Program-made: the position numbers and the translations under genes
The notes under the pieces: model-generated
The model's database searches: none
Seen by the model: the letters and a program-made list of their open reading frames with translations, nothing else
Told to the model about the DNA's origin: nothing
Origin: Saccharibacter sp. EH611
GTDB taxonomy: Bacteria; Pseudomonadota; Alphaproteobacteria; Acetobacterales; Acetobacteraceae
Assembly (NCBI RefSeq): GCF_009834765.1
Contig: NZ_WVHP01000021.1
Coordinates: forward strand, 186,001 to 250,000
Direction of reading: 5' to 3'
DNA: 64,000 nt
Shown: positions 1-64,000 of the stretch, in pieces
Position numbering within the stretch: position 1 is the stretch's first letter
Layout: the number at the start of each line of letters is the position of its first letter

Positions 1-707
1 AGATCAGTACGACGTTGACATATGACCGCCGCGATAACCGCATGAGCCCACATTCTGGTTTTATGCTGTCTGCGACGGGTGATTTTGCTGGTTTAGGCGG
101 GGATGAAAAATATGCCCGCGGCAAGTTTACGGGTGCGTATTATATTCCTCTTGATGATATTACCGGGAGCCATAGCTGGACAGTCCAATTAAAGGGCGGT
201 GTTGGCTATATGGGGGACTGGGGCGGCCGCCATAGTGATCGTAATATTATTGATAACTTTTACCTTGGTGGTCAGAACTTGCGCGGCTTCCTTCAGGGGG
301 GGGTGGGGCCGCGTTCTGGCCATATTCGCGGTGCTAATGGCCAATGGATACCGGGCTATGGTGGGCAGGAAGATCTGTTGGGGGGGCGTTTTATGTACAC
401 GGCTTCCGCTCAGCTGAACTTCCCACTGCCGATGGGTGATTCTTTTGGTATTTCTGGCCGTGGGTTTATTGATGCTGGTAGTTTGGCTGGGACACGTGTT
501 CGCCACCACTACACAAGCCAGCGCCAGGACGGATCACTCTTTACCCCCATCAATGGGAATACCTTTACACCGCGCGTTGCGGGCGGTTTGGGGATTTCTT
601 GGCAGAGTCCATTTGGTCTTGTTAATATTGATGGTGCTGTGCCTATTCACAAGGAACGTGGTGACCGCGTTTATCCTATTCGTTTTGGGTTCGGGCAGCA
701 GTTTTAA
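1..707 (+). CDS. bamA: Outer membrane protein assembly factor BamA, C-terminal part (5' end outside window)
   Basis: The reading frame is open from base 1 to the TAA at 705-707, so only about 235 C-terminal residues are present. They show the end of the 16-strand Omp85 barrel: alternating aromatic and glycine-rich strands, the segment NFYLGGQNLRGF (the conserved region around the L6 loop), and a final phenylalanine after FGFGQQ, the usual outer-membrane-protein C-terminal signature. BamA is the core of the BAM complex, which folds and inserts beta-barrel proteins. The next genes are ompH/skp and lpxD, the standard alphaproteobacterial order, so outer-membrane protein and lipid A synthesis are linked here. 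The POTRA domains would lie upstream. Family assignment is secure; only the fragment is seen. Confidence 0.93.
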   Translation, partial: ISTTLTYDRRDNRMSPHSGFMLSATGDFAGLGGDEKYARGKFTGAYYIPLDDITGSHSWTVQLKGGVGYMGDWGGRHSDRNIIDNFYLGGQNLRGFLQGGVGPRSGHIRGANGQWIPGYGGQEDLLGGRFMYTASAQLNFPLPMGDSFGISGRGFIDAGSLAGTRVRHHYTSQRQDGSLFTPINGNTFTPRVAGGLGISWQSPFGLVNIDGAVPIHKERGDRVYPIRFGFGQQF

Positions 708-767
708 TTCTGTGTTGTGTCGTAATTCCCTTTTTACTGTTCTTGTATAGTTGCAGAGAGATTGATT

Positions 768-1697
768 ATGCCGCGCTTTTCTTTGACCCGAACACTGACC
801 GCTTTAAGTGCCTTGACCATGCTCCCGTTAACGCATGCTTATGCTGCAGGGAGTAATGGTGGGTGGTTTGTTCCTAAGACACAGCAAGCACCAGCAGCGC
901 CTCCACGGCATGCTGCACCAGTGGCTGCGCCCGAGCCAGAGCCTATGGATGATGATGGTTCAGGAGGAGATGGAGGCCCAGTAGATAATGGGGCAGGTGG
1001 GCAGAATCCTCCGCCCGTTTTCCCTCTTCCGCCTGTTCCGGCTGCTCCTGCGATTGCAAAAGAAGCGCCACCGCCTGCAGCGGCGATTGGTATTATTAGT
1101 GTGCAGGGTGTTATGCAGCTTTCTACAGCGGCGCAAGAAATTCAGCAGGTTCTTGGTGCGCGTCGCGATCGTTTAGCGCATGAAGTGCAGAAAGAGGAAG
1201 CCGCTTGGCGGGGAGAGCAGCAGAAGCTGCAGATGCAGGCGCGCTCTCTGACCTCTGATCAGCTCCAGCTGCGCGTGCGGCATTTGCAGGAACGTCGCGC
1301 TAAAGACCAGCATGTCTTTGGCAATCAGGCGCGTATCATTCAGGAAGCGTATCAGGTTGCGTTCCATCAGATTGAACGTGTGCTGGAACAGCATGACGGT
1401 ATTGTCTCCCGCGTAGCGGCCGCACGCGGTATGAATTTAATCTTACATGCCGAGCAAGCTGTGTTGCATGTGGATGGTCAGGATATCACCGAGGAAGTGG
1501 CAAGCCACTTGAACCAAGTGCTCCCACATGTTTTCATTCCCGATGATGGTGCCGATCCAGAAGAGCTTGCACGTTCTGGTAAAATGGCCACCACGGCTGA
1601 TGAAGAAAGCATGATGCGTCAGGCTGCGTCAGCACCACAACAAAGCGGTACGTCCGCTCAGCCGCAGGCGTCAACGTCAGTGTTGCGCCGACATTAA
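768..1697 (+). CDS. OmpH/Skp family periplasmic chaperone with long proline-rich insert
   Basis: OmpH/Skp proteins hold unfolded outer-membrane proteins in the periplasm and pass them to BamA. The protein begins with a signal peptide (MPRFSLTRTLTALSALTMLP, cleaved after about AYA). A roughly 80-residue segment rich in Pro, Ala, Glu and Asp follows, then the OmpH core (about residues 105-250), which opens with IGIISVQGVMQ and continues as a charged coiled coil. A low-complexity tail rich in Gln, Ser and Ala closes the protein. At about 309 residues it is nearly twice the usual Skp length. I chose ATG 768 because GAGAG at 756-760 lies seven bases upstream; a TTG six bases earlier is possible. 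It lies between bamA and lpxD, as expected. Confidence 0.88.
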   Translation: MPRFSLTRTLTALSALTMLPLTHAYAAGSNGGWFVPKTQQAPAAPPRHAAPVAAPEPEPMDDDGSGGDGGPVDNGAGGQNPPPVFPLPPVPAAPAIAKEAPPPAAAIGIISVQGVMQLSTAAQEIQQVLGARRDRLAHEVQKEEAAWRGEQQKLQMQARSLTSDQLQLRVRHLQERRAKDQHVFGNQARIIQEAYQVAFHQIERVLEQHDGIVSRVAAARGMNLILHAEQAVLHVDGQDITEEVASHLNQVLPHVFIPDDGADPEELARSGKMATTADEESMMRQAASAPQQSGTSAQPQASTSVLRRH

Positions 1698-1730
1698 TAG
1701 ATCAGACATAACAAGCTAGAGGAGGCGGCT

Positions 1731-2768
1731 ATGTCAGCGTCTTTCCCCGGAGAGGGGCCTTTTTTCCAGAGACGAGGGCCGTTTTCCCTAGCGGATGTCA
1801 AACAGGCCATAGGTCTTCCACGAGATCATAGCGTGGAAGAGATGGTCGAGTATGAGGGGGTAGCCCCCCTGCATACAGCGACTAAAAAGCATATTAGCTT
1901 TCTTGATAACCGCCGCTATTTACCTCTTTTAAAAGAAACACATGCCGGGGCTATTGTTGTTTCTCGTGCGTTTGCTGATTTGGTTCCGTCACATACCGTC
2001 CCCTTAGTGTGTGAGAGCCCTTATTTAGCGTGGTCACGCGTAGCGCGTTTATTTCACCCTGTTTCTCCTTCACGGTCTGTGCGTCATCCCAGTGCTGTCA
2101 TTGGACACAATGTTGAGATCGGTGAGAATGTTGAGATTGGCCCCTTTGTTACTATTGGCGATGGCGCTCGTATTGGTGATGGTTGTGTCATTGCGGGGCA
2201 CGTGGCGATTGGTGCTGCTGTAGAAATAGGGGCAGGGTGCCGGATCGGTTCTCATGTCACTGTTTCTCATGCGATTTTAGGAGAGCGGGTTGTTCTCTAT
2301 CCAGGCGTGCGTATTGGGCAAGATGGATTTGGATTTGCCGTTGGGCCGGATGGGTTTGAGACGGTTCCACAGTTAGGACGTGTCCTGTTGGGCGACGGTG
2401 TGGAGGTTGGTGCGAATTCAACCATTGATCGTGGCTCCATGAAAGATACGGTGATCGGTGCTGGAAGTCGCATCGATAATCTTGTTCAGATTGGCCATAA
2501 TGTGACGTTAGGCCGGTGCTGCATCGTCGTTGCGCAGGCAGGAATTTCTGGTTCGACGGAGCTTGAGGACTTTGTGACAGTCGCGGCACAAGCAGGGCTT
2601 ATCGGACATATTCATATTGGCAAAAAAGCCCGTATTGGTGCTCAATGTGGCGTTATGTCTGACGTTGAAGCAGGCGCTGATGTTATTGGCAGCCCTGCAA
2701 TGCCCTTCAGAGAGTTTTTCCGTAATGTCGCAACGCTTCGGAAACTTTCGCGAAAAAAACCTTCATGA
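1731..2768 (+). CDS. lpxD: UDP-3-O-acylglucosamine N-acyltransferase LpxD
   Basis: LpxD adds the second (N-linked) 3-hydroxyacyl chain from acyl-ACP to UDP-3-O-acyl-glucosamine in lipid A synthesis. The N-terminal about 100 residues form the uridine-binding domain (FLDNRRYLPLL region). From about residue 115 the sequence is a left-handed beta helix of hexapeptide repeats (HPSAVIGHNVEIGENVEIGP and so on). The probable catalytic histidine is near residue 256 in the motif QIGHNVTLG. Length (345) is normal. The ATG follows a clear GAGGAGG Shine-Dalgarno. The next gene, fabZ, starts about 100 bases downstream, matching the lpxD-fabZ-lpxA order of alphaproteobacteria. Confidence 0.96.
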   Translation: MSASFPGEGPFFQRRGPFSLADVKQAIGLPRDHSVEEMVEYEGVAPLHTATKKHISFLDNRRYLPLLKETHAGAIVVSRAFADLVPSHTVPLVCESPYLAWSRVARLFHPVSPSRSVRHPSAVIGHNVEIGENVEIGPFVTIGDGARIGDGCVIAGHVAIGAAVEIGAGCRIGSHVTVSHAILGERVVLYPGVRIGQDGFGFAVGPDGFETVPQLGRVLLGDGVEVGANSTIDRGSMKDTVIGAGSRIDNLVQIGHNVTLGRCCIVVAQAGISGSTELEDFVTVAAQAGLIGHIHIGKKARIGAQCGVMSDVEAGADVIGSPAMPFREFFRNVATLRKLSRKKPS

Positions 2769-2872
2769 TGGTTTTTTCTATCGAGTTTTGATAGATAACG
2801 TTCACATGCCGCTCGTCTTGCTTAGGCGGAGAGCGGTAAGCTTCTGGTGAGAATGGTAGGAAGGTAGAGGTA

Positions 2873-3343
2873 GTGGACGAAGCGACTGAGCTGACGCATC
2901 AGGTTCCCGAGAGCGTTGACATCCAGCAGATCATGAAAGCGATTCCTCATCGCTATCCTTTTCTGCTGGTTGATAAGATGGAAGAAATTAAAGCGGCGGA
3001 ATCAGCAGTTGGCATTAAAAATGTCACCATGAATGAGCCGTTCTTTCAAGGGCATTTCCCGTCACGTCCTGTGATGCCGGGCGTTTTGATTGTTGAAGCG
3101 ATGGCTCAGACGGCGGCCACTTTGGTTGTGCTGACGCTGGGTGAAGCTTTTGAAGGGAAGCTGGTTTATTTCATGACGGTAGAGAATGCTAAGTTCCGTC
3201 GTCCTGTTGGGCCCGGAGATCAGCTTCGTATCCACGTCAAAAAAGAACGTGCACGTGGTAATGTGTGGCGGTTCCGTGGTGTTGCTCGTGTTGATGACGT
3301 CTCTGTTGCAGAAGCGTCTTTTAGTGCGATGATCGTGGACTAA
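2873..3343 (+). CDS. fabZ: 3-hydroxyacyl-ACP dehydratase FabZ
   Basis: FabZ dehydrates 3-hydroxyacyl-ACP to trans-2-enoyl-ACP in fatty acid elongation and competes with LpxA and LpxD for hydroxyacyl-ACP. The single hot-dog domain carries the family motif HRYPFLLVD at about residue 26 and the active-site pair His61 (in [12 protein letters not shown]) and Glu75 (in VEAMAQ). Length (156) is normal, with a slightly long N-terminus of about 16 residues before [10 protein letters not shown]. The start is GTG at 2873, preceded by GGAAGGTAGAGG. Four bases separate its stop from lpxA, so the two are surely cotranscribed. Confidence 0.96.
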
Positions 3344-3347
3344 TTCC

Positions 3348-4211
3348 ATGGAAGGCATGGCGGGCCAAACGGTTCAATGTGAGATACACCCAACAGCTAT
3401 CGTGGATCCAAATGCTTCTTTAGGTCGTCATGTTGCAATTGGTCCGTGGTGTTGCGTTGGTCCGCATGTTCGTTTGGGTGACGGTGTGCGGTTGCATGCT
3501 TCCGTGATCGTAGATGGGCATACGACCCTTGACGACGGAGTGGAGGTTTATCCCTTTGCAACGATTGGCCTTGCACCGCAGGATTTAAAATATGCCGGGG
3601 AACCAACCCGCTGTCATATTGGCGCACGGACTATTTTACGAGAAAGTGTTACTGTCCATCGTGGGACATCCCAAGCGCATGGGGAAACGCGTATTGGGCA
3701 TGATTGCCTGCTGATGGCTAACGCCCATGTCGCCCATGATTGTGTGTTGGGTGATCATGTCATTATCGTGAATAATGTTGTCATGGGAGGGCACGTCTCT
3801 ATTGAAGATGGCGCACGCATTATGGGGTCTGCAGCGATCCATCAATTTGTGCGGATTGGCCGCGGTGCTGTCGTTGGAGGGCTTTGTGGGGTAGAGATGG
3901 ATGTTCTGCCTTATGGAAGTGTCCTCGGTAATCGCGCCCGCCTTGTGGGGCTTAATTGGGTTGGTTTGAAGCGCTCAGGAGTGAGTGCTGAAGAAGTTCA
4001 GCTGATGCGTCGCGCCTTTCGTCATCTTTATCCAAGAGCAGGCGTTGAGGGGCGTGTTTTGCGCCAACGTATGGATGATGTGCGGGAGCGATATGGTCAT
4101 ATTGATCGTGTTGCTGAAATGCTTTCTTTTATGGAAGCCCCTTCGCAACGCGGGCTGACACGGGCTGCAAGCCGCACCCTTATGGAACAAATTGACCGTG
4201 ATGCTGGGTGA
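3348..4211 (+). CDS. lpxA: Acyl-ACP--UDP-N-acetylglucosamine O-acyltransferase LpxA
   Basis: LpxA catalyses the first step of lipid A synthesis, moving a 3-hydroxyacyl chain from ACP to the 3-OH of UDP-GlcNAc. The sequence is a left-handed beta helix from about residue 12 (IHPTAIVDPNASLG) to 200, followed by the helical C-terminal domain. The diagnostic active-site region NAHVAHDCVLG is present, with histidines near residues 127 and 130. An ATG at 3348 or one twelve bases downstream (MAGQTVQ) could be the start. The stop overlaps the lpxI start (GTGA), indicating translational coupling. Confidence 0.95.
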   Translation: MEGMAGQTVQCEIHPTAIVDPNASLGRHVAIGPWCCVGPHVRLGDGVRLHASVIVDGHTTLDDGVEVYPFATIGLAPQDLKYAGEPTRCHIGARTILRESVTVHRGTSQAHGETRIGHDCLLMANAHVAHDCVLGDHVIIVNNVVMGGHVSIEDGARIMGSAAIHQFVRIGRGAVVGGLCGVEMDVLPYGSVLGNRARLVGLNWVGLKRSGVSAEEVQLMRRAFRHLYPRAGVEGRVLRQRMDDVRERYGHIDRVAEMLSFMEAPSQRGLTRAASRTLMEQIDRDAG

Positions 4212-5053
4212 GTGCGTCCGTGAAGACGTGTGAAGCGGTCGGCATTATTGCGGGTGGAGGCCCCCTTCCGGCGCAGCTTGCCGAGGCTGTGCAGCGGCAA
4301 GGGAGACCAGTCTTTCTTGTTGGCATCGCGGGCTTTGCGAACCCTGATCTTTTATCCCCTTTTCCTCACCGCTTTTGTCGTCTTGCCGCCGCTGGTGAGA
4401 TTTTAGACGCGTTTCGTGCGCATCATTGCCGCGAGCTTGTGCTGATTGGGCCGATTAAACGGCCTGCATGGCGTGATCTTAAACCTGATGCTGAGGGCGC
4501 GCGTATCCTTATGCGGTTAGGGCGTGCTGTTTTTAGCGGCGATGATGGGCTGCTTGCCTCTGTGGTGCGGGTATTAGAAGAAAAAGGATTTGCCGTACGG
4601 GGTGCGCATGAGTTTCTTCATGACGAGCTTGGGACGAGAGGAGCGTTAGGCCAGATTGAGCCTGATGAGCAAGCACATCGTGATATAGAACGGGCTGCTC
4701 GTGTGTTGCGTGTTATGGCTCCTCTTGATATTGGCCAGGGCTGTGTTGTGCAAAATGGTCTTGTCTTGGCCGTGGAGGCTCTAGAAGGAACCGATGGTAT
4801 GCTGCAACGATGTCGAGCGTTGAAGCAGGAAGGCGTCGGTGGTATCCTACTAAAGATGCCTAAAACGGGTCAGGAACTTCGTGCTGATATGCCCGCGTTA
4901 GGAGCGGAGACAGTACGGCGTGCGGCCGAAGCGGGTCTGCGTGGCATCGCTTTTGCGGCTGGTGGCACGCTCCTTATGAATAAACAAGAATGTGTGAAAG
5001 AAGCAGACCGTTTAGGGCTCTTCTTATATGGTTACGCGCCGCGTGTATCATGA
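4208..5053 (+). CDS. lpxI: UDP-2,3-diacylglucosamine diphosphatase LpxI
   Basis: LpxI hydrolyses UDP-2,3-diacylglucosamine to lipid X and UMP; it is the alphaproteobacterial substitute for LpxH. Seen: an N-terminal nucleotide-binding-like segment (GIIAGGGPLPAQLAEAV), and the conserved C-terminal DUF1009 part with GCVVQNGLVLAVEALEGTD, LLKMPKTGQELRADMPALG (Asp227 is likely the catalytic acid by comparison with Caulobacter LpxI) and GIAFAAGGTLLMNK. Length (281) is typical. The GTG start overlaps the lpxA stop by four bases. lpxB, which often follows lpxI in alphaproteobacteria, is absent here; gloA follows instead. Confidence 0.94.
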   Translation: MSASVKTCEAVGIIAGGGPLPAQLAEAVQRQGRPVFLVGIAGFANPDLLSPFPHRFCRLAAAGEILDAFRAHHCRELVLIGPIKRPAWRDLKPDAEGARILMRLGRAVFSGDDGLLASVVRVLEEKGFAVRGAHEFLHDELGTRGALGQIEPDEQAHRDIERAARVLRVMAPLDIGQGCVVQNGLVLAVEALEGTDGMLQRCRALKQEGVGGILLKMPKTGQELRADMPALGAETVRRAAEAGLRGIAFAAGGTLLMNKQECVKEADRLGLFLYGYAPRVS

Positions 5054-5078
5054 TCGTTTTGGAAGGATGTAAAAGCGT

Positions 5079-5474
5079 ATGAGTAGTTATCTACATACGA
5101 TGGTTCGTATTCGTGACATTGACCGCAGCCTTGCTTTTTATCGCCTCTTGGGGATGAAGGAACTGCGTCGCAGTGAGGTGCGTGAAGGCCGTTATACGCT
5201 TATTTATATCGGCTTTACCGATAATGCTCACGGTCAAGCAGAAATCGAGTTGACGTATAATTGGGATCAGACCGAAGATTATACGATCGGTAGTGGCTTT
5301 GGTCATTTTGCGGTAGGTGTTCCTAATGTTGCTGCAACCGTTGAAGAGATACGGCAAGGCGGCGGGAAGGTCACTCGTGAGGCAGGGCCTTTGAAATTTG
5401 GGACGATTATTATCGCCTTTGTTGAAGACCCTGACGGATATAAAATTGAGCTGATTGAAAAGCCTGACGCTTAA
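5079..5474 (+). CDS. gloA: Lactoylglutathione lyase (glyoxalase I)
   Basis: Glyoxalase I converts the hemithioacetal of methylglyoxal and glutathione to S-lactoylglutathione in the cytoplasm. The 131-residue protein has the double beta-alpha-beta-beta-beta fold with probable metal ligands His6 (in YLHTMVRI), a Glu in the AEIELTYNW segment, the His of GSGFGHFAVGV and the Glu of YKIELIEKP. The set FYRLLGMKELRR, ELTYNW and FVEDPDGYKIELI is typical of the Ni-dependent bacterial type. It lies 25 bases after lpxI and is followed by a strong hairpin terminator, so it is probably the last gene of the bamA-lpx operon. Confidence 0.96.
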   Translation: MSSYLHTMVRIRDIDRSLAFYRLLGMKELRRSEVREGRYTLIYIGFTDNAHGQAEIELTYNWDQTEDYTIGSGFGHFAVGVPNVAATVEEIRQGGGKVTREAGPLKFGTIIIAFVEDPDGYKIELIEKPDA

Positions 5475-5499
5475 TGTGGAGATGTTAGGTAGGTAACAG

Positions 5500-5531
5500 A
5501 GCCCAGTCCATTACGGTGCTGGGCTTTTTTA
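5500..5531 (+). terminator. Rho-independent terminator after gloA
   Basis: The stem AGCCCAG / CTGGGCT encloses a 12-base loop and is followed directly by a run of six T on the plus strand. It lies 25 bases after the gloA stop and separates that operon from the converging minus-strand gene. Confidence 0.85.
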
Positions 5532-5563
5532 TGAACAAGACGCGTTAAACCATAAGGGTGGGT

Positions 5564-6232
5564 TTATGGGGCAGTCTTGTCAGAAAAGAGGTGGTCGCCT
5601 TTAAGCCATTTCTGGGAGTTGTCAGCTGTTTTTAACAGGGCAGCGACGGCATCATCTAAAAAGACTGGGCCAGATTCAAGATTGAGTGCTTGTTCAGCTT
5701 TTTTGAGATGATCTTCTAAAACAAAAAGAAAAATCATGTTTTGGTGGGCTGCGTGGGCGTCATCTCCCTGATACCCCTTTTCCTCTTCGCAATATTGGCC
5801 CTTTATACAGAGTGCTAAGTCAAAGCTATAATAACCACGACAGACAGGTGGACGGTTTTCATAAATGGAACAAGCACCATCAAAGTGAAAAGGGCAGAAA
5901 GCCGCTTCAGTGTCCAAGCGCTCTTCAATGATGCGCAACTTTTCTTCTGAAAGTGTCGTCTGAGCGTGATCTAATGTTACAAAAGCCCACAATGGATTGA
6001 CTTCGATGCGGTTATGGCAGCACGTGCCGCAGCCTTCCCGACAGGCGAGAGGAGGGGTAGGGCGGATTTCTTGAAGATGGGCATCAACCTGCTCATATTG
6101 GCGCAGAATGGCGTGACCAAGCGTAATAATATCGTGAGCCGTGCGAAGCGTAGGAAGCTTTTCGCTCAACCATTGATCCATTGTTGAAATATGGTCGCGC
6201 ATATACGCAAGCGGCGAAGGGGAATGTGTCAC
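5564..6232 (-). CDS. YkgJ-type cysteine-cluster protein
   Basis: This protein belongs to the YkgJ / CxxCxxCC family (UPF0153), small cytoplasmic proteins thought to chelate iron or zinc; their precise job is unknown. Seen: the first cysteine group CREGCGTCCHN in the N-terminal half, then CPFHFDGACSIYENRPPVCRGY and a further Cys at SFDLALC, the family pattern. A longer frame reaches TTG at 6286. I chose GTG 6232 because GAGGAAAG sits five bases upstream of it, while the TTG has no ribosome site. It is transcribed away from rpmH, with about 320 bases between the two starts. Confidence 0.82.
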   Translation of the reverse strand: MTHSPSPLAYMRDHISTMDQWLSEKLPTLRTAHDIITLGHAILRQYEQVDAHLQEIRPTPPLACREGCGTCCHNRIEVNPLWAFVTLDHAQTTLSEEKLRIIEERLDTEAAFCPFHFDGACSIYENRPPVCRGYYSFDLALCIKGQYCEEEKGYQGDDAHAAHQNMIFLFVLEDHLKKAEQALNLESGPVFLDDAVAALLKTADNSQKWLKGDHLFSDKTAP

Positions 6233-6433
6233 GCGTCTTTCCTCGGTCTGGGGGATGAAAGGACAGCAGCGGTCAAAAACGCTCAATGATAAAGCAGGAG
6301 CCTTGCCCCTAGCGGATTAGGGACGGGTACGACAAGGGATGAAGGCGACGCTTTTGCAAAGAAAAATTGTAGTACTCAAGCCGCAATATATCATGAACGT
6401 TATTGAAGAAGACTGTATAACGTGGGAACAGGA

Positions 6434-6462
6434 TTGACAGTCTTGTAGAGCAGCCTTACAAG
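6434..6462 (+). promoter_or_regulatory. Sigma-70-type promoter for the rpmH operon
   Basis: A perfect -35 hexamer TTGACA (6434-6439) is followed after exactly 17 bases by TACAAG (6457-6462), a 4/6 match to TATAAT. It lies about 90 bases upstream of the rpmH start, in the otherwise gene-free 6233-6553 interval, where I see nothing else except GC-rich inverted stretches near 6481-6530. Confidence 0.65.
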
Positions 6463-6553
6463 CTCCACACGAATGTAGAAGGGTGTCGTGTAGCACGCCC
6501 TGTTCCTATACGCGCTTTTGCGGGCGTGTTTGTTGTTTAGAGGATGAATAATC

Positions 6554-6688
6554 ATGAAGCGCACGTATCAACCTTCCCGCCTGGTTCGTAAGCGTCGCCA
6601 CGGCTTCCGTACACGTTCTGCAACTGTTGGTGGCCGTCGCGTTCTAGCGAACCGCCGCGCAAAAGGACGTAAGAAACTGTCTGCCTAA
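6554..6688 (+). CDS. rpmH: 50S ribosomal protein L34
   Basis: The 44-residue product begins [19 protein letters not shown] and ends with the Arg/Lys-rich tail AKGRKKLSA, the complete and highly conserved L34 sequence. L34 is a structural protein of the large ribosomal subunit. The ATG is preceded by AGAGGATG. It is followed two bases after its stop by rnpA, the universal rpmH-rnpA arrangement. A strong promoter lies upstream. The neighbouring chain rnpA-yidD-yidC is the classic cluster found beside dnaA/oriC in many bacteria, but no dnaA is visible in this window. Confidence 0.98.
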
Positions 6689-6690
6689 TC

Positions 6691-7035
6691 ATGAAACAGC
6701 CTGACCGCCTTCAGAAGCGGTCGCAGTTTCTATATGTGGCCCGAAAGGGCCGCAAAATTGTGACCCCCGGTTTGATTGCGCAAGTTTTGCCATGTCAGGG
6801 GGCGCAAACGGCGTCTGTCGGTTTTACGGTTACGAAGAAAGTCGGTAATTCCGTTATTCGTAATCGGACAAAACGCCGGCTACGGGAAGCTTTGCGTCTT
6901 ACCGCTCAAGAACATGTTCTTTCAGGAGGGCATCTTGTTTTTATTGGGCGTGCGGCGACGCGGAGTCGACCTTTTGAGAAATTGAAGCAAGATGTCCAAA
7001 AAGCTGTTTTGGCATTGAGCGACGCACATAAGTAG
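6691..7035 (+). CDS. rnpA: Ribonuclease P protein component
   Basis: RnpA is the protein subunit of RNase P, which removes tRNA 5' leaders together with the RNA subunit. The 114-residue protein starts near the conserved [17 protein letters not shown] and contains the RNR signature [19 protein letters not shown] (about residues 50-68). The final helix carries LKQDVQKAV. The start lies two bases after the rpmH stop, so translation is probably coupled. yidD follows seven bases later. Confidence 0.96.
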
Positions 7036-7042
7036 CGTTCCT

Positions 7043-7264
7043 GTGAGGCGAATTTTCTCATTTGTCCTTCTGAGTCTCATCTACTTTTATCGCCTGGCGA
7101 TTAGTCCGTTGTTAGGGCGTAACTGTCGTTTCCATCCGACCTGTAGCGCGTATGCCTTGGAGTCGATCCAGCGGCATGGGCCTTTTCGAGGGGGATGGTT
7201 GACTATATGTCGACTCATGCGCTGTCACCCTTTTCATGAAGGCGGTATTGACCCGCCTCCTTAA
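7043..7264 (+). CDS. yidD: Membrane protein insertion efficiency factor YidD
   Basis: YidD (Haemolysin/DUF37 family) is a small inner-membrane-associated protein that helps YidC-dependent insertion. The 73-residue product has the diagnostic series [20 protein letters not shown], then [17 protein letters not shown] and the C-terminal cysteine/proline region [17 protein letters not shown]. The start is GTG, seven bases after the rnpA stop. About 160 bases without a gene separate it from yidC; nothing definite is seen there. Confidence 0.95.
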
Positions 7265-7424
7265 AGAAGGACATCGTTTTAGTGGCGGTTTATCGCGCAT
7301 TATGGCGTTGAGTGATGATGAAAACTTATAGGAAAATTACGTCAGCTATTGTTTTGAGGGCTTTTTTCCGTCACTGAAGAGAGAAATTCGCCCTCCAGTA
7401 AGATGAAAGAGCGGCCTTAGCCCG

Positions 7425-9155
7425 ATGGAAAGTAGCAAACGCACTCTTTTGGCCATTGTTGTCTCGGCCATAATTTTGGTTGGTTTCAACTATTTTATGC
7501 CGAAACCACCGCACCAAGAATCCTCTCATAGCTCAACGCCTGTGCAAACATCTGCGCCAGCGCCGGTGCCAACTTCTCAAGAAGTAAAGCAGGATGACGC
7601 GTCCTTGGCTGATAAGCCAGCCCGTCGTCTGACGATCGCAGGGGCTTACGTAAAGGGCACGCTTAATCTGCGCGGCGCTCGGCTCGATGACCTTGTATTG
7701 ACGCGTTATCGTGAGACACTGGCTAAAGATAGCCCTCTCGTGCGTCTGTTGGATCGCGCAACGAGCGAGCATCCAAGCTATCTCGTTATTGGTTGGCACA
7801 ATGCGCCAGGCTATACAACGCGCCTTCCAGATGCGGCAACAGAGTGGCAAACAGAGGCAACAAAGCTTGCTCCCGGCAAGCCTATCACCTTGCATTGGGA
7901 CAATGGAGCGGGGGTGACCTTCCAGATTCATTTGAGTTTGGATGATCATTACATGTTTGATGTGCAGCAGGAGGTAAGCAACCAGTCTGGCCAACCTGTT
8001 TCCGTTTATCCGTTCCAGCGTGTGCAACGTGACTATCTTCCGGCTGATACGGGCTCCTTAACAGCCTATGAAGGGCCAATTGCGGTCATGAATGGGACAC
8101 TGGCTGACAATGGATATAAGAACCTGCGAAAAGGCAGCGATGCGCCTGAGCATGTATCATGGCAAACGACAGGCCAAGGCGGCTGGGGCGGTATTACAGA
8201 TAAATATTGGCTAACAGCGATTGGTGCTGATGCAGGGGCCCAAGTCTCAGCACGTTATGCTTATGACCCACAGTTGGGCCGTGGCGGTTCTTATCAGGTT
8301 ACCTTTGCAAGCCGTGACCCGCAGTTAGTTCAGCAGGGTGCAACACTTGGCTTTGCAAGCCATCTGTTTACCGGTGCGAAAGTTCCAAGTTTGCTTCAGA
8401 CCTATGGGGAGAAGTTAAAGCTGCCAGATTTTGATAAAGCGATCGACTTTGGCTGGTTTAGCTTTATTACACGCCCCATTCTTTATCTGCTGCATTGGCT
8501 TTATGTGCATATCGGCAATTTCGGTCTGGCTCTGATGGCACTGACCTTAATTGTTAAGATTGTCTTCTTCCCGCTCGCCTCTAAAGCGGCGACATCTTCA
8601 GCACGGATGCGTTTGGTCGCTCCGAAAGTGACGGAAATACGCGAGAAGTTTAAAAGTGATCCGATGGCAATGAACCAGAAGATCATGGCGCTGTATAAAG
8701 AGGAAAAGATTAATCCAGCCGGTGGCTGTTTGCCGATCTTGATCCAGATGCCGATTTTCTTCTGCCTTTATAAAATGCTCAATATCAGCATTGATGAGCG
8801 CCATGCGCCCTTCTTTGGATGGATTCGTGATCTATCCGTGCCGGATCCGACAAATCTGCTTAATCTGTTGGGGCTTATTCCCTATGACCCGACCCATCTT
8901 GCGTCCTTCCTTCATGTGAGCATCTGGGGAACAGCGTTGGGTGTGACATTCTGGCTCATGCAGCGTCAGAGCATGGTGAGTATGGATCCAGCTCAGGCGC
9001 GTATCATGCAGTTTATGCCGCTGGTTTATGTGTTCATCATGTCGGGATTCCCGGCGAGCCTCTTGGTGTATTATACATGGAATAACCTGCTGACCTTTGC
9101 GCAGCAGTACTATATTCAAAATCATACCAAGTTGCCGAAACCAGTGAAGCGCTGA
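7425..9155 (+). CDS. yidC: Membrane protein insertase YidC
   Basis: YidC inserts and folds inner-membrane proteins, alone or with SecYEG. The 576-residue protein has the Gram-negative layout: an N-terminal anchor (about residues 7-25, ending NYFMP), a Pro/Ser-rich linker, a periplasmic beta-sandwich domain (about 65-340), and the conserved membrane core with WFSFITRPILYLLHWLY, KIVFFPLASKAATSSARMR, NPAGGCLPILIQMPIFFCLYK and FPASLLVYYTWNN. The conserved positive residue is expected in the first core helix (TRPIL). Its stop lies five bases before engB. Confidence 0.97.
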   Translation: MESSKRTLLAIVVSAIILVGFNYFMPKPPHQESSHSSTPVQTSAPAPVPTSQEVKQDDASLADKPARRLTIAGAYVKGTLNLRGARLDDLVLTRYRETLAKDSPLVRLLDRATSEHPSYLVIGWHNAPGYTTRLPDAATEWQTEATKLAPGKPITLHWDNGAGVTFQIHLSLDDHYMFDVQQEVSNQSGQPVSVYPFQRVQRDYLPADTGSLTAYEGPIAVMNGTLADNGYKNLRKGSDAPEHVSWQTTGQGGWGGITDKYWLTAIGADAGAQVSARYAYDPQLGRGGSYQVTFASRDPQLVQQGATLGFASHLFTGAKVPSLLQTYGEKLKLPDFDKAIDFGWFSFITRPILYLLHWLYVHIGNFGLALMALTLIVKIVFFPLASKAATSSARMRLVAPKVTEIREKFKSDPMAMNQKIMALYKEEKINPAGGCLPILIQMPIFFCLYKMLNISIDERHAPFFGWIRDLSVPDPTNLLNLLGLIPYDPTHLASFLHVSIWGTALGVTFWLMQRQSMVSMDPAQARIMQFMPLVYVFIMSGFPASLLVYYTWNNLLTFAQQYYIQNHTKLPKPVKR

Positions 9156-9160
9156 GAGGA

Positions 9161-9832
9161 ATGACCAACGTGAAGGAACTCCCCGGAGAGTTAACAGCAG
9201 AAGAGTTGGAAGAGGGCCGTCGCCTGTTCGCAGGTGAGTGTGATTTCTTCTACGGTGCGCAATCACTGGAGCAATTGCCGGAGATTGGCCGTGCTGAAAT
9301 TGCTTTTGCGGGACGTTCCAACGTTGGCAAGTCAAGCATTATTAATGCACTGACGAACCGTCGCTCATTGGCGCGCGCCTCTTCTGAGCCGGGACGCACG
9401 AAACAATTGAACTTTTTTGATCTGGCTGGACGTCTTACCTTGGTGGATATGCCCGGCTATGGCTTTGCAAAAGCCGCTAAGGCGGTCAAAGAGGATTGGC
9501 AACGCACGATGTTTGCGTATCTACGTGGACGCCCAACGTTAGAGCGTGTCGTGTTGCTGATTGATGGCCGTGTTGGGTTTAAAAAGTCAGACCGTGAGGT
9601 GTGTGAGCTCCTCAATAAGGCCGCCGTTGTTTTCCAGATCGTGTTAACGAAATGCGACTATCTCTCTGAAGCTGCGTTGCAAGGTCGCGTTGAAGAGGCG
9701 CAGGCCGTCGTGGCTGCCCATGCGGCCGCTTATCCCCATGTTCTTCCGACGAGCAGCACAACAGGGCTTGGAATCCCTGATTTGCGCGCGATGATGGCGC
9801 GTTTTGCTGAGCCTGCTTCTCCCCGCCAGTAA
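9161..9832 (+). CDS. engB: Ribosome-biogenesis GTP-binding protein EngB (YsxC/YihA)
   Basis: EngB is an essential TRAFAC-class GTPase needed for late assembly of the large ribosomal subunit. Seen: P-loop GRSNVGKSSIINAL (about residues 51-64), the switch region GRTKQLNFF, the G3 motif DMPGYGFAKA, NKxD-like TKCDYLS, and the SS(T) region PTSSTTGLG. The 223-residue length is usual. The start is uncertain: ATG 9161 is almost on top of GAGAGG, and GTG 9170 has better spacing. It follows yidC closely and precedes argB by 14 bases. Confidence 0.95.
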   Translation: MTNVKELPGELTAEELEEGRRLFAGECDFFYGAQSLEQLPEIGRAEIAFAGRSNVGKSSIINALTNRRSLARASSEPGRTKQLNFFDLAGRLTLVDMPGYGFAKAAKAVKEDWQRTMFAYLRGRPTLERVVLLIDGRVGFKKSDREVCELLNKAAVVFQIVLTKCDYLSEAALQGRVEEAQAVVAAHAAAYPHVLPTSSTTGLGIPDLRAMMARFAEPASPRQ

Positions 9833-9846
9833 GGATCCCTCGAACC

Positions 9847-10791
9847 ATGACAGAGCCTTCTCCCGATTCTCATAAATCCATGTCTGCACCAGAAGAGCTC
9901 ATAACAGCCGAGGCACTGGGTGAGCAGCAGCAGGCGGCTATTTTGGCGGGAGCACTGCCTTATTTGCGGCAATATGCGGGTGATACCATCGTGGTGAAAT
10001 ATGGTGGCCACGCTATGGTAGAGGATGGCTTGGCAGCGACATTTGGACGTGATGTTGCGCTGCTGAAGCAGGTAGGCATCAATCCCATCATTGTGCATGG
10101 CGGCGGCCCGCAGATTAATGCTGTTTTGAAAAAGCTGGCTATCGAATCGCAGTTTATTGATGGGCTGCGTGTGACGGATCAATCCGTTGTCGAGGTGATC
10201 GAAATGGTGTTGTCTGGCACCGTTAATAAGCGTGTGGCGGATTTAATTAGCCGTGCTGGTGCTTTAGCTGCTGGGATTTCTGGGCGTGATGGCCGCCTCA
10301 TTCAAGCACGGAAGCTTCATCATACACGTCGCGTGGGAGAGCGCGCAGAAGACGTTGATCTTGGCTATGTAGGCACACCGGAGACGGTTGATCCGCGTGT
10401 GTTGTATGCGCTGCTCGGGGCTGGGCTTATTCCGGTTGTGGCTCCTGTTGGTGCAGGGCCGAACGGGGAAACATATAATATTAACGCTGATACAGCAGCC
10501 GGGGCTGTCGCAGGTGCGGTTAAGGCATCACGTTTGCTAATGCTGACGGATGTGCCCGGCGTGTTGGACGAAAACGGTAAACGCATCGAAGAACTCAGCG
10601 CAGATGATGCGAAGCGCCTCATCCGGGAAGGGCATATCACGGGGGGAATGATCCCTAAAGTTGAGACGTGCCTGAAAGCTGTACAAGCAGGCGCAAAAGC
10701 GGCGGTTATTTTGGATGGTCGTGTGCCTCACACCTGCTTGCTGGAGCTCTTTACACGGGCAGGGCCGGGGACATTGATCAAAGCCTCCTAA
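9847..10791 (+). CDS. argB: Acetylglutamate kinase
   Basis: ArgB phosphorylates N-acetylglutamate, the second step of arginine synthesis. The amino-acid-kinase fold is shown by VVKYGGHAMVED (about residue 46), IVHGGGPQINAVL, NINADTAAGAVAGA, LLMLTDVPGVLD and GMIPKVETCLKAVQAGAKAAVILDGR. Length (314) is within the range of the arginine-sensitive hexameric alphaproteobacterial type, with an extra N-terminal segment of about 30 residues before YLRQYAGDT. It follows engB by 14 bases, so it probably belongs to the yidC-engB transcript, an arrangement shared with other alphaproteobacteria. Confidence 0.97.
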   Translation: MTEPSPDSHKSMSAPEELITAEALGEQQQAAILAGALPYLRQYAGDTIVVKYGGHAMVEDGLAATFGRDVALLKQVGINPIIVHGGGPQINAVLKKLAIESQFIDGLRVTDQSVVEVIEMVLSGTVNKRVADLISRAGALAAGISGRDGRLIQARKLHHTRRVGERAEDVDLGYVGTPETVDPRVLYALLGAGLIPVVAPVGAGPNGETYNINADTAAGAVAGAVKASRLLMLTDVPGVLDENGKRIEELSADDAKRLIREGHITGGMIPKVETCLKAVQAGAKAAVILDGRVPHTCLLELFTRAGPGTLIKAS

Positions 10792-10897
10792 GAAGGGGAT
10801 AAGAGGGGGGGGAGAGTGGGTGTCCATGTTGACTTCCACCTCAACTCCGCGCATGGTTCGGTCTGCTATTTTCATCTAAAGAAGTTGGATTATTTTC

Positions 10898-11728
10898 ATG
10901 CAGCATGATGCTCTTCGCGCCAGCATTGACGCCCTTTGGGAAGACCGTGATAGCCTTAGTTCCAAGACAGAGGGCAGCGCTCGCGAAACGATTGAAGCCG
11001 CTCTTGCCGGACTGGATAACGGCACGTTCCGCGTTGCAGAAAATACGTCAGAAGGTCGTGTGGTTCATGAATGGCTGAAAAAAGCTGTTCTGATGTCCTT
11101 CCGTCTTTATGACTCAGAGCCAATGGCCAATGCCTGCGGTGGGGCCCCGGGGTTTGATAAAGTTCCGTTGAAATTTGCCGATTGGGGCAAAGAAGACTTT
11201 GCTAAGGCGGGCTTCCGTGCTGTTCCTGGGGCGGTAGTGCGTCGTTCCGCCCATATCGCACCGGGTGTGGTGCTGATGCCAAGCTTTGTTAATCTTGGTG
11301 CCCGCGTTGAAAGCGGCACAATGGTGGACACATGGGCAACCGTTGGTTCCTGTGCTCAGATTGGTAAGAACTGCCATATTAGCGGTGGTGCTGGTATTGG
11401 TGGCGTTCTGGAGCCTCTTCAGGCAGCTCCTGTCATCATTGAAGATGATTGTTTTATTGGTGCGCGTTCTGAAGTGGCAGAAGGTGTGATAGTGGAGCGT
11501 GGCTCTGTGCTCTCCATGGGGGTTTTCCTTGGGGCATCCACGAAGATTATTGACCGTGCAACCGGTGACATCCATATGGGCCGTGTGCCGGCTTATTCTG
11601 TGGTTGTGCCGGGCACCTTGCCACCAAAGACCCCCGGCGGCCCAGCTCTGGCTTGTGCTGTGATCGTGAAGCGTGTGGATGAGCGGACACGTTCTAAAAC
11701 ATCGATCAACGATCTGTTGCGCGACTAA
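10898..11728 (+). CDS. dapD: 2,3,4,5-tetrahydropyridine-2,6-dicarboxylate N-succinyltransferase
   Basis: DapD succinylates tetrahydrodipicolinate in the succinylase branch of lysine/diaminopimelate synthesis. The N-terminal helical domain holds [12 protein letters not shown] and the substrate segment KVPLKFADW. The left-handed beta helix begins around residue 110 with [21 protein letters not shown] and includes [19 protein letters not shown]. The C-terminus ends [11 protein letters not shown]. Length (276) is normal. It is separated from argB by 106 bases and from dapE by four bases, so dapD-dapE form an operon. Confidence 0.97.
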
Positions 11729-11732
11729 GATC

Positions 11733-12878
11733 ATGAACGAGACTTCTTTCCCGACCGACCCATTACAGTTTTTACAAACGCTTCTACGTTGCCGTTCGGT
11801 AACCCCCGCAGATGATGGGGCGCTTGGCGTTATGAGTGACGCGTTGGCGGGAATGGGGTTTGAGGTGCATCGTCTGGACTTCGGGCCAGAAGAGGCACCA
11901 ACGCCTAATCTCTATGCTCAACTGGGGCAAGGGCGTCCGTCTCTGTGCCTAGCGGGGCATACAGATGTCGTGCCACCGGGTGAAGGATGGTCGGATGATC
12001 CCTTTGCTGGTGTGGTGCGTGATGGGCAGATCTACGGGCGCGGTACAGCCGATATGAAGGGAGGTATTGCCTGCTTCGTTGCGGCTGTGGCGCGTCATCT
12101 TCAGAAAAATCCGCTCAAAGGCACGCTATCGTTCCTGATTACAGGGGACGAAGAGGGGCCCGCCCATTTTGGCACAAAACCTGTGCTTCAATGGATGAAA
12201 GAGCAGGATAAAATCCCAGATTTCTTCCTGTTGGGAGAGCCAACCAACCCCTCTGCATTAGGGGATGTGGTTAAAATTGGCCGGCGTGGCAGTCTTAATG
12301 CTGTGATTACGGTTCCGGGTGTGCAAGGACACGTGGCTTATCCGCATTTGGCCGATAATCCTGTGCATCATCTCATCTCGGCTCTTCATGAGCTGACGGC
12401 CCGTTGTCTTGATAAAGGAAGCGAGTGGTTTGCGCCGTCATCGCTTCAGGTTGTCAGTATTGATGTGGGCAACAAAGCGACGAATGTCATCCCCGGTGAG
12501 GCACAAGCGCGCCTAAATATTCGCTTTAATGACTGTCATAGCGGTGAGAGTTTGGCTTCTTGGATAAAAGAGGTTGTTGCACGCTGGGCACCGAAAGCGT
12601 CCGTGTCAATTGCTGTGAGCGGGGAATCGTTCTTGACGGAGCCGGGGCAAGCCGTCCAACAGCTCAGTGCTTCGGTAAAGGACGTGACGGGACGTGAACC
12701 GAAGCTTGATACAGGCGGTGGAACATCGGATGCACGTTTTATGACGCATTATGCACCGGTTGCAGAGTTCGGCCTTGTTGGGGCCACGATGCATAAATGT
12801 GATGAACATGTCGGTGTGCAATCGCTTGAAGAGCTCACGCAAATTTACCAGCATTTCATGGAACGCTTTGGCGTTTAA
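11733..12878 (+). CDS. dapE: Succinyl-diaminopimelate desuccinylase
   Basis: DapE, a dinuclear zinc M20 hydrolase, releases LL-diaminopimelate and succinate. The metal and catalytic motifs are visible: AGHTDVVPPGEGW (His ligand and catalytic Asp), GRGTADMKGG, the acid pair in TGDEEGPA, GEPTN, and the C-terminal TGGGTSDARF and MHKCDEHV with the last His ligand. The dimerisation domain carries GRRGSLNAVITVPGVQGHVAYP. The frame is open further upstream into dapD, but ATG 11733, four bases after the dapD stop, gives the normal length (381). The gene converges on truA. Confidence 0.96.
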   Translation: MNETSFPTDPLQFLQTLLRCRSVTPADDGALGVMSDALAGMGFEVHRLDFGPEEAPTPNLYAQLGQGRPSLCLAGHTDVVPPGEGWSDDPFAGVVRDGQIYGRGTADMKGGIACFVAAVARHLQKNPLKGTLSFLITGDEEGPAHFGTKPVLQWMKEQDKIPDFFLLGEPTNPSALGDVVKIGRRGSLNAVITVPGVQGHVAYPHLADNPVHHLISALHELTARCLDKGSEWFAPSSLQVVSIDVGNKATNVIPGEAQARLNIRFNDCHSGESLASWIKEVVARWAPKASVSIAVSGESFLTEPGQAVQQLSASVKDVTGREPKLDTGGGTSDARFMTHYAPVAEFGLVGATMHKCDEHVGVQSLEELTQIYQHFMERFGV

Positions 12879-12887
12879 GGGGCAGAG

Positions 12888-12920
12888 GAAAACCCGTTAT
12901 GAGGGATCAAACGGGTTTTC
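12888..12920. terminator. Bidirectional hairpin between dapE and truA, overlapping the truA end
   Basis: The perfect 11-base stem GAAAACCCGTT / AACGGGTTTTC with an 11-base loop gives a U-rich end in both directions. The truA stop codon (12897-12899) lies inside it, so the last truA codons double as terminator. It probably ends both dapE and truA transcripts. Confidence 0.75.
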
Positions 12921-13694
12921 AGGATAGCCGACATCCATCAAACATAATCCATCAGCTGGGGCCGTTGGGCCTGCTTTGCAACGGTCTTTTGCCTCAAGAG
13001 CGTGTTTGACGCGTTCGGCTGGCCATTGACCGCTACCAACAAGAGCCAATGTACCAACCATATTGCGAACTTGATGGTGCAAAAAAGATCGTGCTTGCGT
13101 GTGGATCAGAACCTTATCGTCCTGACGTGTAATGCTAAGCTCGTCCAACGTGCGTAGGGCGTCTCGTGCTTGACATGCTGCTGCCCGGAAGGAAGAGAAA
13201 TCATGCCGACCGATCAAATAGTTCGCGGCTTGCTGCATGGCATCCAGATCAAGAGACTGGCGAATATGCCAAACCGTTCCATCTAAGAGCGCTGGCCGTG
13301 CAGGGCGATTGAGAATGGTGTAGCAATAGCGCCGCCATGTGGCTGAGAAACGCGCATTCCAGTGAGGTGGGACGAGTGCTGCTTCCAAAATAGCAATCGG
13401 GTGGGGTTTTAGGTGATAATTGATTCCATCCCGCACGGCTTTGGCGGTGATATTGGCTTCTGCGGGGAAGTCCAGATGTGCGACGAGGCCGGCAGCATGA
13501 ACCCCTGAATCGGTTCGTCCCGCCGTAATGCTGCTCACAGGACGGTTTGCAGCGACGCGGTAGGCGGCTTCTTCAATCAGTTGTTGAACAGAAAGACCGC
13601 TCTTTTGGCGCTGCCAGCCGACATAATTGCGGCCATCAAATTCAACACGAATGGCCCAACGGCGCACATGGGGCGGCGCGCTATCATCAATCAA
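12897..13694 (-). CDS. truA: tRNA pseudouridine(38-40) synthase TruA
   Basis: TruA makes pseudouridine at positions 38-40 of the tRNA anticodon stem-loop. Seen: RWAIRVEFDGRNYVGWQRQ near the N-terminus, the catalytic-Asp motif AGRTDSGVHA, YHLKPHPIAILEA, RRYCYTILNR and FLHHQVRNMVGTLALVG. The frame extends to GTG 13739, but that start has no ribosome site and lies 53 bases inside fmt. I chose TTG 13694, which follows GGGGGATCGCC and overlaps the fmt stop by eight bases. GTG 13667 (giving VRRWAIRVEF) is a further option. It is the last gene of def-fmt-truA. Confidence 0.93.
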   Translation of the reverse strand: MIDDSAPPHVRRWAIRVEFDGRNYVGWQRQKSGLSVQQLIEEAAYRVAANRPVSSITAGRTDSGVHAAGLVAHLDFPAEANITAKAVRDGINYHLKPHPIAILEAALVPPHWNARFSATWRRYCYTILNRPARPALLDGTVWHIRQSLDLDAMQQAANYLIGRHDFSSFRAAACQARDALRTLDELSITRQDDKVLIHTQARSFLHHQVRNMVGTLALVGSGQWPAERVKHALEAKDRCKAGPTAPADGLCLMDVGYPENPFDPS

Positions 13695-14598
13695 GGCGAT
13701 CCCCCGTCGAAAGACTGTTGCCACGGAGGAAAGCGGCACTATCCATCATGGCACGGCCCGGCTTTTGCAAGCGATCAATCCGTACAACGCCACGCCCGCA
13801 GGCGACATGCAGTTCATGATTGATCAAGGTTCCCGCCGGAGCGGAAGCAGGCGTCTCTAATGGTGTAACGGCCCCAATGCGGAGGACTTGGCCCTTATAA
13901 TGGGTGAAGCTGCCAGGCCAAGGGGTAAAGGCACGGATCTGCTGGTCGATCTCACGGGCAGAGCGAGACCAGTCGATACGTCCATCTGTGCGGTTTAGAC
14001 GTGGGGCGTAACAGCTTTGGCTATCATCTTGCGCGATGGCTGTCGGAGATTCTGCGAGGGCTTTGACGACCAGTTGTGCGCCAAGCTCTGACAGGCGATC
14101 ATGCAATGAGCCTGCTGTATCGTCTGGCGCAATGGGCGTGCGGCCTTCAAGCAGCACCGCACCTGTATCGAGCCCTTCATCCATCTGCATAATGCACACA
14201 CCGCTTTCGCGATCGCCTGCACGGATGGCTGATTGAATGGGGGAGGCACCACGCCAGCGGGGCAGAAGGCTTGCATGAATGTTCAAACACCCTTTGCGGG
14301 GGGCGTTGAGAATGGCCGGAGGAAGGATCAAACCATAAGCGGCGACGATTGCAGCATCTGCGTTAAGGGCGGCAAACGCTTCATGCTCTTCGTGATTATT
14401 CCGAAGACGAGCAGGAGTGCGCACCGATAAGCCGAGCGCATCGGCTGCTTCATGCACGGGTTGGCGACGCAGGCTTTTCCCGCGGCCCGCTGGGCGAGGA
14501 GGCTGGGTGTACACGGCCACAATATCGTGGCCGGCATCACGAAGAGCATGCAGAGCTGGCACAGAAAAATCTGGCGAGCCCATAAAAATGAGCCGCAT
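13687..14598 (-). CDS. fmt: Methionyl-tRNA formyltransferase
   Basis: Fmt formylates initiator Met-tRNA using 10-formyl-tetrahydrofolate. The N-terminal transferase domain begins MRLIFMGSPDFSVPALHAL and contains LNIHASLLPRWRGASPIQSA (catalytic Asn and His) and MQMDEGLDTGAVL (catalytic Asp region). The C-terminal OB-like domain includes RIDWSRSAREIDQQIRAFTPWPGSF. Length (303) is typical. It sits directly downstream of def (eight bases), the conserved def-fmt pair that adds and removes the formyl group. Confidence 0.97.
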   Translation of the reverse strand: MRLIFMGSPDFSVPALHALRDAGHDIVAVYTQPPRPAGRGKSLRRQPVHEAADALGLSVRTPARLRNNHEEHEAFAALNADAAIVAAYGLILPPAILNAPRKGCLNIHASLLPRWRGASPIQSAIRAGDRESGVCIMQMDEGLDTGAVLLEGRTPIAPDDTAGSLHDRLSELGAQLVVKALAESPTAIAQDDSQSCYAPRLNRTDGRIDWSRSAREIDQQIRAFTPWPGSFTHYKGQVLRIGAVTPLETPASAPAGTLINHELHVACGRGVVRIDRLQKPGRAMMDSAAFLRGNSLSTGDRLD

Positions 14599-14606
14599 AA
14601 GGCGCG

Positions 14607-15155
14607 TTATCTCCGCTTTTGTTCTTTGGCCAAGCGACGCAAGATCATATTGCGTTTGAGTTTGGAGAGATAATCAACAAAAAGAACGCCATCAAGATGG
14701 TCAATCTCATGTTGAATGCAGGTGGCGAGTAGCCCATCCACTTCTTGCTCAATCACCTCACCAGCAAGTGTGCGGTAGCGCACTTTGACAGCATCGGGGC
14801 GGACAACCTCGGCATATTGATTGGGAAGAGACAAGCAGCCTTCTTCGCGTGCAGCGAGGTCTTCGCTCTCATCAATGATTTCCGGGTTAATGAGCACCAT
14901 AGGAGCGCGTTCTTCGTCTTCGCGTGCAACGTCAACGAGCACGAAGCGCTGACTGATCCCAACTTGGGGAGCGGCAAGACCGATGCCCGGGGCTTTGTAC
15001 ATGGCTGAGAACATGCCTGGGAGTGCATCGCGCACAGCGCGCACGTCATCAGGGGTGACCTCGCGTGCTTGTTGCCTCAAGACAGGCGCAGGGGCGACGA
15101 GGATGGACGTTGGGGCCACATCCTCAATCGTTTTGAGAAAATCCAGATCATTCAT
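14607..15155 (-). CDS. def: Peptide deformylase
   Basis: Def removes the formyl group from nascent proteins. All three motifs are visible: GxGxAAPQ as GIGLAAPQVG, the metal-Cys motif EGCLSLP, and the metal-binding HEIDH in CIQHEIDHLDGVLF, followed by DYLSKLKR. ATG 15155 (MNDLDFLK) gives 182 residues; the frame is open 39 codons further upstream, but that part has no homology-like character and intrudes into the hsp20 promoter. The N-terminus is about ten residues longer than E. coli Def. The gene diverges from hsp20. Confidence 0.95.
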   Translation of the reverse strand: MNDLDFLKTIEDVAPTSILVAPAPVLRQQAREVTPDDVRAVRDALPGMFSAMYKAPGIGLAAPQVGISQRFVLVDVAREDEERAPMVLINPEIIDESEDLAAREEGCLSLPNQYAEVVRPDAVKVRYRTLAGEVIEQEVDGLLATCIQHEIDHLDGVLFVDYLSKLKRNMILRRLAKEQKRR

Positions 15156-15220
15156 AAGGGAGATTTTAGCGAGGCAGAGCGATGAATGCCAGTCTTTCAA
15201 CAACGTGCTTCTGTTGTTTG

Positions 15221-15248
15221 CTTGAAAAGTCGTTACAAAACCACATAT
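15221..15248 (+). promoter_or_regulatory. Sigma-32 (RpoH) heat-shock promoter of hsp20
   Basis: CTTGAAA at 15221-15227 is a perfect heat-shock -35 element. After 13 bases, CCACATAT (15241-15248) matches 7 of 8 positions of the -10 consensus CCCCATNT. It lies about 75 bases upstream of the hsp20 start, leaving a leader long enough for the hairpin at 15296-15313. Confidence 0.8.
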
Positions 15249-15289
15249 GCTTATCAGCAAGGGAATGCCCATGTTGGGGTTCTCTCATG

Positions 15290-15322
15290 TTGGTCTCGCT
15301 CCTTGAGGAGGCGTATTATTTG
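15290..15322 (+). promoter_or_regulatory. Candidate ROSE-type RNA thermometer masking the hsp20 ribosome site
   Basis: Just before the start codon, TCGCTCCT (15296-15303) can pair with AGGAGGCG (15306-15313) with one bulged G. It carries the U(U/C)GCU element that defines ROSE thermometers. The Shine-Dalgarno GAGGAG (15305-15310) would be closed at low temperature and freed by heat. ROSE elements are typical of hsp20 genes in alphaproteobacteria. The structure was judged by eye. Confidence 0.6.
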
Positions 15323-15846
15323 TGTCTAGTCGTTTATTTACATCCCCCATGTTTCTTGGCTTCGACCATCTGGAACAAATGCTTGAACGTGCGTCAAAAT
15401 CAACCTCAGATGGGTATCCACCCTATAATATTGAACAGCTCAGCCATACGGCGCTGCGCATTACGCTCGCGGTTGCAGGCTTTGTGATGGATGATTTGCA
15501 GATTACTCAAGAAGATAATCAGCTCGTCATTCGTGGCCGACAAGCGGATGATAGTCAGGGACGTGTGTTCCTCCATCGTGGTATTGCAGCACGTCAATTC
15601 CACAAGGCCTTTGTCTTAGCTGAAGGGATTGAGGTTGCTGGAGCATGGCTTGATAATGGCTTGCTTCATATTGACCTTTTGCGTCCGGAGCCGGAAGTGC
15701 GTGTTCGGCATATCGCTATTGCGCAAGGTAAACAGGGGAAAGAGCCTCCCGCTCCCTCTTCTGCTGAACCGAGTGAGCGTACGCGTTCTGTGCGAGAGCT
15801 AGGGCTTCCTACGGAATATGCTGGAGGGTTTGATATTGAGCGATGA
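15322..15846 (+). CDS. Hsp20 (alpha-crystallin) small heat-shock protein
   Basis: This is an ATP-independent holdase of the IbpA type that binds unfolding proteins in the cytoplasm. The N-terminal arm begins with FTSPMFLGFDHLEQMLERAS, close to the alphaproteobacterial IbpA/HspA pattern. The alpha-crystallin domain runs from about residue 38 (PYNIEQL) to 132, with ITLAVAGFVMDDLQI, FLHRGIAARQFHKAFVLAEG and a core GAWLDNGLLHIDLLRPEPE (AxxxNGxLxI motif). A charged tail of about 40 residues follows. The GTG start has GAGGAG 11 bases upstream, inside the proposed thermometer. It overlaps the following DUF1150 gene. Confidence 0.93.
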   Translation: MSSRLFTSPMFLGFDHLEQMLERASKSTSDGYPPYNIEQLSHTALRITLAVAGFVMDDLQITQEDNQLVIRGRQADDSQGRVFLHRGIAARQFHKAFVLAEGIEVAGAWLDNGLLHIDLLRPEPEVRVRHIAIAQGKQGKEPPAPSSAEPSERTRSVRELGLPTEYAGGFDIER

Positions 15847-16087
15847 GAAAGAAACACCCACTGTTTCATTAGAGGTTTTATTGGCCCGTACGCGGGCCAT
15901 GACCGGGCAGGAATTGCGTACATTAGGCATGTCCGAAGTCGCTTATTGCCGTTCTGTCATACAGGACGGCGCTCTTCGGGTGGCTATTCATGCTGCTGAT
16001 GGAACACCTATGGCGATCATGGAAGACGAAGCAAGCGCTCTCCAAGCCATGGTTGATAATGAGCTAACCCCTGCGCTTTTGCATTAG
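15836..16087 (+). CDS. DUF1150 family protein
   Basis: DUF1150 proteins are about 75-90 residues long, of unknown function, and in alphaproteobacteria commonly follow an hsp20 gene, as here. The conserved run RTLGMSEVAYCRSV near residue 35 (from the TTG start) and the end AIHAADGTPMAIMEDEASA identify it. I chose TTG 15836 (SDEKETPT) because GGAGGG lies seven bases upstream; ATG 15818 is also possible. Overlap with hsp20 implies coupled translation and heat-shock expression, which suggests a helper role for Hsp20, but this is inference. A hairpin (16070-16097, stem CCTGCGCTT/AAGCGCAGG) covers its stop codon. Confidence 0.88.
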   Translation: MSDEKETPTVSLEVLLARTRAMTGQELRTLGMSEVAYCRSVIQDGALRVAIHAADGTPMAIMEDEASALQAMVDNELTPALLH

Positions 16088-16123
16088 GAAGCGCAGGGGG
16101 AGTGTCTATAAAAGCTGTGTGAT

Positions 16124-16876
16124 TTATTTAAGGCTGAAGGCTTCGCCAAGATAAACGCGGCGTACATCTTCGTTAGCGACGATGGCCTCGGGCGTGCCTT
16201 CCATAAGGACTTTTCCACTATGGAGGATATAGGCACGGTCAATAATCTCAAGTGTTTCGCGCACATTATGATCGGTGATCAGCACACCGATCCCGCGATC
16301 TTTGAGGTGAGAGACGAGGTCTCGAATCTCGCTCACAGCAATGGGGTCAATCCCAGCCAGAGGCTCATCGAGTAGAATATAATTGGGTTGGCTCGCAAGC
16401 GCGCGAGCAATCTCAAGGCGTCGTCGTTCCCCACCGGAGAGAGCAAGGGCCGGGGAGCGACGCAAACGCGTAATCCCGAATTCAGCGAGAAGCCCATCAA
16501 GCATTTCTTGGCGTTTGTCACGATCGGATTCGATAACTTCCAGCGCGACCATGATATTTTGCTCAACGGTCAATCCACGGAAGATACTTGCTTCCTGTGG
16601 GAGGTAGCCAACCCCTAAGCGGGCGCGCTGATACATAGGGAGCGGTGTGATATCAGACCCTTCAAGGGTGATACTGCCTGTATCAGCCGGAACAAGGCCG
16701 ACAATCATGTAGAAGCTCGTGGTTTTCCCCGCGCCATTAGGGCCGAGCAGACCAACAGCCTCGCCACGTTGCACATGGAGCGAGACATTCTGCACGACGG
16801 CTCGCTTTTTATAGCTCTTGCCGATTCCACGAGCAGCGAGCCCTTTATTGATATAAGACGGGAGGTCAGTATCCAT
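16124..16876 (-). CDS. lptB: LPS export ABC transporter ATP-binding protein LptB
   Basis: LptB is the cytoplasmic ATPase of the LptB2FGC complex that pulls lipopolysaccharide out of the inner membrane. Walker A GPNGAGKTTSFYMIVGL (about residue 40), Q-loop YLPQEASIFRGLTVEQN, signature LSGGERRRLEIARAL, Walker B YILLDEPLAGIDP and switch His ITDHNVRETLEI are all intact. A short N-terminal extension of about 10 residues (DTDLPSYINK) precedes the usual start. The ATG overlaps the lptA stop by one base. It ends the rnd-kdsD-lptC-lptA-lptB run. Confidence 0.97.
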   Translation of the reverse strand: MDTDLPSYINKGLAARGIGKSYKKRAVVQNVSLHVQRGEAVGLLGPNGAGKTTSFYMIVGLVPADTGSITLEGSDITPLPMYQRARLGVGYLPQEASIFRGLTVEQNIMVALEVIESDRDKRQEMLDGLLAEFGITRLRRSPALALSGGERRRLEIARALASQPNYILLDEPLAGIDPIAVSEIRDLVSHLKDRGIGVLITDHNVRETLEIIDRAYILHSGKVLMEGTPEAIVANEDVRRVYLGEAFSLK

Positions 16877-17784
16877 TATTGATTGGCCTCATTGGGAACA
16901 ACAAGCCCCTGAATAGGGGAATCCGTGCCGGGAAGCATGTGGGAAATGCCGGTCTTCATATCCACAATTGCTTGTGACCCATTATTTTGGTTTTGCCCTT
17001 GTGTCACATGAACATGGCCAATGAGACGCGCGAGCTGAGGGCCAAAGAGATAGACGCCACGATCCCCCGTAGCGACTTGGTTATGGGTGCGGATCACGAC
17101 GTGGCCCCACCCATAAGCACGGTCAAGGCTTGAATTGGATGGTGCTTGCCCAGAACGTGCGGCATCAGCAGCATTTTGGGCTTTCTGCTGGTTAGAAAGC
17201 CCAATAGCTTCCAGCACATCAGCAATAATACGATGGCCATCTGTGGTGGTGACTGTTGCCTCTCCACGCCCGATGGAGACATGCGTATTGGGGTAATATT
17301 CAACCAAGTCACGGGCCGTCATGGTTTGGCGTGGCGTGGTGAACTTCATGTTTTTACCGGTCATGATCATGACGGCTTTATCAACATCATAAAGCCCGTG
17401 ATCGCCCCAGCCTTGGTCGCGTAGATTGTACACATGCACATGTCCACGGGCCTCTACGCGGTAAAGCTCCATAGAAGAATCACCAGAAGCGTTTTCTTTT
17501 TTAGGAGCAGCAGGGTTAGCGGCTTTATGGCGCAGGTAACCGATCAGCACATCGCCATCGACGGTAATATCGCCACGTTGTGCTCGCGCCCCTCCTGTCA
17601 GGGTAACGGTTTGCTGATTCCGGTCGTAAATTTCTTCTTTTTTCCAGTAGAGATGAACCACCTGACCATGAGAGCGGTCAGACGCTTTAGGCTCAACAGA
17701 GGTTGACGCTGCGAATGCGGAGGAACAAAGCGCCGTAAACGCCGTGCAGGAGGCCAGAAAGAGAGAAAAAGAAGAACGCATCAT
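16876..17784 (-). CDS. lptA: LPS transport periplasmic protein LptA
   Basis: LptA forms the periplasmic bridge that carries lipopolysaccharide from LptC to LptD. A signal peptide (residues 1-25, ending SSAFAA) is followed by the OstA/LptA jellyroll with ITVDGDVLIGYLRH, VEARGHVHVYNL, DKAVMIMTGKN and VSIGRGEATVTTTDG. At 302 residues it is clearly longer than E. coli LptA (185), with extra central and C-terminal segments, including a Gln/Ala-rich stretch near 215-235. Position between lptC and lptB confirms the assignment. Confidence 0.93.
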   Translation of the reverse strand: MMRSSFSLFLASCTAFTALCSSAFAASTSVEPKASDRSHGQVVHLYWKKEEIYDRNQQTVTLTGGARAQRGDITVDGDVLIGYLRHKAANPAAPKKENASGDSSMELYRVEARGHVHVYNLRDQGWGDHGLYDVDKAVMIMTGKNMKFTTPRQTMTARDLVEYYPNTHVSIGRGEATVTTTDGHRIIADVLEAIGLSNQQKAQNAADAARSGQAPSNSSLDRAYGWGHVVIRTHNQVATGDRGVYLFGPQLARLIGHVHVTQGQNQNNGSQAIVDMKTGISHMLPGTDSPIQGLVVPNEANQ

Positions 17785-17791
17785 GCCTCCT

Positions 17792-18538
17792 TTATGGCCT
17801 TTTATTCGTCGAAACAGAAGGGGGGTGAGGTGTTAAATCATTAAAACGGTTAGTTAAGCCCGGCCCCATAAATTGAACAATGTTTTCTTCTTGGTCAAGA
17901 AACGCACTTTGAGCGTCTTGGGTTCCAAAAGGCCCTTCGGCATGCACCCAGTCATGGGTTGCGATGACTTGTTGTTTCATATCCATGTCAGCCGACGGGG
18001 TATTTAAAAGCGTGCCATCATTACGGTACATGACCACGTGCCCATCAAGGTTGAGGGTTTGTTCATGCTGTAGGTAAACGCCGCGATCGGCACGGATATG
18101 CATCCACTCCCCACGAGGGAGCATGATATCCGCTTCAGGGCGATTAAGGTCAATATGATTGTCACCAAGTTGGCGAGCGGTCTGTGCTGTCAGCGTATAA
18201 GGATGATTATGCGAATCAATATCGCGATATACAGCATGCTCCATGGCGCCACTATCAATATGGAGCTGGCGCATCTCACGGAGAATGGCGCGGTCTTGAT
18301 GAACAAGGTGGTTAAGCTCTGGCCAAATGGCGATAGAGGCCAGCAGAACCCCAGCGAGCGACGGTAATGCCCATTTCGCCAGAGTGAGGCGCGAGCGACG
18401 GCGTGCCATAGCCTCAGCTGTTGGGGGGCGGCGCACACGCTGGAACGCGGCTTTGCGGAGAGCGTCCAGTTTACGGAGGGGCTCGCTCCCCTGCTTATGA
18501 GTGAAATCCTCACGGTGTGGAGAGGGTTTGTCCGTCAT
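17792..18538 (-). CDS. lptC: LPS export system protein LptC
   Basis: LptC is the bitopic inner-membrane subunit that passes lipopolysaccharide from LptBFG to LptA. A charged cytoplasmic N-terminus of about 45 residues precedes one membrane helix (WALPSLAGVLLASIAIWPEL, about residues 53-72). The periplasmic part is a LptC-type beta jellyroll: YTLTAQTARQLGDNHIDLNRPEADI and VYLQHEQTLNLDGHVVMYRNDG. Length (248) suits alphaproteobacterial LptC. The start overlaps the kdsD stop by four bases. Confidence 0.92.
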   Translation of the reverse strand: MTDKPSPHREDFTHKQGSEPLRKLDALRKAAFQRVRRPPTAEAMARRRSRLTLAKWALPSLAGVLLASIAIWPELNHLVHQDRAILREMRQLHIDSGAMEHAVYRDIDSHNHPYTLTAQTARQLGDNHIDLNRPEADIMLPRGEWMHIRADRGVYLQHEQTLNLDGHVVMYRNDGTLLNTPSADMDMKQQVIATHDWVHAEGPFGTQDAQSAFLDQEENIVQFMGPGLTNRFNDLTPHPPSVSTNKRP

Positions 18539-19512
18539 AGAACACCTGCTTGCAAAAAGTCATGCAGATGTAAAATACCAAGCGGCCGCTGCTGGTCATC
18601 AAGGACGAAGAGGCTACTAACGGGCACAGCGCGGTCGTGCATTTGATGGAGCGCATCTTGCATTAACGTCCCGGGGCTGGTCGTTAATGGGTTTGGATTC
18701 ATGATGTCGGCTGCCGTGGTACGGTCAAGATCACGCTTCAAAGCACGACGTAAGTCGCCATCCGCGATGAGGCCGCAAAGCCGCCTTTCATGATCCACAA
18801 CTCCTATGCAACCAAATGCTTTGCGCGTCATTTCAATAATGACTGAACGCAGCGGCAAAGTGGGGGGGCCAAGGGGCATAGACGAGCCCGTATGCATCAA
18901 TTCACGCACGGGGCGTAAACGCGCTCCGATTTGTCCTGCGGGATGGAGGCGACTGAAATCTTGTGACGTAAAGTGCCGTTTTTCCATGAGAGCGATGGCG
19001 AGAGCATCGCCAAGGGCGAGTTGTAGAAGCGATGATGTCGTTGGGGCGAGATTAAGAGGGCATGCTTCTTGGGCAGGAGGTAAGAGCAGGCAGACTGTAG
19101 AGGAGCGTCCTAAAGAGGATTTCGCTGAGGATGTTATCCCAATCAGAGGAAGAGCATTATGAGCGGCAAAAGCGAGGAGAGGGGCGAGTTCAACACTTTC
19201 CCCAGAGCTAGAGAGAGCTAAGACAATATCGCCAGGCTGAATAATGCCTAGGTCACCATGTGCAGCTTCAGCAGGGTGGAGGAAAAGGGCAGGAGTGCCT
19301 GTAGAGGCTAATGTCGCTTGGATCTTACGTCCAATATGTCCTGATTTCCCGATACCAGTAATGATAAGGCGGCCAGGAGCGGACAGAATCTGTGCAATAG
19401 CCTGCTCAAGCGCAACACCTAAAGGCCCATTAAGCGCCTGTTCAAGGCGTTCTAGCCCTTCACGTTCTACGGTGAGGGCTTTACGGGCTGCTGTGAGGGG
19501 TTGAGCAGTCAT
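18535..19512 (-). CDS. kdsD: Arabinose-5-phosphate isomerase (KpsF/GutQ family)
   Basis: The enzyme interconverts ribulose-5-phosphate and arabinose-5-phosphate for KDO synthesis. The SIS domain (about residues 40-180) includes RLIITGIGKSGHIGRKIQATLASTG, FLHPAEAAHGDLG and ALSSSGES. It is followed by LPPAQEACPLNLAPTTSS and two CBS domains (about 210-325). I chose ATG 19512 (MTAQPLTAAR), which gives the standard length of about 325; the frame is open 18 codons further. Genome context (lptCAB) fits a role in LPS core assembly. Confidence 0.95.
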   Translation of the reverse strand: MTAQPLTAARKALTVEREGLERLEQALNGPLGVALEQAIAQILSAPGRLIITGIGKSGHIGRKIQATLASTGTPALFLHPAEAAHGDLGIIQPGDIVLALSSSGESVELAPLLAFAAHNALPLIGITSSAKSSLGRSSTVCLLLPPAQEACPLNLAPTTSSLLQLALGDALAIALMEKRHFTSQDFSRLHPAGQIGARLRPVRELMHTGSSMPLGPPTLPLRSVIIEMTRKAFGCIGVVDHERRLCGLIADGDLRRALKRDLDRTTAADIMNPNPLTTSPGTLMQDALHQMHDRAVPVSSLFVLDDQQRPLGILHLHDFLQAGVL

Positions 19513-19531
19513 AACACAACCACAATCCGCG

Positions 19532-20182
19532 TTAGGCGCGGTGTGCGAAGATGTCCGAGACATCATAGCCTAGCAAATCGAGCTTGGCACGTGTCGGCAA
19601 GAAGTTATAGCAATCTTGGGCGAGGTCGCGGCGTTCCTCACGAATAAGCATCGCCTCAAGTTTTTTCCATAGCGCGTGCAGATGAAGAACATCGGCAGCA
19701 GCATAACGCTTTTGGTCTTCTGTAAGGTTTATCGCGCCCCAATCAGAGCTTTGCTGCTGTTTAGAGAGTTCAATACCGAGAAGTTCGCGACAAAGATAAG
19801 CAAGGCCGTGACGATCGGTAAAGGTATAAACAAGCCGTGCTGCAATTTTTGTGCAGATGACAGAGGTAAGCGTAATACCAAGATTATGCTGTAAAACGGC
19901 AACATCGAAACGTGCGAAATGCATCAGCTTCGTTACAGAAGCATCTGTAAGGAGTTTTTTCAGGTTGGGGCAATCATACCCTCGTCCACCAAGGCGGGTT
20001 GGCTTGATTTGGACAAGATGGGCTTCTCCATTGCCTGAAGAAAGCTGGACAAGGCACAGTCGATCACGATGAGGGTTGAGGCCCATCGTTTCAGTATCAA
20101 TGGCAACAACCGAACCAAGGTCTAGAGCGTCCGGTAGGTCTCCGTCATGAAGATGAATGACGACGTTACGCGGATCGTTCAT
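19532..20182 (-). CDS. rnd: Short ribonuclease D (DEDD exonuclease)
   Basis: A 3'-5' exoribonuclease of the RNase D type, involved in tRNA and structured RNA maturation. Exo motifs are visible: VAIDTETMGLNPHRDRLCLVQL (Exo I), LMHFARFDVAVLQHNLG (Exo II) and KRYAAADVLHLHALW (Exo III). With about 216 residues it has only the exonuclease domain and lacks the HRDC domains of E. coli RNase D, as in many alphaproteobacteria. The frame continues upstream into a tRNA gene, so I set the start at ATG 20182, which is preceded by GGTGA. It is the first gene of the kdsD-lpt run. Confidence 0.93.
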   Translation of the reverse strand: MNDPRNVVIHLHDGDLPDALDLGSVVAIDTETMGLNPHRDRLCLVQLSSGNGEAHLVQIKPTRLGGRGYDCPNLKKLLTDASVTKLMHFARFDVAVLQHNLGITLTSVICTKIAARLVYTFTDRHGLAYLCRELLGIELSKQQQSSDWGAINLTEDQKRYAAADVLHLHALWKKLEAMLIREERRDLAQDCYNFLPTRAKLDLLGYDVSDIFAHRA

Positions 20183-20242
20183 GATGTCACCAGATAATAA
20201 TAGAGAGAAAAGATAAGCCATCTGAAATTGTGGTGGCTTATA

Positions 20243-20329
20243 TGGTGCCCAGAAGAAGACTCGAACTTCCACGTCCCGAAGGACACAGGCACCTGAAGCC
20301 TGCGCGTCTACCAATTCCGCCATCTGGGC
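20243..20329 (-). tRNA. tRNA-Leu (anticodon CAG)
   Basis: Read on the minus strand, the 87 bases fold as a class II tRNA. The 7-bp acceptor is GCCCAGA/TCTGGGC, with D-arm GGCGGAATTGGTAGACGC, anticodon stem CAGGC/GCCTG around loop TTCAGGT (anticodon CAG), a long variable arm (TGTCCTTCGGGACG), T-arm with TTCGAGTC and an encoded CCA end. The identity follows from the anticodon and the leucine-type variable arm. It lies just upstream of rnd on the same strand. Confidence 0.95.
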
Positions 20330-20663
20330 AAAGAGGCTCTCGATTTGTCATTAATGACTACCGAGCTGGTGAGGTGCTTTCTACGCATCTGAAGGGAGGC
20401 CGTCAATATGCAAAATGCATGAAAGGTTAAAAAAGATCAGGAGAGGGGATAGGGCCAAAACGGACTAATTTTGTTGTGAATAATTCTCATTTATAGATGG
20501 CGGATATATTATGTTAAGGAAAAAGGTAAGTATTACTGCCTATTCATTTGTTTATTTCGGCGTATATCGTGAGACCAGCGGGGGTTCCCCCCTTATATAT
20601 TTATAGTGATGTGCTGTGCGTTCCGTCGGTAGTGCGGGCGTTGTCGCGAAGGAGATTGCGCTC
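20330..20663. other. Gene-free interval between tRNA-Leu and gltD
   Basis: This AT-richer interval of about 330 bases separates the divergent tRNA/rnd and glt units. It holds the Fur-like element at 20469-20492 (entered separately) and a GGGGG-TT-CCCCCC inverted stretch near 20579-20592. A 31-codon frame (20511-20606) has no ribosome site and I do not call it a gene. Confidence 0.5.
20469..20492 (+). promoter_or_regulatory. Fur-like operator upstream of gltDB
   Basis: The 24-base element consists of TTTTGTTG, two variable bases, then AATAATTCTCATTT. It is repeated with only the two middle bases changed upstream of the TonB receptor (50015-50038). The core resembles Fur boxes of proteobacteria (AATnATTCTCATT type). 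It lies about 170 bases before the gltD start. Iron control of glutamate synthase, an iron-sulfur flavoenzyme, would be plausible; binding is inferred. Confidence 0.5.
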
Positions 20664-22085
20664 ATGACTGAGAAAATGTTGCGTTTTGTAAGCTGCTCTC
20701 AGCATCCTCCAGAGAAACGTCCGGCATCGGAGCGTCGGCATGATAGTCACGAAATTTATGAAGGTTTTTCATTAGAGCGAGCTGAAGAACAGGCATCGCG
20801 GTGCTCTCAATGTGGAATTCCCTTTTGTGCGGTGCATTGTCCACTTGAGAATGTGATTCCCGAATGGTTACGCTTGGCGGCAAGTGGACGGCTTGAAGAG
20901 GCCTATGAGCTGTCTTCATCCACTAATAGCTTCCCAGAAATTTGTGGTCGTATCTGCCCGCAGGATCGTCTGTGTGAAGGCAATTGTGTGATTCATAAAG
21001 GGTTTCGCAGCGTAACGATCGGTGCTGTCGAGCGGTTTATTACAGAGACAGCGTTTGCAGAGGGCTGGGTGAAGCCGGCTCTCCCTCATCATGACCGCGG
21101 GCAGAGCATTGGCATTGTTGGCTCAGGCCCCGCCGGGCTTGCATGCGCGGAGCGCTTGCGTGCGAAAGGTTATGAGGTTCATGTCTATGAGCGTCAGGAT
21201 AAGCCGGGCGGACTGTTGATGTATGGCATTCCCAGCTTTAAGTTGGATAAAGAGGTCGTTGAGCGTCGGTGGCGTCTGCTAGAAGAGCAGGGGATTATGT
21301 TCCATCTTGGCCAAGCTATTGGATCTAAGGATGGTGAGCTGTCCCTTGAGGCGCTTCGCTCACGCCATGATGCGGTCTTCTTAGCAACGGGTGTGTATCG
21401 CTCACGTCAGGTGAAGGTTCCCGGTGTGGGGATGAATGGGGTCGTTGAGGCGCTGGATTACCTTAAAGAGTCTCACAACCCTTCAGAGGATCTGAATGCG
21501 AAGGGGCGGCATGTGGTTGTTCTTGGCGGGGGTGATACCGCGATGGACTGCATGCGCACCGCCATCCGACAAGGGGCGGAAAAAGTTACCTGCGCCTATC
21601 GTCGAGATCGCGACAATATGCCCGGCTCTCGCCAAGAGGTCGCGAATGCAGAAGAAGAGGGGGCTTACTTCCAGTGGCTCGCCGCTCCTGAAGCATTTAT
21701 TGGTGAGGATCATGTCCATGCCGTGCGCCTCAAAGAGATGCGCCTTGGTGCCACGGATGAGCAGGGGCGTCGTATGGTCGAGCCATCTGGGGGGCACAAT
21801 ACATTGCGGGCGGATATGGTCATTTGCGCCCTAGGGTTTGAGCCAGAAGATTTGCCGGGCCAATGGCATGAGCCGGAGCTCGCGGTGACGCCATGGGGCA
21901 CGCTCAAAGTGCCAACAGGAGGGTATGAGACGAGCCTTTCTGGTGTGTTTGCGGGTGGTGATATTGTGCGCGGGGCCAGTTTAGTGGTCTGGGCGATCCG
22001 CGATGGCCGTGACGCGGCGGCGGCTATTCACACGCATCTTTCGCAGAAAACAACGCTCTCACAGCCAGCTCAGGAGAATGCATAA
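20664..22085 (+). CDS. gltD: Glutamate synthase (NADPH) small subunit
   Basis: GltD is the FAD- and [4Fe-4S]-containing beta subunit that passes electrons from NADPH to GltB for glutamate synthesis. The N-terminal ferredoxin-like part holds CSQCGIPFCAVHC and EICGRICPQDRLCEGNC. The FAD site GIVGSGPAGLACAERL is near residue 153, and the NADPH site VVVLGGGDTAMDCMRTA is near 290. ATG 20664 (MTEKMLRFV) follows GAAGGAG with nine-base spacing; the open frame is 16 codons longer. Its TAA overlaps the gltB ATG by one base. The order gltD-gltB is the reverse of E. coli gltBD. Confidence 0.96.
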   Translation: MTEKMLRFVSCSQHPPEKRPASERRHDSHEIYEGFSLERAEEQASRCSQCGIPFCAVHCPLENVIPEWLRLAASGRLEEAYELSSSTNSFPEICGRICPQDRLCEGNCVIHKGFRSVTIGAVERFITETAFAEGWVKPALPHHDRGQSIGIVGSGPAGLACAERLRAKGYEVHVYERQDKPGGLLMYGIPSFKLDKEVVERRWRLLEEQGIMFHLGQAIGSKDGELSLEALRSRHDAVFLATGVYRSRQVKVPGVGMNGVVEALDYLKESHNPSEDLNAKGRHVVVLGGGDTAMDCMRTAIRQGAEKVTCAYRRDRDNMPGSRQEVANAEEEGAYFQWLAAPEAFIGEDHVHAVRLKEMRLGATDEQGRRMVEPSGGHNTLRADMVICALGFEPEDLPGQWHEPELAVTPWGTLKVPTGGYETSLSGVFAGGDIVRGASLVVWAIRDGRDAAAAIHTHLSQKTTLSQPAQENA

Positions 22086-25000
22086 TGTCAGATCGTACGT
22101 TTGTTCGTGAGTATCAGGACAATGTTGAGCGCTTGAGCGATGTATATGATCCACAGCAGGAGCATGATGCCTGCGGCGTGGGGGTTGTGGCCGCTCTTGA
22201 TGGGGCGCCAAAACGTTCTGTCGTAAAGGCTGGCATCGAGGCGCTGGGGAATCTCTGGCACCGCGGCGCTGTGGATGCTGACGGGAAGACTGGAGATGGT
22301 GCGGGTATCCATATCGAGATCCCACAAAACTTCTTTGCGGAGGCTATTTATAGCGGTGGTGATGTCGTGGTTGAAGGGCGCATTGCTGTTGGTATGGTCT
22401 TTCTTCCGCGCACAGATTTAGGGGCGCAAGAGAGTGGTCGCCAGATTATTGAAACCGAGATTTTAAAATTCGGTTACGGGATTTATGGCTGGCGTCAGGT
22501 GCCTATCGACACGTCTTATATCGGCGAAAAAGCTAACGAGACGCGGCCGGAAATTGAACAAATCATGATCCGCAACACGCTAGGGCGTGACGATGAAACG
22601 TTTGAGCGTGATCTGTATGTGATCAGACGGCGAATTGAGAAGGCTGCAGCCAGTGCGCATGTCGATGTGTATATCTGCTCGCTGTCATGCCGTTCTGTGA
22701 TTTATAAGGGCATGTTCCTAGCTGAAAATCTAACAGATTTTTACCCGGACTTGCTGGATGAGCGCTTTGTGTCGCGTTTTGCGATTTATCATCAGCGTTA
22801 TTCGACCAATACGTTCCCGACATGGAAGTTAGCGCAGCCTTTCCGCAAGATCGCTCATAATGGTGAGATCAATACGCTGTCAGGCAATGTGAACTGGATG
22901 CGTGCGCATGAAACGCGCCTGTCGCATCCCGATCTTGACCCGTATATGGACGCACTTAAACCCGTTGTCCAAGTTGCGGGGTCTGACACGGCGGCCTTGG
23001 ATAATATTTTCGAGCTTCTGACGTTCGCTGGGCGTGATGCTACGGCGGCTAAGGCCCTGCTCGTGCCGGCTTCTGCGGGGGCGAATTCGTCCATGTCCCC
23101 AAAAGTGAAGGCGTTTTTCCGCTATTGCAATGCAGTGATTGAACCGTGGGATGGCCCAGCGGCGCTGTGCGGCACCGATGGGCGTTGGGTGATTGCGGGG
23201 CTGGATCGCGCAGGGTTGCGTCCTTTGCGCTACAGTATCACCAAAGATGGTCTGCTGATCGTTGGTTCTGAAACCGGCATGGTGCGTGTTCCTGATGACG
23301 CTGTGCTGCAGCGTGGGCGCCTAGGGCCGGGGCAGACCTTAGCGTTGGATTTGGAAAAAGGGCAGCTCTATGCGCCTGATGAGGTGATGGAGCTGCTTGC
23401 ATCGCGGCAAGATTTTGAGCGCTGGGTTGACCAAATTCAGGACATTAGCCCGCTTTTAGCAGATGTGCATGAGAAAGGGGCTCTTGCTGTCGAAGAGCTT
23501 CGTCGTCGTCAGCTCGCGGTAAGCCTGACCTATGAAGAGATGGAAACCATCCTTCAGCCAATGGTCGCCAATGCGGCAGAAGCGATTGGTTCTATGGGAG
23601 ATGACACACCGCTTCAGGTGCTGTCGGGTCATTATCGAGGCTTGGCGCATTATTTCCGCCAAGGGTTTAGTCAGGTGACGAACCCGCCGATTGATAGCTT
23701 GCGGGAAACGCGTGTGATGAGCCTCATCACACGCATGGGGAACCTAGGCAACATTTTGGAGGAAGCGTCCAGCCAGTGTCGGCTTCTTCAGCTTTCCAGT
23801 CCTATTTTGACCAATGGTGAGTTCGATAAACTCCGTCAGGTATGTGACACACAAGGCGCCGTGATTGACTGCACCTTCCCTATTGAATGGGGCGAGAACG
23901 GTTTGCGTCGTGCTCTGACAGAGATGAGCCGTCAGGCAGAAGATGCGGTGCGCGGGGGCTGTAGCCATCTCTTCCTGACAGACGAGCATAGCGGAGCTGA
24001 GCGCGTGGCGGTGCCGATGATCTTGGCAACGGCCGCGGTACACCGCCATCTCATCAACCAGTCCTTGCGTACCTTTACGTCGGTCAATGTGCGGACGTCC
24101 GAAACCCTTGATGTGCATGGCATTGCGGTGACGATCGGTGTCGGGGCGTCCACGGTTAATCCGTGGCTTGCACAGCATGGTATTGCAGACCGTGTGCGTC
24201 GTGGCCTTCTGGGCAGCATGACGCTAGGCGAAGCGATGCAACGTTATCGCACAGCGGTGGATAAAGGCCTGCTCAAGATCATGTCCAAGGCTGGGATTTC
24301 ACTCGTGGCCTCTTATCGGGGTGGGTATAACTTTGAGGCCGTGGGGCTGTCTCGTGCTCTGGTGTCGGAGTTCTTCCCGGGTATGGCCTCGCGTATTTCC
24401 GGCATTGGTCTATCGGGGATCGCGCGTCATGTGCTGCATGCGCATAAAAAAGCCTGGGGTCAGGAAGGTGTTGTCACCCTGCCAGTTGGCGGACGGTATA
24501 AAATCCGTCCGAAAGGGGAGGTTCACTCCCTGTCAGCTACAGTGGTGCATTTGCTTCAAACAGCTGTGACGGCCAATAGCTCAAAGCTTTATCGTCGTTA
24601 TAGTGAGGCATTGCGGGCTCAACCGCCGATTGCCTTGCGTGATTTACTGGATTTCCGCACATCGGCTCGCTCAATCGACGTGGACGATGTAGAAGGGATC
24701 ACCCAAATCCGCCATCGTTTGGTCGCTCCGGGGATCTCGCTAGGGGCACTTAGCCCAGAAGCGCATGAGACGCTTGCGATTGCGATGAACCGCATTGGAG
24801 CGAAATCTGATTCAGGCGAGGGGGGAGAAGACCCGTCACGGGCCTATCCACGCCCTAATGGTGATAACGCGTCATCAGCGATTAAGCAGGTGGCTTCAGG
24901 TCGTTTTGGTGTCACCGCTGAATATCTCAATGATTGCCGCGAGATTGAGATTAAGGTTGCACAGGGTGCCAAGCCAGGTGAAGGCGGGCAGTTGCCCGGC

Positions 25001-26599
25001 TTTAAAGTGACAGAGCTGATTGCCCGCTTGCGTCATGCAACGCCGGGTGTGACGTTGATTTCACCCCCACCGCATCATGATATTTACTCCATCGAAGACC
25101 TTGCTCAGCTCATTTATGACCTCAAGCAGATCAACCCTGATGCAACCGTCACCGTAAAGCTTGTAGCGCGCACAGGGATTGGGACGATTGCGGCGGGTGT
25201 GGCGAAAGCTAAAGCTGACGCTATTCTGATTTCTGGCCATTCAGGTGGTACGGGGGCAAGTTCTCAATCCTCCATTCACCATGCAGGTTTGCCGTGGGAG
25301 ATGGGGCTGAGTGAAGCGCATCAGGTCTTAATGCTCAACCGCTTGCGTCATCGCCTTGTTTTGCGCGTTGATGGCGGAATTAAGAGCGGGCGTGATGTGG
25401 TGATCGCAGCCATGCTGGGGGCTGAGGAGTTCGGCATTGGGACGGCCGCTCTTGTTGCGATGGGCTGCATCATGGTGCGGCAATGCCACTCCAATACCTG
25501 TCCGGTTGGTGTGTGTGTGCAGGATGAAGACCTTCGTAAAAAGTTTGAGGGCTCTCCTGAGAAAGTCATTAATCTCTTCACGCTTATTGCTGAGGAGGTT
25601 CGTACAATCTTGGCAGGTCTCGGTGTGCGGTCACTGACCGACGTAATCGGACGGACAGATATGCTGCACCAAGTTTATCGTGGTGCGGAATATCTTGATG
25701 ATCTGGATTTGAACTCTCTGCTCGTGCAGGCAGACGCCGGCGGGTATGCGCGTTATTGCACGCGTGAAGGGCGTAATGCCGTGCCCGACACCTTGGATGC
25801 GCAGATTATCAATGACGCACGTCCTCTCTTTGAACGACGTGAGAAGCTGCATCTGCAATATGACGTGCGGAACACGCATCGCGCTGTGGGCACTCGGATT
25901 TCGTCGTTGATTACGCGTAAATTCGGCATGAATAGTCTGCCTGAAGGACATCTGACTTTATCGTTGCGAGGGTCTGCAGGGCAGTCTCTGGGGGCTTTTG
26001 CCGTGCATGGCTTGCGGATTGATGTCGAGGGCGATGCCAACGATTATGTCGGTAAGGGGCTGTCAGGAGCCACGTTGGTGCTTCGTCCAAGCCAAGCAGC
26101 GCATTGGGAGTCGTCTGAGAATTCTATTGTCGGCAATACGGTTCTGTATGGTGCGACGGCGGGAGCATTGTTTGCGGCAGGGCAAGCCGGTGAGCGTTTT
26201 GCGGTTCGGAATTCCGGTGCTGTGGCGGTCGTGGAAGGCTGCGGGTCTAATGGTTGTGAGTATATGACCGGCGGCACGGTGGTTGTTCTGGGTAAGGTTG
26301 GCGATAATTTTGGCGCAGGCTTTACGGGAGGAACGGCCTATGTGCTGGACATTGACGGCGGGTTCGCCTCCCGTGTCAATGGCGATACGCTGACATGGAA
26401 ACGTGTTACCGTGCCGCGCTGGGCAGATGAGCTTCGCAGTCTGGTAGAACGGCATGTGACAGAAACGGGCAGTGCCTATGCTGCGAGCTTACTCCATGCA
26501 TGGGAGGATATTTTGCCGCAATTTTGGCATGTCGTGCCTCAGGATTATGCGCGGATAATCGGCTATGAGGATGAGGATCTCAGCAGTCTTTCAGCTTAA
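22085..26599 (+). CDS. gltB: Glutamate synthase (NADPH) large subunit
   Basis: GltB is the alpha subunit: it splits glutamine in its N-terminal glutaminase domain and channels ammonia to 2-oxoglutarate in an FMN/[3Fe-4S] domain. The 29-residue propeptide would be removed to free Cys30 (in EHDACGVGVV), the Ntn nucleophile. Other signs are FAIYHQRYSTNTFPTWKLAQ, the FMN domain with KSDSGEGGEDPSRAY and SGHSGGTGASSQSSIHHAG, the 3Fe-4S ligands in MGCIMVRQCHSNTCPVG, and the C-terminal beta helix (GSNGCEYMTGGTVVVLG). Length (1504) is normal for the bacterial form. It is coupled to gltD. Confidence 0.97.
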   Translation: MSDRTFVREYQDNVERLSDVYDPQQEHDACGVGVVAALDGAPKRSVVKAGIEALGNLWHRGAVDADGKTGDGAGIHIEIPQNFFAEAIYSGGDVVVEGRIAVGMVFLPRTDLGAQESGRQIIETEILKFGYGIYGWRQVPIDTSYIGEKANETRPEIEQIMIRNTLGRDDETFERDLYVIRRRIEKAAASAHVDVYICSLSCRSVIYKGMFLAENLTDFYPDLLDERFVSRFAIYHQRYSTNTFPTWKLAQPFRKIAHNGEINTLSGNVNWMRAHETRLSHPDLDPYMDALKPVVQVAGSDTAALDNIFELLTFAGRDATAAKALLVPASAGANSSMSPKVKAFFRYCNAVIEPWDGPAALCGTDGRWVIAGLDRAGLRPLRYSITKDGLLIVGSETGMVRVPDDAVLQRGRLGPGQTLALDLEKGQLYAPDEVMELLASRQDFERWVDQIQDISPLLADVHEKGALAVEELRRRQLAVSLTYEEMETILQPMVANAAEAIGSMGDDTPLQVLSGHYRGLAHYFRQGFSQVTNPPIDSLRETRVMSLITRMGNLGNILEEASSQCRLLQLSSPILTNGEFDKLRQVCDTQGAVIDCTFPIEWGENGLRRALTEMSRQAEDAVRGGCSHLFLTDEHSGAERVAVPMILATAAVHRHLINQSLRTFTSVNVRTSETLDVHGIAVTIGVGASTVNPWLAQHGIADRVRRGLLGSMTLGEAMQRYRTAVDKGLLKIMSKAGISLVASYRGGYNFEAVGLSRALVSEFFPGMASRISGIGLSGIARHVLHAHKKAWGQEGVVTLPVGGRYKIRPKGEVHSLSATVVHLLQTAVTANSSKLYRRYSEALRAQPPIALRDLLDFRTSARSIDVDDVEGITQIRHRLVAPGISLGALSPEAHETLAIAMNRIGAKSDSGEGGEDPSRAYPRPNGDNASSAIKQVASGRFGVTAEYLNDCREIEIKVAQGAKPGEGGQLPGFKVTELIARLRHATPGVTLISPPPHHDIYSIEDLAQLIYDLKQINPDATVTVKLVARTGIGTIAAGVAKAKADAILISGHSGGTGASSQSSIHHAGLPWEMGLSEAHQVLMLNRLRHRLVLRVDGGIKSGRDVVIAAMLGAEEFGIGTAALVAMGCIMVRQCHSNTCPVGVCVQDEDLRKKFEGSPEKVINLFTLIAEEVRTILAGLGVRSLTDVIGRTDMLHQVYRGAEYLDDLDLNSLLVQADAGGYARYCTREGRNAVPDTLDAQIINDARPLFERREKLHLQYDVRNTHRAVGTRISSLITRKFGMNSLPEGHLTLSLRGSAGQSLGAFAVHGLRIDVEGDANDYVGKGLSGATLVLRPSQAAHWESSENSIVGNTVLYGATAGALFAAGQAGERFAVRNSGAVAVVEGCGSNGCEYMTGGTVVVLGKVGDNFGAGFTGGTAYVLDIDGGFASRVNGDTLTWKRVTVPRWADELRSLVERHVTETGSAYAASLLHAWEDILPQFWHVVPQDYARIIGYEDEDLSSLSA

Positions 26600-26674
26600 T
26601 GGTGGAAGGGAGCGCTCATAAAACAGTGAAGAAAGGGCGTTCCCACCATCCGCAGTTCGGGTTAGTCTGACGGG

Positions 26675-28513
26675 ATGATGACTGTACCATTTGCTTCTCC
26701 CCGTTCATTTTCTCCCCACCAAACGACGGACACGGCCCAAGAAGGGGCGGTGCCTGCTCCACGTTGGGATTTATCTGATCTCTATGCCTCTCCTGAAGAT
26801 CCAGCCCTAGAAGCGGACTTCACACGTCTGGAGAAGGCGGCACAAGATTTTGAAAAGAGCTGGAAAGGCCAGCTTTCAGAGGCGTCGCCCGCCTCTCTTG
26901 CTCAAGCACTCAGCGCGTATGAGGAGATTGAGGAAGGCCTTGGAAAGATTGGTTCCTATGCTCAGCTGTTATTTGCGGCCCATACAACAGACCCAGAATG
27001 TGGGCGCTTTGCCCAAGCGGTGCGGGAGCGCATCACGACGCTTTCAACGCATTTGTTGTTCTTTTCCCTTGAGCTAAACCGACTAAGCGATGAGGCCGTC
27101 GCTACAGCGCTGAAAGATCCAGCCCTTGCGCCTTGGCAGCCTTATTTGCGTGATCTACGCGTGTTCCGTCCGTATCAGCTTTCTGATGAGGTTGAGCGTG
27201 TGTTGATGGAGACATCTGTCTCTGGACGTGATGCGTGGGTGCGTCTCTTTGATGAGACAATGGCCGGGCTGACAGCCTCGCTTGATGGTAAAGATCTCCC
27301 GATTAATGACGTCTTTACACAACTGACCGATAAGGATCGCACTAAGCGTGAAGCCGCAGCAAAGGCGATTAGCCAAGCGCTGGCCGAGAAGCAGCATTTG
27401 TTGGTGAGTATCACCAATACATTAGCTAAAGATAAGGCCACGTCAGATGCGCTCCGTGGTTATCCGCGCCCTGTCAGCAGCCGTAACCGGGCGAATATGG
27501 TGGAAGATGAGGTGGTGGATGCGCTGGTTAGCGCGGTTGACCAATCCTTCCCGCGCCTGTCTCATCGCTATTACAGCTTAAAAGCAAAATGGCTGGGCCT
27601 CGACAAGCTCGAACATTGGGATCGTAATGCGCCACTACCGGACGTGGACGATAAGCGTTTGAGTTGGGAAGAGGGCAAGGCTCTCGTGCACAAGGCCTAC
27701 GCGGGCTTTGACCCAGAGATGGGCCGTCATGCAGAGACGTTCCTGACCCATCCATGGATTGATGCGGCCGCTGTGCCGGGGAAATCCTCGGGGGCCTTTG
27801 CCCATCCTGTCGTGCCGTCGGTTCATCCCTATATTTTGATGAATTATCAAGGCAAAGCGCGCGATGTGATGACGTTGGCTCATGAGATGGGGCACGGTAT
27901 TCATCAGCTTCTTGCGGGGCAAAAGCAGGGCTATCTCCGTTCCTCTACACCGCTGACATTAGCCGAAACGGCGTCTGTCTTTGGAGAGATGCTCACCTTC
28001 CAGTCTTTGGTGGATGCCGAACCATCACCGCAGCGTAAGCGTCATCTTCTCGCTTCTAAAGTGGAAGATATGCTCAATACGGTTGTGCGTCAGATTGCGT
28101 TTTATCAGTTTGAAGTGCGCCTTCATGATGAGCGCCGCCGCGGCGAAGTGTCTGCAGAACGCATTGGTACGATTTGGCGTGAGGTGCAGGAGCGGAGTCT
28201 TGGCTCTGCCTTTAACTTCACCCCGGATTATGATCTCTATTGGTCGTATATCCCGCATTTCATCCATGTGCCGTTCTATGTGTATGCTTATGCCTTCGGG
28301 GATTGCCTCGTGAACGCGCTGTACGGTGTGTATCGCGACCAGCCTGAAGGGTTCGCCGAGAAGTATAAAACCATGCTTGAAGCGGGTGGAACGCTCCGTC
28401 ATCAGGATTTGCTGGCTCCATTTGGACTGAATGCCAGTGACCCAGCTTTTTGGAATCGTGGGCTGGATGTCATTAGCGGGCTGATTGACCAGCTTGAAGC
28501 TGAAAGCGTCTAA
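26675..28513 (+). CDS. pepF: M3 family oligoendopeptidase F
   Basis: A zinc metallopeptidase of the thimet/PepF family that degrades cytoplasmic oligopeptides. The HExxH motif is at residues 403-407 (THAHEMGHGIHQ-like, read as LAHEMGHGIHQLL). The third ligand region is TLAETASVFGEMLTF, about 25 residues later. PYILMNYQGKARDVMTLAHE is typical of the PepF/M3B subfamily. The N-terminal half is helical, as expected. Length (612) is normal. ATG 26675 is immediately followed by a second Met codon pair. A short inverted repeat (TGGTGG...CCACCA) lies between gltB and this gene. It precedes a UbiB-type kinase by 21 bases. Confidence 0.95.
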   Translation: MMTVPFASPRSFSPHQTTDTAQEGAVPAPRWDLSDLYASPEDPALEADFTRLEKAAQDFEKSWKGQLSEASPASLAQALSAYEEIEEGLGKIGSYAQLLFAAHTTDPECGRFAQAVRERITTLSTHLLFFSLELNRLSDEAVATALKDPALAPWQPYLRDLRVFRPYQLSDEVERVLMETSVSGRDAWVRLFDETMAGLTASLDGKDLPINDVFTQLTDKDRTKREAAAKAISQALAEKQHLLVSITNTLAKDKATSDALRGYPRPVSSRNRANMVEDEVVDALVSAVDQSFPRLSHRYYSLKAKWLGLDKLEHWDRNAPLPDVDDKRLSWEEGKALVHKAYAGFDPEMGRHAETFLTHPWIDAAAVPGKSSGAFAHPVVPSVHPYILMNYQGKARDVMTLAHEMGHGIHQLLAGQKQGYLRSSTPLTLAETASVFGEMLTFQSLVDAEPSPQRKRHLLASKVEDMLNTVVRQIAFYQFEVRLHDERRRGEVSAERIGTIWREVQERSLGSAFNFTPDYDLYWSYIPHFIHVPFYVYAYAFGDCLVNALYGVYRDQPEGFAEKYKTMLEAGGTLRHQDLLAPFGLNASDPAFWNRGLDVISGLIDQLEAESV

Positions 28514-28534
28514 GAGAGAGGAAGGTAAACGGTC

Positions 28535-29902
28535 ATGGCACGTGAAAGCGACCTCGATAAGACGGGTTTTGTGGACAGTATGCAGCGTATGTTTCGCACA
28601 TCCGGCGCTGTTGGGGGCGTGGCGGCACGAATGGCCGGCCATAGACTGGGTTTGCGTTCTGACCACAGCCAGCATGCAGAAGGGTTGCGTGCCGTGCTGG
28701 GTAATCTGCGAGGCCCCTTGATGAAGGGGGCCCAGCTGCTCTCTACCATTCCCGGTGCGTTGCCTGATGAGTATGCGGAAGAGCTGGCTCATTTGCAGGC
28801 TAATGCGCCTCCTATGGGCTGGAGCTTTGTTCAACGGCGGATGAAAACGGAGCTGGGGGCTGACTGGCAGAAATATTTTCGTTCCTTCAGTCATGACGCT
28901 GTTGCGGCGGCCTCTTTGGGGCAGGTGCATCGTGCCGAGCTGGCTGATGGCCGCGAGGTTGCTTGTAAGCTGCAATATCCGGGTATGGCCGGAGCGATGG
29001 ATAGCGACCTCCGCCAGCTCAAGCGTGGTCTTGGCGTGTATGGGCTTTTTAGTTCTGCGATTCGTCAAGATGAGGTTTATGCTGAGTTGGCAGAGCGGAT
29101 GCGTGAAGAGCTGGATTATACGCGTGAAGCCAGCCATTTGCGCCTCTACCGAGCGATCTTGGCGGATACACCCAATGTGCATGTGCCCGAGCCGATGGCT
29201 GAACTGACAACAGAGCGGTTGCTAACGATGCAGTGGACGCCGGGACGCTCCATGAAGGCCGTGTTGGCGGAGGAGCTGTCGCAAGACGAGCGTAACGCGA
29301 TTGCGAAGGCGCTGTTTCAAGCGTGGTATCGTCCCGTTTATCGTTATGGGGTGATTCATGGTGACCCGCATATGGGGAACTTCACGATCCGTAAGGATGG
29401 TGGGTTAAATCTGCTGGATTTTGGTGCGGTACGTGTGTTTTCCCCTCGGTTTGTAGGAGGGGTTGTGTCCTTATTTGAAGCCTTGCGTCGTGATGATGAG
29501 GAGGGGGCTTACCAAGCCTATCATGATTGGGGCTTCCGCGATCTCTCTCGTGAGACGGCGTCTGTGCTTAATGAATGGGCGCGTTTCTTCTACCGTCCTC
29601 TCATGACAGACCGTGTCTGCACGATGCAGGAAAGCAATGATCCTGCCGAGGCACGCGAAGTGCTCGAGCGTGTTTATGAAGGGCTCAAGCGCACAGGTGG
29701 CGTTACATTGCCACGTGAGTTTGTGATGATGGATCGTTCTGCGATTGGTTTGGGCAGTGCTTTCTTACGTCTTGGCGCGCGCCTGAATTGGCATGAGCTG
29801 TTCCAAGAGCTGATTGAGGATTTCAGCGTGGATGCTCTAGCGGAACGTCAGAAGGAGGCACTCGACCGTGCAGGCGTAATACCAGCACGGTCTATGATCT
29901 AA
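28535..29902 (+). CDS. AarF/UbiB/ABC1 family atypical kinase
   Basis: Members of this ADCK/UbiB family are atypical ATPases that support ubiquinone synthesis or lipid handling. Seen: the ABC1 N-terminal helix with GPLMKGAQLLSTIPGALP (position of the KxGQ motif), the Ala-rich loop AAASLGQVHRAEL that replaces the P-loop, ACKLQYPG (catalytic Lys), YGVIHGDPHMGNFTI (catalytic loop) and LNLLDFGAVRVF (DFG). Length (455) is typical of the alphaproteobacterial ABC1 subgroup, which is distinct from membrane-anchored UbiB; no C-terminal membrane helices are seen. It is probably cotranscribed with pepF and converges on a small unknown gene. Confidence 0.9.
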   Translation: MARESDLDKTGFVDSMQRMFRTSGAVGGVAARMAGHRLGLRSDHSQHAEGLRAVLGNLRGPLMKGAQLLSTIPGALPDEYAEELAHLQANAPPMGWSFVQRRMKTELGADWQKYFRSFSHDAVAAASLGQVHRAELADGREVACKLQYPGMAGAMDSDLRQLKRGLGVYGLFSSAIRQDEVYAELAERMREELDYTREASHLRLYRAILADTPNVHVPEPMAELTTERLLTMQWTPGRSMKAVLAEELSQDERNAIAKALFQAWYRPVYRYGVIHGDPHMGNFTIRKDGGLNLLDFGAVRVFSPRFVGGVVSLFEALRRDDEEGAYQAYHDWGFRDLSRETASVLNEWARFFYRPLMTDRVCTMQESNDPAEAREVLERVYEGLKRTGGVTLPREFVMMDRSAIGLGSAFLRLGARLNWHELFQELIEDFSVDALAERQKEALDRAGVIPARSMI

Positions 29903-29904
29903 GC

Positions 29905-30291
29905 TTATTTAAACAGCTTACCGAGGAGGGTGCTGCCAATATTTTGCATAGCACCTGATTCGAGTGACTTACCAAGGTCGGAGTTCAGGAGGCTGGAGAT
30001 CATATTGGCAGTGCCGCTATTTTCTCCGCCTTCTTTATTTTCTGCTTCGTTCTTTTGGCCAAGGAGGCTGAGCACACCGTGGAATTGCTGAAGAAGAGAA
30101 TCGGCACTACCTTGGCCATCTTGGAAGGTGGAGGCGATTTTTTTGAGCTGTTCGACCCATTCCCCAGCTTGGCTGTCACCATTATCGGCAGCATTCTGCA
30201 TATGGCCGATGAGGCCATCGAGAAGCTTGAAGGCTTCCTCAGCGGTATTGCGGAAGTTGGTATAGGTCTCGCCGATTTTCTCGATGTCCAT
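29905..30291 (-). CDS. Unrecognised 128-residue protein
   Basis: I do not recognise this family. The product is acidic, soluble and largely helical by composition. Residues 1-65 read like an amphipathic helical bundle (MDIEKIGETYTNFRNTAEEA, LLDGLIGHMQNAADN, EQLKKIAST). A Glu/Asn/Gly-rich linker (about 77-92) follows, then a C-terminal segment NMISSLLNSDLGKSLESGAM with a Gly-Leu-rich end. No signal peptide or membrane helix is seen. The frame has normal codon character and clear boundaries: it ends two bases from the stop of the convergent UbiB-like gene and diverges from uvrB. A real gene seems likely; function is unknown. Confidence 0.65.
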   Translation of the reverse strand: MDIEKIGETYTNFRNTAEEAFKLLDGLIGHMQNAADNGDSQAGEWVEQLKKIASTFQDGQGSADSLLQQFHGVLSLLGQKNEAENKEGGENSGTANMISSLLNSDLGKSLESGAMQNIGSTLLGKLFK

Positions 30292-30416
30292 AAGAGAGGC
30301 TTCTTTCTCAGAATGTCATAAGGTTGTCCGCTCTTATAGCAGGTTTTTCTTAAGAGAACGCTTTGGAAAAATGCTTTTATCTTGCGAGAAAGACGAAATA
30401 TTCCCATCTTGAGGTT

Positions 30417-32555
30417 ATGGTATCACATTCTTCTAAAGAAACGACCGCAGCGGCTCAGCCTGTTATGTCCCCCTTTATGCCCGTGCGACAGCCTGTTCGG
30501 CCGAAACTGCACCGTTTTAAGGTGAGTTCCGACTATGAACCGTCAGGCGATCAACCTAAGGCCATTGAGCAACTTGCTACCGGGTTTAAAGAAGGTGAGC
30601 GGAATCAGGTGCTTTTAGGGGTCACGGGGTCGGGTAAGACCTTTACGATGGCCAAGGTGATTGAAGCCGTGCAACGGCCAACCTTGATTATGGCGCCCAA
30701 CAAAACGCTGGCTGCTCAGTTGTATAGTGAGATGAAACAATTTTTCCCCGATAACGCGGTGGAATACTTTGTTTCTTACTATGATTACTACCAGCCGGAA
30801 GCGTATGTTCCGCGCTCTGATACCTTCATTGAAAAAGACAGCCAACGCAACGAACATATTGACCGGATGCGCCATGCCGCAACGCAGGCGCTTTTAGAGC
30901 GTGACGACGTTATTATCGTGGCTTCTGTTTCGTGCATTTACGGTATTGGGGCGCCTGAATCCTACGCCCGTATGATGGTGCAGCTTGAAGAGGGCGGCAC
31001 GATCGATCGCGATGAGCTTATTCGTTCTCTGGTAGAGTTGCAGTATCAACGCAATGACATGGCGTTTGAGCGCGGCACATTCCGTGTGCGGGGGGAGCAG
31101 GTTGATATTTTCCCTGTGCAGAATGAAGACCGCGCATGGCGGATTAGTCTTTTTGGGGATGAGATTGAGGAAGTGATCGAATTTGACCCCCTAACGGGTC
31201 ATAAAACGGCTGATCTCGGGACTGTGAAAGTCTATGCAAACTCTCACTATGTCACACCACGACCAACGCTTAACCAAGCCATGGGGCTTATTGCAACGGA
31301 TTTGGAGAAGCGGCTGGCTTATTTCAAAGAGCAAAATAAGCCGCTGGAAGCAGAGCGTATTAAACAGCGGACTGACTTTGACCTTGAGATGATGGAAACA
31401 ACGGGCGCGTGTAAGGGGATTGAGAACTATTCACGCTACCTGACGGGGCGCCGACCCGGTGATCCTCCACCAACTTTGTTTGAGTATCTCCCTGAAGATG
31501 CGATGTTGATCGTGGATGAAAGTCATGTTGGTGTGCCGCAAATTGGCGGGATGGAGCGGGGCGATAGAGCGCGTAAGGAAACGCTCTCGGAGTTTGGTTT
31601 CCGGTTGCCGTCCTGCGTTGATAACCGCCCTCTTTCCTTTGAAGAATGGGAGCGCTTCCGCCCGCAAAGCTTGTTTGTCTCAGCCACACCGGGCAAATGG
31701 GAGATGGAACAGACCGAGGGCGTGTTTGCTGAGCAGATTATTCGTCCAACTGGTTTGATTGATCCCGTCACGATCGTGCGCCCTGTTGAGGGGCAGGTGG
31801 ATGACTTGCTGCATGAAGCGCGGGAGACGATCAAAGAAGGCGGACGTGTCCTTGTCACGACGTTGACCAAACGTATGGCTGAAGACCTGACGGAATATCT
31901 CTCAGAGCATGATATACGCGTACGCTATCTGCATTCTGACGTGGATACGTTGGAGCGTATTGAGATTATCCGTGATCTACGCCTCGGGACTTTTGATGTG
32001 TTGGTGGGGATTAACCTATTGCGAGAGGGGCTGGACATTCCAGAATGTTCTCTCGTTGCGATCTTGGATGCGGATAAAGAAGGCTTTCTACGGTCACGCA
32101 CATCGCTGATCCAAACCATTGGGCGTGCGGCGCGTAATGTGGAGGGGCGCGTGCTGCTCTATGCGGATAAAATGACCGACAGCTTGCGTTACGCTATTGA
32201 TGAAACAGCTCGCCGGCGTGAGAAACAAATCGCGTGGAATGAAGCGCACGGCATTACGCCACAAACAGTGAGAAGCCGGATTAACGATACGCTGTTTATT
32301 CAAGAGGAAATTACAGGTAAGGAAGCAGCCTCTTCTAAAGTGGATCCGCAACTCCCCATTGAGGCGCTGCGTAAGCAGATGCGTGAAGCGGCAGCGGAGC
32401 TGGACTTTGAAAAGGCGGCGACATTGCGTGATGAGATCAGACGCCGAGAAGCGGAAGAAATAGGGCTTGTGCCGACACGCCAGACATCGGAGAAGGGGGC
32501 GACATCCACATCCTCCTCATCGCCTCGTAAACGTCCCCGGAAAAAGAAGGATTAA
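30417..32555 (+). CDS. uvrB: Excinuclease ABC subunit UvrB
   Basis: UvrB is the damage-verification helicase-like subunit of nucleotide excision repair. Seen: [11 protein letters not shown], Walker [15 protein letters not shown], the beta-hairpin region [20 protein letters not shown], the DEAD-like VDESH, helicase motifs SATPG and [36 protein letters not shown], and the C-terminal UVR domain ([20 protein letters not shown]) that binds UvrC. The N-terminus carries about 30 residues before the core. ATG 30417 (MVSHSSKE) is my choice; TTG 30363 and ATG 30465 are alternatives, and none has ideal ribosome-site spacing. Confidence 0.96.
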
Positions 32556-32558
32556 ACC

Positions 32559-33458
32559 ATGCTTGAACTGACAAAAGGACGGCACCGCCTCACACTTCTT
32601 CCGGAGACAGGGGGAGCGATTGGGCAGTGGCAGGTGGATGGGCATGATGTTTTTCTCCCTGTGCAGACAGCAGAGCTGACGGCACAGCGTGGCGTGGCGG
32701 TCGGGGCATACCCCCTTGTGCCCTACGTCAATCGTGTGGCTCATGGCCAGTTTTCCTTTGCGGGGCATGAGTATCATATGTCACCGAATATGGAGGGATG
32801 CCCGCATCCGATCCATGGTAATGCGTGGGAAAATGCATGGACGGTTCTTCATAAAAGCGACAGTCATGCGATCTTGGCTTTTGATCATAAGCCTCAAAAT
32901 GGTGATGGGGTGAATGACCTACATTGGCCGTTTGCCTATCGTGCTGTGCTGTCTTACGCCCTGCGAGGGGAGATGTTGGACGTCGCGCTGGTGGTTGAAA
33001 ACCGTGATACGGTTGAGCAGCCTGTGGGTTTCGGTTTCCATCCTTTCTTGGCATCGGGGCAAGAGGCTTCGCTCTCTTTTGACGCGCGCGACGTGTGGAT
33101 AACAGACGGGCAGGGCCTGCCTGTTGAGGCGCTCCCCTGTGACGGGGAATGGTCGTTCCAAACGCCCAAGCCAATCTATGAGCGTGGGTTAGATAATGGC
33201 TTTACCGGCTTTGGCGGGACAGCAGAGCTGCGACAGGCGGGGCCAGTGGGGGGCATTCGTATCGAAGCAGACGCCATTTTTGATCATCTAACCGTTTTTA
33301 CCCGCGAGAATGGTTCTTTCGTTGCGATAGAGCCTGTGACCAGCATGACAGATGCCTTAAATCGTCCTGATATCGCAGATCGCGGTGTGCATGTGCTCAA
33401 ACCGGGCCAGCGCCTTGGGGGCAATATTCGCTTCACCGTCCTTCCTTCAAACGCATAA
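32559..33458 (+). CDS. Aldose 1-epimerase family protein
   Basis: A galactose-mutarotase-like beta-sandwich protein, probably interconverting anomers of a hexose or hexose phosphate in the cytoplasm. Visible signs are the N-terminal LLPETGGAIGQWQVDG, YPLVPYVNRVAHGQFSFAG (the conserved N/R region), HPIHGNAWENAWTV (first catalytic-site His region), VGFGFHPFLA (second His) and a C-terminal acidic FVAIEPVTSMTDALN with the likely catalytic Glu. Substrate cannot be told from sequence. It starts three bases after the uvrB stop and precedes greB by 20 bases. Confidence 0.9.
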   Translation: MLELTKGRHRLTLLPETGGAIGQWQVDGHDVFLPVQTAELTAQRGVAVGAYPLVPYVNRVAHGQFSFAGHEYHMSPNMEGCPHPIHGNAWENAWTVLHKSDSHAILAFDHKPQNGDGVNDLHWPFAYRAVLSYALRGEMLDVALVVENRDTVEQPVGFGFHPFLASGQEASLSFDARDVWITDGQGLPVEALPCDGEWSFQTPKPIYERGLDNGFTGFGGTAELRQAGPVGGIRIEADAIFDHLTVFTRENGSFVAIEPVTSMTDALNRPDIADRGVHVLKPGQRLGGNIRFTVLPSNA

Positions 33459-33478
33459 TCAGGAGACGTGAAGCGCTT

Positions 33479-33979
33479 ATGGTAACGGAGAAAATTGCAC
33501 TGAATCGCTATTTGTCGCCCTACGGGGCGGCACTGATGCGTCGCGAACTGCGTGAATTAGCCCAAGAAGAACGACCGAAAGTGGTGGAGGTCGTCTCCTG
33601 GGCGGCCAGTAATGGTGATCGTTCTGAGAATGCTGATTATCATTATGGAAAGCGGCGCCTCCGAGAGATTGACCGCCGGATACGCTTTTTAACGCGTCGG
33701 TTAGATCAAGCTGTTATCGTTGATCCAGCCGCCCAGAAGAATCGTGACCGTGTCTTCTTTGGTGCAACCGTGTGTTATGCCGATGAGGAAGATCGTGAGT
33801 ATAAGGTAACTATTCTTGGTGCGGATGAAGCGGATCTTGCTCGTGGTGAGGTAAGCCTTATCTCTCCGGTAGCGCGAGCTTTGATGCGCGCACGCGTGGA
33901 AGATGAAGTCACTCTTCATACGCCCTCCGGCCCTATGATCATTGAAGTTCTTTCGATTTCTTACCCTCAATCTCCCTGA
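33479..33979 (+). CDS. greB: Transcription elongation factor GreB
   Basis: Gre factors stimulate RNA polymerase to cleave the 3' end of backtracked transcripts. The N-terminal coiled coil carries the acidic tip as WAASNGDRSENADYHYGKRRL (about residues 42-62), and the C-terminal FKBP-like domain includes VFFGATVCYADEEDREYKVTILGADEAD and ISPVARALMRARVEDEV. The basic coiled coil (RRLREIDRRIRFLTRRLD) and NRYLSPYGAALMRRELREL start point to the GreB rather than GreA branch. Length (166) is normal. gshB follows 21 bases later. Confidence 0.93.
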   Translation: MVTEKIALNRYLSPYGAALMRRELRELAQEERPKVVEVVSWAASNGDRSENADYHYGKRRLREIDRRIRFLTRRLDQAVIVDPAAQKNRDRVFFGATVCYADEEDREYKVTILGADEADLARGEVSLISPVARALMRARVEDEVTLHTPSGPMIIEVLSISYPQSP

Positions 33980-34000
33980 TGAACAGGAGCCTGTACTGAA

Positions 34001-34984
34001 ATGACGCTCTCATCCCCACGCCGTGTTGCGGTGCAGATGGATCCACTTGAGGAAGTCAATATTGATGGCGATTCAACCTTTGCCATGATGTTGGAGGCAC
34101 AGCGCCGGGGGCATACGCTGTATGTGTATCACCCAACGTCACTCGCTCTTGTGGAAGGGGAGGGAACCTCTGGCCGCTTACAAGCTCGTGCGCGTCCGGT
34201 GAACGTCCAGCGTAAGAAGGGAGAGCATGCGGTTTTTGGCTCAGAGGTACGGCTTGATCTTGGTACGATGGATGTCATCTTGATGCGTCAGGATCCGCCC
34301 TTTGATATGGGCTATATTACCGCGACCCATTTGTTGGAGCATATTCACGGTGTGGGGGAGGGTAAGGCTCTTGTGGTCAATAACCCTGTTTCTGTGCGGA
34401 ATGCGCCTGAAAAGCTGTTGGTGACGCATTTTCCCCACCTCATGCCGCCTACTTTGGTGACATGGGATACACAGATGATTGCCGAGTTTCGGCAGAAGCA
34501 CCAAGATATTATTCTCAAACCGCTTTACGGGAATGGCGGTGCGGGTATTTTCCGTGTGAAACCTGATGATGAGAACTTCACGTCTTTGCTAGAAATGCAT
34601 TTTTCGCGCTCGCGTGAGCCTTTGATGGTGCAGCGTTATGAACCGGCTGTCAGACTGGGTGATAAACGGATCATCCTCGTCGATGGTGAGCCGATTGGGG
34701 CGATTAACCGTGTGCCAGCTCAGGGAGATACACGCTCTAATATGCATGTAGGAGGGCGAGCCGAAAGCGTTCGTTTAACCGCGCGCGACCGGGAAATATG
34801 CGCTTCCATTGGGTCTTATCTAAAAGAGCATGGTCTGATCTTTACCGGGATTGACGTGATCGGCGATTGGCTAACGGAGATCAACGTAACATCTCCAACA
34901 GGCCTGCAAGAGCTAGATCGGTTTGATCAGATCAATAGTGCAGGTTTGATCTGGGAAGCGATCGAAAAGCGTCTTGCTGTTTAA
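34001..34984 (+). CDS. gshB: Glutathione synthetase
   Basis: GshB joins gamma-glutamylcysteine and glycine with ATP. The N-terminal domain starts [21 protein letters not shown] and contains [22 protein letters not shown]. The ATP-grasp domain has the glycine-rich loop [37 protein letters not shown] and the metal-binding [14 protein letters not shown]-like end (read as [16 protein letters not shown]). Length (327) is typical. Glutathione made here would feed gloA and the gpx-type peroxidase in this window. It is the last gene of the uvrB-epimerase-greB-gshB series. Confidence 0.96.
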
Positions 34985-35267
34985 GTTTAATAGAAACGTA
35001 ATGAGGGGTGTTCTCGTAAAAATTTAGGTCGGGAACAGGCCAGAGCATCTTCAGTACCACGCAGCGCGTAGAAGAGCTGTTATGCGTGTATGGAGAGAGC
35101 GTAACTGATTGGAAGAGAAAGCCCCGGCATCAAGCGTTCTGTCTTTTACAAGCCGTGTGGCGGGTTTTAATTGGGCTATTTGCTTAACGTTACCGAGTTC
35201 TAAAAGATCAATGGCCAGCTTCTCCTGAGGTAATCAGATCCCGTGGGAAAAGAAGCTGGCCAACTGC
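34985..35267. other. Gene-free interval with a 12-bp inverted repeat
   Basis: No supported gene is seen in these 283 bases between convergent gshB and the 116-residue gene. A frame of about 50 codons without a plausible start runs through 35050-35190. The end carries a perfect inverted repeat, TGGCCAGCTTCT (35212-35223) and AGAAGCTGGCCA (35251-35262), spaced by 27 bases; see the separate entry. Confidence 0.5.
35212..35262 (-). terminator. 12-bp inverted repeat, possible terminator of the 116-residue gene
   Basis: TGGCCAGCTTCT and AGAAGCTGGCCA form a perfect 12-base stem with a 27-base loop. It begins five bases after the stop of the minus-strand gene and is followed on that strand by TTGATCTTTTAG, a weak U-rich stretch. 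The long loop is unusual for a simple terminator. Confidence 0.45.
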
Positions 35268-35618
35268 TTATGAGGAGGTCTTTTCGGAAGAGGGGTTGTC
35301 TTCCTTTGACTGTACGGAAGAAGAAGTGTGTGTGTCTTCATCCTCTTTCATAGCCGCTTCCTTCTCAGCTTGAAGGGCAGCTTCGATAAGGGCGATTTCT
35401 TTTTCGCGCTTTTCTTTGGCTTGTTCTTCAGTCTCATATTTAAAGGGTAGGGGAGCTGCCCCGCCGAAAAGACTATTTTCTTCACTGGCCTTGGGTGGTT
35501 TGTCGCGTGTAAAGCGATTAACGAACCAAGGAATAATGCGTTCCCGGTAGTAAACGAAAAATAACCCTCCCCATGCTAGAAAAGCAAGGAGCGCGAAAGC
35601 GATGTTAAGATACTGCAT
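35268..35618 (-). CDS. Unrecognised 116-residue single-pass membrane protein
   Basis: I do not recognise the family. One membrane helix (IAFALLAFLAWGGLFFVYY, about residues 6-24) is followed by a positive stretch RERIIPWFVNRFTRDKPPK, suggesting a cytoplasmic C-terminus. The remainder has a charged Glu/Lys/Ala helix (about 60-95, probably coiled coil) and a Ser/Glu/Lys/Asp-rich disordered tail. The start ATG has GGAGA 11 bases upstream. It stands alone between gshB and pmtA, transcribed opposite to both. Small anchors of this kind often act as scaffolds, but no function can be assigned. Confidence 0.65.
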   Translation of the reverse strand: MQYLNIAFALLAFLAWGGLFFVYYRERIIPWFVNRFTRDKPPKASEENSLFGGAAPLPFKYETEEQAKEKREKEIALIEAALQAEKEAAMKEDEDTHTSSSVQSKEDNPSSEKTSS

Positions 35619-35799
35619 GATGGAGTGTTTCTCCTATGCGACGTTGAGTTGATGAGTATAATCAGAAATGATTTTTTTGATAGCTGTTGCTCTTTTGCCA
35701 GATATGCCCCTTGAAGAGAGTATAGAAAGCATGGTTCAACACCAACACAGGAAGCGCCCCCTTTGGGTGGGGCGGTTAAAGTGAGGTTGCAGTAGTTCC

Positions 35800-36456
35800 A
35801 TGAAGTCTTCCTTCCAGCCCCGTTCCGCTTTGGATGCAGATAGCGTTCGTTTAGCGTATCGTCGATGGGCCCGTTTTTATGACTCCGTTTTTGGTGGAGT
35901 ATCAGCCTTTGGGCGCCGGCAAGCGGTCGCAGCGGTCAATGCTCTCCCTGGTGAAAAAGTTCTCGAGGTTGGTGTTGGTACGGGGCTTGCTTTACCGCTT
36001 TATACGAAAAATAAGCGTATTACAGGGATCGACCTGTCCGAGGATATGCTTGAAAGAGCACGTCAGCGAGTCGTCCGTGAACATTTGAGCAATGTGGATG
36101 ATCTCGCGGAGATGGACGCTGAAGCCACCGTCTTTGAAGATAATAGCTTTGATATTGCTGTGGCGATGTTCGTTGCCTCTGTAGTGCCGCATCCTGAAGC
36201 GTTGCTTAAAGAGCTGAAACGTGTTGTCCGTCCCGGCGGGCATATTTTATTTGTAAATCATTTTCTTGCTCAAGATGGGCTGCGCCTTAAAATTGAGCGT
36301 GCAATGGCGAGTGCCTCGCGCTCGTTGGGGTGGCATCCGGATTTTGCGATTGAGACACTTCTTCCGCCAGAAGATATGCAGAGAGCGACGATCAGACCTG
36401 TTCCGCCGCTTGGCTTGTTTACCCTCGTGACATTGCCACAAAACAAGGATACATAA
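35800..36456 (+). CDS. pmtA: PmtA-type phospholipid N-methyltransferase
   Basis: A class I SAM-dependent methyltransferase resembling the Rhodobacter-type phosphatidylethanolamine N-methyltransferase, which makes phosphatidylcholine. Seen: SVRLAYRRWARFYDSVFGGVSAFGR at the N-terminus (RR..A..YD..FG pattern of this group), the SAM motif VLEVGVGTGLALPLY (about residues 54-68), the acidic ITGIDLSEDMLERAR and post-I motif VAMFVASVVPHPEALLKELKRVVRPGG. Length (218) is typical. A different small-molecule methyltransferase is possible. It precedes the oxidase-like gene by about 140 bases, in which only a weak repeat-rich stretch is seen. Confidence 0.8.
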   Translation: MKSSFQPRSALDADSVRLAYRRWARFYDSVFGGVSAFGRRQAVAAVNALPGEKVLEVGVGTGLALPLYTKNKRITGIDLSEDMLERARQRVVREHLSNVDDLAEMDAEATVFEDNSFDIAVAMFVASVVPHPEALLKELKRVVRPGGHILFVNHFLAQDGLRLKIERAMASASRSLGWHPDFAIETLLPPEDMQRATIRPVPPLGLFTLVTLPQNKDT

Positions 36457-36597
36457 GAGAGCGCAGCTTTGTTCGTTGTAATAGTGCGCTGCTTTGGCTC
36501 CTCTGCCGTATAGAGGCAAAGTCAGCGTGACTGATGGACGTATGAGGCTGTCCGGCAACCGTTCGGCCCGGAATTTTAACAAAAGCTGACGTAAGCC

Positions 36598-37815
36598 GTG
36601 ACTTCAGACCAAGGTGATTCTTCAATTTTCCCCTCTAAAACAGCCGTCTTAGGGGGAAGTTTTTTATTATTGGCTCTTTTCTCAGGCATTTTAGGTGGAG
36701 CACTCGCTCTGCCTGTATTTCGTACATCCCCGACGGAAGGGATGGTCGTCGCGCACGCCGTTCTCATGACATTTTTTGTGATGTGCCCTGCCGTTTTGGG
36801 GGGTGTTGCCTGCTGTTCCTTACCCAAGCTTCTTGGGGGAGATCGTATGATGCTGCCGACAGCCTCCGTGATCGGCTGGGGGTTATTGGCAGGCGGCGTT
36901 CTGTCTCTTCCTGTCTCTCCGGCCATTGGCTTGGCTTTATGGGCGTTGGGAATGGGGGCCGTCGCTATGGATGTCATCGCAACGGTGCTGGAAGGTCGGC
37001 AGGTACGTTTTCGTGAGCTGGCACCGCTGGCTTGGTCTCTGCTTGCTCTGTCTATGGCTCTTATTGTCGTCGTGCCTGTTTTATTGGCTCTTTTGACTAA
37101 GGGAGTGGCTCCGATTTCGGTCGTGGAAAAGCTGCGTGTGCCAGAAATGAGCATGATGCTTATTCCAGCCCTAGGGATCGTGGCGCAAACTCTCTTTGGG
37201 GGAACAGCATCCTGCTACGGGCTCACTCATCGTGTGGCCCCTTATGCGTTTATTGCCATGGGATTGGTGGGGCCCCTTTTATGGGCTGATGCGCTCTTTG
37301 GGGGCATCCCAGATTATTACGACATGTTGGCACTTATCGTGGGGCAGGTTGTCCCCGGGGGCAGCATTCTGTTAGCGCTTTGCCGCGATAGTTGGTCTCA
37401 TTCTCTTCGCTACAGGGCGTCAGTGTTATGGTCTTTGGGGGCTGTCGCGTTACTCGTCGTCGGCTGGGGCGTTGCTCTTTTTCCTGATCTTATGGCGGGC
37501 CATGGGATGGGTGAAGAATTTGGCCATCAAGCAGCAGTTTTTGGTGCATTGCTAGCGTTAAGTGGGGCCTTTTATGCGTGGTTTGCGCGTGATCTGGCTG
37601 TACGTTCTTTATGGTATGAAAGCGCTGGAAGCGTTCATGCGCTGCTCACCTTTGCTGGAGCTCTTTGTACCCTTGTTCCACAATGGGAAAGGCTCGCTGT
37701 CCTTTTGATGTCGGCGAGTCTCGTTGCGTATTTCTATTTGGGCATGGCGACTTGGAAGCGTGTCTTGCAAAATTATATGCGCGCTGCCTCTAGCGTGGTG
37801 GTAAAAAGAGGATAA
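36598..37815 (+). CDS. Degenerate heme-copper oxidase subunit I (CtaD/COX1) homologue lacking the CuB site
   Basis: About 12 hydrophobic helices align by eye with CtaD/COX1. Ungapped similarity covers helix II (VAHAVLMTFFVMCPAVLGG), helix V (PLAWSLLALSMALIVVVPVL) and helix VI (VPEMSMMLIPALGIVAQ against the oxidase HPEVYxLILPxFGxxS). His53 matches the helix-II ligand of low-spin heme, and His310 (EFGHQAAVFG) the helix-X low-spin ligand. The oxidase-active residues are gone: V181 replaces the CuB His of HPEVY, S185 its cross-linked Tyr, D231/A232 the CuB His pair, and F308 the high-spin heme His. At 405 residues it is about 130 shorter than CtaD. Start is GTG 36598. It lies five bases before ctaB. 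It cannot reduce oxygen as canonical enzymes do; a role in low-spin heme binding is inferred. Confidence 0.75.
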   Translation: MTSDQGDSSIFPSKTAVLGGSFLLLALFSGILGGALALPVFRTSPTEGMVVAHAVLMTFFVMCPAVLGGVACCSLPKLLGGDRMMLPTASVIGWGLLAGGVLSLPVSPAIGLALWALGMGAVAMDVIATVLEGRQVRFRELAPLAWSLLALSMALIVVVPVLLALLTKGVAPISVVEKLRVPEMSMMLIPALGIVAQTLFGGTASCYGLTHRVAPYAFIAMGLVGPLLWADALFGGIPDYYDMLALIVGQVVPGGSILLALCRDSWSHSLRYRASVLWSLGAVALLVVGWGVALFPDLMAGHGMGEEFGHQAAVFGALLALSGAFYAWFARDLAVRSLWYESAGSVHALLTFAGALCTLVPQWERLAVLLMSASLVAYFYLGMATWKRVLQNYMRAASSVVVKRG

Positions 37816-37819
37816 CAAG

Positions 37820-38779
37820 GTGGCTCATCGCTCGTCTTTTCGTACCCTCTCTCCAATCAGGGAGTTATTTTCTCTAGAGGGGCGTGACGGCGACGCCGCC
37901 CTAAGAGAATGGCTTCTTCTGCTGAAGCCTCGTGTGATCTCTCTGGTTGTGTTTACAGGGCTTGCTGGCATGGCTGTGGCCCCGCGCTGGCCCTCCATTC
38001 CGATTGGGTTGATTGTCATCAGCTGTATCTGCATCGGGGCTGGGGCTGCTGGGGCTATCAATATGTGGTATGACCGCGATATTGACGCCATTATGAAACG
38101 CACTAGCGTACGTCCTGTGCCTGATGGACGCGTGCAAGCAAGCTCCGCTTTGATCTATGCTATCGTTTTATCTGTCATCTCCGTCATTGTGCTATGGCTT
38201 GCAACAAATGTCTTAGCCGCGGGCATCCTTGCTTTTTCCATCTTCTTTTATGGCGTTGTGTATACGATGTGGTTGAAGAGGAACACGCCGCAAAATATCG
38301 TCATCGGTGGAGCTGCGGGGGCTTTCCCACCTATGATTGGCTGGGCAGCAACGATGGATTCTTTGGATGTATTGCCCGTTACGATGTTCGCAATTGTCTT
38401 TTTGTGGACGCCACCGCATTTTTGGTCGCTCGCTTTATATGCCTGCAAAGATTATGGAAAAGCGGGAATTCCGATGTTACCGGTTATTAAAGGGCCGCGA
38501 CATACACGCCAACAGATTGTTTTTTATACGATAATTCTAACCGCTGTTTCATTGGTTCCTAGCTTTGTAGGGCAATGCGGATGGTTCTATACGGCAAGTG
38601 CAGTCATATTAGATGTTGGCTTTCTCTATTTTACCGTTAAGGTGTTACGAGACCGTCAGGATGAAAAAGGATTTAGTCAGACAGCTGACAAGCCAGCACG
38701 TTTAGCCTTTCGTTATTCGTTAGCGTATCTTTTTCTCCTCTTCTGTGGACTTCTAATTGATAGGGTTCTTTTGGCATGA
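37820..38779 (+). CDS. ctaB: Protoheme IX farnesyltransferase (heme O synthase)
   Basis: CtaB, a UbiA-superfamily prenyltransferase, adds a farnesyl group to heme B to give heme O. Seen: LLKPRVISLVVFTGLAGM at about residue 34, the first aspartate motif NMWYDRDIDAIMKRTSVRPVP, the second conserved region YTMWLKRNTPQNIVIGGAAGAFPPMIGWAA, and DYGKAGIPMLPVIKG. About nine membrane helices are expected. The start is GTG five bases after the oxidase-like gene. Its stop overlaps the next small ORF (ATGA). Acetic acid bacteria use bo3-type quinol oxidases needing heme O, which would explain why ctaB is kept while the neighbouring subunit I has decayed. Confidence 0.94.
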   Translation: MAHRSSFRTLSPIRELFSLEGRDGDAALREWLLLLKPRVISLVVFTGLAGMAVAPRWPSIPIGLIVISCICIGAGAAGAINMWYDRDIDAIMKRTSVRPVPDGRVQASSALIYAIVLSVISVIVLWLATNVLAAGILAFSIFFYGVVYTMWLKRNTPQNIVIGGAAGAFPPMIGWAATMDSLDVLPVTMFAIVFLWTPPHFWSLALYACKDYGKAGIPMLPVIKGPRHTRQQIVFYTIILTAVSLVPSFVGQCGWFYTASAVILDVGFLYFTVKVLRDRQDEKGFSQTADKPARLAFRYSLAYLFLLFCGLLIDRVLLA

Positions 38780-38886
38780 CAGACCATCTCTTCCCTCGGC
38801 GCCGGCGTAGTCGGTTATGCGGTATCGTAACGAGTTTGCTCTGTCTTTCTCTATCGATTTTCATTATCGCTTTGTATCGCCTGTAA
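38776..38886 (+). CDS. CoxF-like 36-residue membrane microprotein
   Basis: A 36-codon frame begins ATG 38776, overlapping the ctaB stop as ATGA, and ends TAA 38886. The product has a basic N-terminus (FPRRRRSRL) and one membrane helix (VTSLLCLSLSIFIIALYRL). This shape and place match CoxF, the small protein that follows ctaB in alphaproteobacterial aa3 oxidase operons. ctaG and ctaE, which would normally come next, are absent; a terminator follows directly. Too short for strong homology, so the assignment rests on position and shape. Confidence 0.55.
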   Translation: MTDHLFPRRRRSRLCGIVTSLLCLSLSIFIIALYRL

Positions 38887-38902
38887 TGTGAGGCGACCCA
38901 TA

Positions 38903-38942
38903 AAGAAAACCCCCTGAGGATAAATCCTAGGGGGGTTTCTTT
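38903..38942. terminator. Bidirectional terminator after the ctaB cluster
   Basis: AAAGAAAACCCCCTGAGGA pairs with TCCTAGGGGGGTTTCTTT in a long stem (one mismatch) with a small TAAA loop. It has a T-rich end in both directions, suited to ending the plus-strand cta remnant and the converging Tim44-like gene. Confidence 0.85.
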
Positions 38943-38969
38943 ATGGAAGCGTGTAAGAGAGGCCTCTTT

Positions 38970-39944
38970 TTATCCCGCTTGCTGGATAGCGGAGAGGATC
39001 CAGTTTCCACGTCCTTCTGCACGGGCAAAAGTCCAAAGTTCTGTAACCGTTTGTGGCTCTGTGCGGCTGCCATCAATGACATTGCCCATTGAGTCTGTCG
39101 TAACGTCAATCAGTGAATAACGCAGGGCGACCGTTGCGTAGGTCATGTCATTCTCATGCCAAGCTTCTGACAGGTCTCCGCGGAGAAACTGAACTTGAGA
39201 GACAACATTACGAGCCCCACGGCTGGTGAGGTTTGATAGCTGCTCGTTGAAGTAGCTGACCATCTCAGGTGTTGCTAGACGTTGGAGAGACGCAATGTCC
39301 TGATTGCTCCACGCTTCTTGCACATTAACGAGAAGTTTCTGAAAAGCGGTATAATCCTCTTGAGAGAGCGAAACAGGGGCGCTGCTTGGCTGAGAGGAAG
39401 GGCCAAAAGCATTCGTGTTAGTGCCACCAAACGAGGAGTTTCCGGACTGATCCGCCGTGTTCGGAAGGCTCGGCTTTTTCCACAAACGGATGAGCAAGCT
39501 GATAATTCCGGCAATGATAAGAACCTGGAATAGGAAGCCAAAGAAAGAGCCCCCACCACCTGAGAAGCCGCTAAAGAACCCGTGGCCACTCAACATGCCG
39601 AAAAGCCCAGCTCCGATAAAACCACCAGCAAGACCACTGAGGAACGGATGGCGTGCTGTAAAGGGGGGACGTGCCTGACCCATAGCGCGGCTCCCGAAGG
39701 AAGAAGCCCCCATTCCCATACCGCCACGGCCCATAGAGGAAGGCGGCGCTTGAGGTGTGACGCTGCGCTCCATCGGACGAGACCAGTTGGGGGTCAGAGA
39801 GGTACGCGGTGCTTCACTCCATGTGTGAGAACCGCGGCTTCCCATTGAGCGGCCACTGCCTGCGCGTGCATCAGCCTGCGGGGCAAAAGCGACTAACGGC
39901 AGGCACATAAGGGCCATAAAGAGAGAGAAAAAACGGAGACGCAT
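38970..39944 (-). CDS. Tim44-like domain protein
   Basis: A secreted or membrane-anchored protein with a C-terminal Tim44/MRPL45-like domain. A signal peptide (residues 1-26, ending APQADARA) is followed by a Gly/Ser/Arg/Met-rich low-complexity segment (about 27-95), a Gly-rich stretch, and a membrane helix FLFQVLIIAGIISLLIRLW (about 143-161). After a linker rich in Ser and Asn, the Tim44-like fold covers about 195-320 (YTAFQKLLVNVQEAWSNQDI, LATPEMVSYFNEQL, VTELWTFARAEGRGNWILSAI). Related bacterial proteins (TimA/Tim44-like) lie near the membrane and their role is poorly known. It follows pmbA by six bases. Confidence 0.88.
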   Translation of the reverse strand: MRLRFFSLFMALMCLPLVAFAPQADARAGSGRSMGSRGSHTWSEAPRTSLTPNWSRPMERSVTPQAPPSSMGRGGMGMGASSFGSRAMGQARPPFTARHPFLSGLAGGFIGAGLFGMLSGHGFFSGFSGGGGSFFGFLFQVLIIAGIISLLIRLWKKPSLPNTADQSGNSSFGGTNTNAFGPSSQPSSAPVSLSQEDYTAFQKLLVNVQEAWSNQDIASLQRLATPEMVSYFNEQLSNLTSRGARNVVSQVQFLRGDLSEAWHENDMTYATVALRYSLIDVTTDSMGNVIDGSRTEPQTVTELWTFARAEGRGNWILSAIQQAG

Positions 39945-39950
39945 AATCGG

Positions 39951-41297
39951 TTACTCTCCTGCTATCGTCATCGAATCGATTCGAATACTTGGTGCGTTAA
40001 CGGCTTGGTCAAACTGAAGATCATCAGCGGGGCGAAGATGAGTGAACATCTCATGTAGGTTGCCAGCAATGGTAAGACCAGACACAGCTTCCGCTTTATG
40101 ACCATTGCGGATCATAAACCCAGAAGCTCCACGACTGTAATCTCCTGTGAGCATATTGATAGCATTACCCATTAATTCTGTAATAAGCACCCCTTCTTTG
40201 ATGTCCTGACAGAGTTCTTCAACGCTAACGCTGCCGGGCTGGAGGAAGAGGTTACTGCTACTTGGATGAACCGACCCATCGAGCGAACGAACGGCTCTCC
40301 CGTTGGGGGTGAGGGAGAGCTGACGGGCACAGCGACTATCGAGGAGCCAATGGTTGAGGACGCCATTTTCCACGATATTTAACCGACTGGTTGCACAGCC
40401 TTCGCCATCAAAAGGACGAGAACCAGCCTGGCGGGCAAGGGTTGGGTCATCGGTGATGGTAATACCCTCTGCAAAAATGCTCTGGCCTATTTTGTCTTTG
40501 AGGAAAGAGCTGCCCCGTGCAATGGCCGAGCCATTGATGGCGGAGGCGAGATGACCGAGCAACGAAGAAGAAATGCGACGGTCAAAAATCACCGGATAAT
40601 GGCCTGTTTTGGGGCGTCCCGGGTTGAGTCGTGCGAGGGCTCGCTCTGCTGCCTCATGGCCAAGGGCCTCTGGTGTACGGAGGTCTGCTTGATGGAGGGT
40701 GCTGTGGAACGCGTAGTCGCGTTCCATCTTATCGCCCTCACCAGCAAGCACACTTACCCCCAAACCGAACTGACTGCGCTGGTAGGCTCCGTAAAACCCG
40801 CCGCTTGTAGCTAAGGCGATGTCAGTGCGACCAGCGCTCGCGGAAGCCCCGCTGCTATTGGTAATGCCTTTATGGGATAGCGCAGCTCGCTCCATCTCCA
40901 GAGCTTTGTCGAGGAGACGGGCTGTGTCTGGTGCTGGACTGTCATCAAACAGATCAAGTGAGCGTATGAGCGCTTGTTCTGGAGCTTCTAGGGGATGGTC
41001 AGCTAAGCCATCATAGGGCGAAGGGGGCACGATTTTAGCCATTGCGCAGGCGCGTTCAGCTAATTGGTCAAGCGCGTTAGACGATAGGTCATTACCTGAT
41101 ACGGTTGCGATGCGTTGTCCCTGAAAGACACGTAAACCGAGGCTGATATTGTCAGCATGCTTAATGCCTTCCGCTTTGCCTTGGCGCACCATAGCAGACT
41201 GGCTATGGCTGCGTGTGGCAACCACATCGGCATGGTCGGCCCCGTGGCGTTTGGCGGCCTGTAAGGCTTGCTGCAGGAGAGAGGAAAAATCGTTCAT
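39951..41297 (-). CDS. pmbA: TldD/PmbA family metalloprotease-like protein (PmbA)
   Basis: PmbA partners with TldD to cleave unfolded peptides; alone it is catalytically incomplete, lacking the HExxxH of TldD. Seen: an N-terminal domain with RHGADHADVVATRSHSQSA, SLGLRVFQGQRIATVSGNDL, TGHYPVIFDRRISSSLLGHLA, IADDPTL-like ITDDPTLARQAGSRPFDGEG, the C-terminal LFLQPGSVSVEELCQDIKEGVLITELMG and DYSRGASGFMIRNG. No HExxxH is seen, so PmbA rather than TldD. Length (448) is standard. The start overlaps the stop of the M16 peptidase by four bases. Confidence 0.94.
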   Translation of the reverse strand: MNDFSSLLQQALQAAKRHGADHADVVATRSHSQSAMVRQGKAEGIKHADNISLGLRVFQGQRIATVSGNDLSSNALDQLAERACAMAKIVPPSPYDGLADHPLEAPEQALIRSLDLFDDSPAPDTARLLDKALEMERAALSHKGITNSSGASASAGRTDIALATSGGFYGAYQRSQFGLGVSVLAGEGDKMERDYAFHSTLHQADLRTPEALGHEAAERALARLNPGRPKTGHYPVIFDRRISSSLLGHLASAINGSAIARGSSFLKDKIGQSIFAEGITITDDPTLARQAGSRPFDGEGCATSRLNIVENGVLNHWLLDSRCARQLSLTPNGRAVRSLDGSVHPSSSNLFLQPGSVSVEELCQDIKEGVLITELMGNAINMLTGDYSRGASGFMIRNGHKAEAVSGLTIAGNLHEMFTHLRPADDLQFDQAVNAPSIRIDSMTIAGE

Positions 41298-42562
41298 GCT
41301 GCGGCCAATATGTCATGAATGTTCTGAGGTGAGGGAATATTTTCTGCCGGCCCCATTGTGGTGACTGTTGGAGCCCCGGCAAAGAGCGTGCGTGCCATTG
41401 CGAGCACGTCTTCTTCCGTGACGGCGTCAATTTTAGCGATCATCTCTTCTGTGGAGATGAGGCGACCGTGAATTTGCAACTGACGAGCGAGCTGGGAGCA
41501 ACGGCTTCCCGTGCTTTCAAGAGACATTAGCAGCGAGGCTTTAAGCTGCGTGCGTGCACGCTCGAGCTCTCCCTCTCGCAGACCCTTTTGCAGCCCTGTC
41601 AGTTCGTTGAGCATAGCGGGAATGAGTTCATCGGTTTTTTGAGGGCTCGTGCCTGCATAAAGCCCAAAAAGACCGTTATCGGAGAAGGGACTGGCGAAGG
41701 AATAGACGCTATAGACCAGCCCACGCCGTTCACGGATTTCTTGGAAAAGACGTGATGACATTCCACCGCCGAGGATGGTGGAGAGGATCATGGTGCAATA
41801 AGCGTTACGGTCACGATAGCCCGGGGCCGGGAAGCCGAGCAGCAGATGCACTTGGTCAAGCTTGCGTGGGGTTTGATGGATCCCACCGCTATAATGGGCA
41901 TCGTCTGCTGTTGGTGGCGTATGGGAGGGGAGGTCTGCAAAATGCTCACGCACTTGTGTGACAACATCGTCATGGCGGAGATTGCCTGCCGCAGCGACGA
42001 TGGTGTTCTTAGTGCTGTAATGGGTGTGCATATATTCCATCAGCGTTTCACGCGTCATGGAAGAGACAAGCTCTTCACTGCCTAAAATAGGGCGGCCGAT
42101 GGATTGGTTGGGAAAGGCTGTTTCTTGGAAATGGTCAAAAACAATATCGTCAGGTGTATCGTTTGCTTGGCCGATTTCTTGTAAAATCACGCCCCGTTCA
42201 CGCTCAACTTCTTCGGGAAGGAACGTGCTATGGGTGAGGATGTCACCGATAAGGTCAATACCGAGCGATAAGTCCTGCTTAAGAAGCTTGACGTAATAGG
42301 CGGTACTTTCACGGGCTGTATAAGCGTTAATATAACCGCCAACATTCTCAATTTCTTCTGCGATTTGAGCGGCAGAGCGGCGTTTGGTGCCCTTAAAAGC
42401 CATATGTTCAAGAAAATGGGCGGCCCCATTATGGGAGGCGTCTTCAAAACGACTTCCTGTAGCGACATAGGCACCAAAAGAAACGGTCTCGAGATGCTCC
42501 ATCCGTTCAGTGACGATAGTGAGGCCATTATCGAGAGTCGTACGTTCGATCTTTTCGCTCAT
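41294..42562 (-). CDS. M16 family zinc peptidase (mitochondrial-processing-peptidase-like)
   Basis: An inverzincin closely resembling the alphaproteobacterial relatives of mitochondrial processing peptidase beta. The motif HFLEH sits at residues 49-53 with Glu52 catalytic, and the third ligand region is ERGVILQEIGQANDTPDD about 75 residues later. The C-terminal half contains LLGFPAPGYRDRNAYCTMIL and GGGMSSRLFQEIRERRGLVYSVYSF. ATG 42562 (MSEKIERTTLDNG) gives 422 residues; the open frame is 31 codons longer without support. It lies between thrC and pmbA, a common alphaproteobacterial order. Confidence 0.95.
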   Translation of the reverse strand: MSEKIERTTLDNGLTIVTERMEHLETVSFGAYVATGSRFEDASHNGAAHFLEHMAFKGTKRRSAAQIAEEIENVGGYINAYTARESTAYYVKLLKQDLSLGIDLIGDILTHSTFLPEEVERERGVILQEIGQANDTPDDIVFDHFQETAFPNQSIGRPILGSEELVSSMTRETLMEYMHTHYSTKNTIVAAAGNLRHDDVVTQVREHFADLPSHTPPTADDAHYSGGIHQTPRKLDQVHLLLGFPAPGYRDRNAYCTMILSTILGGGMSSRLFQEIRERRGLVYSVYSFASPFSDNGLFGLYAGTSPQKTDELIPAMLNELTGLQKGLREGELERARTQLKASLLMSLESTGSRCSQLARQLQIHGRLISTEEMIAKIDAVTEEDVLAMARTLFAGAPTVTTMGPAENIPSPQNIHDILAAA

Positions 42563-42601
42563 ATAAATTATGCGGTTCCTAAAAAGGGGGGAAAGAAAGG
42601 T

Positions 42602-42642
42602 GCTCCCATGACGTATTCTTTCGAGAACGCGCTCATGGGAGC
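42602..42642 (-). terminator. Hairpin after thrC
   Basis: GCTCCCATGA (42602-42611) and TCATGGGAGC (42633-42642) form a perfect 10-base stem with a 21-base loop. It lies 25 bases after the thrC stop, followed on the minus strand by a T- and C-rich stretch (ACCTTTCTTTCCCCCCTTTTT). It would end or attenuate the thrC transcript before the M16 gene. Confidence 0.6.
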
Positions 42643-42666
42643 TTTGATGTGTCACTCAGTGACGGT

Positions 42667-44067
42667 TTAGCGAGCGCGATGATGAGCCAGGACGGCTTCT
42701 TTCACACGGGCGAGGTCATTGGGGAGGACGTCATACCGTTCTTCACGGTCGAACAGATCCGCCAAATGTGGGGGAAGTTCTGGGTGAATTCCTGTGGCAG
42801 CTTCTACCGCATCGGGGAACTTTGCTGGGTGGGCTGTTGCCGCTGCGACCATCGGAATACCCGCTTCTTTGTAATAAGAGCCGGTGGCGAGGCCAATGGC
42901 GCTGTGGGGATCAGCCAAATAATGGCTCTCTTTGTGGAAGCGGCGCATAGCGTCTGATGTTTTGTCGTCATCCAAAGCATGTCCACGGAAGATGGTGCCA
43001 ATTTTTTCCCACGCATCGTGCGGGACAGCCATAAAGCCCGTCTGGCGGAATTCTTCCATGATAGCGCGGCAACGGTTGGGGTCGCGGCCTAGCATCTCAA
43101 AGAGGAGACGCTCGAAGTTGGAGGAGACCTGAATATCCATTGAAGGAGACAGGCTTGGTTCCACAGAGCGCACACGCATATCATTATTGAGCAAGAAGCG
43201 TGTGAGAATATCGTTTCGGTTTGACCCGACACAGAGCTTCTCGATCGGAAGGCCCATTTGTCCTGCGGCCCAAGCGGCGAGAATATTGCCGAAGTTCCCT
43301 GTTGGCACAGCAAAAGAAACAGGGCGATCTGGCCCGCCAAGGGCAAGAGCTGCACGGATATAGTAGGGGATTTGCGCCGCAATACGGGCCCAATTGATGG
43401 AGTTCACCGCAGAGAGTGAGCATTCCTGACGGAATGTTTCATCGGCGAACATAGCTTTTACCATGTCCTGACAGGTGTCAAAGTCCCCATCAACGGCGAT
43501 ATTGAGCACGTTTTTGTCATGCACTGTCGTCATTTGACGGCGCTGCACATCAGAGGTGCGGCCGTGAGGGTGCAAAATGACGATGGACACACGCTCACGC
43601 CCACGGAACGCTTCAATGGCTGCAGAGCCTGTATCGCCCGAGGTTGCGCCAACAATCGTGACGTGGCGGTCGCGTTCTTTCAAAACATGCTCAAACAAAC
43701 GGCCCAGCATTTGCATGGCCATATCTTTGAACGCGAGCGTTGGGCCGTGGAAGAGCTCAAGGGAAAACAGCCCTTCTTCAACCTCCACGAGGGGGGCAAT
43801 AGCGGCATGGTCAAAACGGCCATACACGTCGCGGCACATCTCGCGCAGCGTTTCACGATCAATACTGCCTTCTGTAAAGAGCCCAATAACCTCAGCGGCG
43901 AGGTCGGGATACGGCAGTGAGCGCCAAGCGGTCAGCGTGTCGTGGGAGACATGCGGCCAGTGCGTGGGAAGATAGAGCCCTCCATCATTGGCGAGGCCAC
44001 TGAGGAGAATATCGGAGAAGTTAGGGGCACTGGCTTCGGCCGTGCCGCGAGTGGATCGGTAACGCAT
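42667..44067 (-). CDS. thrC: Threonine synthase
   Basis: ThrC is a PLP enzyme converting phosphohomoserine to threonine. The N-terminus MRYRSTRGTAEASAPNFSDILLSGLANDGGLYLP is that of the fungal/Gram-negative (type III-like) class. The PLP lysine lies in GPTLAFKDMAMQML (about residue 117), followed by TIVGATSGDTGSAAIEAFRG and FAVPTGNFGNILAAWAAG. Length (466) fits. The usual partner genes (homoserine kinase or dehydrogenase) are not adjacent. The M16 peptidase, pmbA and Tim44-like genes follow on the same strand. Confidence 0.96.
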   Translation of the reverse strand: MRYRSTRGTAEASAPNFSDILLSGLANDGGLYLPTHWPHVSHDTLTAWRSLPYPDLAAEVIGLFTEGSIDRETLREMCRDVYGRFDHAAIAPLVEVEEGLFSLELFHGPTLAFKDMAMQMLGRLFEHVLKERDRHVTIVGATSGDTGSAAIEAFRGRERVSIVILHPHGRTSDVQRRQMTTVHDKNVLNIAVDGDFDTCQDMVKAMFADETFRQECSLSAVNSINWARIAAQIPYYIRAALALGGPDRPVSFAVPTGNFGNILAAWAAGQMGLPIEKLCVGSNRNDILTRFLLNNDMRVRSVEPSLSPSMDIQVSSNFERLLFEMLGRDPNRCRAIMEEFRQTGFMAVPHDAWEKIGTIFRGHALDDDKTSDAMRRFHKESHYLADPHSAIGLATGSYYKEAGIPMVAAATAHPAKFPDAVEAATGIHPELPPHLADLFDREERYDVLPNDLARVKEAVLAHHRAR

Positions 44068-44093
44068 GATGTCTCTTATAACACAAAAGGAGC

Positions 44094-45110
44094 TCAGGGC
44101 AGCCCAATCTCGGCGATATGGGAGGACTTTTGGGCCGATGAGGGGTCGTTTTCTTCAAGCAGTACCGCAATGCGGGCGCTCGCTCGGGAGCTGCGTGGTA
44201 ACAGTGCAATATCACGCGTATGGGTCAGGCGCGGGTCATGAAGAAGACGAAGAGGAATGCGGTCCGCCCCGAAAGCGAGAAGGTCGCCATGGTCAATATC
44301 GACCATATAGAGCGTATCGTTCGCGCTTATGGCGAGACCGCCAAGGCTCGGGGTGCGGCGCCAGTTGGCCATGCCTTCAAGCTGCTCAATAGGGCTAACG
44401 CTTGGGTCAGTCACCAAAGCCGTTGCGAGGCGGTACAGAGGGCCCGTTGGGGTTTGGTAGAAGAGCCATTGCCGGCTACGATCCATCACCATAAAACGCA
44501 CGTTCCCACCGGAGCGCGGTGTGCCGTCTGCTGTGGTCACTTCTTTCCCATCTCGTCGGAGAGGGCTGTGAGAGCTGAGAGAGGGAGAGCCTTCAAGAAG
44601 GCGGCGTGGTTGTTTTTTATCAAGATCAATGACCACGAAAGCGGGGTTGGGATCATCAACAAGATAAGCGTGTTGATCGGTGACCTGAAGGGCGGAGAAG
44701 CGACTGCCAGAATGGCTGACGCTTTTGAGGGGGAAACGGCTGGCAATCGTCCCTGATGACGGAGCAAAAGACAGTAGTTCTGCAGAAGAGCCAGTGGTAA
44801 TGCCCCAAAGCCCTTGATTGTTAGCAGTGAGGGTGGTGAGAGGTGGAAGGCCGCTCAGTGGGTACAGCTGCCCATCCACAAGGTCAATCCGTTGTGGTGT
44901 TCCGTGGGAATCGAGGCTGTAAAGTGTGCCGCTGGGCAGGGCTGTTAGTGCCCCTTCAACAGGCGATGACAGAGGATGGTCGGAGATAAAACGGGCTGGA
45001 ACGGGGGCGTCTTGCCATGGCCGGTCAGCATGAGCTTGCGTGGCACCTGTCAGTAAGGCACAGGCTCCAAGAAAGCACGAAGAAATCAGGCGAGAAAAAC
45101 GCATAGTCAT
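44094..45110 (-). CDS. Secreted MRJP/yellow (L-dopachrome-tautomerase-related) beta-propeller protein
   Basis: A signal peptide (MTMRFSRLISSCFLGACALL, cleaved after about AHA) is followed by a six-bladed beta-propeller-like chain. The middle part closely follows the bacterial MRJP/L-dopachrome-tautomerase-related pattern: HAYLVDDPNPAFVVIDLDKKQPRRLLEGSPS, then a variable DGKE segment and FMVMDRSRQWLFYQTPTGPLYRLATALVTD. The C-terminal GGLAISANDTLYMVDIDHGDLLAF completes it. Relatives include insect royal-jelly and yellow proteins and SMP-30-like lactonases. The substrate is unknown. I chose ATG 45110; ATG 45104 is possible. It is upstream of thrC with 26 bases between and diverges from the TPR gene. 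Confidence 0.75.
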   Translation of the reverse strand: MTMRFSRLISSCFLGACALLTGATQAHADRPWQDAPVPARFISDHPLSSPVEGALTALPSGTLYSLDSHGTPQRIDLVDGQLYPLSGLPPLTTLTANNQGLWGITTGSSAELLSFAPSSGTIASRFPLKSVSHSGSRFSALQVTDQHAYLVDDPNPAFVVIDLDKKQPRRLLEGSPSLSSHSPLRRDGKEVTTADGTPRSGGNVRFMVMDRSRQWLFYQTPTGPLYRLATALVTDPSVSPIEQLEGMANWRRTPSLGGLAISANDTLYMVDIDHGDLLAFGADRIPLRLLHDPRLTHTRDIALLPRSSRASARIAVLLEENDPSSAQKSSHIAEIGLP

Positions 45111-45204
45111 ACACTGCATGTTTGTGATTCTAAGGGCTTTTGGCAAGATAAGAAGCACTATTTGAGGTGATGAAAGCGAAAGAAACCGTTTGAGGGAGAG
45201 ATTT

Positions 45205-46923
45205 ATGGAAGACTCACCTCTTCATGAGGCACTGAGCGCTCTACAGGCGGGGCATTTTACAGAAGCTGAAAGAAGGGCACGTGAGGGGATCACTCAGCGT
45301 GGCGCGATGGTGCCGGAGGCTGTGCATATTCTCGCTTCTGTTGCGTTATTGCGTGGGCAGTCAGCAACGGCTGTGGCTCTGCTGGGGCGTCTGATGCAAG
45401 AACCGCAATCGTCCTGTTCTGATGCGTTAAATGGACGGATTCATCAAACATTAGGGCGAGCGTTATTGGCGGAAAATCAACCTGAAGCTGCGCGGGCGGC
45501 ATGTTCAATCGCCGTCATGTTATGCCCCGAAGAGGCAGCGTCGCACGCGGGACTAGGGGAAGCTTATCTTGCTTTAGGAAACGCCGGAAAGGCCGTGCGT
45601 TCTTTGAGGCGAGCTGTGCGGCTAGCGCCACAACAGGGCGCCTTATGGGGGTTGCTCGCGCAGGCGCAGCAGAAGCGCGGGGCGTTGGGGGAGGCGCTAC
45701 AGTCATGGGAAAGACTTTTGGAGTTAGCCCCCAAAGATCGTGCTGCATGGGCGAATTATGGCGGTGCGCTTTTTACGGCGGGACAGTGGGATAAGGCGGA
45801 TGCTGCGCTAAAAGAGGCTTTAGACCAAGGCTGCTATACGGCGGAAACGCTCAATAATATGGGGCTTGTGCAAAGTGCATTGGGCTATATGGATAAGGCC
45901 TGCGATTATTTCCAAAAAGCCCAGCATCAGCTCCCTAGTGATGCCGCTATTATGATGAACTGGAACGCTGCTCTCTATGATAAGGGCGATAGTGCCGCCG
46001 CTTGTGCGTTGTTAGATCATTTTGAAAAGGAATATGGCACGTTACCGGCGAAAGCCCAGTTTAATCGGGCGGCCTTGTTTTTGGAGAAGGGGCAGTGGCG
46101 AGAAGGCTGGCAGGCTTTTGAAAAACGACGTGATTTTCTACCATTACAGCTTACGCGTCCTTTACCGCATTGCCCTCTTTGGTCAGGAGAGGCAGGGGAG
46201 GAGCCGATGGCTCTCTATGCTGAGCAAGGGTTGGGTGATGCTGTGCAGTTTCTGCGTTTTCTGCCTGACGTTATAAAGCGACGGCCTGTGCGTCTGCAGT
46301 TTCCCCAACCGCTGATGGATCTTGTCGAGCAATGCTTTGCTCTTCCAAAAGAGCGGCTTTTGCCGAGTGAGGGGCCTGTCATAGCGCAGCAAAGTCTTTT
46401 AAGCGTGCCCTATGCTTTGGGTATGAAAAACCCTCCTTCCTCATCGCCATATTTAAGTACTGGCTCGGAGGAAGAGACGTGTGTTGTTGGGCTTTGCTGG
46501 GCGGGTAATGCGTCTTATAGGTTTAACCGACGTCGTTCGATTCCTGTCGCACTTTTGGAGCCACTAAGGCATGTTAGAGGCGTGCGCTTCCTGAGTTTGC
46601 AGCAAGAGAGTGATGTGCCGGAATGGATGGAGCGTGTTCCGCTGACGTCTCTTACGGAATTGGCGGCGGCGATTGGTCGGTGCTCAATCGTGGTGAGTGT
46701 GGATACGTTGGTTGCTCATCTCGCAGGGGCGCAAGGCCGTCCTTTATGGTTATTAAACCGTTATGGAGGGGATTGGCGCTGGAAGCGGCCTCACGATTGG
46801 TACGAAAATGTCAGGATCTTTCAAGCCGACAAAGCAGCGCCGCCCTATGAGGCGTGGCCTTCAGTGATTAAGCGCCTTATCGTGGCGTTGGAAAAGCGCT
46901 TCCCAGATTCTGAACGTGTTTAA
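45205..46923 (+). CDS. TPR-repeat protein with C-terminal glycosyltransferase-like domain
   Basis: Residues 1-280 are tandem tetratricopeptide repeats (EALSALQAGHFTEAERRA, GLGEAYLALGNAGKAVRSL, YGGALFTAGQWDKADAAL, NMGLVQSALGYMDKAC). The remaining 290 residues resemble the nucleotide-sugar fold of bacterial TPR-GT (GT9/GT41-like) proteins: GRPL/LYAEQGLGDAVQFLRFLPDV, VVGLCWAGNASYRFNRRRSIP, and the end VSVDTLVAHLAGAQGRPLWLL. A role in protein or surface glycosylation is possible, but the acceptor is unknown. ATG 45205 follows GAGGGAGAG. The gene ends inside the convergent DUF3325 ORF (63-base overlap). Confidence 0.85.
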   Translation: MEDSPLHEALSALQAGHFTEAERRAREGITQRGAMVPEAVHILASVALLRGQSATAVALLGRLMQEPQSSCSDALNGRIHQTLGRALLAENQPEAARAACSIAVMLCPEEAASHAGLGEAYLALGNAGKAVRSLRRAVRLAPQQGALWGLLAQAQQKRGALGEALQSWERLLELAPKDRAAWANYGGALFTAGQWDKADAALKEALDQGCYTAETLNNMGLVQSALGYMDKACDYFQKAQHQLPSDAAIMMNWNAALYDKGDSAAACALLDHFEKEYGTLPAKAQFNRAALFLEKGQWREGWQAFEKRRDFLPLQLTRPLPHCPLWSGEAGEEPMALYAEQGLGDAVQFLRFLPDVIKRRPVRLQFPQPLMDLVEQCFALPKERLLPSEGPVIAQQSLLSVPYALGMKNPPSSSPYLSTGSEEETCVVGLCWAGNASYRFNRRRSIPVALLEPLRHVRGVRFLSLQQESDVPEWMERVPLTSLTELAAAIGRCSIVVSVDTLVAHLAGAQGRPLWLLNRYGGDWRWKRPHDWYENVRIFQADKAAPPYEAWPSVIKRLIVALEKRFPDSERV

Positions 46924-47163
46924 GAAGGTGACGCCCATACTGATGAGCGGTGCAGAGAAGCTCCAGATAAACAGCCCCACGATACCCTCATAAAGGCAGC
47001 TTCCAAAGAGAGCGAGGGTCGGGCATAGGAGGCGCAAGAATCGCTGCACTGAAAGAGAGTAAGGGAAGCGATAGAGCGCACGGCGACGATAGCTCGGCTG
47101 CACACTGAGATGGAAGAGGCAGGCGAGGCCCCAGCCAAGAAGTGATAGACACAGAGTAATCAT
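46861..47163 (-). CDS. DUF3325 family small membrane protein
   Basis: The 100-residue product has three hydrophobic segments (CLSLLGWGLACLFHLSV, LLCPTLALFGSCLYEGI, FIWSFSAPLISMGVTFL) and a basic loop YRRRALYRFP, matching DUF3325 proteins that sit in siderophore-uptake loci beside a PepSY-domain gene. The function is unknown; roles in ferric-siderophore reduction are proposed for the locus. The start overlaps the PepSY stop (ATGA), so the pair is translationally coupled. Its last 21 codons overlap the end of the TPR gene on the other strand. Confidence 0.7.
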   Translation of the reverse strand: MITLCLSLLGWGLACLFHLSVQPSYRRRALYRFPYSLSVQRFLRLLCPTLALFGSCLYEGIVGLFIWSFSAPLISMGVTFLNTFRIWEALFQRHDKALNH

Positions 47164-48575
47164 GACAGACGGCTTCTACGATAGGCAAAGAGACTGAGAA
47201 GACCCACTGTTCCTCCACAGCCATCAACACTAAGGAAGAGTAATGGTCGATCTGTAACCAAGGGACGTGTTAGCAAATCTATGGGAAGAAGACCCATTCC
47301 CATAATACAAAGAAGTAATAACTGACATCGTGCAGCATTGCGGAAGCATAGAGCATGTACGAGACTGCCAGCCCAAAGAGCAAAAAAGAGGGCTGTTTCC
47401 CAAGAGCGAGGCGGCAAAACTGGAAGTGCTGGCAAACGGGTGCTCCATAGCAGGCCCAGTGTTGCAATAGAGAAACCAATAATCGTAGCGGTATTGAAGG
47501 CATAGATCACACGCAGCCCCAAAGAATTGTTAGGACTTCTGCCTTTCACCTGGCGGCACTCTGTTTTGTAAAAAAGAATCAGACCACTGGCCATGAGAAA
47601 AGCACCGACAATCCCGAGGCCGAAATAAAGCCAGCGCATTGTGGGGCCAGCCCAACGCATGAGATGTATTCCGGTTAGAAGACTATGAAAGTCAGGGCAG
47701 TATGGGAGAGTGGGAGGGACAGGATGTGTGGTACTGATATGAGCACGGGTGATGCAAAACGTCGCTTGGTCTGGACGGTAGAGGTAAATATCGTTGCCGA
47801 TTGGCATAAAAAATCCCCCCGCTGTGTCCCCCCATACATGTTTCCCTTGTGCTTCTAATGCCGAGAGGCTTTTTGAAGAAAGAGGGGCCGTGTTTGTGGG
47901 GGGAAAGGAAAGATGGACAGGGGAGGGAGGAAGGCTGTTGAGTATGTTTTGTATCTGTAAAATTCCCCCTGAAAGCCCAATGATAAACACTAATGGCAAG
48001 GTAAGCGTGCCAATAAGGAGATGAAGATCCAGCCAAGAGCGATGGGACGATGCATGGGGACGAAAGAGCATGAGGTCGCTCAAAAAGCGCCGCCAATGTA
48101 ACATAACGCCCGTTATCAGAGGGATAAGAAGAGTAACGCCTAAGAGAGAGACTAAGCTACGGCCCCATAAATTGGGCAGGAAAAAATACGCGTGAAGCGT
48201 GTTGAAAAATGAGCTTCCCACAACATCGCGTGTTGGCAGGGGCTGACCCGTTTCTGGGTGAAGGGCGGGGCCGTGGAAAAAGTATCCATCATACTGCCAA
48301 AGGCGGAAAACCGGGTCGCGATTGAAGGGGAGGCGGAGGAAACTAGACGTTGTTTCGTGCTTCTTTCCTTCAGGGAGGAGGAGCTTTTCTGCGTGAGTAA
48401 GGCCATTGGTAGTTTCTGGAGCCAGAAGAGCTGTTTGGGGTTGCATCCATTGTTGGAGTTCGAGGTTGAACGTAACCAGTGCACCGCTCGCAAAGAGAAC
48501 GAAAAGCCCCACACCTACAGGAAAACCAGTCCAGCGGTGGAAAAAGACAATCCATGAGCGAAGAGCTGGAGACAT
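47160..48575 (-). CDS. PepSY-associated transmembrane (PiuB-type) protein
   Basis: A PepSY-TM family inner-membrane protein, a group found with TonB siderophore receptors and thought to reduce ferric siderophores in the periplasm. Seen: the first helix motif WIVFFHRWTGFPVGVGLFVLFASGALVTF (His in helix 1), the second-helix region HAYFFLPNLWGRSLVSLLGVTLLIPLITGVMLHWRR, WLDLHLLIGTLTLPLVFIIGLSG and LTGIHLMRWAGPTMRWLYFGLGIVGAFLMASG. Recurrent helix histidines suggest heme binding. The 471-residue length is usual. It is divergent from the GNAT-like and receptor genes across an AT-rich interval. Confidence 0.88.
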   Translation of the reverse strand: MSPALRSWIVFFHRWTGFPVGVGLFVLFASGALVTFNLELQQWMQPQTALLAPETTNGLTHAEKLLLPEGKKHETTSSFLRLPFNRDPVFRLWQYDGYFFHGPALHPETGQPLPTRDVVGSSFFNTLHAYFFLPNLWGRSLVSLLGVTLLIPLITGVMLHWRRFLSDLMLFRPHASSHRSWLDLHLLIGTLTLPLVFIIGLSGGILQIQNILNSLPPSPVHLSFPPTNTAPLSSKSLSALEAQGKHVWGDTAGGFFMPIGNDIYLYRPDQATFCITRAHISTTHPVPPTLPYCPDFHSLLTGIHLMRWAGPTMRWLYFGLGIVGAFLMASGLILFYKTECRQVKGRSPNNSLGLRVIYAFNTATIIGFSIATLGLLWSTRLPALPVLPPRSWETALFFALWAGSLVHALCFRNAARCQLLLLCIMGMGLLPIDLLTRPLVTDRPLLFLSVDGCGGTVGLLSLFAYRRSRLS

Positions 48576-48939
48576 AGGAAGCTGCCTTCAATGTTCAAGC
48601 GGTTGTTGTTAATAATAAGTTGCATCTATATATAATGTATAAAAAATACAAGATTTATTTTCTTGCTGAGGGGAATGTAAGAATGTGTGATCTCGGGAGA
48701 GTATAAATATAAATAAAACCACGTTTATCATTGATAGGAATGATATATATTTAATTAAATAAGTGTATTAATCACTATCATAAAGTTATTTTGTATGTGA
48801 AAGTATTTAATTCACAAAATTTTGCGTATCATTTGTCTTATCTACGGAAGTGAAACATTAATGAGTTTACATTAAATAAAAATTTATAATTAATATTATT
48901 TAATTTCGTGAATGAATTAAAAACTAATATTTTTTATTC
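48576..48939. other. AT-rich divergent intergenic region
   Basis: These 364 bases contain no supported gene and are strikingly AT-rich. On the minus strand TTGTAT with TATA-rich sequence about 17 bases on (near 48630-48655) could drive the PepSY gene. A palindromic TTAATAATAA core (near 48609-48618) and a TATCATTGATA repeat near 48727-48737 are weak iron-box candidates. No ribosome site is seen before the following gene. Confidence 0.45.
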
Positions 48940-49887
48940 ATGACAAAATTTTCATCGTGCAGCAGAGAGCGATCTATTTTCCACCAAGATTGGTGGTTGG
49001 AATGTTCAACCGGTCGCAAGATTTCCTATATCAATGTTGAAATGGGGGGGAGGGTTGTCGCTGTTCTTCCTTTTTTGAGGAAAAGTCGTTTTGGTTTTTC
49101 TGTTATCAAGATGCCAAAATATACACGGACATTAGGGCCATATTTTGACTTACCAGCCTCAAAAACTTTTCGGCGTCAGCAGAATATACGCCATGTTGTG
49201 GATGAGTTTGTATCTCGTTTGCCTAAAACGCACGGAATACGGTTTTTTATTGACCCAGAAAATGAGTCGGCTTTTGCGTTTAAACTCGCTGGCTTTAAAA
49301 TCTATCAAGATTTTACGTTCCGGGTTCCACGTCACAAACCGTTAGATGAAGTATGGAGGGATTGTGACCAAAAAACACGCAATTTAATCCGAACGGCACA
49401 AAAGAAGTTGACGATTCGTTATGAGGGAACAGTAGAGGCATTTATTGCTCTGTCACGCAGAGAGGTGCGCCATAATACTCATGACTTCTCTCTTTTACGA
49501 AAGCTTTTTGCAGAAGCTTATAAAAGGGGGCAGGCGATTGCTCTTTATGCGTATGACGGTGGCAATTTGGTGTCCGCTGCTTTGCTTATATGGGACGATA
49601 ATGTTTTGTATTATTGGCAATCTGTAAGGTCTGTAGAGTCGAGAGTTGCGGGTAAAAATATGCTTCTTATATGGAAAGCAATTGAAATAGCGAAAAAAAG
49701 AAATTTAATATTTGATTTTGATGGATTTGGTTCAGTAAAATCTGCTGTTATGCTTGCTAGTTTTGGTCAGAAACCAGTGCCACAACCAGAGATCGTCCGT
49801 GAGACATTCATCTATAAAGTAGAAAGGGTAATTAATAATTTTGTTAGAAAATACATTACTAAGAAAAGCTATAAGTATGATTTCTGA
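48940..49887 (+). CDS. FemAB/GNAT-like acetyltransferase (BioF2/CelD type), low GC
   Basis: The 315-residue product resembles the double GNAT-fold FemAB/CelD-like acyltransferases. N-terminal half: FHQDWWLECSTG, then the core VVAVLPFLRKSRFGFSVIKMPKYTRTLGPYFD. The second half has the typical DCDQKTRNLIRTAQKK and LSRREVRHN segment, AIALYAYDGGNLVSAALLIWDD and YYWQSVRSVESRVAGKNMLLIWKAIEIAKK, ending FDFDGFGSVK. Such proteins aminoacylate or acylate sugars or peptides, sometimes in siderophore or capsule pathways; the substrate here is unknown. ATG follows an in-frame stop without a ribosome site. AT-rich codon use differs sharply from its neighbours and suggests transfer. Confidence 0.75.
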   Translation: MTKFSSCSRERSIFHQDWWLECSTGRKISYINVEMGGRVVAVLPFLRKSRFGFSVIKMPKYTRTLGPYFDLPASKTFRRQQNIRHVVDEFVSRLPKTHGIRFFIDPENESAFAFKLAGFKIYQDFTFRVPRHKPLDEVWRDCDQKTRNLIRTAQKKLTIRYEGTVEAFIALSRREVRHNTHDFSLLRKLFAEAYKRGQAIALYAYDGGNLVSAALLIWDDNVLYYWQSVRSVESRVAGKNMLLIWKAIEIAKKRNLIFDFDGFGSVKSAVMLASFGQKPVPQPEIVRETFIYKVERVINNFVRKYITKKSYKYDF

Positions 49888-50014
49888 CATAGATGGGATG
49901 ATCTCTCACCTTTTGATATAGTAAGAATTATCACTGTTATTACTCTTTTCTGAAAGAAACTTGTTTCTGTTATGGAACAGATGTTTGAGAAAGAAGGTGA
50001 AAGAAAATTTAATT

Positions 50015-50038
50015 TTTTGTTGCAAATAATTCTCATTT
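50015..50038 (+). promoter_or_regulatory. Fur-like operator and promoter of the TonB receptor
   Basis: The element is TTTTGTTG, CA, then AATAATTCTCATTT, shared with the gltD upstream region except for two bases. The overlapping sequence TTGCAA (50020-50025) and TATAGA (50042-50047, spacing 16) can serve as -35 and -10, so a bound iron repressor would block the promoter. It lies about 50 bases before the receptor start. Confidence 0.65.
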
Positions 50039-50088
50039 CCATATAGAGGACGCGTTTTTCATCTTATTTGTAAGGTAGAGCACGCGAT

Positions 50089-52302
50089 ATGCCCGTTTCC
50101 TTCCGCTTCACACGCTGCTCAGCAGGTTTGTTTTGTTTGTTGGGAGGAGGTCTTTTGCCTGATGGTCAGGCATTGGCTGAAACCGCGGTACAGTCTGAAG
50201 AGTCACATAAAGAGCAAAAAGACGCCTCAAAAGTGTCTGTTGCCCCTAGTAAGCAAGAGAACATTATTGTCAGAGCGCGTCGGCGCGAACAAATGCTGGT
50301 CAAATCAGGCGGACAGTTGGGGGTTTTGGGGAATAAGAGGGGTCTTGATGTTCCCTTTAGCATTCATAGCTACACCTCAAGCTTGATACTTAATCAGCAG
50401 TCTCAGACATTGGGACAAGTTCTGCAAAATGATCCTGCGGTTCGAACGACCTATGGTTATGGGAATTTTTCAGAACTTTTCGTAATCCGTGGTTTCCCTG
50501 TCTATGGCGATGACGTGTCTATCAACGGCCTTTATGGCATTACACCGCGCCAGCTTGTCTCGCCGCAGCTTTATGATCAGGTGCAATTGCTTACGGGAGC
50601 GAGTGCGTTCTTAAATGGTGTGGCGCCGGGGGGCACGTCGATTGGCGGGACGATTAACCTACAGTTCAAGCATGCTGATGATGACCCGCTTTTGCGTTTA
50701 ACAGGTGATTATACCAGTAGTGCTATGGGAGGCGGCAGTATTGATATGAGTCGCCGTCTTGGAGACCATAAAGCCTTTGGTATGCGTCTGAATGTGGCGG
50801 GTATGAGTGGTCAAACATCTATTGAGCACGAACGTCGTCATTCAACCGCCCTTGGGTTTGATACGGATTGGCACGACGAGAAAACGCGTATTTCTTTGGA
50901 TATGAACTATCAAAATCAGGGCGTGCGACAGGGGCGGCCCGGGCTGTTGCTTGGTTCTAGTCTCACGGATACGCCGCGCCCAGTGTCACCAGCACATAAT
51001 TACGGCCAGCCTTGGAGCTATACAGAGCTTAATTATATTTTCGGGATGCTGAATGTTGAGCATGACGTTAACAAACACCTGACATTTTACGGTGCTTTTG
51101 GGGGGATGGGCAGCGATGAGAAAGGGAATTACGGCTCTCTGACCGTTAATAATGCTGAGACCGGTGACGGTACAACAGGCTCTATGTATGTTCCATATCG
51201 TCAAACTAACGAAAGTACGCGTGCAGGGGTAAGGGCGCATTTCCGGACAGGGCCACTTAAACATGAGATGAATGCGGGTGGTTCTGGCCTTTGGGAAGAT
51301 ACGGCGACAGCGTATTCATTTGGGAATTCCACAGCGAGCAATCTTTACAACACTCAGAATTTCGCACAGCCGACACCGACTTGGTATGGCGGAGATGTTA
51401 GAAACCCGAAGACGAAAAACACCATACGCCTGTATAGTTTGTTTTTCTCTGATACTGTTTCTGTGTGGCACAATCGTATTGCGCTTACAGGTGGTTTCCG
51501 TTTTCAAAATATTCGAACAAAGAGCTTCGGCTATAATTCGCGCGCTCTTGAAGAGGAGTATGATCAAAACGCGATCACGCCTGTTGTGGGGCTCGTTGTG
51601 CACCCAACCAAGCATAGTGCTCTCTTCTTTAATCGCAGTGAGGGGTTATCACCGGGGCCACAGGCTGGCAGCACCTATGTTAATTCCGGACAAATCTTTG
51701 CGCCTTACCGAACCGAGCAATATGAAATTGGTGCGAAATATGACATCGGAACGCTTAGTACGTCTTTAGCGTTTTACCGGATGACACAGCCTAATGCTTA
51801 CGGTGTGCCCTATGGTAATACCGGGCAAGCACTGTACACGATGGACGGGCGCCAACGGAACCAGGGCATTGAGTTCAGCTTACATGGCCAGATTATCAAG
51901 GGGCTGCGCTTTAATGGTGGAACATCTATTACGCAGGCCGTACAACGGCGGACATCAAGCCGCGCGACGCAAGGAAAGAAAGCGGTTGGTATTCCGAGTT
52001 ATACGATCAACGGGAATATGGAATATGACCTGCCGTTCCTCAAAGGTGGAACTTTGACGGGGCGTGTCACTCATACAGGGCCACAATGGGTGAATGCGAC
52101 CAATACGCAACGTGTGAAAATATGGACGAGCTTTGACCTTGGCGCTCGCTATACGTTCCTCGCCATACATCATCATCCGATGACGATGCGCTTCGGGGTC
52201 GAAAATTTGGCGAATACGCGATATTGGGCCTCAGCTTACGGAGGATACCTGACAGCTGGTATGCCAAGAACCTTCAAGTTCTCTTTATCGACAGATTTAT
52301 AA
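50089..52302 (+). CDS. TonB-dependent siderophore receptor
   Basis: An outer-membrane 22-strand barrel that imports ferric siderophores with energy from TonB-ExbBD. Signal peptide residues 1-30 (ending GQALA). No STN signalling domain is present. The plug begins with the TonB-box-like ENIIVRARRR, then TLGQVLQNDPAVRT, ELFVIRGFPVYGDDVSINGLYG and LLTGASAFLNGVAPGGTSIGGTINL. Barrel strands follow to the end (YWASAYGGYLTAGMPRTFKFSL). The 737-residue length and the FpvA/FhuE-like plug motifs suggest a hydroxamate-type ligand, but this is inference. A Fur-like operator precedes it. PepSY, DUF3325 and GNAT-like genes are neighbours. Confidence 0.92.
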   Translation: MPVSFRFTRCSAGLFCLLGGGLLPDGQALAETAVQSEESHKEQKDASKVSVAPSKQENIIVRARRREQMLVKSGGQLGVLGNKRGLDVPFSIHSYTSSLILNQQSQTLGQVLQNDPAVRTTYGYGNFSELFVIRGFPVYGDDVSINGLYGITPRQLVSPQLYDQVQLLTGASAFLNGVAPGGTSIGGTINLQFKHADDDPLLRLTGDYTSSAMGGGSIDMSRRLGDHKAFGMRLNVAGMSGQTSIEHERRHSTALGFDTDWHDEKTRISLDMNYQNQGVRQGRPGLLLGSSLTDTPRPVSPAHNYGQPWSYTELNYIFGMLNVEHDVNKHLTFYGAFGGMGSDEKGNYGSLTVNNAETGDGTTGSMYVPYRQTNESTRAGVRAHFRTGPLKHEMNAGGSGLWEDTATAYSFGNSTASNLYNTQNFAQPTPTWYGGDVRNPKTKNTIRLYSLFFSDTVSVWHNRIALTGGFRFQNIRTKSFGYNSRALEEEYDQNAITPVVGLVVHPTKHSALFFNRSEGLSPGPQAGSTYVNSGQIFAPYRTEQYEIGAKYDIGTLSTSLAFYRMTQPNAYGVPYGNTGQALYTMDGRQRNQGIEFSLHGQIIKGLRFNGGTSITQAVQRRTSSRATQGKKAVGIPSYTINGNMEYDLPFLKGGTLTGRVTHTGPQWVNATNTQRVKIWTSFDLGARYTFLAIHHHPMTMRFGVENLANTRYWASAYGGYLTAGMPRTFKFSLSTDL

Positions 52303-52319
52303 ACGCGTAAAGCCGGGCG

Positions 52320-52378
52320 TTCTTCTCCTTTCCGAATGATGGATATATGTATCGTTTCTTTCTCGGAAAGGAGAAGAA
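52320..52378. repeat. 16-bp perfect inverted repeat after the receptor gene
   Basis: TTCTTCTCCTTTCCGA (52320-52335) and TCGGAAAGGAGAAGAA (52363-52378) are perfect complements separated by 27 bases. The right arm contains AAGGAGAAGAAGG, which would be the ribosome-binding site of the ATG at 52386. No T-run follows, so it is not a classic terminator. It may sequester a ribosome site or stabilise the receptor mRNA. Confidence 0.6.
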
Positions 52379-52385
52379 GGGTGAC

Positions 52386-52650
52386 ATGGACACGAAGATG
52401 ATTTCAATGTGTCATAGCAGAGGCTGTTATTCTCGCCGTCTTAACGCCGTTTTTGTTTGTCATGATAGGTTTTGCGGGTGATGTGCAGTTGGGGCGCCCT
52501 CTGGAGGTTGGGGATACGATTATGTTCTCAATCCTGTTTTCGCCTCTTGTGGCGCTTCTCAGGGTGTTGGTCGCTTGGTCTTGCTATAGACGAGGCTATA
52601 ACGGCCTTGTATGGGGAGTGGTATGTTTTTCTCCCCAGTTGGACAGTTGA
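52386..52650 (+). pseudogene. Frameshifted small membrane-protein ORF
   Basis: An ATG at 52386 has an excellent ribosome site (AAGGAGAAGAAGG), but its frame ends after about 32 codons. A second frame, open from about 52402 to 52650, encodes a typical two-helix membrane protein (AVILAVLTPFLFVMIGFAGD and FSILFSPLVALLRVLVAWSCY) but has no good start. Joining the frames near 52405-52415 gives one sensible protein of about 88 residues (MDTKMISM... then the hydrophobic part). It is probably a frameshifted gene, a sequencing error or an unusual translation start. Family not recognised. The rest of the 52303-52724 interval contains the inverted repeat above and no other gene. Confidence 0.4.
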
Positions 52651-52724
52651 ATGAGTGCGTAACGTTCGCTCTCTTTCCCCAGGATAGAACGCCGCTCTGT
52701 TAAAGATCGGATAGAAGCCCGCTG

Positions 52725-55577
52725 TCAAACGTGTTCAATGGCAGGATTGGTAAGAGCGTGAAGCAGGGCTTTTCTGATTTTTTCTAAATGAACGGGATCA
52801 GTCAATTTCCGACCGTGTTCATCATGGAGATAAAACACATCAACAGCGCGTAGCCCGTAGGTCGTGACATGAGCAGAAGAAATGTGCACACCCTCACGGC
52901 TCAGTGTTGTTGTGAGGTCATGCAGCAAGGCGGGGCGGTCACGTCCATTAGCTTCGACAACGCTGTACCAATCAGAAGCGTCATTATCGACAATTACTCG
53001 AGAGGGGATAGGAAGCGCTTCTAGGCGACGGCTGAGCGGCGGCGCTGCGGAGGCCAGCGCTTCATCTAGATTAAGCTCTCCCTTCAAGGCTGTTGTAATA
53101 CAGTCGCGCACGCGTTCTAGATGGTCTTCTTCTTCAAATGCTTCACCGTATGAATCTTGGATCCAAAAAGAGTCGAGTACGGTGCCGTTACTTAATGTAT
53201 GGATACGTGCATCGGCAATAGACGCGCCACAAAGAGCTAAGGCCCCAGCAATTTCTGAGAACACACCAGGTTGGTCAGGACAAATAATGGTGAGTTCAGT
53301 AATGCCGCGTGAAGGGAGGGGATAGATATCGACTGTAATGCGGTCATTGTCCGCTCTGTTCAGATGGTTATGAACAAGATGAGCATGGCGCAGATGAGTC
53401 TGCGTATCAAACCCTAACCAATAGCCCGGTCGTCCAAGCTGTAGGAAATGCTGAACGCTCGCTTCAGGTAATGACGCGCTCAGAGCCTCACGTGTTAGGG
53501 CACGTGTTTGGGTGACGCGTTCATCATTTTCGCTGGCTTGCATGCCGCCGTCTAATACATCAGCGATGCGCGTATAGAGGCGATAAAGGAGTGTTGCTTT
53601 CCAAGCATTCCACGCACGCGGGCCGACAGCACGAATATCAGAGATCGTGAGCAGAAGCAGCAGGCGGAGGCGCTCTGGGGATTGAATAATATCGGCAAGG
53701 TCGAGGATCGTATGCGGGTCATCAATATCGCGCGTAAAGGCGGTGCGTGAGAGGAGGAGATGATGAAGAACAAGCCATGAAACAGTATCAGTGTCGTCTG
53801 CTGAGAGATTGAGCTGCTGGCAAGTCGTGACGGCGATCTGTGCGCCAATTTCAGAATGCCCTCCACCGCGTCCTTTGCCAATATCATGCAGTAAAGTCGC
53901 GAGGAACAAAGCTTGCCGTGCTTGGAGATTGCGTGTGAGCCCATAAACAGCTGGAATTTCATCAGCCATATGGCCATTTTCGATCTGACGTAAAATTCGC
54001 ACAGCTTCGATGGTATGCTCATCAACGGTGTAAATATGGTACCCGTCAAATTGCGTACGTCCTAAAATACGAGACCACCCCGGCAGGAACCGCGCAAGAA
54101 GGCCAGTTTCATTCAGGACAGGGAGCCAAAAATTCTTTTCATCGTCGCGGATAGGGGGAGATGATGTTTTTGGTGCGGGGGCACAAAGAAGATTGAGAAA
54201 AATCCTAATCGTAGCAGGATCATGTTTGAGGCGGGTAATATGGCGTTCGAAACGAATGAGCTGTTGAACAGCGGCGGGGTGAAGGGGGAGTTCATGGCGG
54301 CGGGCACAATCCAATAATCGAAGAAGGGTCTGAGGATTGCGCGCAAAAGCTGTTGGGTCTGTGAGGCTTAGACACCCATCAATGCGGCGGAACTCTTCAG
54401 GCCCCTCTTCGACATAAGGTGGACGACCGCGTTGCTGGTTTTGTAAATAAAGAAGCACGGCGGGCTGTAGAATATGCGTCAAGCGCATGATAGAGCGTGC
54501 CATGAGGAAATAATGGCGCATAAAGCGTTCAACGCCGCGCTGATGTCCATGATTAGCGTATCCCATACGGGCGCCAATGATGGGCTGTACATCGAACGTG
54601 AGACGTTCTTCATTTCGTCCTGTAACGTAATGAAGATGCAGTCGCACCGTCCAAAGAAAGTCCCATACTTTTTCGGCGCGATAGGTTTCGCGTTCTGTAA
54701 AAAGACCAAGCAGAACGCACGCAGGAGCTAAGCCAAGCTCACGACGGAGCGGCGTTGCGCGGGAGATCAGAAGACCGAGAGAAGCACGACCAATCCAGTT
54801 CAGTACTTGAAGGTCACGAAGTCCCCCGCGGCCGGCTTTGAGGTGAGGTTCAACAAGATAGGGCGTTGCGCCGTAATGGGTATGGCGATCTTCGCGTTGA
54901 GCGATGGCTTCCGTTACAAAATGCTCCAGCGTAGGGCCGGTAAGATAAGCGCGCAGGGCGTGGTGGAGAGCGTCAGCACTTTGTTTGTCGCCGTAGAGAG
55001 GGCGTAAATCCAGCAAGGCGGTGCAGGTGGTAAGGTCTTCTTGCGCACTCTCAAGGCATGTTGCTTGGGAGCGCGTTGCATGTCCCACGCGGAGACCGAG
55101 ATCCCATAACGTATAGAGAACATATTCAATACAGCGTAGAAGATTTTCTGACGGCGTATCATCGGTCAAAAAAAGCAAATCGACATCACTAAAGGGCGCG
55201 AGTAGCCCTGCACCGTACCCTCCTGTTGCGCAAAGGCAAAATGTTTCGTCTTTATCTGTATCGCCATTTGGTAAGCCTGCGTAACTACAAAGATCAACGG
55301 CGATTCCGTCCATGAGCGTAGCGAGGGCGCGCGCAGCCTCAGTTCCTGACAGATGTCGTTTTTCAAACTCATGACGGATATGTTTACGTTCATTGCCCAA
55401 ATGCCGCCTGAGCCGCTTAACTGCTTTTTCCCGCGGAAGGTTATGCAGAGCAGCAGGAGAGCGTGTGGCTACGTTTTGTTGGTCGGCTTGGGGCATACCG
55501 TGAGATCTGTCGGAGTCGGGGTGAAAGGAGCGTGATGTTTTCGTTTTAGTGTTGCGCAGTCTCATCATGACGTTCAA
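52725..55577 (-). CDS. glnD: Bifunctional uridylyltransferase/uridylyl-removing enzyme GlnD
   Basis: GlnD senses glutamine and adds or removes UMP on PII proteins, setting nitrogen metabolism. Nucleotidyltransferase motif: TGGYGAGLLAPFSDVDLLFL (about residues 116-135). The GlnD linker region spans 180-430. The HD domain holds LLHDIGKGRGGGHSEIGAQIAV, and two C-terminal ACT domains (ELTIICPDQPGVFSEIAGAL and EANGRDRPALLHDLTTTLS) sense glutamine. Length (950) is slightly long due to an N-terminal tail. The start TTG at 55577 overlaps the mutS stop by four bases and has AAAGG upstream; ATG 55568 is possible. It would act upstream of gltDB through PII. Confidence 0.95.
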   Translation of the reverse strand: MNVMMRLRNTKTKTSRSFHPDSDRSHGMPQADQQNVATRSPAALHNLPREKAVKRLRRHLGNERKHIRHEFEKRHLSGTEAARALATLMDGIAVDLCSYAGLPNGDTDKDETFCLCATGGYGAGLLAPFSDVDLLFLTDDTPSENLLRCIEYVLYTLWDLGLRVGHATRSQATCLESAQEDLTTCTALLDLRPLYGDKQSADALHHALRAYLTGPTLEHFVTEAIAQREDRHTHYGATPYLVEPHLKAGRGGLRDLQVLNWIGRASLGLLISRATPLRRELGLAPACVLLGLFTERETYRAEKVWDFLWTVRLHLHYVTGRNEERLTFDVQPIIGARMGYANHGHQRGVERFMRHYFLMARSIMRLTHILQPAVLLYLQNQQRGRPPYVEEGPEEFRRIDGCLSLTDPTAFARNPQTLLRLLDCARRHELPLHPAAVQQLIRFERHITRLKHDPATIRIFLNLLCAPAPKTSSPPIRDDEKNFWLPVLNETGLLARFLPGWSRILGRTQFDGYHIYTVDEHTIEAVRILRQIENGHMADEIPAVYGLTRNLQARQALFLATLLHDIGKGRGGGHSEIGAQIAVTTCQQLNLSADDTDTVSWLVLHHLLLSRTAFTRDIDDPHTILDLADIIQSPERLRLLLLLTISDIRAVGPRAWNAWKATLLYRLYTRIADVLDGGMQASENDERVTQTRALTREALSASLPEASVQHFLQLGRPGYWLGFDTQTHLRHAHLVHNHLNRADNDRITVDIYPLPSRGITELTIICPDQPGVFSEIAGALALCGASIADARIHTLSNGTVLDSFWIQDSYGEAFEEEDHLERVRDCITTALKGELNLDEALASAAPPLSRRLEALPIPSRVIVDNDASDWYSVVEANGRDRPALLHDLTTTLSREGVHISSAHVTTYGLRAVDVFYLHDEHGRKLTDPVHLEKIRKALLHALTNPAIEHV

Positions 55578-58246
55578 GAAAAACCTTTCGTCATCATATC
55601 TTTAAGCCGATAAAGTGCCGCATGTGCATCACGTGGAGAGAGCGCATCGGGGTCGAGCTCGTCCAAAGCCGCATGGAGGGCTGAAGGCTCGGGAAAGAGT
55701 TCGTTTTCGTCTAGCTTGGCAGAGGGGGGGGATGTCTCGAAGAGGGGGAGTTCTTGCGTCTCATCAGGAGAGACAAGATTTTTTTGCTCATCTTCTAGAC
55801 GAGTGAGGAGTGTCTTTGCCCGTCGGATTACAGAAGAAGGGATACCAGCGAGACGGGCAACATGGAGGCCCCAGCTTTTATGAGCACTGCCGGGCTTGAC
55901 TTCATGTTGGAAGACAACGTGACCGTCCCACTCTTGCACAGCCATGGTGTAAGCTGCAAGCTTAGGAAGTGTGTGCAACAGCCCGCTAAGTTCGTGGAAA
56001 TGCGTCGCAAAAATGGTGCGTGACCCAAGTTGGGAATGCAACGCCTCCAATGTGGCCCATGCGATCGAAAGACCGTCTAAGGTCGAGGTACCGCGGCCAA
56101 TTTCATCAACGACAACAAAAGAGCGCGGCCCTGCTTGGTTTAAGATAGCGGCTGTTTCGGTCATTTCCACCATGAAGGTGGATCGTCCACGAGCGAGGTC
56201 ATCTGCGCCACCGACACGGGAAAAAAGCCGGTCGACCACACCAATATCAGCGCTTTCTGCAGCAACGGGAAGGCCGGCTTGGGCGAGAATAACGGCTAGG
56301 GCTGTTTGGCGTAGAAAAGTGGATTTCCCCGCCATATTAGGGCCGGTGAGCAGCATGACGTGCTTTTCTGGCGGTAGAGCGCAATGGTTGGGGATGAAAC
56401 GGGCTTCCGGTGAGGCGCTGCGTTTAAGGGCTGCTTCAACAACGGGATGACGCCCCGCTTGAATGGAGAATTCTTTACTATCCGAAACTATAGGGCGGCA
56501 CCAACCGCCTTTGTCTAACAAGGCCGCACAAGAGGTGAGAACGTCTAGTTCAGCAAGGGCGCTGGCGATCTCATCAAGTTCGGGCGTTTGGAGAATATGC
56601 TCAACGAGCGTGTTAAAAATGTGCCGCTCAAGCTGCATGGCTTGTTCGGAAGACTCGAGAATCGCTTTATCAAGAGCGATAAGCTCATCATTAGCAAAGC
56701 GCGTTAGGCTAGCGGTGCCTTGGCGGACATAAAGATCGTCACGTTGGCGAAGCTTCGCACCTGTGGAGGATGGCACCTCAATGACATAGCCGAGCTGGTT
56801 ATGATGGCGAATGCGTAAATTGGTGACGCCATACTCTTCCGATAAACGCACCTGAAGCTGGGCGAGTGCGCGGCGGCTATCGTCACGAAGGCTGCGGAGG
56901 CGGTCAAGCTCCGGGTCAAAGCCCGCTGCAATGACACCGCCATCTTCAATCTTCACGGGGAGTTCGTGGGCTAGCCCATGATCAAGTCGCTCAAGCAGAG
57001 TATCAGCTCGTCCGTACAAGGCGGAACCAATCGCTCGGATTGCTTGCGGCATATCGTCAGAAGAAAAGGCCGCGAGCTGCTCGGTTACATGGTTAGCACT
57101 ACGGAGCGTATCGCGGACTGAGGCAAGATCCCGCGGGAGGGGACGCCCACTGGAGATGCGCCCAAGGGCACGAGAGCAGTCCGGTGTCTGACGAAGCGTT
57201 TGACGAAGCTGTGGGGTCAGTTCTTTTTGACCATGCAGCCAAAGCCACCCCTCTTGGCGTCGTTCAATACGAGGAAGGTCTGTAATGGGAGTGGAAATCC
57301 ATCGCGCCAGAAGACGCATTCCCGCAGCGCTATTGGTGTGATTTACGCTGGTAAAGAGCGTGTGTTCTGTTCCGCCATCGCGGGAGCGGAGAAGATCTAG
57401 GCTGGCGCGTGTGGCGGGGTCTAGCCCCATAATCTGTCCATGCCCTTCGGGGATAGGCGGGCTAAGACGGGGGAGACGCCCTGCTTGGCTGCGGCGCACA
57501 TAATGCAGCAATGTTGCACAGGCGATGAGCTGCTCATCTGGGAAGTCCCCTAGCGCTTCACTATGAGCGACATGATAGGCTTCTGCGACGACGGCATCGG
57601 CTTTATCGACAGTGAGGCGCGTGGTGGATGGCGTGAGACGTTCGTGATGCTCCTCGGGAATAAGGGCGGGATCCGCCAAAATTTCTGAGGGATCAAGCCG
57701 GGCGAGCAGTTCGGTAAGGTTTGCTGTTGGCTGGGAGACGGTTTCGACCGAGCCGGTTGAAATATCAATCCACGCCGCCCCTAAAGGGGATTTGCGGCGT
57801 TTTACTGGGGCTGTAATGGCCAGCAGAATATTAGGGCGTCCGGCCTCAAGCAGTTCATCCTCAGTGAGCGTGCCGGGCGTGATAACACGTGTAATTTCCC
57901 GTTTTAATGGGCCTTTTTGGCCTTTCGTTGGTGTTTCTGTTTGTTCTGCAACGGCAACGCGGAAGCCACGGCGGATCAAGCGTGAGAGATAGGCTTGGGC
58001 AGTTCCTACGGGAACACCGCACATAGGAATCGGCTGGTCGTCATGGGTACCGCGATGGGTGAGGGTGATGTCGAGTGCCGTAGCGGCCGTTTCGGCATCA
58101 CCAAAGAACATCTCGTAGAAATCACCCATGCGAAAGAAAAGTAGCGCATCAGGTTCCTGATCCTTCAGTGTGAACCATTGAGCCATGGTGGGTGTGGCTT
58201 TTTTGACTGAAGACGTCAGAGACGGTGAGGCGCTGATATCGGGCAT
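55574..58246 (-). CDS. mutS: DNA mismatch repair protein MutS
   Basis: MutS recognises mismatches and small loops and recruits MutL. Seen: the mismatch-binding domain with DALLFFRMGDFYEMFFGDA (Phe-x-Glu wedge region, FYEMF), a connector, the clamp/lever region, and the ATPase domain with Walker A LLTGPNMAGKSTFLRQ, FVVVDEIGRGTSTLDGLSIAWATLE (Walker B and signature), and FATHFHELSGL. A C-terminal helix-turn-helix region with KSWGLHVARLAGIPSSVIRRA precedes a 60-residue tail. Length (890) is normal. It overlaps the start of glnD, which follows downstream. Confidence 0.97.
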   Translation of the reverse strand: MPDISASPSLTSSVKKATPTMAQWFTLKDQEPDALLFFRMGDFYEMFFGDAETAATALDITLTHRGTHDDQPIPMCGVPVGTAQAYLSRLIRRGFRVAVAEQTETPTKGQKGPLKREITRVITPGTLTEDELLEAGRPNILLAITAPVKRRKSPLGAAWIDISTGSVETVSQPTANLTELLARLDPSEILADPALIPEEHHERLTPSTTRLTVDKADAVVAEAYHVAHSEALGDFPDEQLIACATLLHYVRRSQAGRLPRLSPPIPEGHGQIMGLDPATRASLDLLRSRDGGTEHTLFTSVNHTNSAAGMRLLARWISTPITDLPRIERRQEGWLWLHGQKELTPQLRQTLRQTPDCSRALGRISSGRPLPRDLASVRDTLRSANHVTEQLAAFSSDDMPQAIRAIGSALYGRADTLLERLDHGLAHELPVKIEDGGVIAAGFDPELDRLRSLRDDSRRALAQLQVRLSEEYGVTNLRIRHHNQLGYVIEVPSSTGAKLRQRDDLYVRQGTASLTRFANDELIALDKAILESSEQAMQLERHIFNTLVEHILQTPELDEIASALAELDVLTSCAALLDKGGWCRPIVSDSKEFSIQAGRHPVVEAALKRSASPEARFIPNHCALPPEKHVMLLTGPNMAGKSTFLRQTALAVILAQAGLPVAAESADIGVVDRLFSRVGGADDLARGRSTFMVEMTETAAILNQAGPRSFVVVDEIGRGTSTLDGLSIAWATLEALHSQLGSRTIFATHFHELSGLLHTLPKLAAYTMAVQEWDGHVVFQHEVKPGSAHKSWGLHVARLAGIPSSVIRRAKTLLTRLEDEQKNLVSPDETQELPLFETSPPSAKLDENELFPEPSALHAALDELDPDALSPRDAHAALYRLKDMMTKGFS

Positions 58247-58355
58247 AGAACCGTGCAGATGTGGAAACAGAGATATTAAATTTTCATTATACGGAAAAAA
58301 TTAGTCTTGTCTGCTCTCTCTTGCGAGAAGGTGAAAAGCTTCTAATCTATGGTGC

Positions 58356-58832
58356 ATGAGTACAGCACCCCAACAATCTATCGCGTTTGATGATGTTTTT
58401 CCGGTTGCCCAAGGGCTTTTGGAGGCAGAATCAGACCCTATTGCTAACATGGCCAATCTCTCAGCTCTGCTTTACGAGGCATTGCCTGATGTGAACTGGG
58501 TTGGGTTCTACATCATGCGTGATGCAGAGCTTGTTTTAGGCCCGTTTCAGGGACGGTTAGCCTGCACGCGTATTCCCGTTGGACGGGGTGTGTGTGGCGT
58601 TGCGGCGCATTCACATTCTGTGCAGCGCGTGGCGGATGTGCACCAATTTGATGGTCACATTGCGTGTGATGGTGCGACCGAATCGGAAATTGTGATTCCC
58701 ATCATTGTGAACGGCGCGGTGTACGGGGTGCTAGATATCGATAGCCCACGGAAGGATCGCTTTTCTGAGGATGATCAGCAAAAGCTCATCGCGCTCGTTA
58801 AATTACTTGAAGCTGTTTTACTGGCGTTGTAG
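58356..58832 (+). CDS. Free methionine-(R)-sulfoxide reductase (GAF domain)
   Basis: The protein reduces free Met-R-sulfoxide (fRMsr). The 158-residue single GAF domain (LYEALPDVNWVGFYIM, LGPFQGRLACTRIPVGRGVCGVAA) contains the three expected cysteines: one in ACTRIP, one in GVCGVA and one in HIACDGATESEIVIPI. Together with GVLDIDSP this pattern defines the fRMsr family. Start ATG 58356 has no strong ribosome site. It is monocistronic, divergent from mutS, and converges on murJ with a 15-base overlap. Confidence 0.93.
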   Translation: MSTAPQQSIAFDDVFPVAQGLLEAESDPIANMANLSALLYEALPDVNWVGFYIMRDAELVLGPFQGRLACTRIPVGRGVCGVAAHSHSVQRVADVHQFDGHIACDGATESEIVIPIIVNGAVYGVLDIDSPRKDRFSEDDQQKLIALVKLLEAVLLAL

Positions 58833-60377
58833 GCGGCGCTTGACCATTTTGCTCAGCTCGGAAGGGCTGAGCACTCGGAAGAAGACGAGCAAAAGAGCGT
58901 AAATCAGCGCGCTGGATACAATCAGCGCGCTGAGCATCATTAAGCGCGGCAGAGCGTGCCATGTTGGAAGGGTAGGGGCGAGGAGCCATTCTCCACCAAA
59001 GGCCCATCCTGCCATCAGCACAGCAGATAGAGCGATGAGCAGGTTACGTTTGGCCGTCTGTGTTGTTGGGCGGAAAGCGGCGCGTTTATAGAGCATGACC
59101 CCCAAAATAATCATATTCACACAAGCGGCGATGGTACTGGCAAGCGGCGGTGCGATATGGGCAAGAGTGCGATAGAGCAATAAGTTCAACACAAGGTTCA
59201 GTGCGAGTGTGAGGAACCCCACACGGACGGGGGTTGCGGTATCGCCTTCAGCAAAAAAGGCCGGCGCTAAGAGTTTGACGACAATAAAAGCGGGGAGGCC
59301 GAGCGCATAAGCGCGCAACGCTTCACCTGAATGGATGACATCGCGTGGAGTGAAATGACCATAGCCAAACAAGCCGGCGATAATCGCAGGGGCTAAGGCG
59401 AGCAAGCCCATGGTCGCCGGGAGGGTAAGGAGTAACGCGTAGTCCAGTGCTTTGTTGAGGCTTGCCTGCATGGCAGGGCGGTCTTGGTCGGTCACATGGC
59501 GGGTGAGGAGTGGCAGCAATGTTGTGCCTAATGCGGCCCCTAAGACACCGAGGGGGAGTTGATTGACGCGATCAGCGAAATAGAGCCACGAAATAGAACC
59601 TGTCGGTAAGAGGGTGGCAATGATTGTATCAATCGTCAGGTTGATCTGTGTGACACCAGAGCCGATTAAGCCGGGAACCATCCGTCGGATGAGCAGCTTT
59701 ACGTCGCGTGACAGCATGGGGAGGGAAATGATGGGCAGTACACCGACGCGTTTTGCGGCCCATAGTAACCCACCAAGCTGTACAATGCCCGAGACTGTAA
59801 TGCCCCATGCGCTGATGCGTGCGACGTGATGGGGGCAGAAGAACGCCCCAAGGAGAATGGCGGTAATCCCGACCACATTAAACGAGACATAGGCCGCTGA
59901 TGCTGCACTAAAATGGTTTCGCCCATTGAGCACACCGGCGACGAGGGCGGCCCCGCAAATGAGCACGGTGTAAGGCATAGTGATGCGGGTAAGCTGCACA
60001 GCGAGTGCGAAACGCTCTGCGCCGCCATGGCGGAAGCCCGGCGCTGTGAGGTCAATGAGCCACGGCATACAGAGTTCAGCAATGACGGTCAGCAAAATAA
60101 GCCACGTCAAAAGTAGTGAGAAGGCCTGCCCAGCAAGGACGAGTGCACTATGGCGGCCCTCTTTTTCATAGCGTGCTGTAAAGAGCGGCACAAAGGCTGC
60201 GCTTAGTGCGCCTTCCCCAAAAAGGCTGCGGAACATATTGGGCAGGCGCAGGGCAAATTGATACGCATCTTGAACCGGGCCAGCCCCCAAGAACATAGCG
60301 AGCAGTTGATCTCGGACAAGCCCGAGAAGGCGGGAGAGCATTGTCCATCCGCCAACGGTTAAAAGATTACGCAGCAC
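58818..60377 (-). CDS. murJ: Lipid II flippase MurJ
   Basis: MurJ flips lipid II across the inner membrane for peptidoglycan synthesis. The 519-residue MOP-superfamily protein has about 14 membrane helices. Typical motifs are TMLSRLLGLVRDQLLAMFLGAGPVQDAYQFA at the N-terminus, FRSLFGEGALSAAFVPLF (conserved first-motif region), AFFAEGDTATPVRVGFLTLALNLVLNL and WLYFADRVNQLPLGVLGAALGTTLLP, which is diagnostic. The gene is followed by a 15-base overlap with the fRMsr gene. The upstream gene is gpx. Confidence 0.95.
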   Translation of the reverse strand: MLRNLLTVGGWTMLSRLLGLVRDQLLAMFLGAGPVQDAYQFALRLPNMFRSLFGEGALSAAFVPLFTARYEKEGRHSALVLAGQAFSLLLTWLILLTVIAELCMPWLIDLTAPGFRHGGAERFALAVQLTRITMPYTVLICGAALVAGVLNGRNHFSAASAAYVSFNVVGITAILLGAFFCPHHVARISAWGITVSGIVQLGGLLWAAKRVGVLPIISLPMLSRDVKLLIRRMVPGLIGSGVTQINLTIDTIIATLLPTGSISWLYFADRVNQLPLGVLGAALGTTLLPLLTRHVTDQDRPAMQASLNKALDYALLLTLPATMGLLALAPAIIAGLFGYGHFTPRDVIHSGEALRAYALGLPAFIVVKLLAPAFFAEGDTATPVRVGFLTLALNLVLNLLLYRTLAHIAPPLASTIAACVNMIILGVMLYKRAAFRPTTQTAKRNLLIALSAVLMAGWAFGGEWLLAPTLPTWHALPRLMMLSALIVSSALIYALLLVFFRVLSPSELSKMVKRRLQRQ

Positions 60378-60413
60378 GGCACAGGCCTTGGGGAAAAGAG
60401 GGCATGAGAAGGG

Positions 60414-60908
60414 TTAAAATTTAAAGGTGGTGCGCTGCACTTCTTCGAGAAAACGTGGCGCATCGGGACGTGTCAGCGGAGTAAACCATCGTTGAAGTCT
60501 GCCTTCACGATTGATGAGATATTTATAGAAGTTCCAGCGTGGCCGCGAGAGGAAGCCTCCTTCATCTGCGAGCCAGCGGAAGAGCGGGATCGCATGAGGG
60601 CCACGCACAACACTTTTTGCTGCGAGCGGAAAGCTCACACCGTAGCGTCGTTGGCAGAACCCTTGAATGTCGTCTGCGGAACCGGGTTCTTGCTTGCCGA
60701 AATCATTGCTCGGCACCCCCAAAATGACCAAGCCATTGGGTGTGGAATGGCCCAAGGTGCGCCAGAGATATTGCAATGCCTCATATTGGGGGGTGAACCC
60801 ACATTCGGACGCAGTATTGACGATGAGGATTGGGCGTCCCTTCCATTGGGAAAGGTCAATCTCTCCCCCTTCAAGAGCGGGGAGGCGGAAATCATAGGCC
60901 GTTGTCAT
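60414..60908 (-). CDS. Glutathione-peroxidase-like thiol peroxidase
   Basis: A 164-residue glutathione peroxidase family member that reduces hydroperoxides. The redox cysteine is Cys36 in NTASECGFTPQYEALQYL. The remaining active-site residues are the Gln in GVPSNDFGKQEPGS and the Trp in PRWNFYKYLINREG; a Cys in the resolving position is at QGFCQRRYG. This is the Cys (not Sec) type, which often uses thioredoxin. It lies between gpsA (40 bases) and murJ (36 bases) on the same strand. Confidence 0.93.
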   Translation of the reverse strand: MTTAYDFRLPALEGGEIDLSQWKGRPILIVNTASECGFTPQYEALQYLWRTLGHSTPNGLVILGVPSNDFGKQEPGSADDIQGFCQRRYGVSFPLAAKSVVRGPHAIPLFRWLADEGGFLSRPRWNFYKYLINREGRLQRWFTPLTRPDAPRFLEEVQRTTFKF

Positions 60909-60948
60909 TGTCTTATTCCGTCATAAGCGAGGGGCAAGAGAGGGTGAG

Positions 60949-61920
60949 TTATTCTAAAGCAGGGGGGCGATCGAGTAGCTCGTCACGGGCGCGTTCAGGT
61001 GTCAGCTCTCCTGACAGAAGGCGTGTGATGGTGTTGATGATAGGGGTCTCAATTCCGTGCCGTTGCCCAAGCTTTTGGAGGGTTGGCGCGGTAAGAACGC
61101 CTTCAGAGACGGTGCTGCGTTGGGCAAGAATAGAATCCAGACTTTCCCCCCGACCAAGCGCGATCCCGAGGCTATAATTGCGAGACCCTGGGCCCGTGGC
61201 CGTGAGGATGAGATCCCCCATGCCCGCTAAACCATAAATGGTGCGGGCTTGTCCGCCCATCGTTTCAATCAAGCGGCCAAGTTCCGCTAAAGAGCGAGTA
61301 ATGAGTGCAGCGCGGGCATTTTCCCCCATCTCTGCACCAACGGTAATCCCAGCCCCAATGGCGATGACATTTTTAGCCGCCCCGGCCATCTGCACGCCAA
61401 AAGGGTCATTGCTGGCATAAAGGCGTAATGTCGGGGTGGTAAGGCGTTTGGCAAGGTCTTGAGCAAAGGACAGGTCTGATGCTGCGAGTGTTGCTGCAGC
61501 AGGGAGTCCTTTTGCGATCTCAATGGCGAAGTTGGGGCCAGAAAGAACCGCTGCTGGATGGTCTGGCATGGTTTGAGCAAGCACTTCGAGAGGGAGCGCA
61601 AAGGTGCCTTGTTCCATCCCTTTGCAGCAGGTGATAACCGGCACATGAGCAGGAAGGTTTTTTTCGAGTGCTAGGGACGTATCGCGCAGGGCTTGGGTGG
61701 GGACGACCAGCAGTATAACGTCAGCTTCATGAGGGAGGGTGTTGGTCACAGACACACGTTCTGGCAAGCGCACATCTGGTAGGCGCGGCATAGAGCGTGT
61801 ATCCGGAGCAACAGGGCTGCGTGTCCATAGGGACACGTTGGCGATTTGAGCGGCGCTGCAAGCGAGGGCCGTGCCCCATGCCCCAGCGCCGATCACGGCG
61901 ATATGAGGAAGCCGGGTCAT
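60949..61920 (-). CDS. gpsA: NAD(P)-dependent glycerol-3-phosphate dehydrogenase
   Basis: GpsA reduces dihydroxyacetone phosphate to sn-glycerol-3-phosphate for phospholipids. The Rossmann motif IAVIGAGAWGTALACSAA is at residues 7-24. Further signs are LSGPNFAIEIAKGLPAAATLA, the substrate lysine region FGVQMAGAAKNVIAIGAGI, GENARAALITRSLAE and GLAGMGDLILTATGPGSRNY. The C-terminal helical domain ends with GQRHGIETPIINTITRLLSGEL. Length (323) is normal. It overlaps tsaD by four bases, a frequent alphaproteobacterial order (tsaD-gpsA). Confidence 0.96.
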   Translation of the reverse strand: MTRLPHIAVIGAGAWGTALACSAAQIANVSLWTRSPVAPDTRSMPRLPDVRLPERVSVTNTLPHEADVILLVVPTQALRDTSLALEKNLPAHVPVITCCKGMEQGTFALPLEVLAQTMPDHPAAVLSGPNFAIEIAKGLPAAATLAASDLSFAQDLAKRLTTPTLRLYASNDPFGVQMAGAAKNVIAIGAGITVGAEMGENARAALITRSLAELGRLIETMGGQARTIYGLAGMGDLILTATGPGSRNYSLGIALGRGESLDSILAQRSTVSEGVLTAPTLQKLGQRHGIETPIINTITRLLSGELTPERARDELLDRPPALE

Positions 61921-63008
61921 GGCAATGTCTCCACGGAAGAAGATCGATAGGGTTGGCGCTCAGAAAGCGGCCAACGTGGACGGGGTGCTATGGCAATATC
62001 GTTAGGCCTTTCCCCTTGGGCAAGGCGTTCTAACGCAGCCCAGCCAATCATAACCGCGTTATCGGTGCAAAGCCTTAATGGAGGGGCGAAGAAAGGAATG
62101 GCGTGCCGTTCGGCAACGCTTTCTAGTCGTGCGCGTAAGGTACGATTGGCTGCTACACCGCCTGCAACAACAAGGGCGGTGGCGTGCGGGGCTAGAGCGA
62201 GGGCATGTTCGGCCCGGTCTTCCATCACATCGGCCACAGCACGTTGGAAGGATGCAGCGAGGTCAGCGGCAATGCGATGAGGGAGGGCAGCCTTCCCATA
62301 AGGTTCAATCAAGCGAGAAACGGCTGTTTTAAGGCCAGAGAAGGAAAAATCACATCCGTCCCGCCCTTTGAGAGGGCGTGGCAGCGCATAAGCGGCATCA
62401 TCGCCCTCTGTCGCAAGTTTTTCCAGAGCAGGGCCGCCGGGCCAGCCGAGACCGAGCATTTTAGCGACTTTATCAAAAGCCTCACCTGCTGAATCATCAA
62501 TCGTGCCGCCTAAGCGACGATAATGCCCTGTTTCTTCGACACTCACGCATTGGCAATGCCCACCAGAGACGAGCATAGCAAGATAGGGGAAGGAAAGCGT
62601 GATTCCCTCATCAGCAAGAGCACTGGGAAGACGTGGTGTTAAAATATGTCCTTCGATATGATTGATGCCTATAAAAGGTTTCCCCTGTGAGAGGGCGAGC
62701 CCTTTTGCGTAGTTACTCCCAACGATAAGCCCCCCAATAAGACCGGGGCCTGTGGTCGCGGCAAAGAGGGCGATATCACCTAAAGTAAGGCCAGCACGCT
62801 CGAGGGTGAGATCAACCAAATTTGGCAGAATATCAAGGTGTGCGCGGGCTGCAATTTCCGGTACAACACCACCGAGAGCGGCGTGACTTTCCTGCGACAA
62901 AAGGGCTTCAGAAAGGACGGTTCCGTGGGCATCAAGGATCGCACACGCGGTATCATCGCACGATGTTTCGATCGCAAGCAAAGGGGTAACAGAGACAAGA
63001 CTGGGCAT
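61917..63008 (-). CDS. tsaD: tRNA threonylcarbamoyltransferase TsaD (t6A37 synthesis)
   Basis: TsaD, with TsaB and TsaE, transfers threonylcarbamoyl to A37 of ANN-decoding tRNAs. Visible: the ASKHA motif LLAIETSCDDTACAILDAHG, GVVPEIAARAHL, GPGLIGGLIVGSNYAKGLAL, the metal-His motif INHIEGHILTPRL, DDSAGEAFDKVAKMLGLGWPGGP, and LVVAGGVAANRTLRA. ATG 63008 (MPSLVSVT) gives the standard 363 residues; the frame is open 13 codons more upstream. hemC diverges 32 bases away. Confidence 0.96.
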   Translation of the reverse strand: MPSLVSVTPLLAIETSCDDTACAILDAHGTVLSEALLSQESHAALGGVVPEIAARAHLDILPNLVDLTLERAGLTLGDIALFAATTGPGLIGGLIVGSNYAKGLALSQGKPFIGINHIEGHILTPRLPSALADEGITLSFPYLAMLVSGGHCQCVSVEETGHYRRLGGTIDDSAGEAFDKVAKMLGLGWPGGPALEKLATEGDDAAYALPRPLKGRDGCDFSFSGLKTAVSRLIEPYGKAALPHRIAADLAASFQRAVADVMEDRAEHALALAPHATALVVAGGVAANRTLRARLESVAERHAIPFFAPPLRLCTDNAVMIGWAALERLAQGERPNDIAIAPRPRWPLSERQPYRSSSVETLP

Positions 63009-63040
63009 AATAATCGTATTATGCCGAATAATTTTCTTGC

Positions 63041-64000
63041 ATGACACCCCTAATGAACCCAGATACAGAAACCGCTATGACTGTATCTCTTCCTTCCTCT
63101 GATGCTCTTCAGCATATTGCTGCTGAGGCAGCAAAGCGCTCTCACGCACATTCATCGTCGCGGCGTAATAAATTGCCGCTGCGGGTTGGGACGCGTGCCT
63201 CTCCTCTAGCGTTGGTACAAACGCGTCATTTTCTAACGCGTCTGACGCGCTTTTGCCCTGTTCTGCGCGATATGGGTGCTTTTAAAGAAGAGCAGATGAA
63301 TACGTCGGGTGATCTAAATTTGAAAGATCGCTTGGCTGAGATTGGTGGGAAAGGTCTTTTCTCCAAAGAAATCCACGAACTTCTTGCGCTGGGCGGGATT
63401 GATTTCGCTGTGCATAGTTTAAAGGATTTGGAAACCAATCTGCCACCTGGCCTAGTCTTAGCGTGCACAATGAAGCGTGAAGATGCGCGTGATGCTCTGG
63501 TTCTGCGAGATCGAACCGTTAAAGTAGATCCCAATGACCCTTACGCTTGCTTGCCTAAGGGCGCATTGGTTGGGTGTGCGTCGGTGCGACGTCAGGCACA
63601 AATGCTTCATAGACGTCCCGATCTGCGTTTTTGCTTATTGCGCGGCAATGTGCAGACACGTCTTGATAAGCTTAATGCAGGCGTGTGTGATGCGACGTTG
63701 CTCGCTTGTGCGGGCCTGAAACGTTTGGGTATGGAAGACCGCATTGATGTCCCTCTAGAGCCGGAACATATGTTGCCAGCGTCAGGACAGGGGATTGTGG
63801 GTGTGACAGTGCGTGAGAGCAATTACGAGTTGCGTGAACTGCTTTCTGCGATTGAAGACCCAGAGGCCCGCGCTGTTGCCACAGCAGAGCGCAGCTTACT
63901 CGCAGAGTTGGATGGGTCTTGCCGTACGCCAATTGGTGGCTATGCACGTCTCAAAGACGGCGAGCTTCACCTCAGCGGTTTAGTTGCGAGCGAAGATGGA
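63041..64000 (+). CDS. hemC: Porphobilinogen deaminase (hydroxymethylbilane synthase), 3' end outside window
   Basis: HemC joins four porphobilinogens to hydroxymethylbilane in heme synthesis. The frame is open to the window end, giving about 320 residues. Motifs: LPLRVGTRASPLALVQTRHF, KGLFSKEIHELLALGGIDFAVHSLKDL (catalytic Asp region), GCASVRRQAQML, LLRGNVQTRLDKL and LDGSCRTPIGGYA, which carries the Cys that holds the dipyrromethane cofactor. The frame begins at ATG 63041, 32 bases from tsaD, and includes an unusual N-terminal extension of about 48 residues (rich in Ala, Ser, His). ATG 63053 or 63077 could be the true start. Confidence 0.95.
   Translation, partial: MTPLMNPDTETAMTVSLPSSDALQHIAAEAAKRSHAHSSSRRNKLPLRVGTRASPLALVQTRHFLTRLTRFCPVLRDMGAFKEEQMNTSGDLNLKDRLAEIGGKGLFSKEIHELLALGGIDFAVHSLKDLETNLPPGLVLACTMKREDARDALVLRDRTVKVDPNDPYACLPKGALVGCASVRRQAQMLHRRPDLRFCLLRGNVQTRLDKLNAGVCDATLLACAGLKRLGMEDRIDVPLEPEHMLPASGQGIVGVTVRESNYELRELLSAIEDPEARAVATAERSLLAELDGSCRTPIGGYARLKDGELHLSGLVASEDG

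What the first reader, a model, noticed from the sequence alone, without database searches (positions are those of the whole stretch)
36598..37815. Cytochrome oxidase subunit I homologue that keeps both low-spin heme histidines but has lost every CuB and high-spin heme ligand
Hand alignment to CtaD/COX1 is ungapped through helices II, V, VI-VII and X. His53 and His310 match the two axial ligands of the low-spin heme. V181, D231 and A232 replace the three CuB histidines, F308 replaces the high-spin heme histidine, and S185 replaces the cross-linked tyrosine. Random decay would not be expected to spare exactly the low-spin pair, and the frame is intact. The gene abuts ctaB, which makes heme O. 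I infer an oxidase-derived membrane protein that binds one bis-histidine heme, perhaps for quinol electron transfer, heme handling or sensing. I do not know whether homologues have been described.
Basis: partly seen in the sequence, partly recalled or inferred. Interest (0 to 1): 0.92.

Follow-up and report, generated by a model that had tools for sequence, protein, structure and literature searches.

The report
Dead oxidase keeping one heme site
Acetic acid bacteria carry a shrunken relative of the cytochrome oxidase core protein that has lost its oxygen-reducing site but has kept, in nearly every species examined, the two histidines that hold the other heme, which suggests it was repurposed as a heme-binding protein rather than being a decaying leftover.

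Summary
The 405-aa frame at 36598-37815 descends from COX1/CtaD: profile E 4e-79 against solved COX1, confident 12-helix model, Z 34 to bacterial oxidase. His53 and His310 occupy the low-spin heme ligand positions; the CuB, high-spin-heme and Tyr positions are replaced.

It is a family. In 90 Acetobacteraceae genomes it lies between a methyltransferase gene and ctaB; the two His are kept in 89/90 and 89/89, the helix-VI CuB His in 0/90, the high-spin His in 2/90. A survey chosen by CtaB gave 57/58 and 58/58. The one exception is a broken frame, very likely the same gene in both. dN/dS is about 0.12; one origin on a quick CtaB tree. Five genomes without a CyoB-like oxidase lack it and ctaB together.

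[quoted passage not shown] The retained bis-His site contradicts that and argues against plain decay. I propose a heme-binding partner of CtaB in heme supply to bo3 oxidase; heme binding is inferred, not shown.

The parts
36598..37815 (+). COX1-like gene: 405 aa, 12 predicted long helices, low-spin bis-His site retained, CuB/high-spin site lost
36754..36756 (+). codon of His53, equivalent of the helix-II low-spin heme ligand
   Evidence: sequence; His in 57 of 58 and 89 of 90; codon varies CAT/CAC among homologues
37525..37527 (+). codon of His310, equivalent of the helix-X low-spin heme ligand (second His of HxH)
   Evidence: sequence; His in 58 of 58 and 89 of 89 (one truncated row set aside)
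37138..37140 (+). codon of Val181, in place of the helix-VI CuB His
   Evidence: His here in 0 of 58 and 0 of 90
37150..37152 (+). codon of Ser185, in place of the cross-linked Tyr
   Evidence: Tyr in 0 of 58, 0 of 90
37288..37293 (+). codons of Asp231-Ala232, in place of the helix-VII CuB His pair
   Evidence: His in 23 and 4 of 58; 47 and 10 of 90
37519..37521 (+). codon of Phe308, in place of the high-spin heme His
   Evidence: His in 1 of 58, 2 of 90
37820..38779 (+). ctaB, heme o synthase, 4 nt downstream; downstream of the COX1-like gene in 89 of 89 loci where that end is in view
35800..36456 (+). methyltransferase gene upstream; upstream in 90 of 90 short-form loci and found in 4 of 7 loci with full CtaD

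Best explanation
In the ancestor of the acetic acid bacteria the aa3 cytochrome c oxidase was given up, but ctaD stayed in place beside ctaB and was rebuilt into a 12-helix membrane protein whose loops and oxygen-reducing centre are gone while the low-spin heme pocket remains. Shown here: descent, shared gene order, purifying selection, near-invariance of the two axial His; single origin is supported, not proven. Inferred: the protein binds one heme by two His. It would be heme B or O in this organism, since no heme A synthase was found. Proposed mechanism, less certain: it sits beside CtaB, holds the substrate heme B or the product heme O in the bis-His site, and hands it on during assembly of the bo3 ubiquinol oxidase.
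For: Fold and homology. Ligand counts; across 39 clusters of mean identity 28% both His tie for ranks 4-9 of 395 columns. Selection; the His codons switch CAT/CAC while the residue stays. Other oxidase features are gone: K-path Lys 0 of 58; Mg ligands, propionate Arg pair and a loop Trp fall in gaps in 58 of 58. One origin on a quick CtaB tree, SH-aLRT 94. ctaB follows in 89 of 89 loci in view. Joint absence: five genomes (G031, G092, G096, G141, G233) lack the COX1-like gene, a ctaB over the cut-off and a high-scoring CyoB-like oxidase, yet keep the methyltransferase and other flanking genes; three to four separate losses on a quick tree. No CtaA and no CtaG in the window's genome. Surf1 was found in 0 of 23 carriers and 6 of 6 genomes with full CtaD. 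Precedents: CtaA-CtaB complexes, and Surf1 as a His-ligated heme-binding assembly protein (PMC9145763, passages).
Against: No heme has been seen on the protein. Adjacency to ctaB is inherited from the ancestral oxidase operon, and joint loss could be one deletion of neighbouring genes. Four family genomes (G003, G079, G203, G272; the first three outside the carriers on the CtaB tree, the fourth not placed) have the methyltransferase next to ctaB with no COX1 match between and do have CyoB-like oxidases, so CtaB can serve bo3 without it. Surf1 is missing in those four as well, so its absence is not special to carriers. Matsutani 2014 (abstract recalled; paper not held) reports that A. pasteurianus CtaB works in E. 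coli. The Arg pair that holds heme propionates in oxidases is lost. The first helix-VII CuB His is also kept in 47 of 90 (17 of 39 clusters), so retention is not confined to the low-spin pair, though it is far weaker there.
Confidence: 0.4

Rival explanations
1. Structural role without heme: the protein only stabilises CtaB in the membrane, as suggested in print.
For: Stated as probable in PMC10715153 (passage); constant pairing with ctaB; joint absence.
Against: A heme-free scaffold does not explain why the two axial His are kept in 38 of 39 and 38 of 38 clusters at mean identity 28%. Four genomes keep ctaB with no such gene beside it.
Confidence: 0.2
2. A bis-His b-type cytochrome in electron transfer, for example between periplasmic dehydrogenases or cytochrome c and the quinone pool, or a redox or heme sensor.
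For: In oxidases the retained site is an electron-carrying heme site; propionate-side loops are pruned.
Against: One heme is not expected to carry electrons across the membrane (general knowledge); the only subunit-II match in this genome lies next to the CyoB-like gene (subunit III was not searched); it is absent together with ctaB and a CyoB-like oxidase. A link to dehydrogenases was not tested.
Confidence: 0.2
3. Decaying ctaD with no function (accumulated mutations), kept only because ctaB translation depends on it.
For: Recalled conclusion of Matsutani 2014 that ctaD function was lost by accumulated mutations; 4-nt spacing to ctaB here; higher dN/dS than ctaB (0.116 versus 0.055).
Against: Purifying selection, one broken frame among 58, near-invariant His, full 12-helix fold. 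In four other genomes of the family ctaD is gone cleanly, so nothing forces its retention.
Confidence: 0.07
4. The two His bind another ligand (copper, zinc, chlorin) or are structural.
Against: The positions are those of low-spin heme ligands in a fold that matches COX1 at Z 34.
Confidence: 0.08

Closest known systems
COX1/CtaD, subunit I of A-type heme-copper oxidases
   Same: 12-helix fold, low-spin heme His pair, place upstream of ctaB
   Different: no CuB ligands, high-spin heme His, Tyr, K-path Lys or propionate Arg pair in this protein; roughly 130 or more residues shorter than the full CtaD compared
Deranged COX1-like protein / ctaD of Acetobacter (Matsutani 2014, recalled; PMC10715153, passages; APT_01775 in PMC5158111, one passage)
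   Same: by gene order and clade this is the same gene family
   Different: described as lacking all cofactor-binding residues; here the low-spin pair is retained, in the Acetobacter rows too
Surf1 heme chaperones
   Same: proposed role only: heme-binding membrane protein in oxidase assembly
   Different: no Pfam Surf1 match to this protein; Surf1 found in 0 of 23 carriers
CyoB of bo3 ubiquinol oxidase
   Same: same superfamily; uses heme O
   Different: complete oxidase at a separate locus (C21:277334-278680 in this genome; the name CyoB is mine, from its length, score and the COX2-type neighbour)

Membership tests
COX1/CtaD (heme-copper oxidase subunit I) | 12-helix COX1 fold | tested here: met
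   AlphaFold2 pLDDT 91.5, pTM 0.91; Z 34.0, rmsd 3.2 over 365 residues to 6pw1_C
COX1/CtaD (heme-copper oxidase subunit I) | two low-spin heme His | tested here: met
   H53, H310
COX1/CtaD (heme-copper oxidase subunit I) | high-spin heme His | tested here: not met
   F308; His in 1 of 58
COX1/CtaD (heme-copper oxidase subunit I) | three CuB His | tested here: not met
   V181, D231, A232; helix-VI His in 0 of 58
COX1/CtaD (heme-copper oxidase subunit I) | cross-linked Tyr and K-path Lys | tested here: not met
   Tyr 0 of 58, Lys 0 of 58
COX1/CtaD (heme-copper oxidase subunit I) | Pfam COX1 curated cut-off | tested here: not met
   PF00115 not reported at E<=10; the whole-genome scan reports one other locus only
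COX1/CtaD (heme-copper oxidase subunit I) | partner subunit II (CuA) gene | tested here: not met
   the one COX2 match in the genome lies next to the CyoB-like gene
Published deranged COX1-like protein of Acetobacter | clustered with ctaB | tested here: met
   89 of 89 loci with that end in view
Published deranged COX1-like protein of Acetobacter | lacks all residues binding metal cofactors | tested here: not met
   low-spin pair kept in 57 of 58 and 58 of 58
Pseudogene | relaxed selection or broken frames | tested here: not met
   median dN/dS 0.116 in 47 close, non-independent pairs; one broken frame among 58
Heme-binding protein (b- or o-type cytochrome) | bound heme with bis-His spectrum | not testable with these tools
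   needs purified protein
Surf1 | Pfam Surf1 domain | tested here: not met
   no PF02104 match to the protein at E<=10

The most novel reading that the evidence does not exclude
A dead cytochrome oxidase core has become a dedicated heme O (or heme B) carrier: the bis-His pocket of the lost aa3 oxidase now takes heme at CtaB and delivers it to a horizontally acquired bo3 oxidase (acquisition recalled from Matsutani 2014), an adaptor that let a foreign oxidase be served by the resident heme O synthase.
Probability: 0.25. Interest if true: 0.85.

Novelty: new variant of a known kind. Interest (0 to 1): 0.64.

Why it matters
How hemes reach oxidase subunit I is an open question, and this protein looks like a natural separation-of-function case: a COX1 scaffold with the low-spin site alone, kept across the acetic acid bacteria sampled. 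If it holds heme, it is a simple system for studying low-spin heme insertion and hand-over from CtaB, and an example of an enzyme core outliving its enzyme. It also corrects a statement in print that all cofactor ligands are lost.

Tried and rejected
Pfam and NCBIfam scans gave no useful family for the protein. A related-loci scan with alignment A1 failed for lack of a conserved stretch; I searched with CtaB instead, which does not select on the COX1-like gene but returns only the best 80 of 539 confirmed matches. Plain decay was considered and rejected. A strict need of CtaB for this protein was considered and rejected because of four genomes with ctaB and no COX1-like gene beside it. dN/dS for distant pairs (168 pairs, median 0.46, up to 0.90) was set aside as saturated; only pairs over 72% identity and dS over 0.08 were used (47 pairs), and these are not independent. 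The retained low-spin pair was not mentioned in what I saw of the papers found by searches (no hits; listings with starts of abstracts; passages of a few); the key paper, Matsutani 2014, is not held and may contain it. Quinol-site residues and the NOR and cbb3 families were not examined. Genomes without a match to alignment A1, or with a doubtful one, whose ctaB surroundings I looked at and could not use: G009 and G033 (cut by contig ends), G076, G103 and G250 (other arrangements).

Full report
What is there. The reading frame 36598-37815 (+) encodes 405 residues. Searched alone against solved structures it finds COX1 chains at E 3.2e-9; a profile of 51 homologues finds them at 4e-79. AlphaFold2 with that alignment gives pLDDT 91.5, pTM 0.91 and twelve long helices, matching Rhodobacter cytochrome c oxidase subunit I at Z 34.0, rmsd 3.2 over 365 residues. 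So the helix bundle is kept and the loops are pruned. Pfam COX1 does not report it.

The ligands. Aligned with 19 complete CtaD sequences, the window has H53 and H310 at the two low-spin heme ligands, V181 at the helix-VI CuB His, S185 at the cross-linked Tyr, D231 and A232 at the helix-VII His pair, and F308 at the high-spin heme His. Which positions bind what in CtaD is established knowledge of the family, not a result of these calls.

Survey 1, by profile. 397 Acetobacteraceae genomes were searched; the match list printed was cut off. I compared 90 short forms (88 fetched from places in that list, L009, and the window) and 7 full CtaD. The methyltransferase gene lies upstream in 90 of 90 and ctaB downstream in 89 of 89 with that end in view. 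In four of the seven full-CtaD loci the same methyltransferase lies upstream with about 1 kb between, where ctaC would fit (ctaC was not itself identified); I read this as descent in place. Low-spin His: 89 of 90 and 89 of 89. CuB helix-VI His 0 of 90, Tyr 0 of 90, helix-VII His 47 and 10 of 90, high-spin His 2 of 90. Grouped at 70% identity there are 39 clusters of mean identity 28%; the two His are in 38 of 39 and 38 of 38 and tie for ranks 4-9 of 395 columns; the other seven of the top nine are Trp, Gly or Tyr. Not all 90 need be acetic acid bacteria: G274 (L112), for instance, is a 6.1 Mb genome that I did not place.

Survey 2, by neighbour. Loci were chosen by CtaB, not by this protein (best 80 kept). 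Of the 80, 57 have a short COX1-like gene before ctaB: L127-L182 (the top 56 rows of that list) and L206, in Acetobacter, Gluconobacter, Komagataeibacter, Gluconacetobacter, Novacetimonas, Asaia, Swaminathania, Bombella, Saccharibacter, Neokomagataea, Tanticharoenia, Acidomonas, Commensalibacter and uncultured lines. With the window, low-spin His are 57 of 58 and 58 of 58; high-spin His 1 of 58. The exception, Asaia platycodi (L144), has a broken frame, and the fragment in the other frame carries the His; the exception of survey 1 (L071) lies on a contig of the same length, 88,436 bases, so it is very likely the same gene. The surveys overlap: several genomes are in both. Other oxidase features: K-path Lys 0 of 58, D-path Asp 10 of 58, helix-VI Glu 29 of 58; Mg ligands, propionate Arg pair and a loop Trp in gaps in 58 of 58; the Trp two places before the helix-VII His pair is kept in 58 of 58.

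Selection and origin. In 47 close pairs the median dN/dS is 0.116 (maximum 0.25), against 0.055 for ctaB and 0.063 for the methyltransferase. The gene is less constrained than its neighbours but clearly constrained. His codons alternate between CAT and CAC. On a quick CtaB tree the short form needs one change, SH-aLRT 94 (below the 95 mark), with the long-branched L206 outermost.

Losses. Five genomes (G031, G092, G096, G141, G233) have no COX1-like match, no ctaB over the cut-off, and no high-scoring CyoB-like oxidase (G096 and G233 none; G031, G092 and G141 one COX1-family hit each of 139-145 bits in frames of 785-833 aa, against about 440-500 bits for the CyoB-like genes). All five keep the methyltransferase, with other flanking window genes beside it. 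On a quick methyltransferase tree they fall among carriers in three to four places. Within the 56 top loci by CtaB none has ctaB without the COX1-like gene; this is a capped list, not a census. By contrast G003, G079, G203 and G272 have methyltransferase and ctaB side by side with no COX1 match between and do have CyoB-like oxidases; on the CtaB tree G003, G079 and G203 fall outside the carriers (G272 was not in it). So the pair goes together inside the clade, but CtaB elsewhere manages without.

Organism and heme types. The window's nearest relative is Saccharibacter floricola (93% identity); that the window is another member of that genus is inference. Its genome shows no CtaA, no CtaG, one COX2-type match beside the CyoB-like gene and no Surf1. 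It should make hemes B and O, not A. Surf1 was found in 0 of 23 carriers, 0 of the 4 genomes with ctaB alone, and 6 of 6 with full CtaD. Loss of ctaC and ctaG was tested in the window's genome only.

What is known. PMC10715153 (abstract, passages, section 13 and the first part of its reference list read; [quoted passage not shown] PMC5158111 (one passage) lists ctaD APT_01775 beside ctaB APT_01774. Matsutani 2014 was not readable; I recall its abstract as showing functional CtaB and CtaA, a ctaD inactivated by accumulated mutations, and a horizontally acquired ubiquinol oxidase. The conserved low-spin pair is not mentioned in the passages I read.

Reading. Conservation says the low-spin pocket is a part under strong selection. 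Since CtaB makes heme O next door, and since the pair is absent where a CyoB-like oxidase is absent, a role in heme supply to bo3 is the best guess. PMC9145763 (passages) gives precedents: CtaA-CtaB complexes, and Surf1 as a His-ligated heme-binding assembly protein. PMC5249081 (passages) states that the mechanism of cofactor insertion is unresolved. My odds: conserved site under selection about 0.95; heme actually bound about 0.8; link to CtaB/bo3 about 0.6; heme hand-over specifically about 0.4.

Labels. Names of window flank genes other than ctaB and the methyltransferase (GshB, Tim44-like, TldD/PmbA, M16 peptidase) are mine, recalled from their sequences and not tested.

Noticed in passing
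35800-36456 (+): The upstream methyltransferase (like phospholipid N-methyltransferase PmtA, below the curated cut-off) keeps its place next to ctaB where the oxidase gene is gone, and survives where the pair is lost; its link to heme or membranes is unexplained.
   Followed up: partly
L178 / L113 (uncultured Commensalibacter), helix X: This line still has His at the high-spin position (HIH) although of the CuB ligands only the first helix-VII His remains; an intermediate or a re-gain.
   Followed up: no
L206: An uncultured Acetobacteraceae MAG with a 454-aa short form and a divergent CtaB, the outermost branch carrying the short form.
   Followed up: partly
survey rows, helix VII: About half of the short forms keep the first His of the helix-VII pair (47 of 90); the others have Asp, Lys, Arg or Gln there, so a polar residue seems to be kept.
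   Followed up: no
L112 (G274): A 445-aa short form between methyltransferase and ctaB in a 6.1 Mb Acetobacteraceae genome, scoring low; may mark a second short-form lineage outside the acetic acid bacteria.
   Followed up: no
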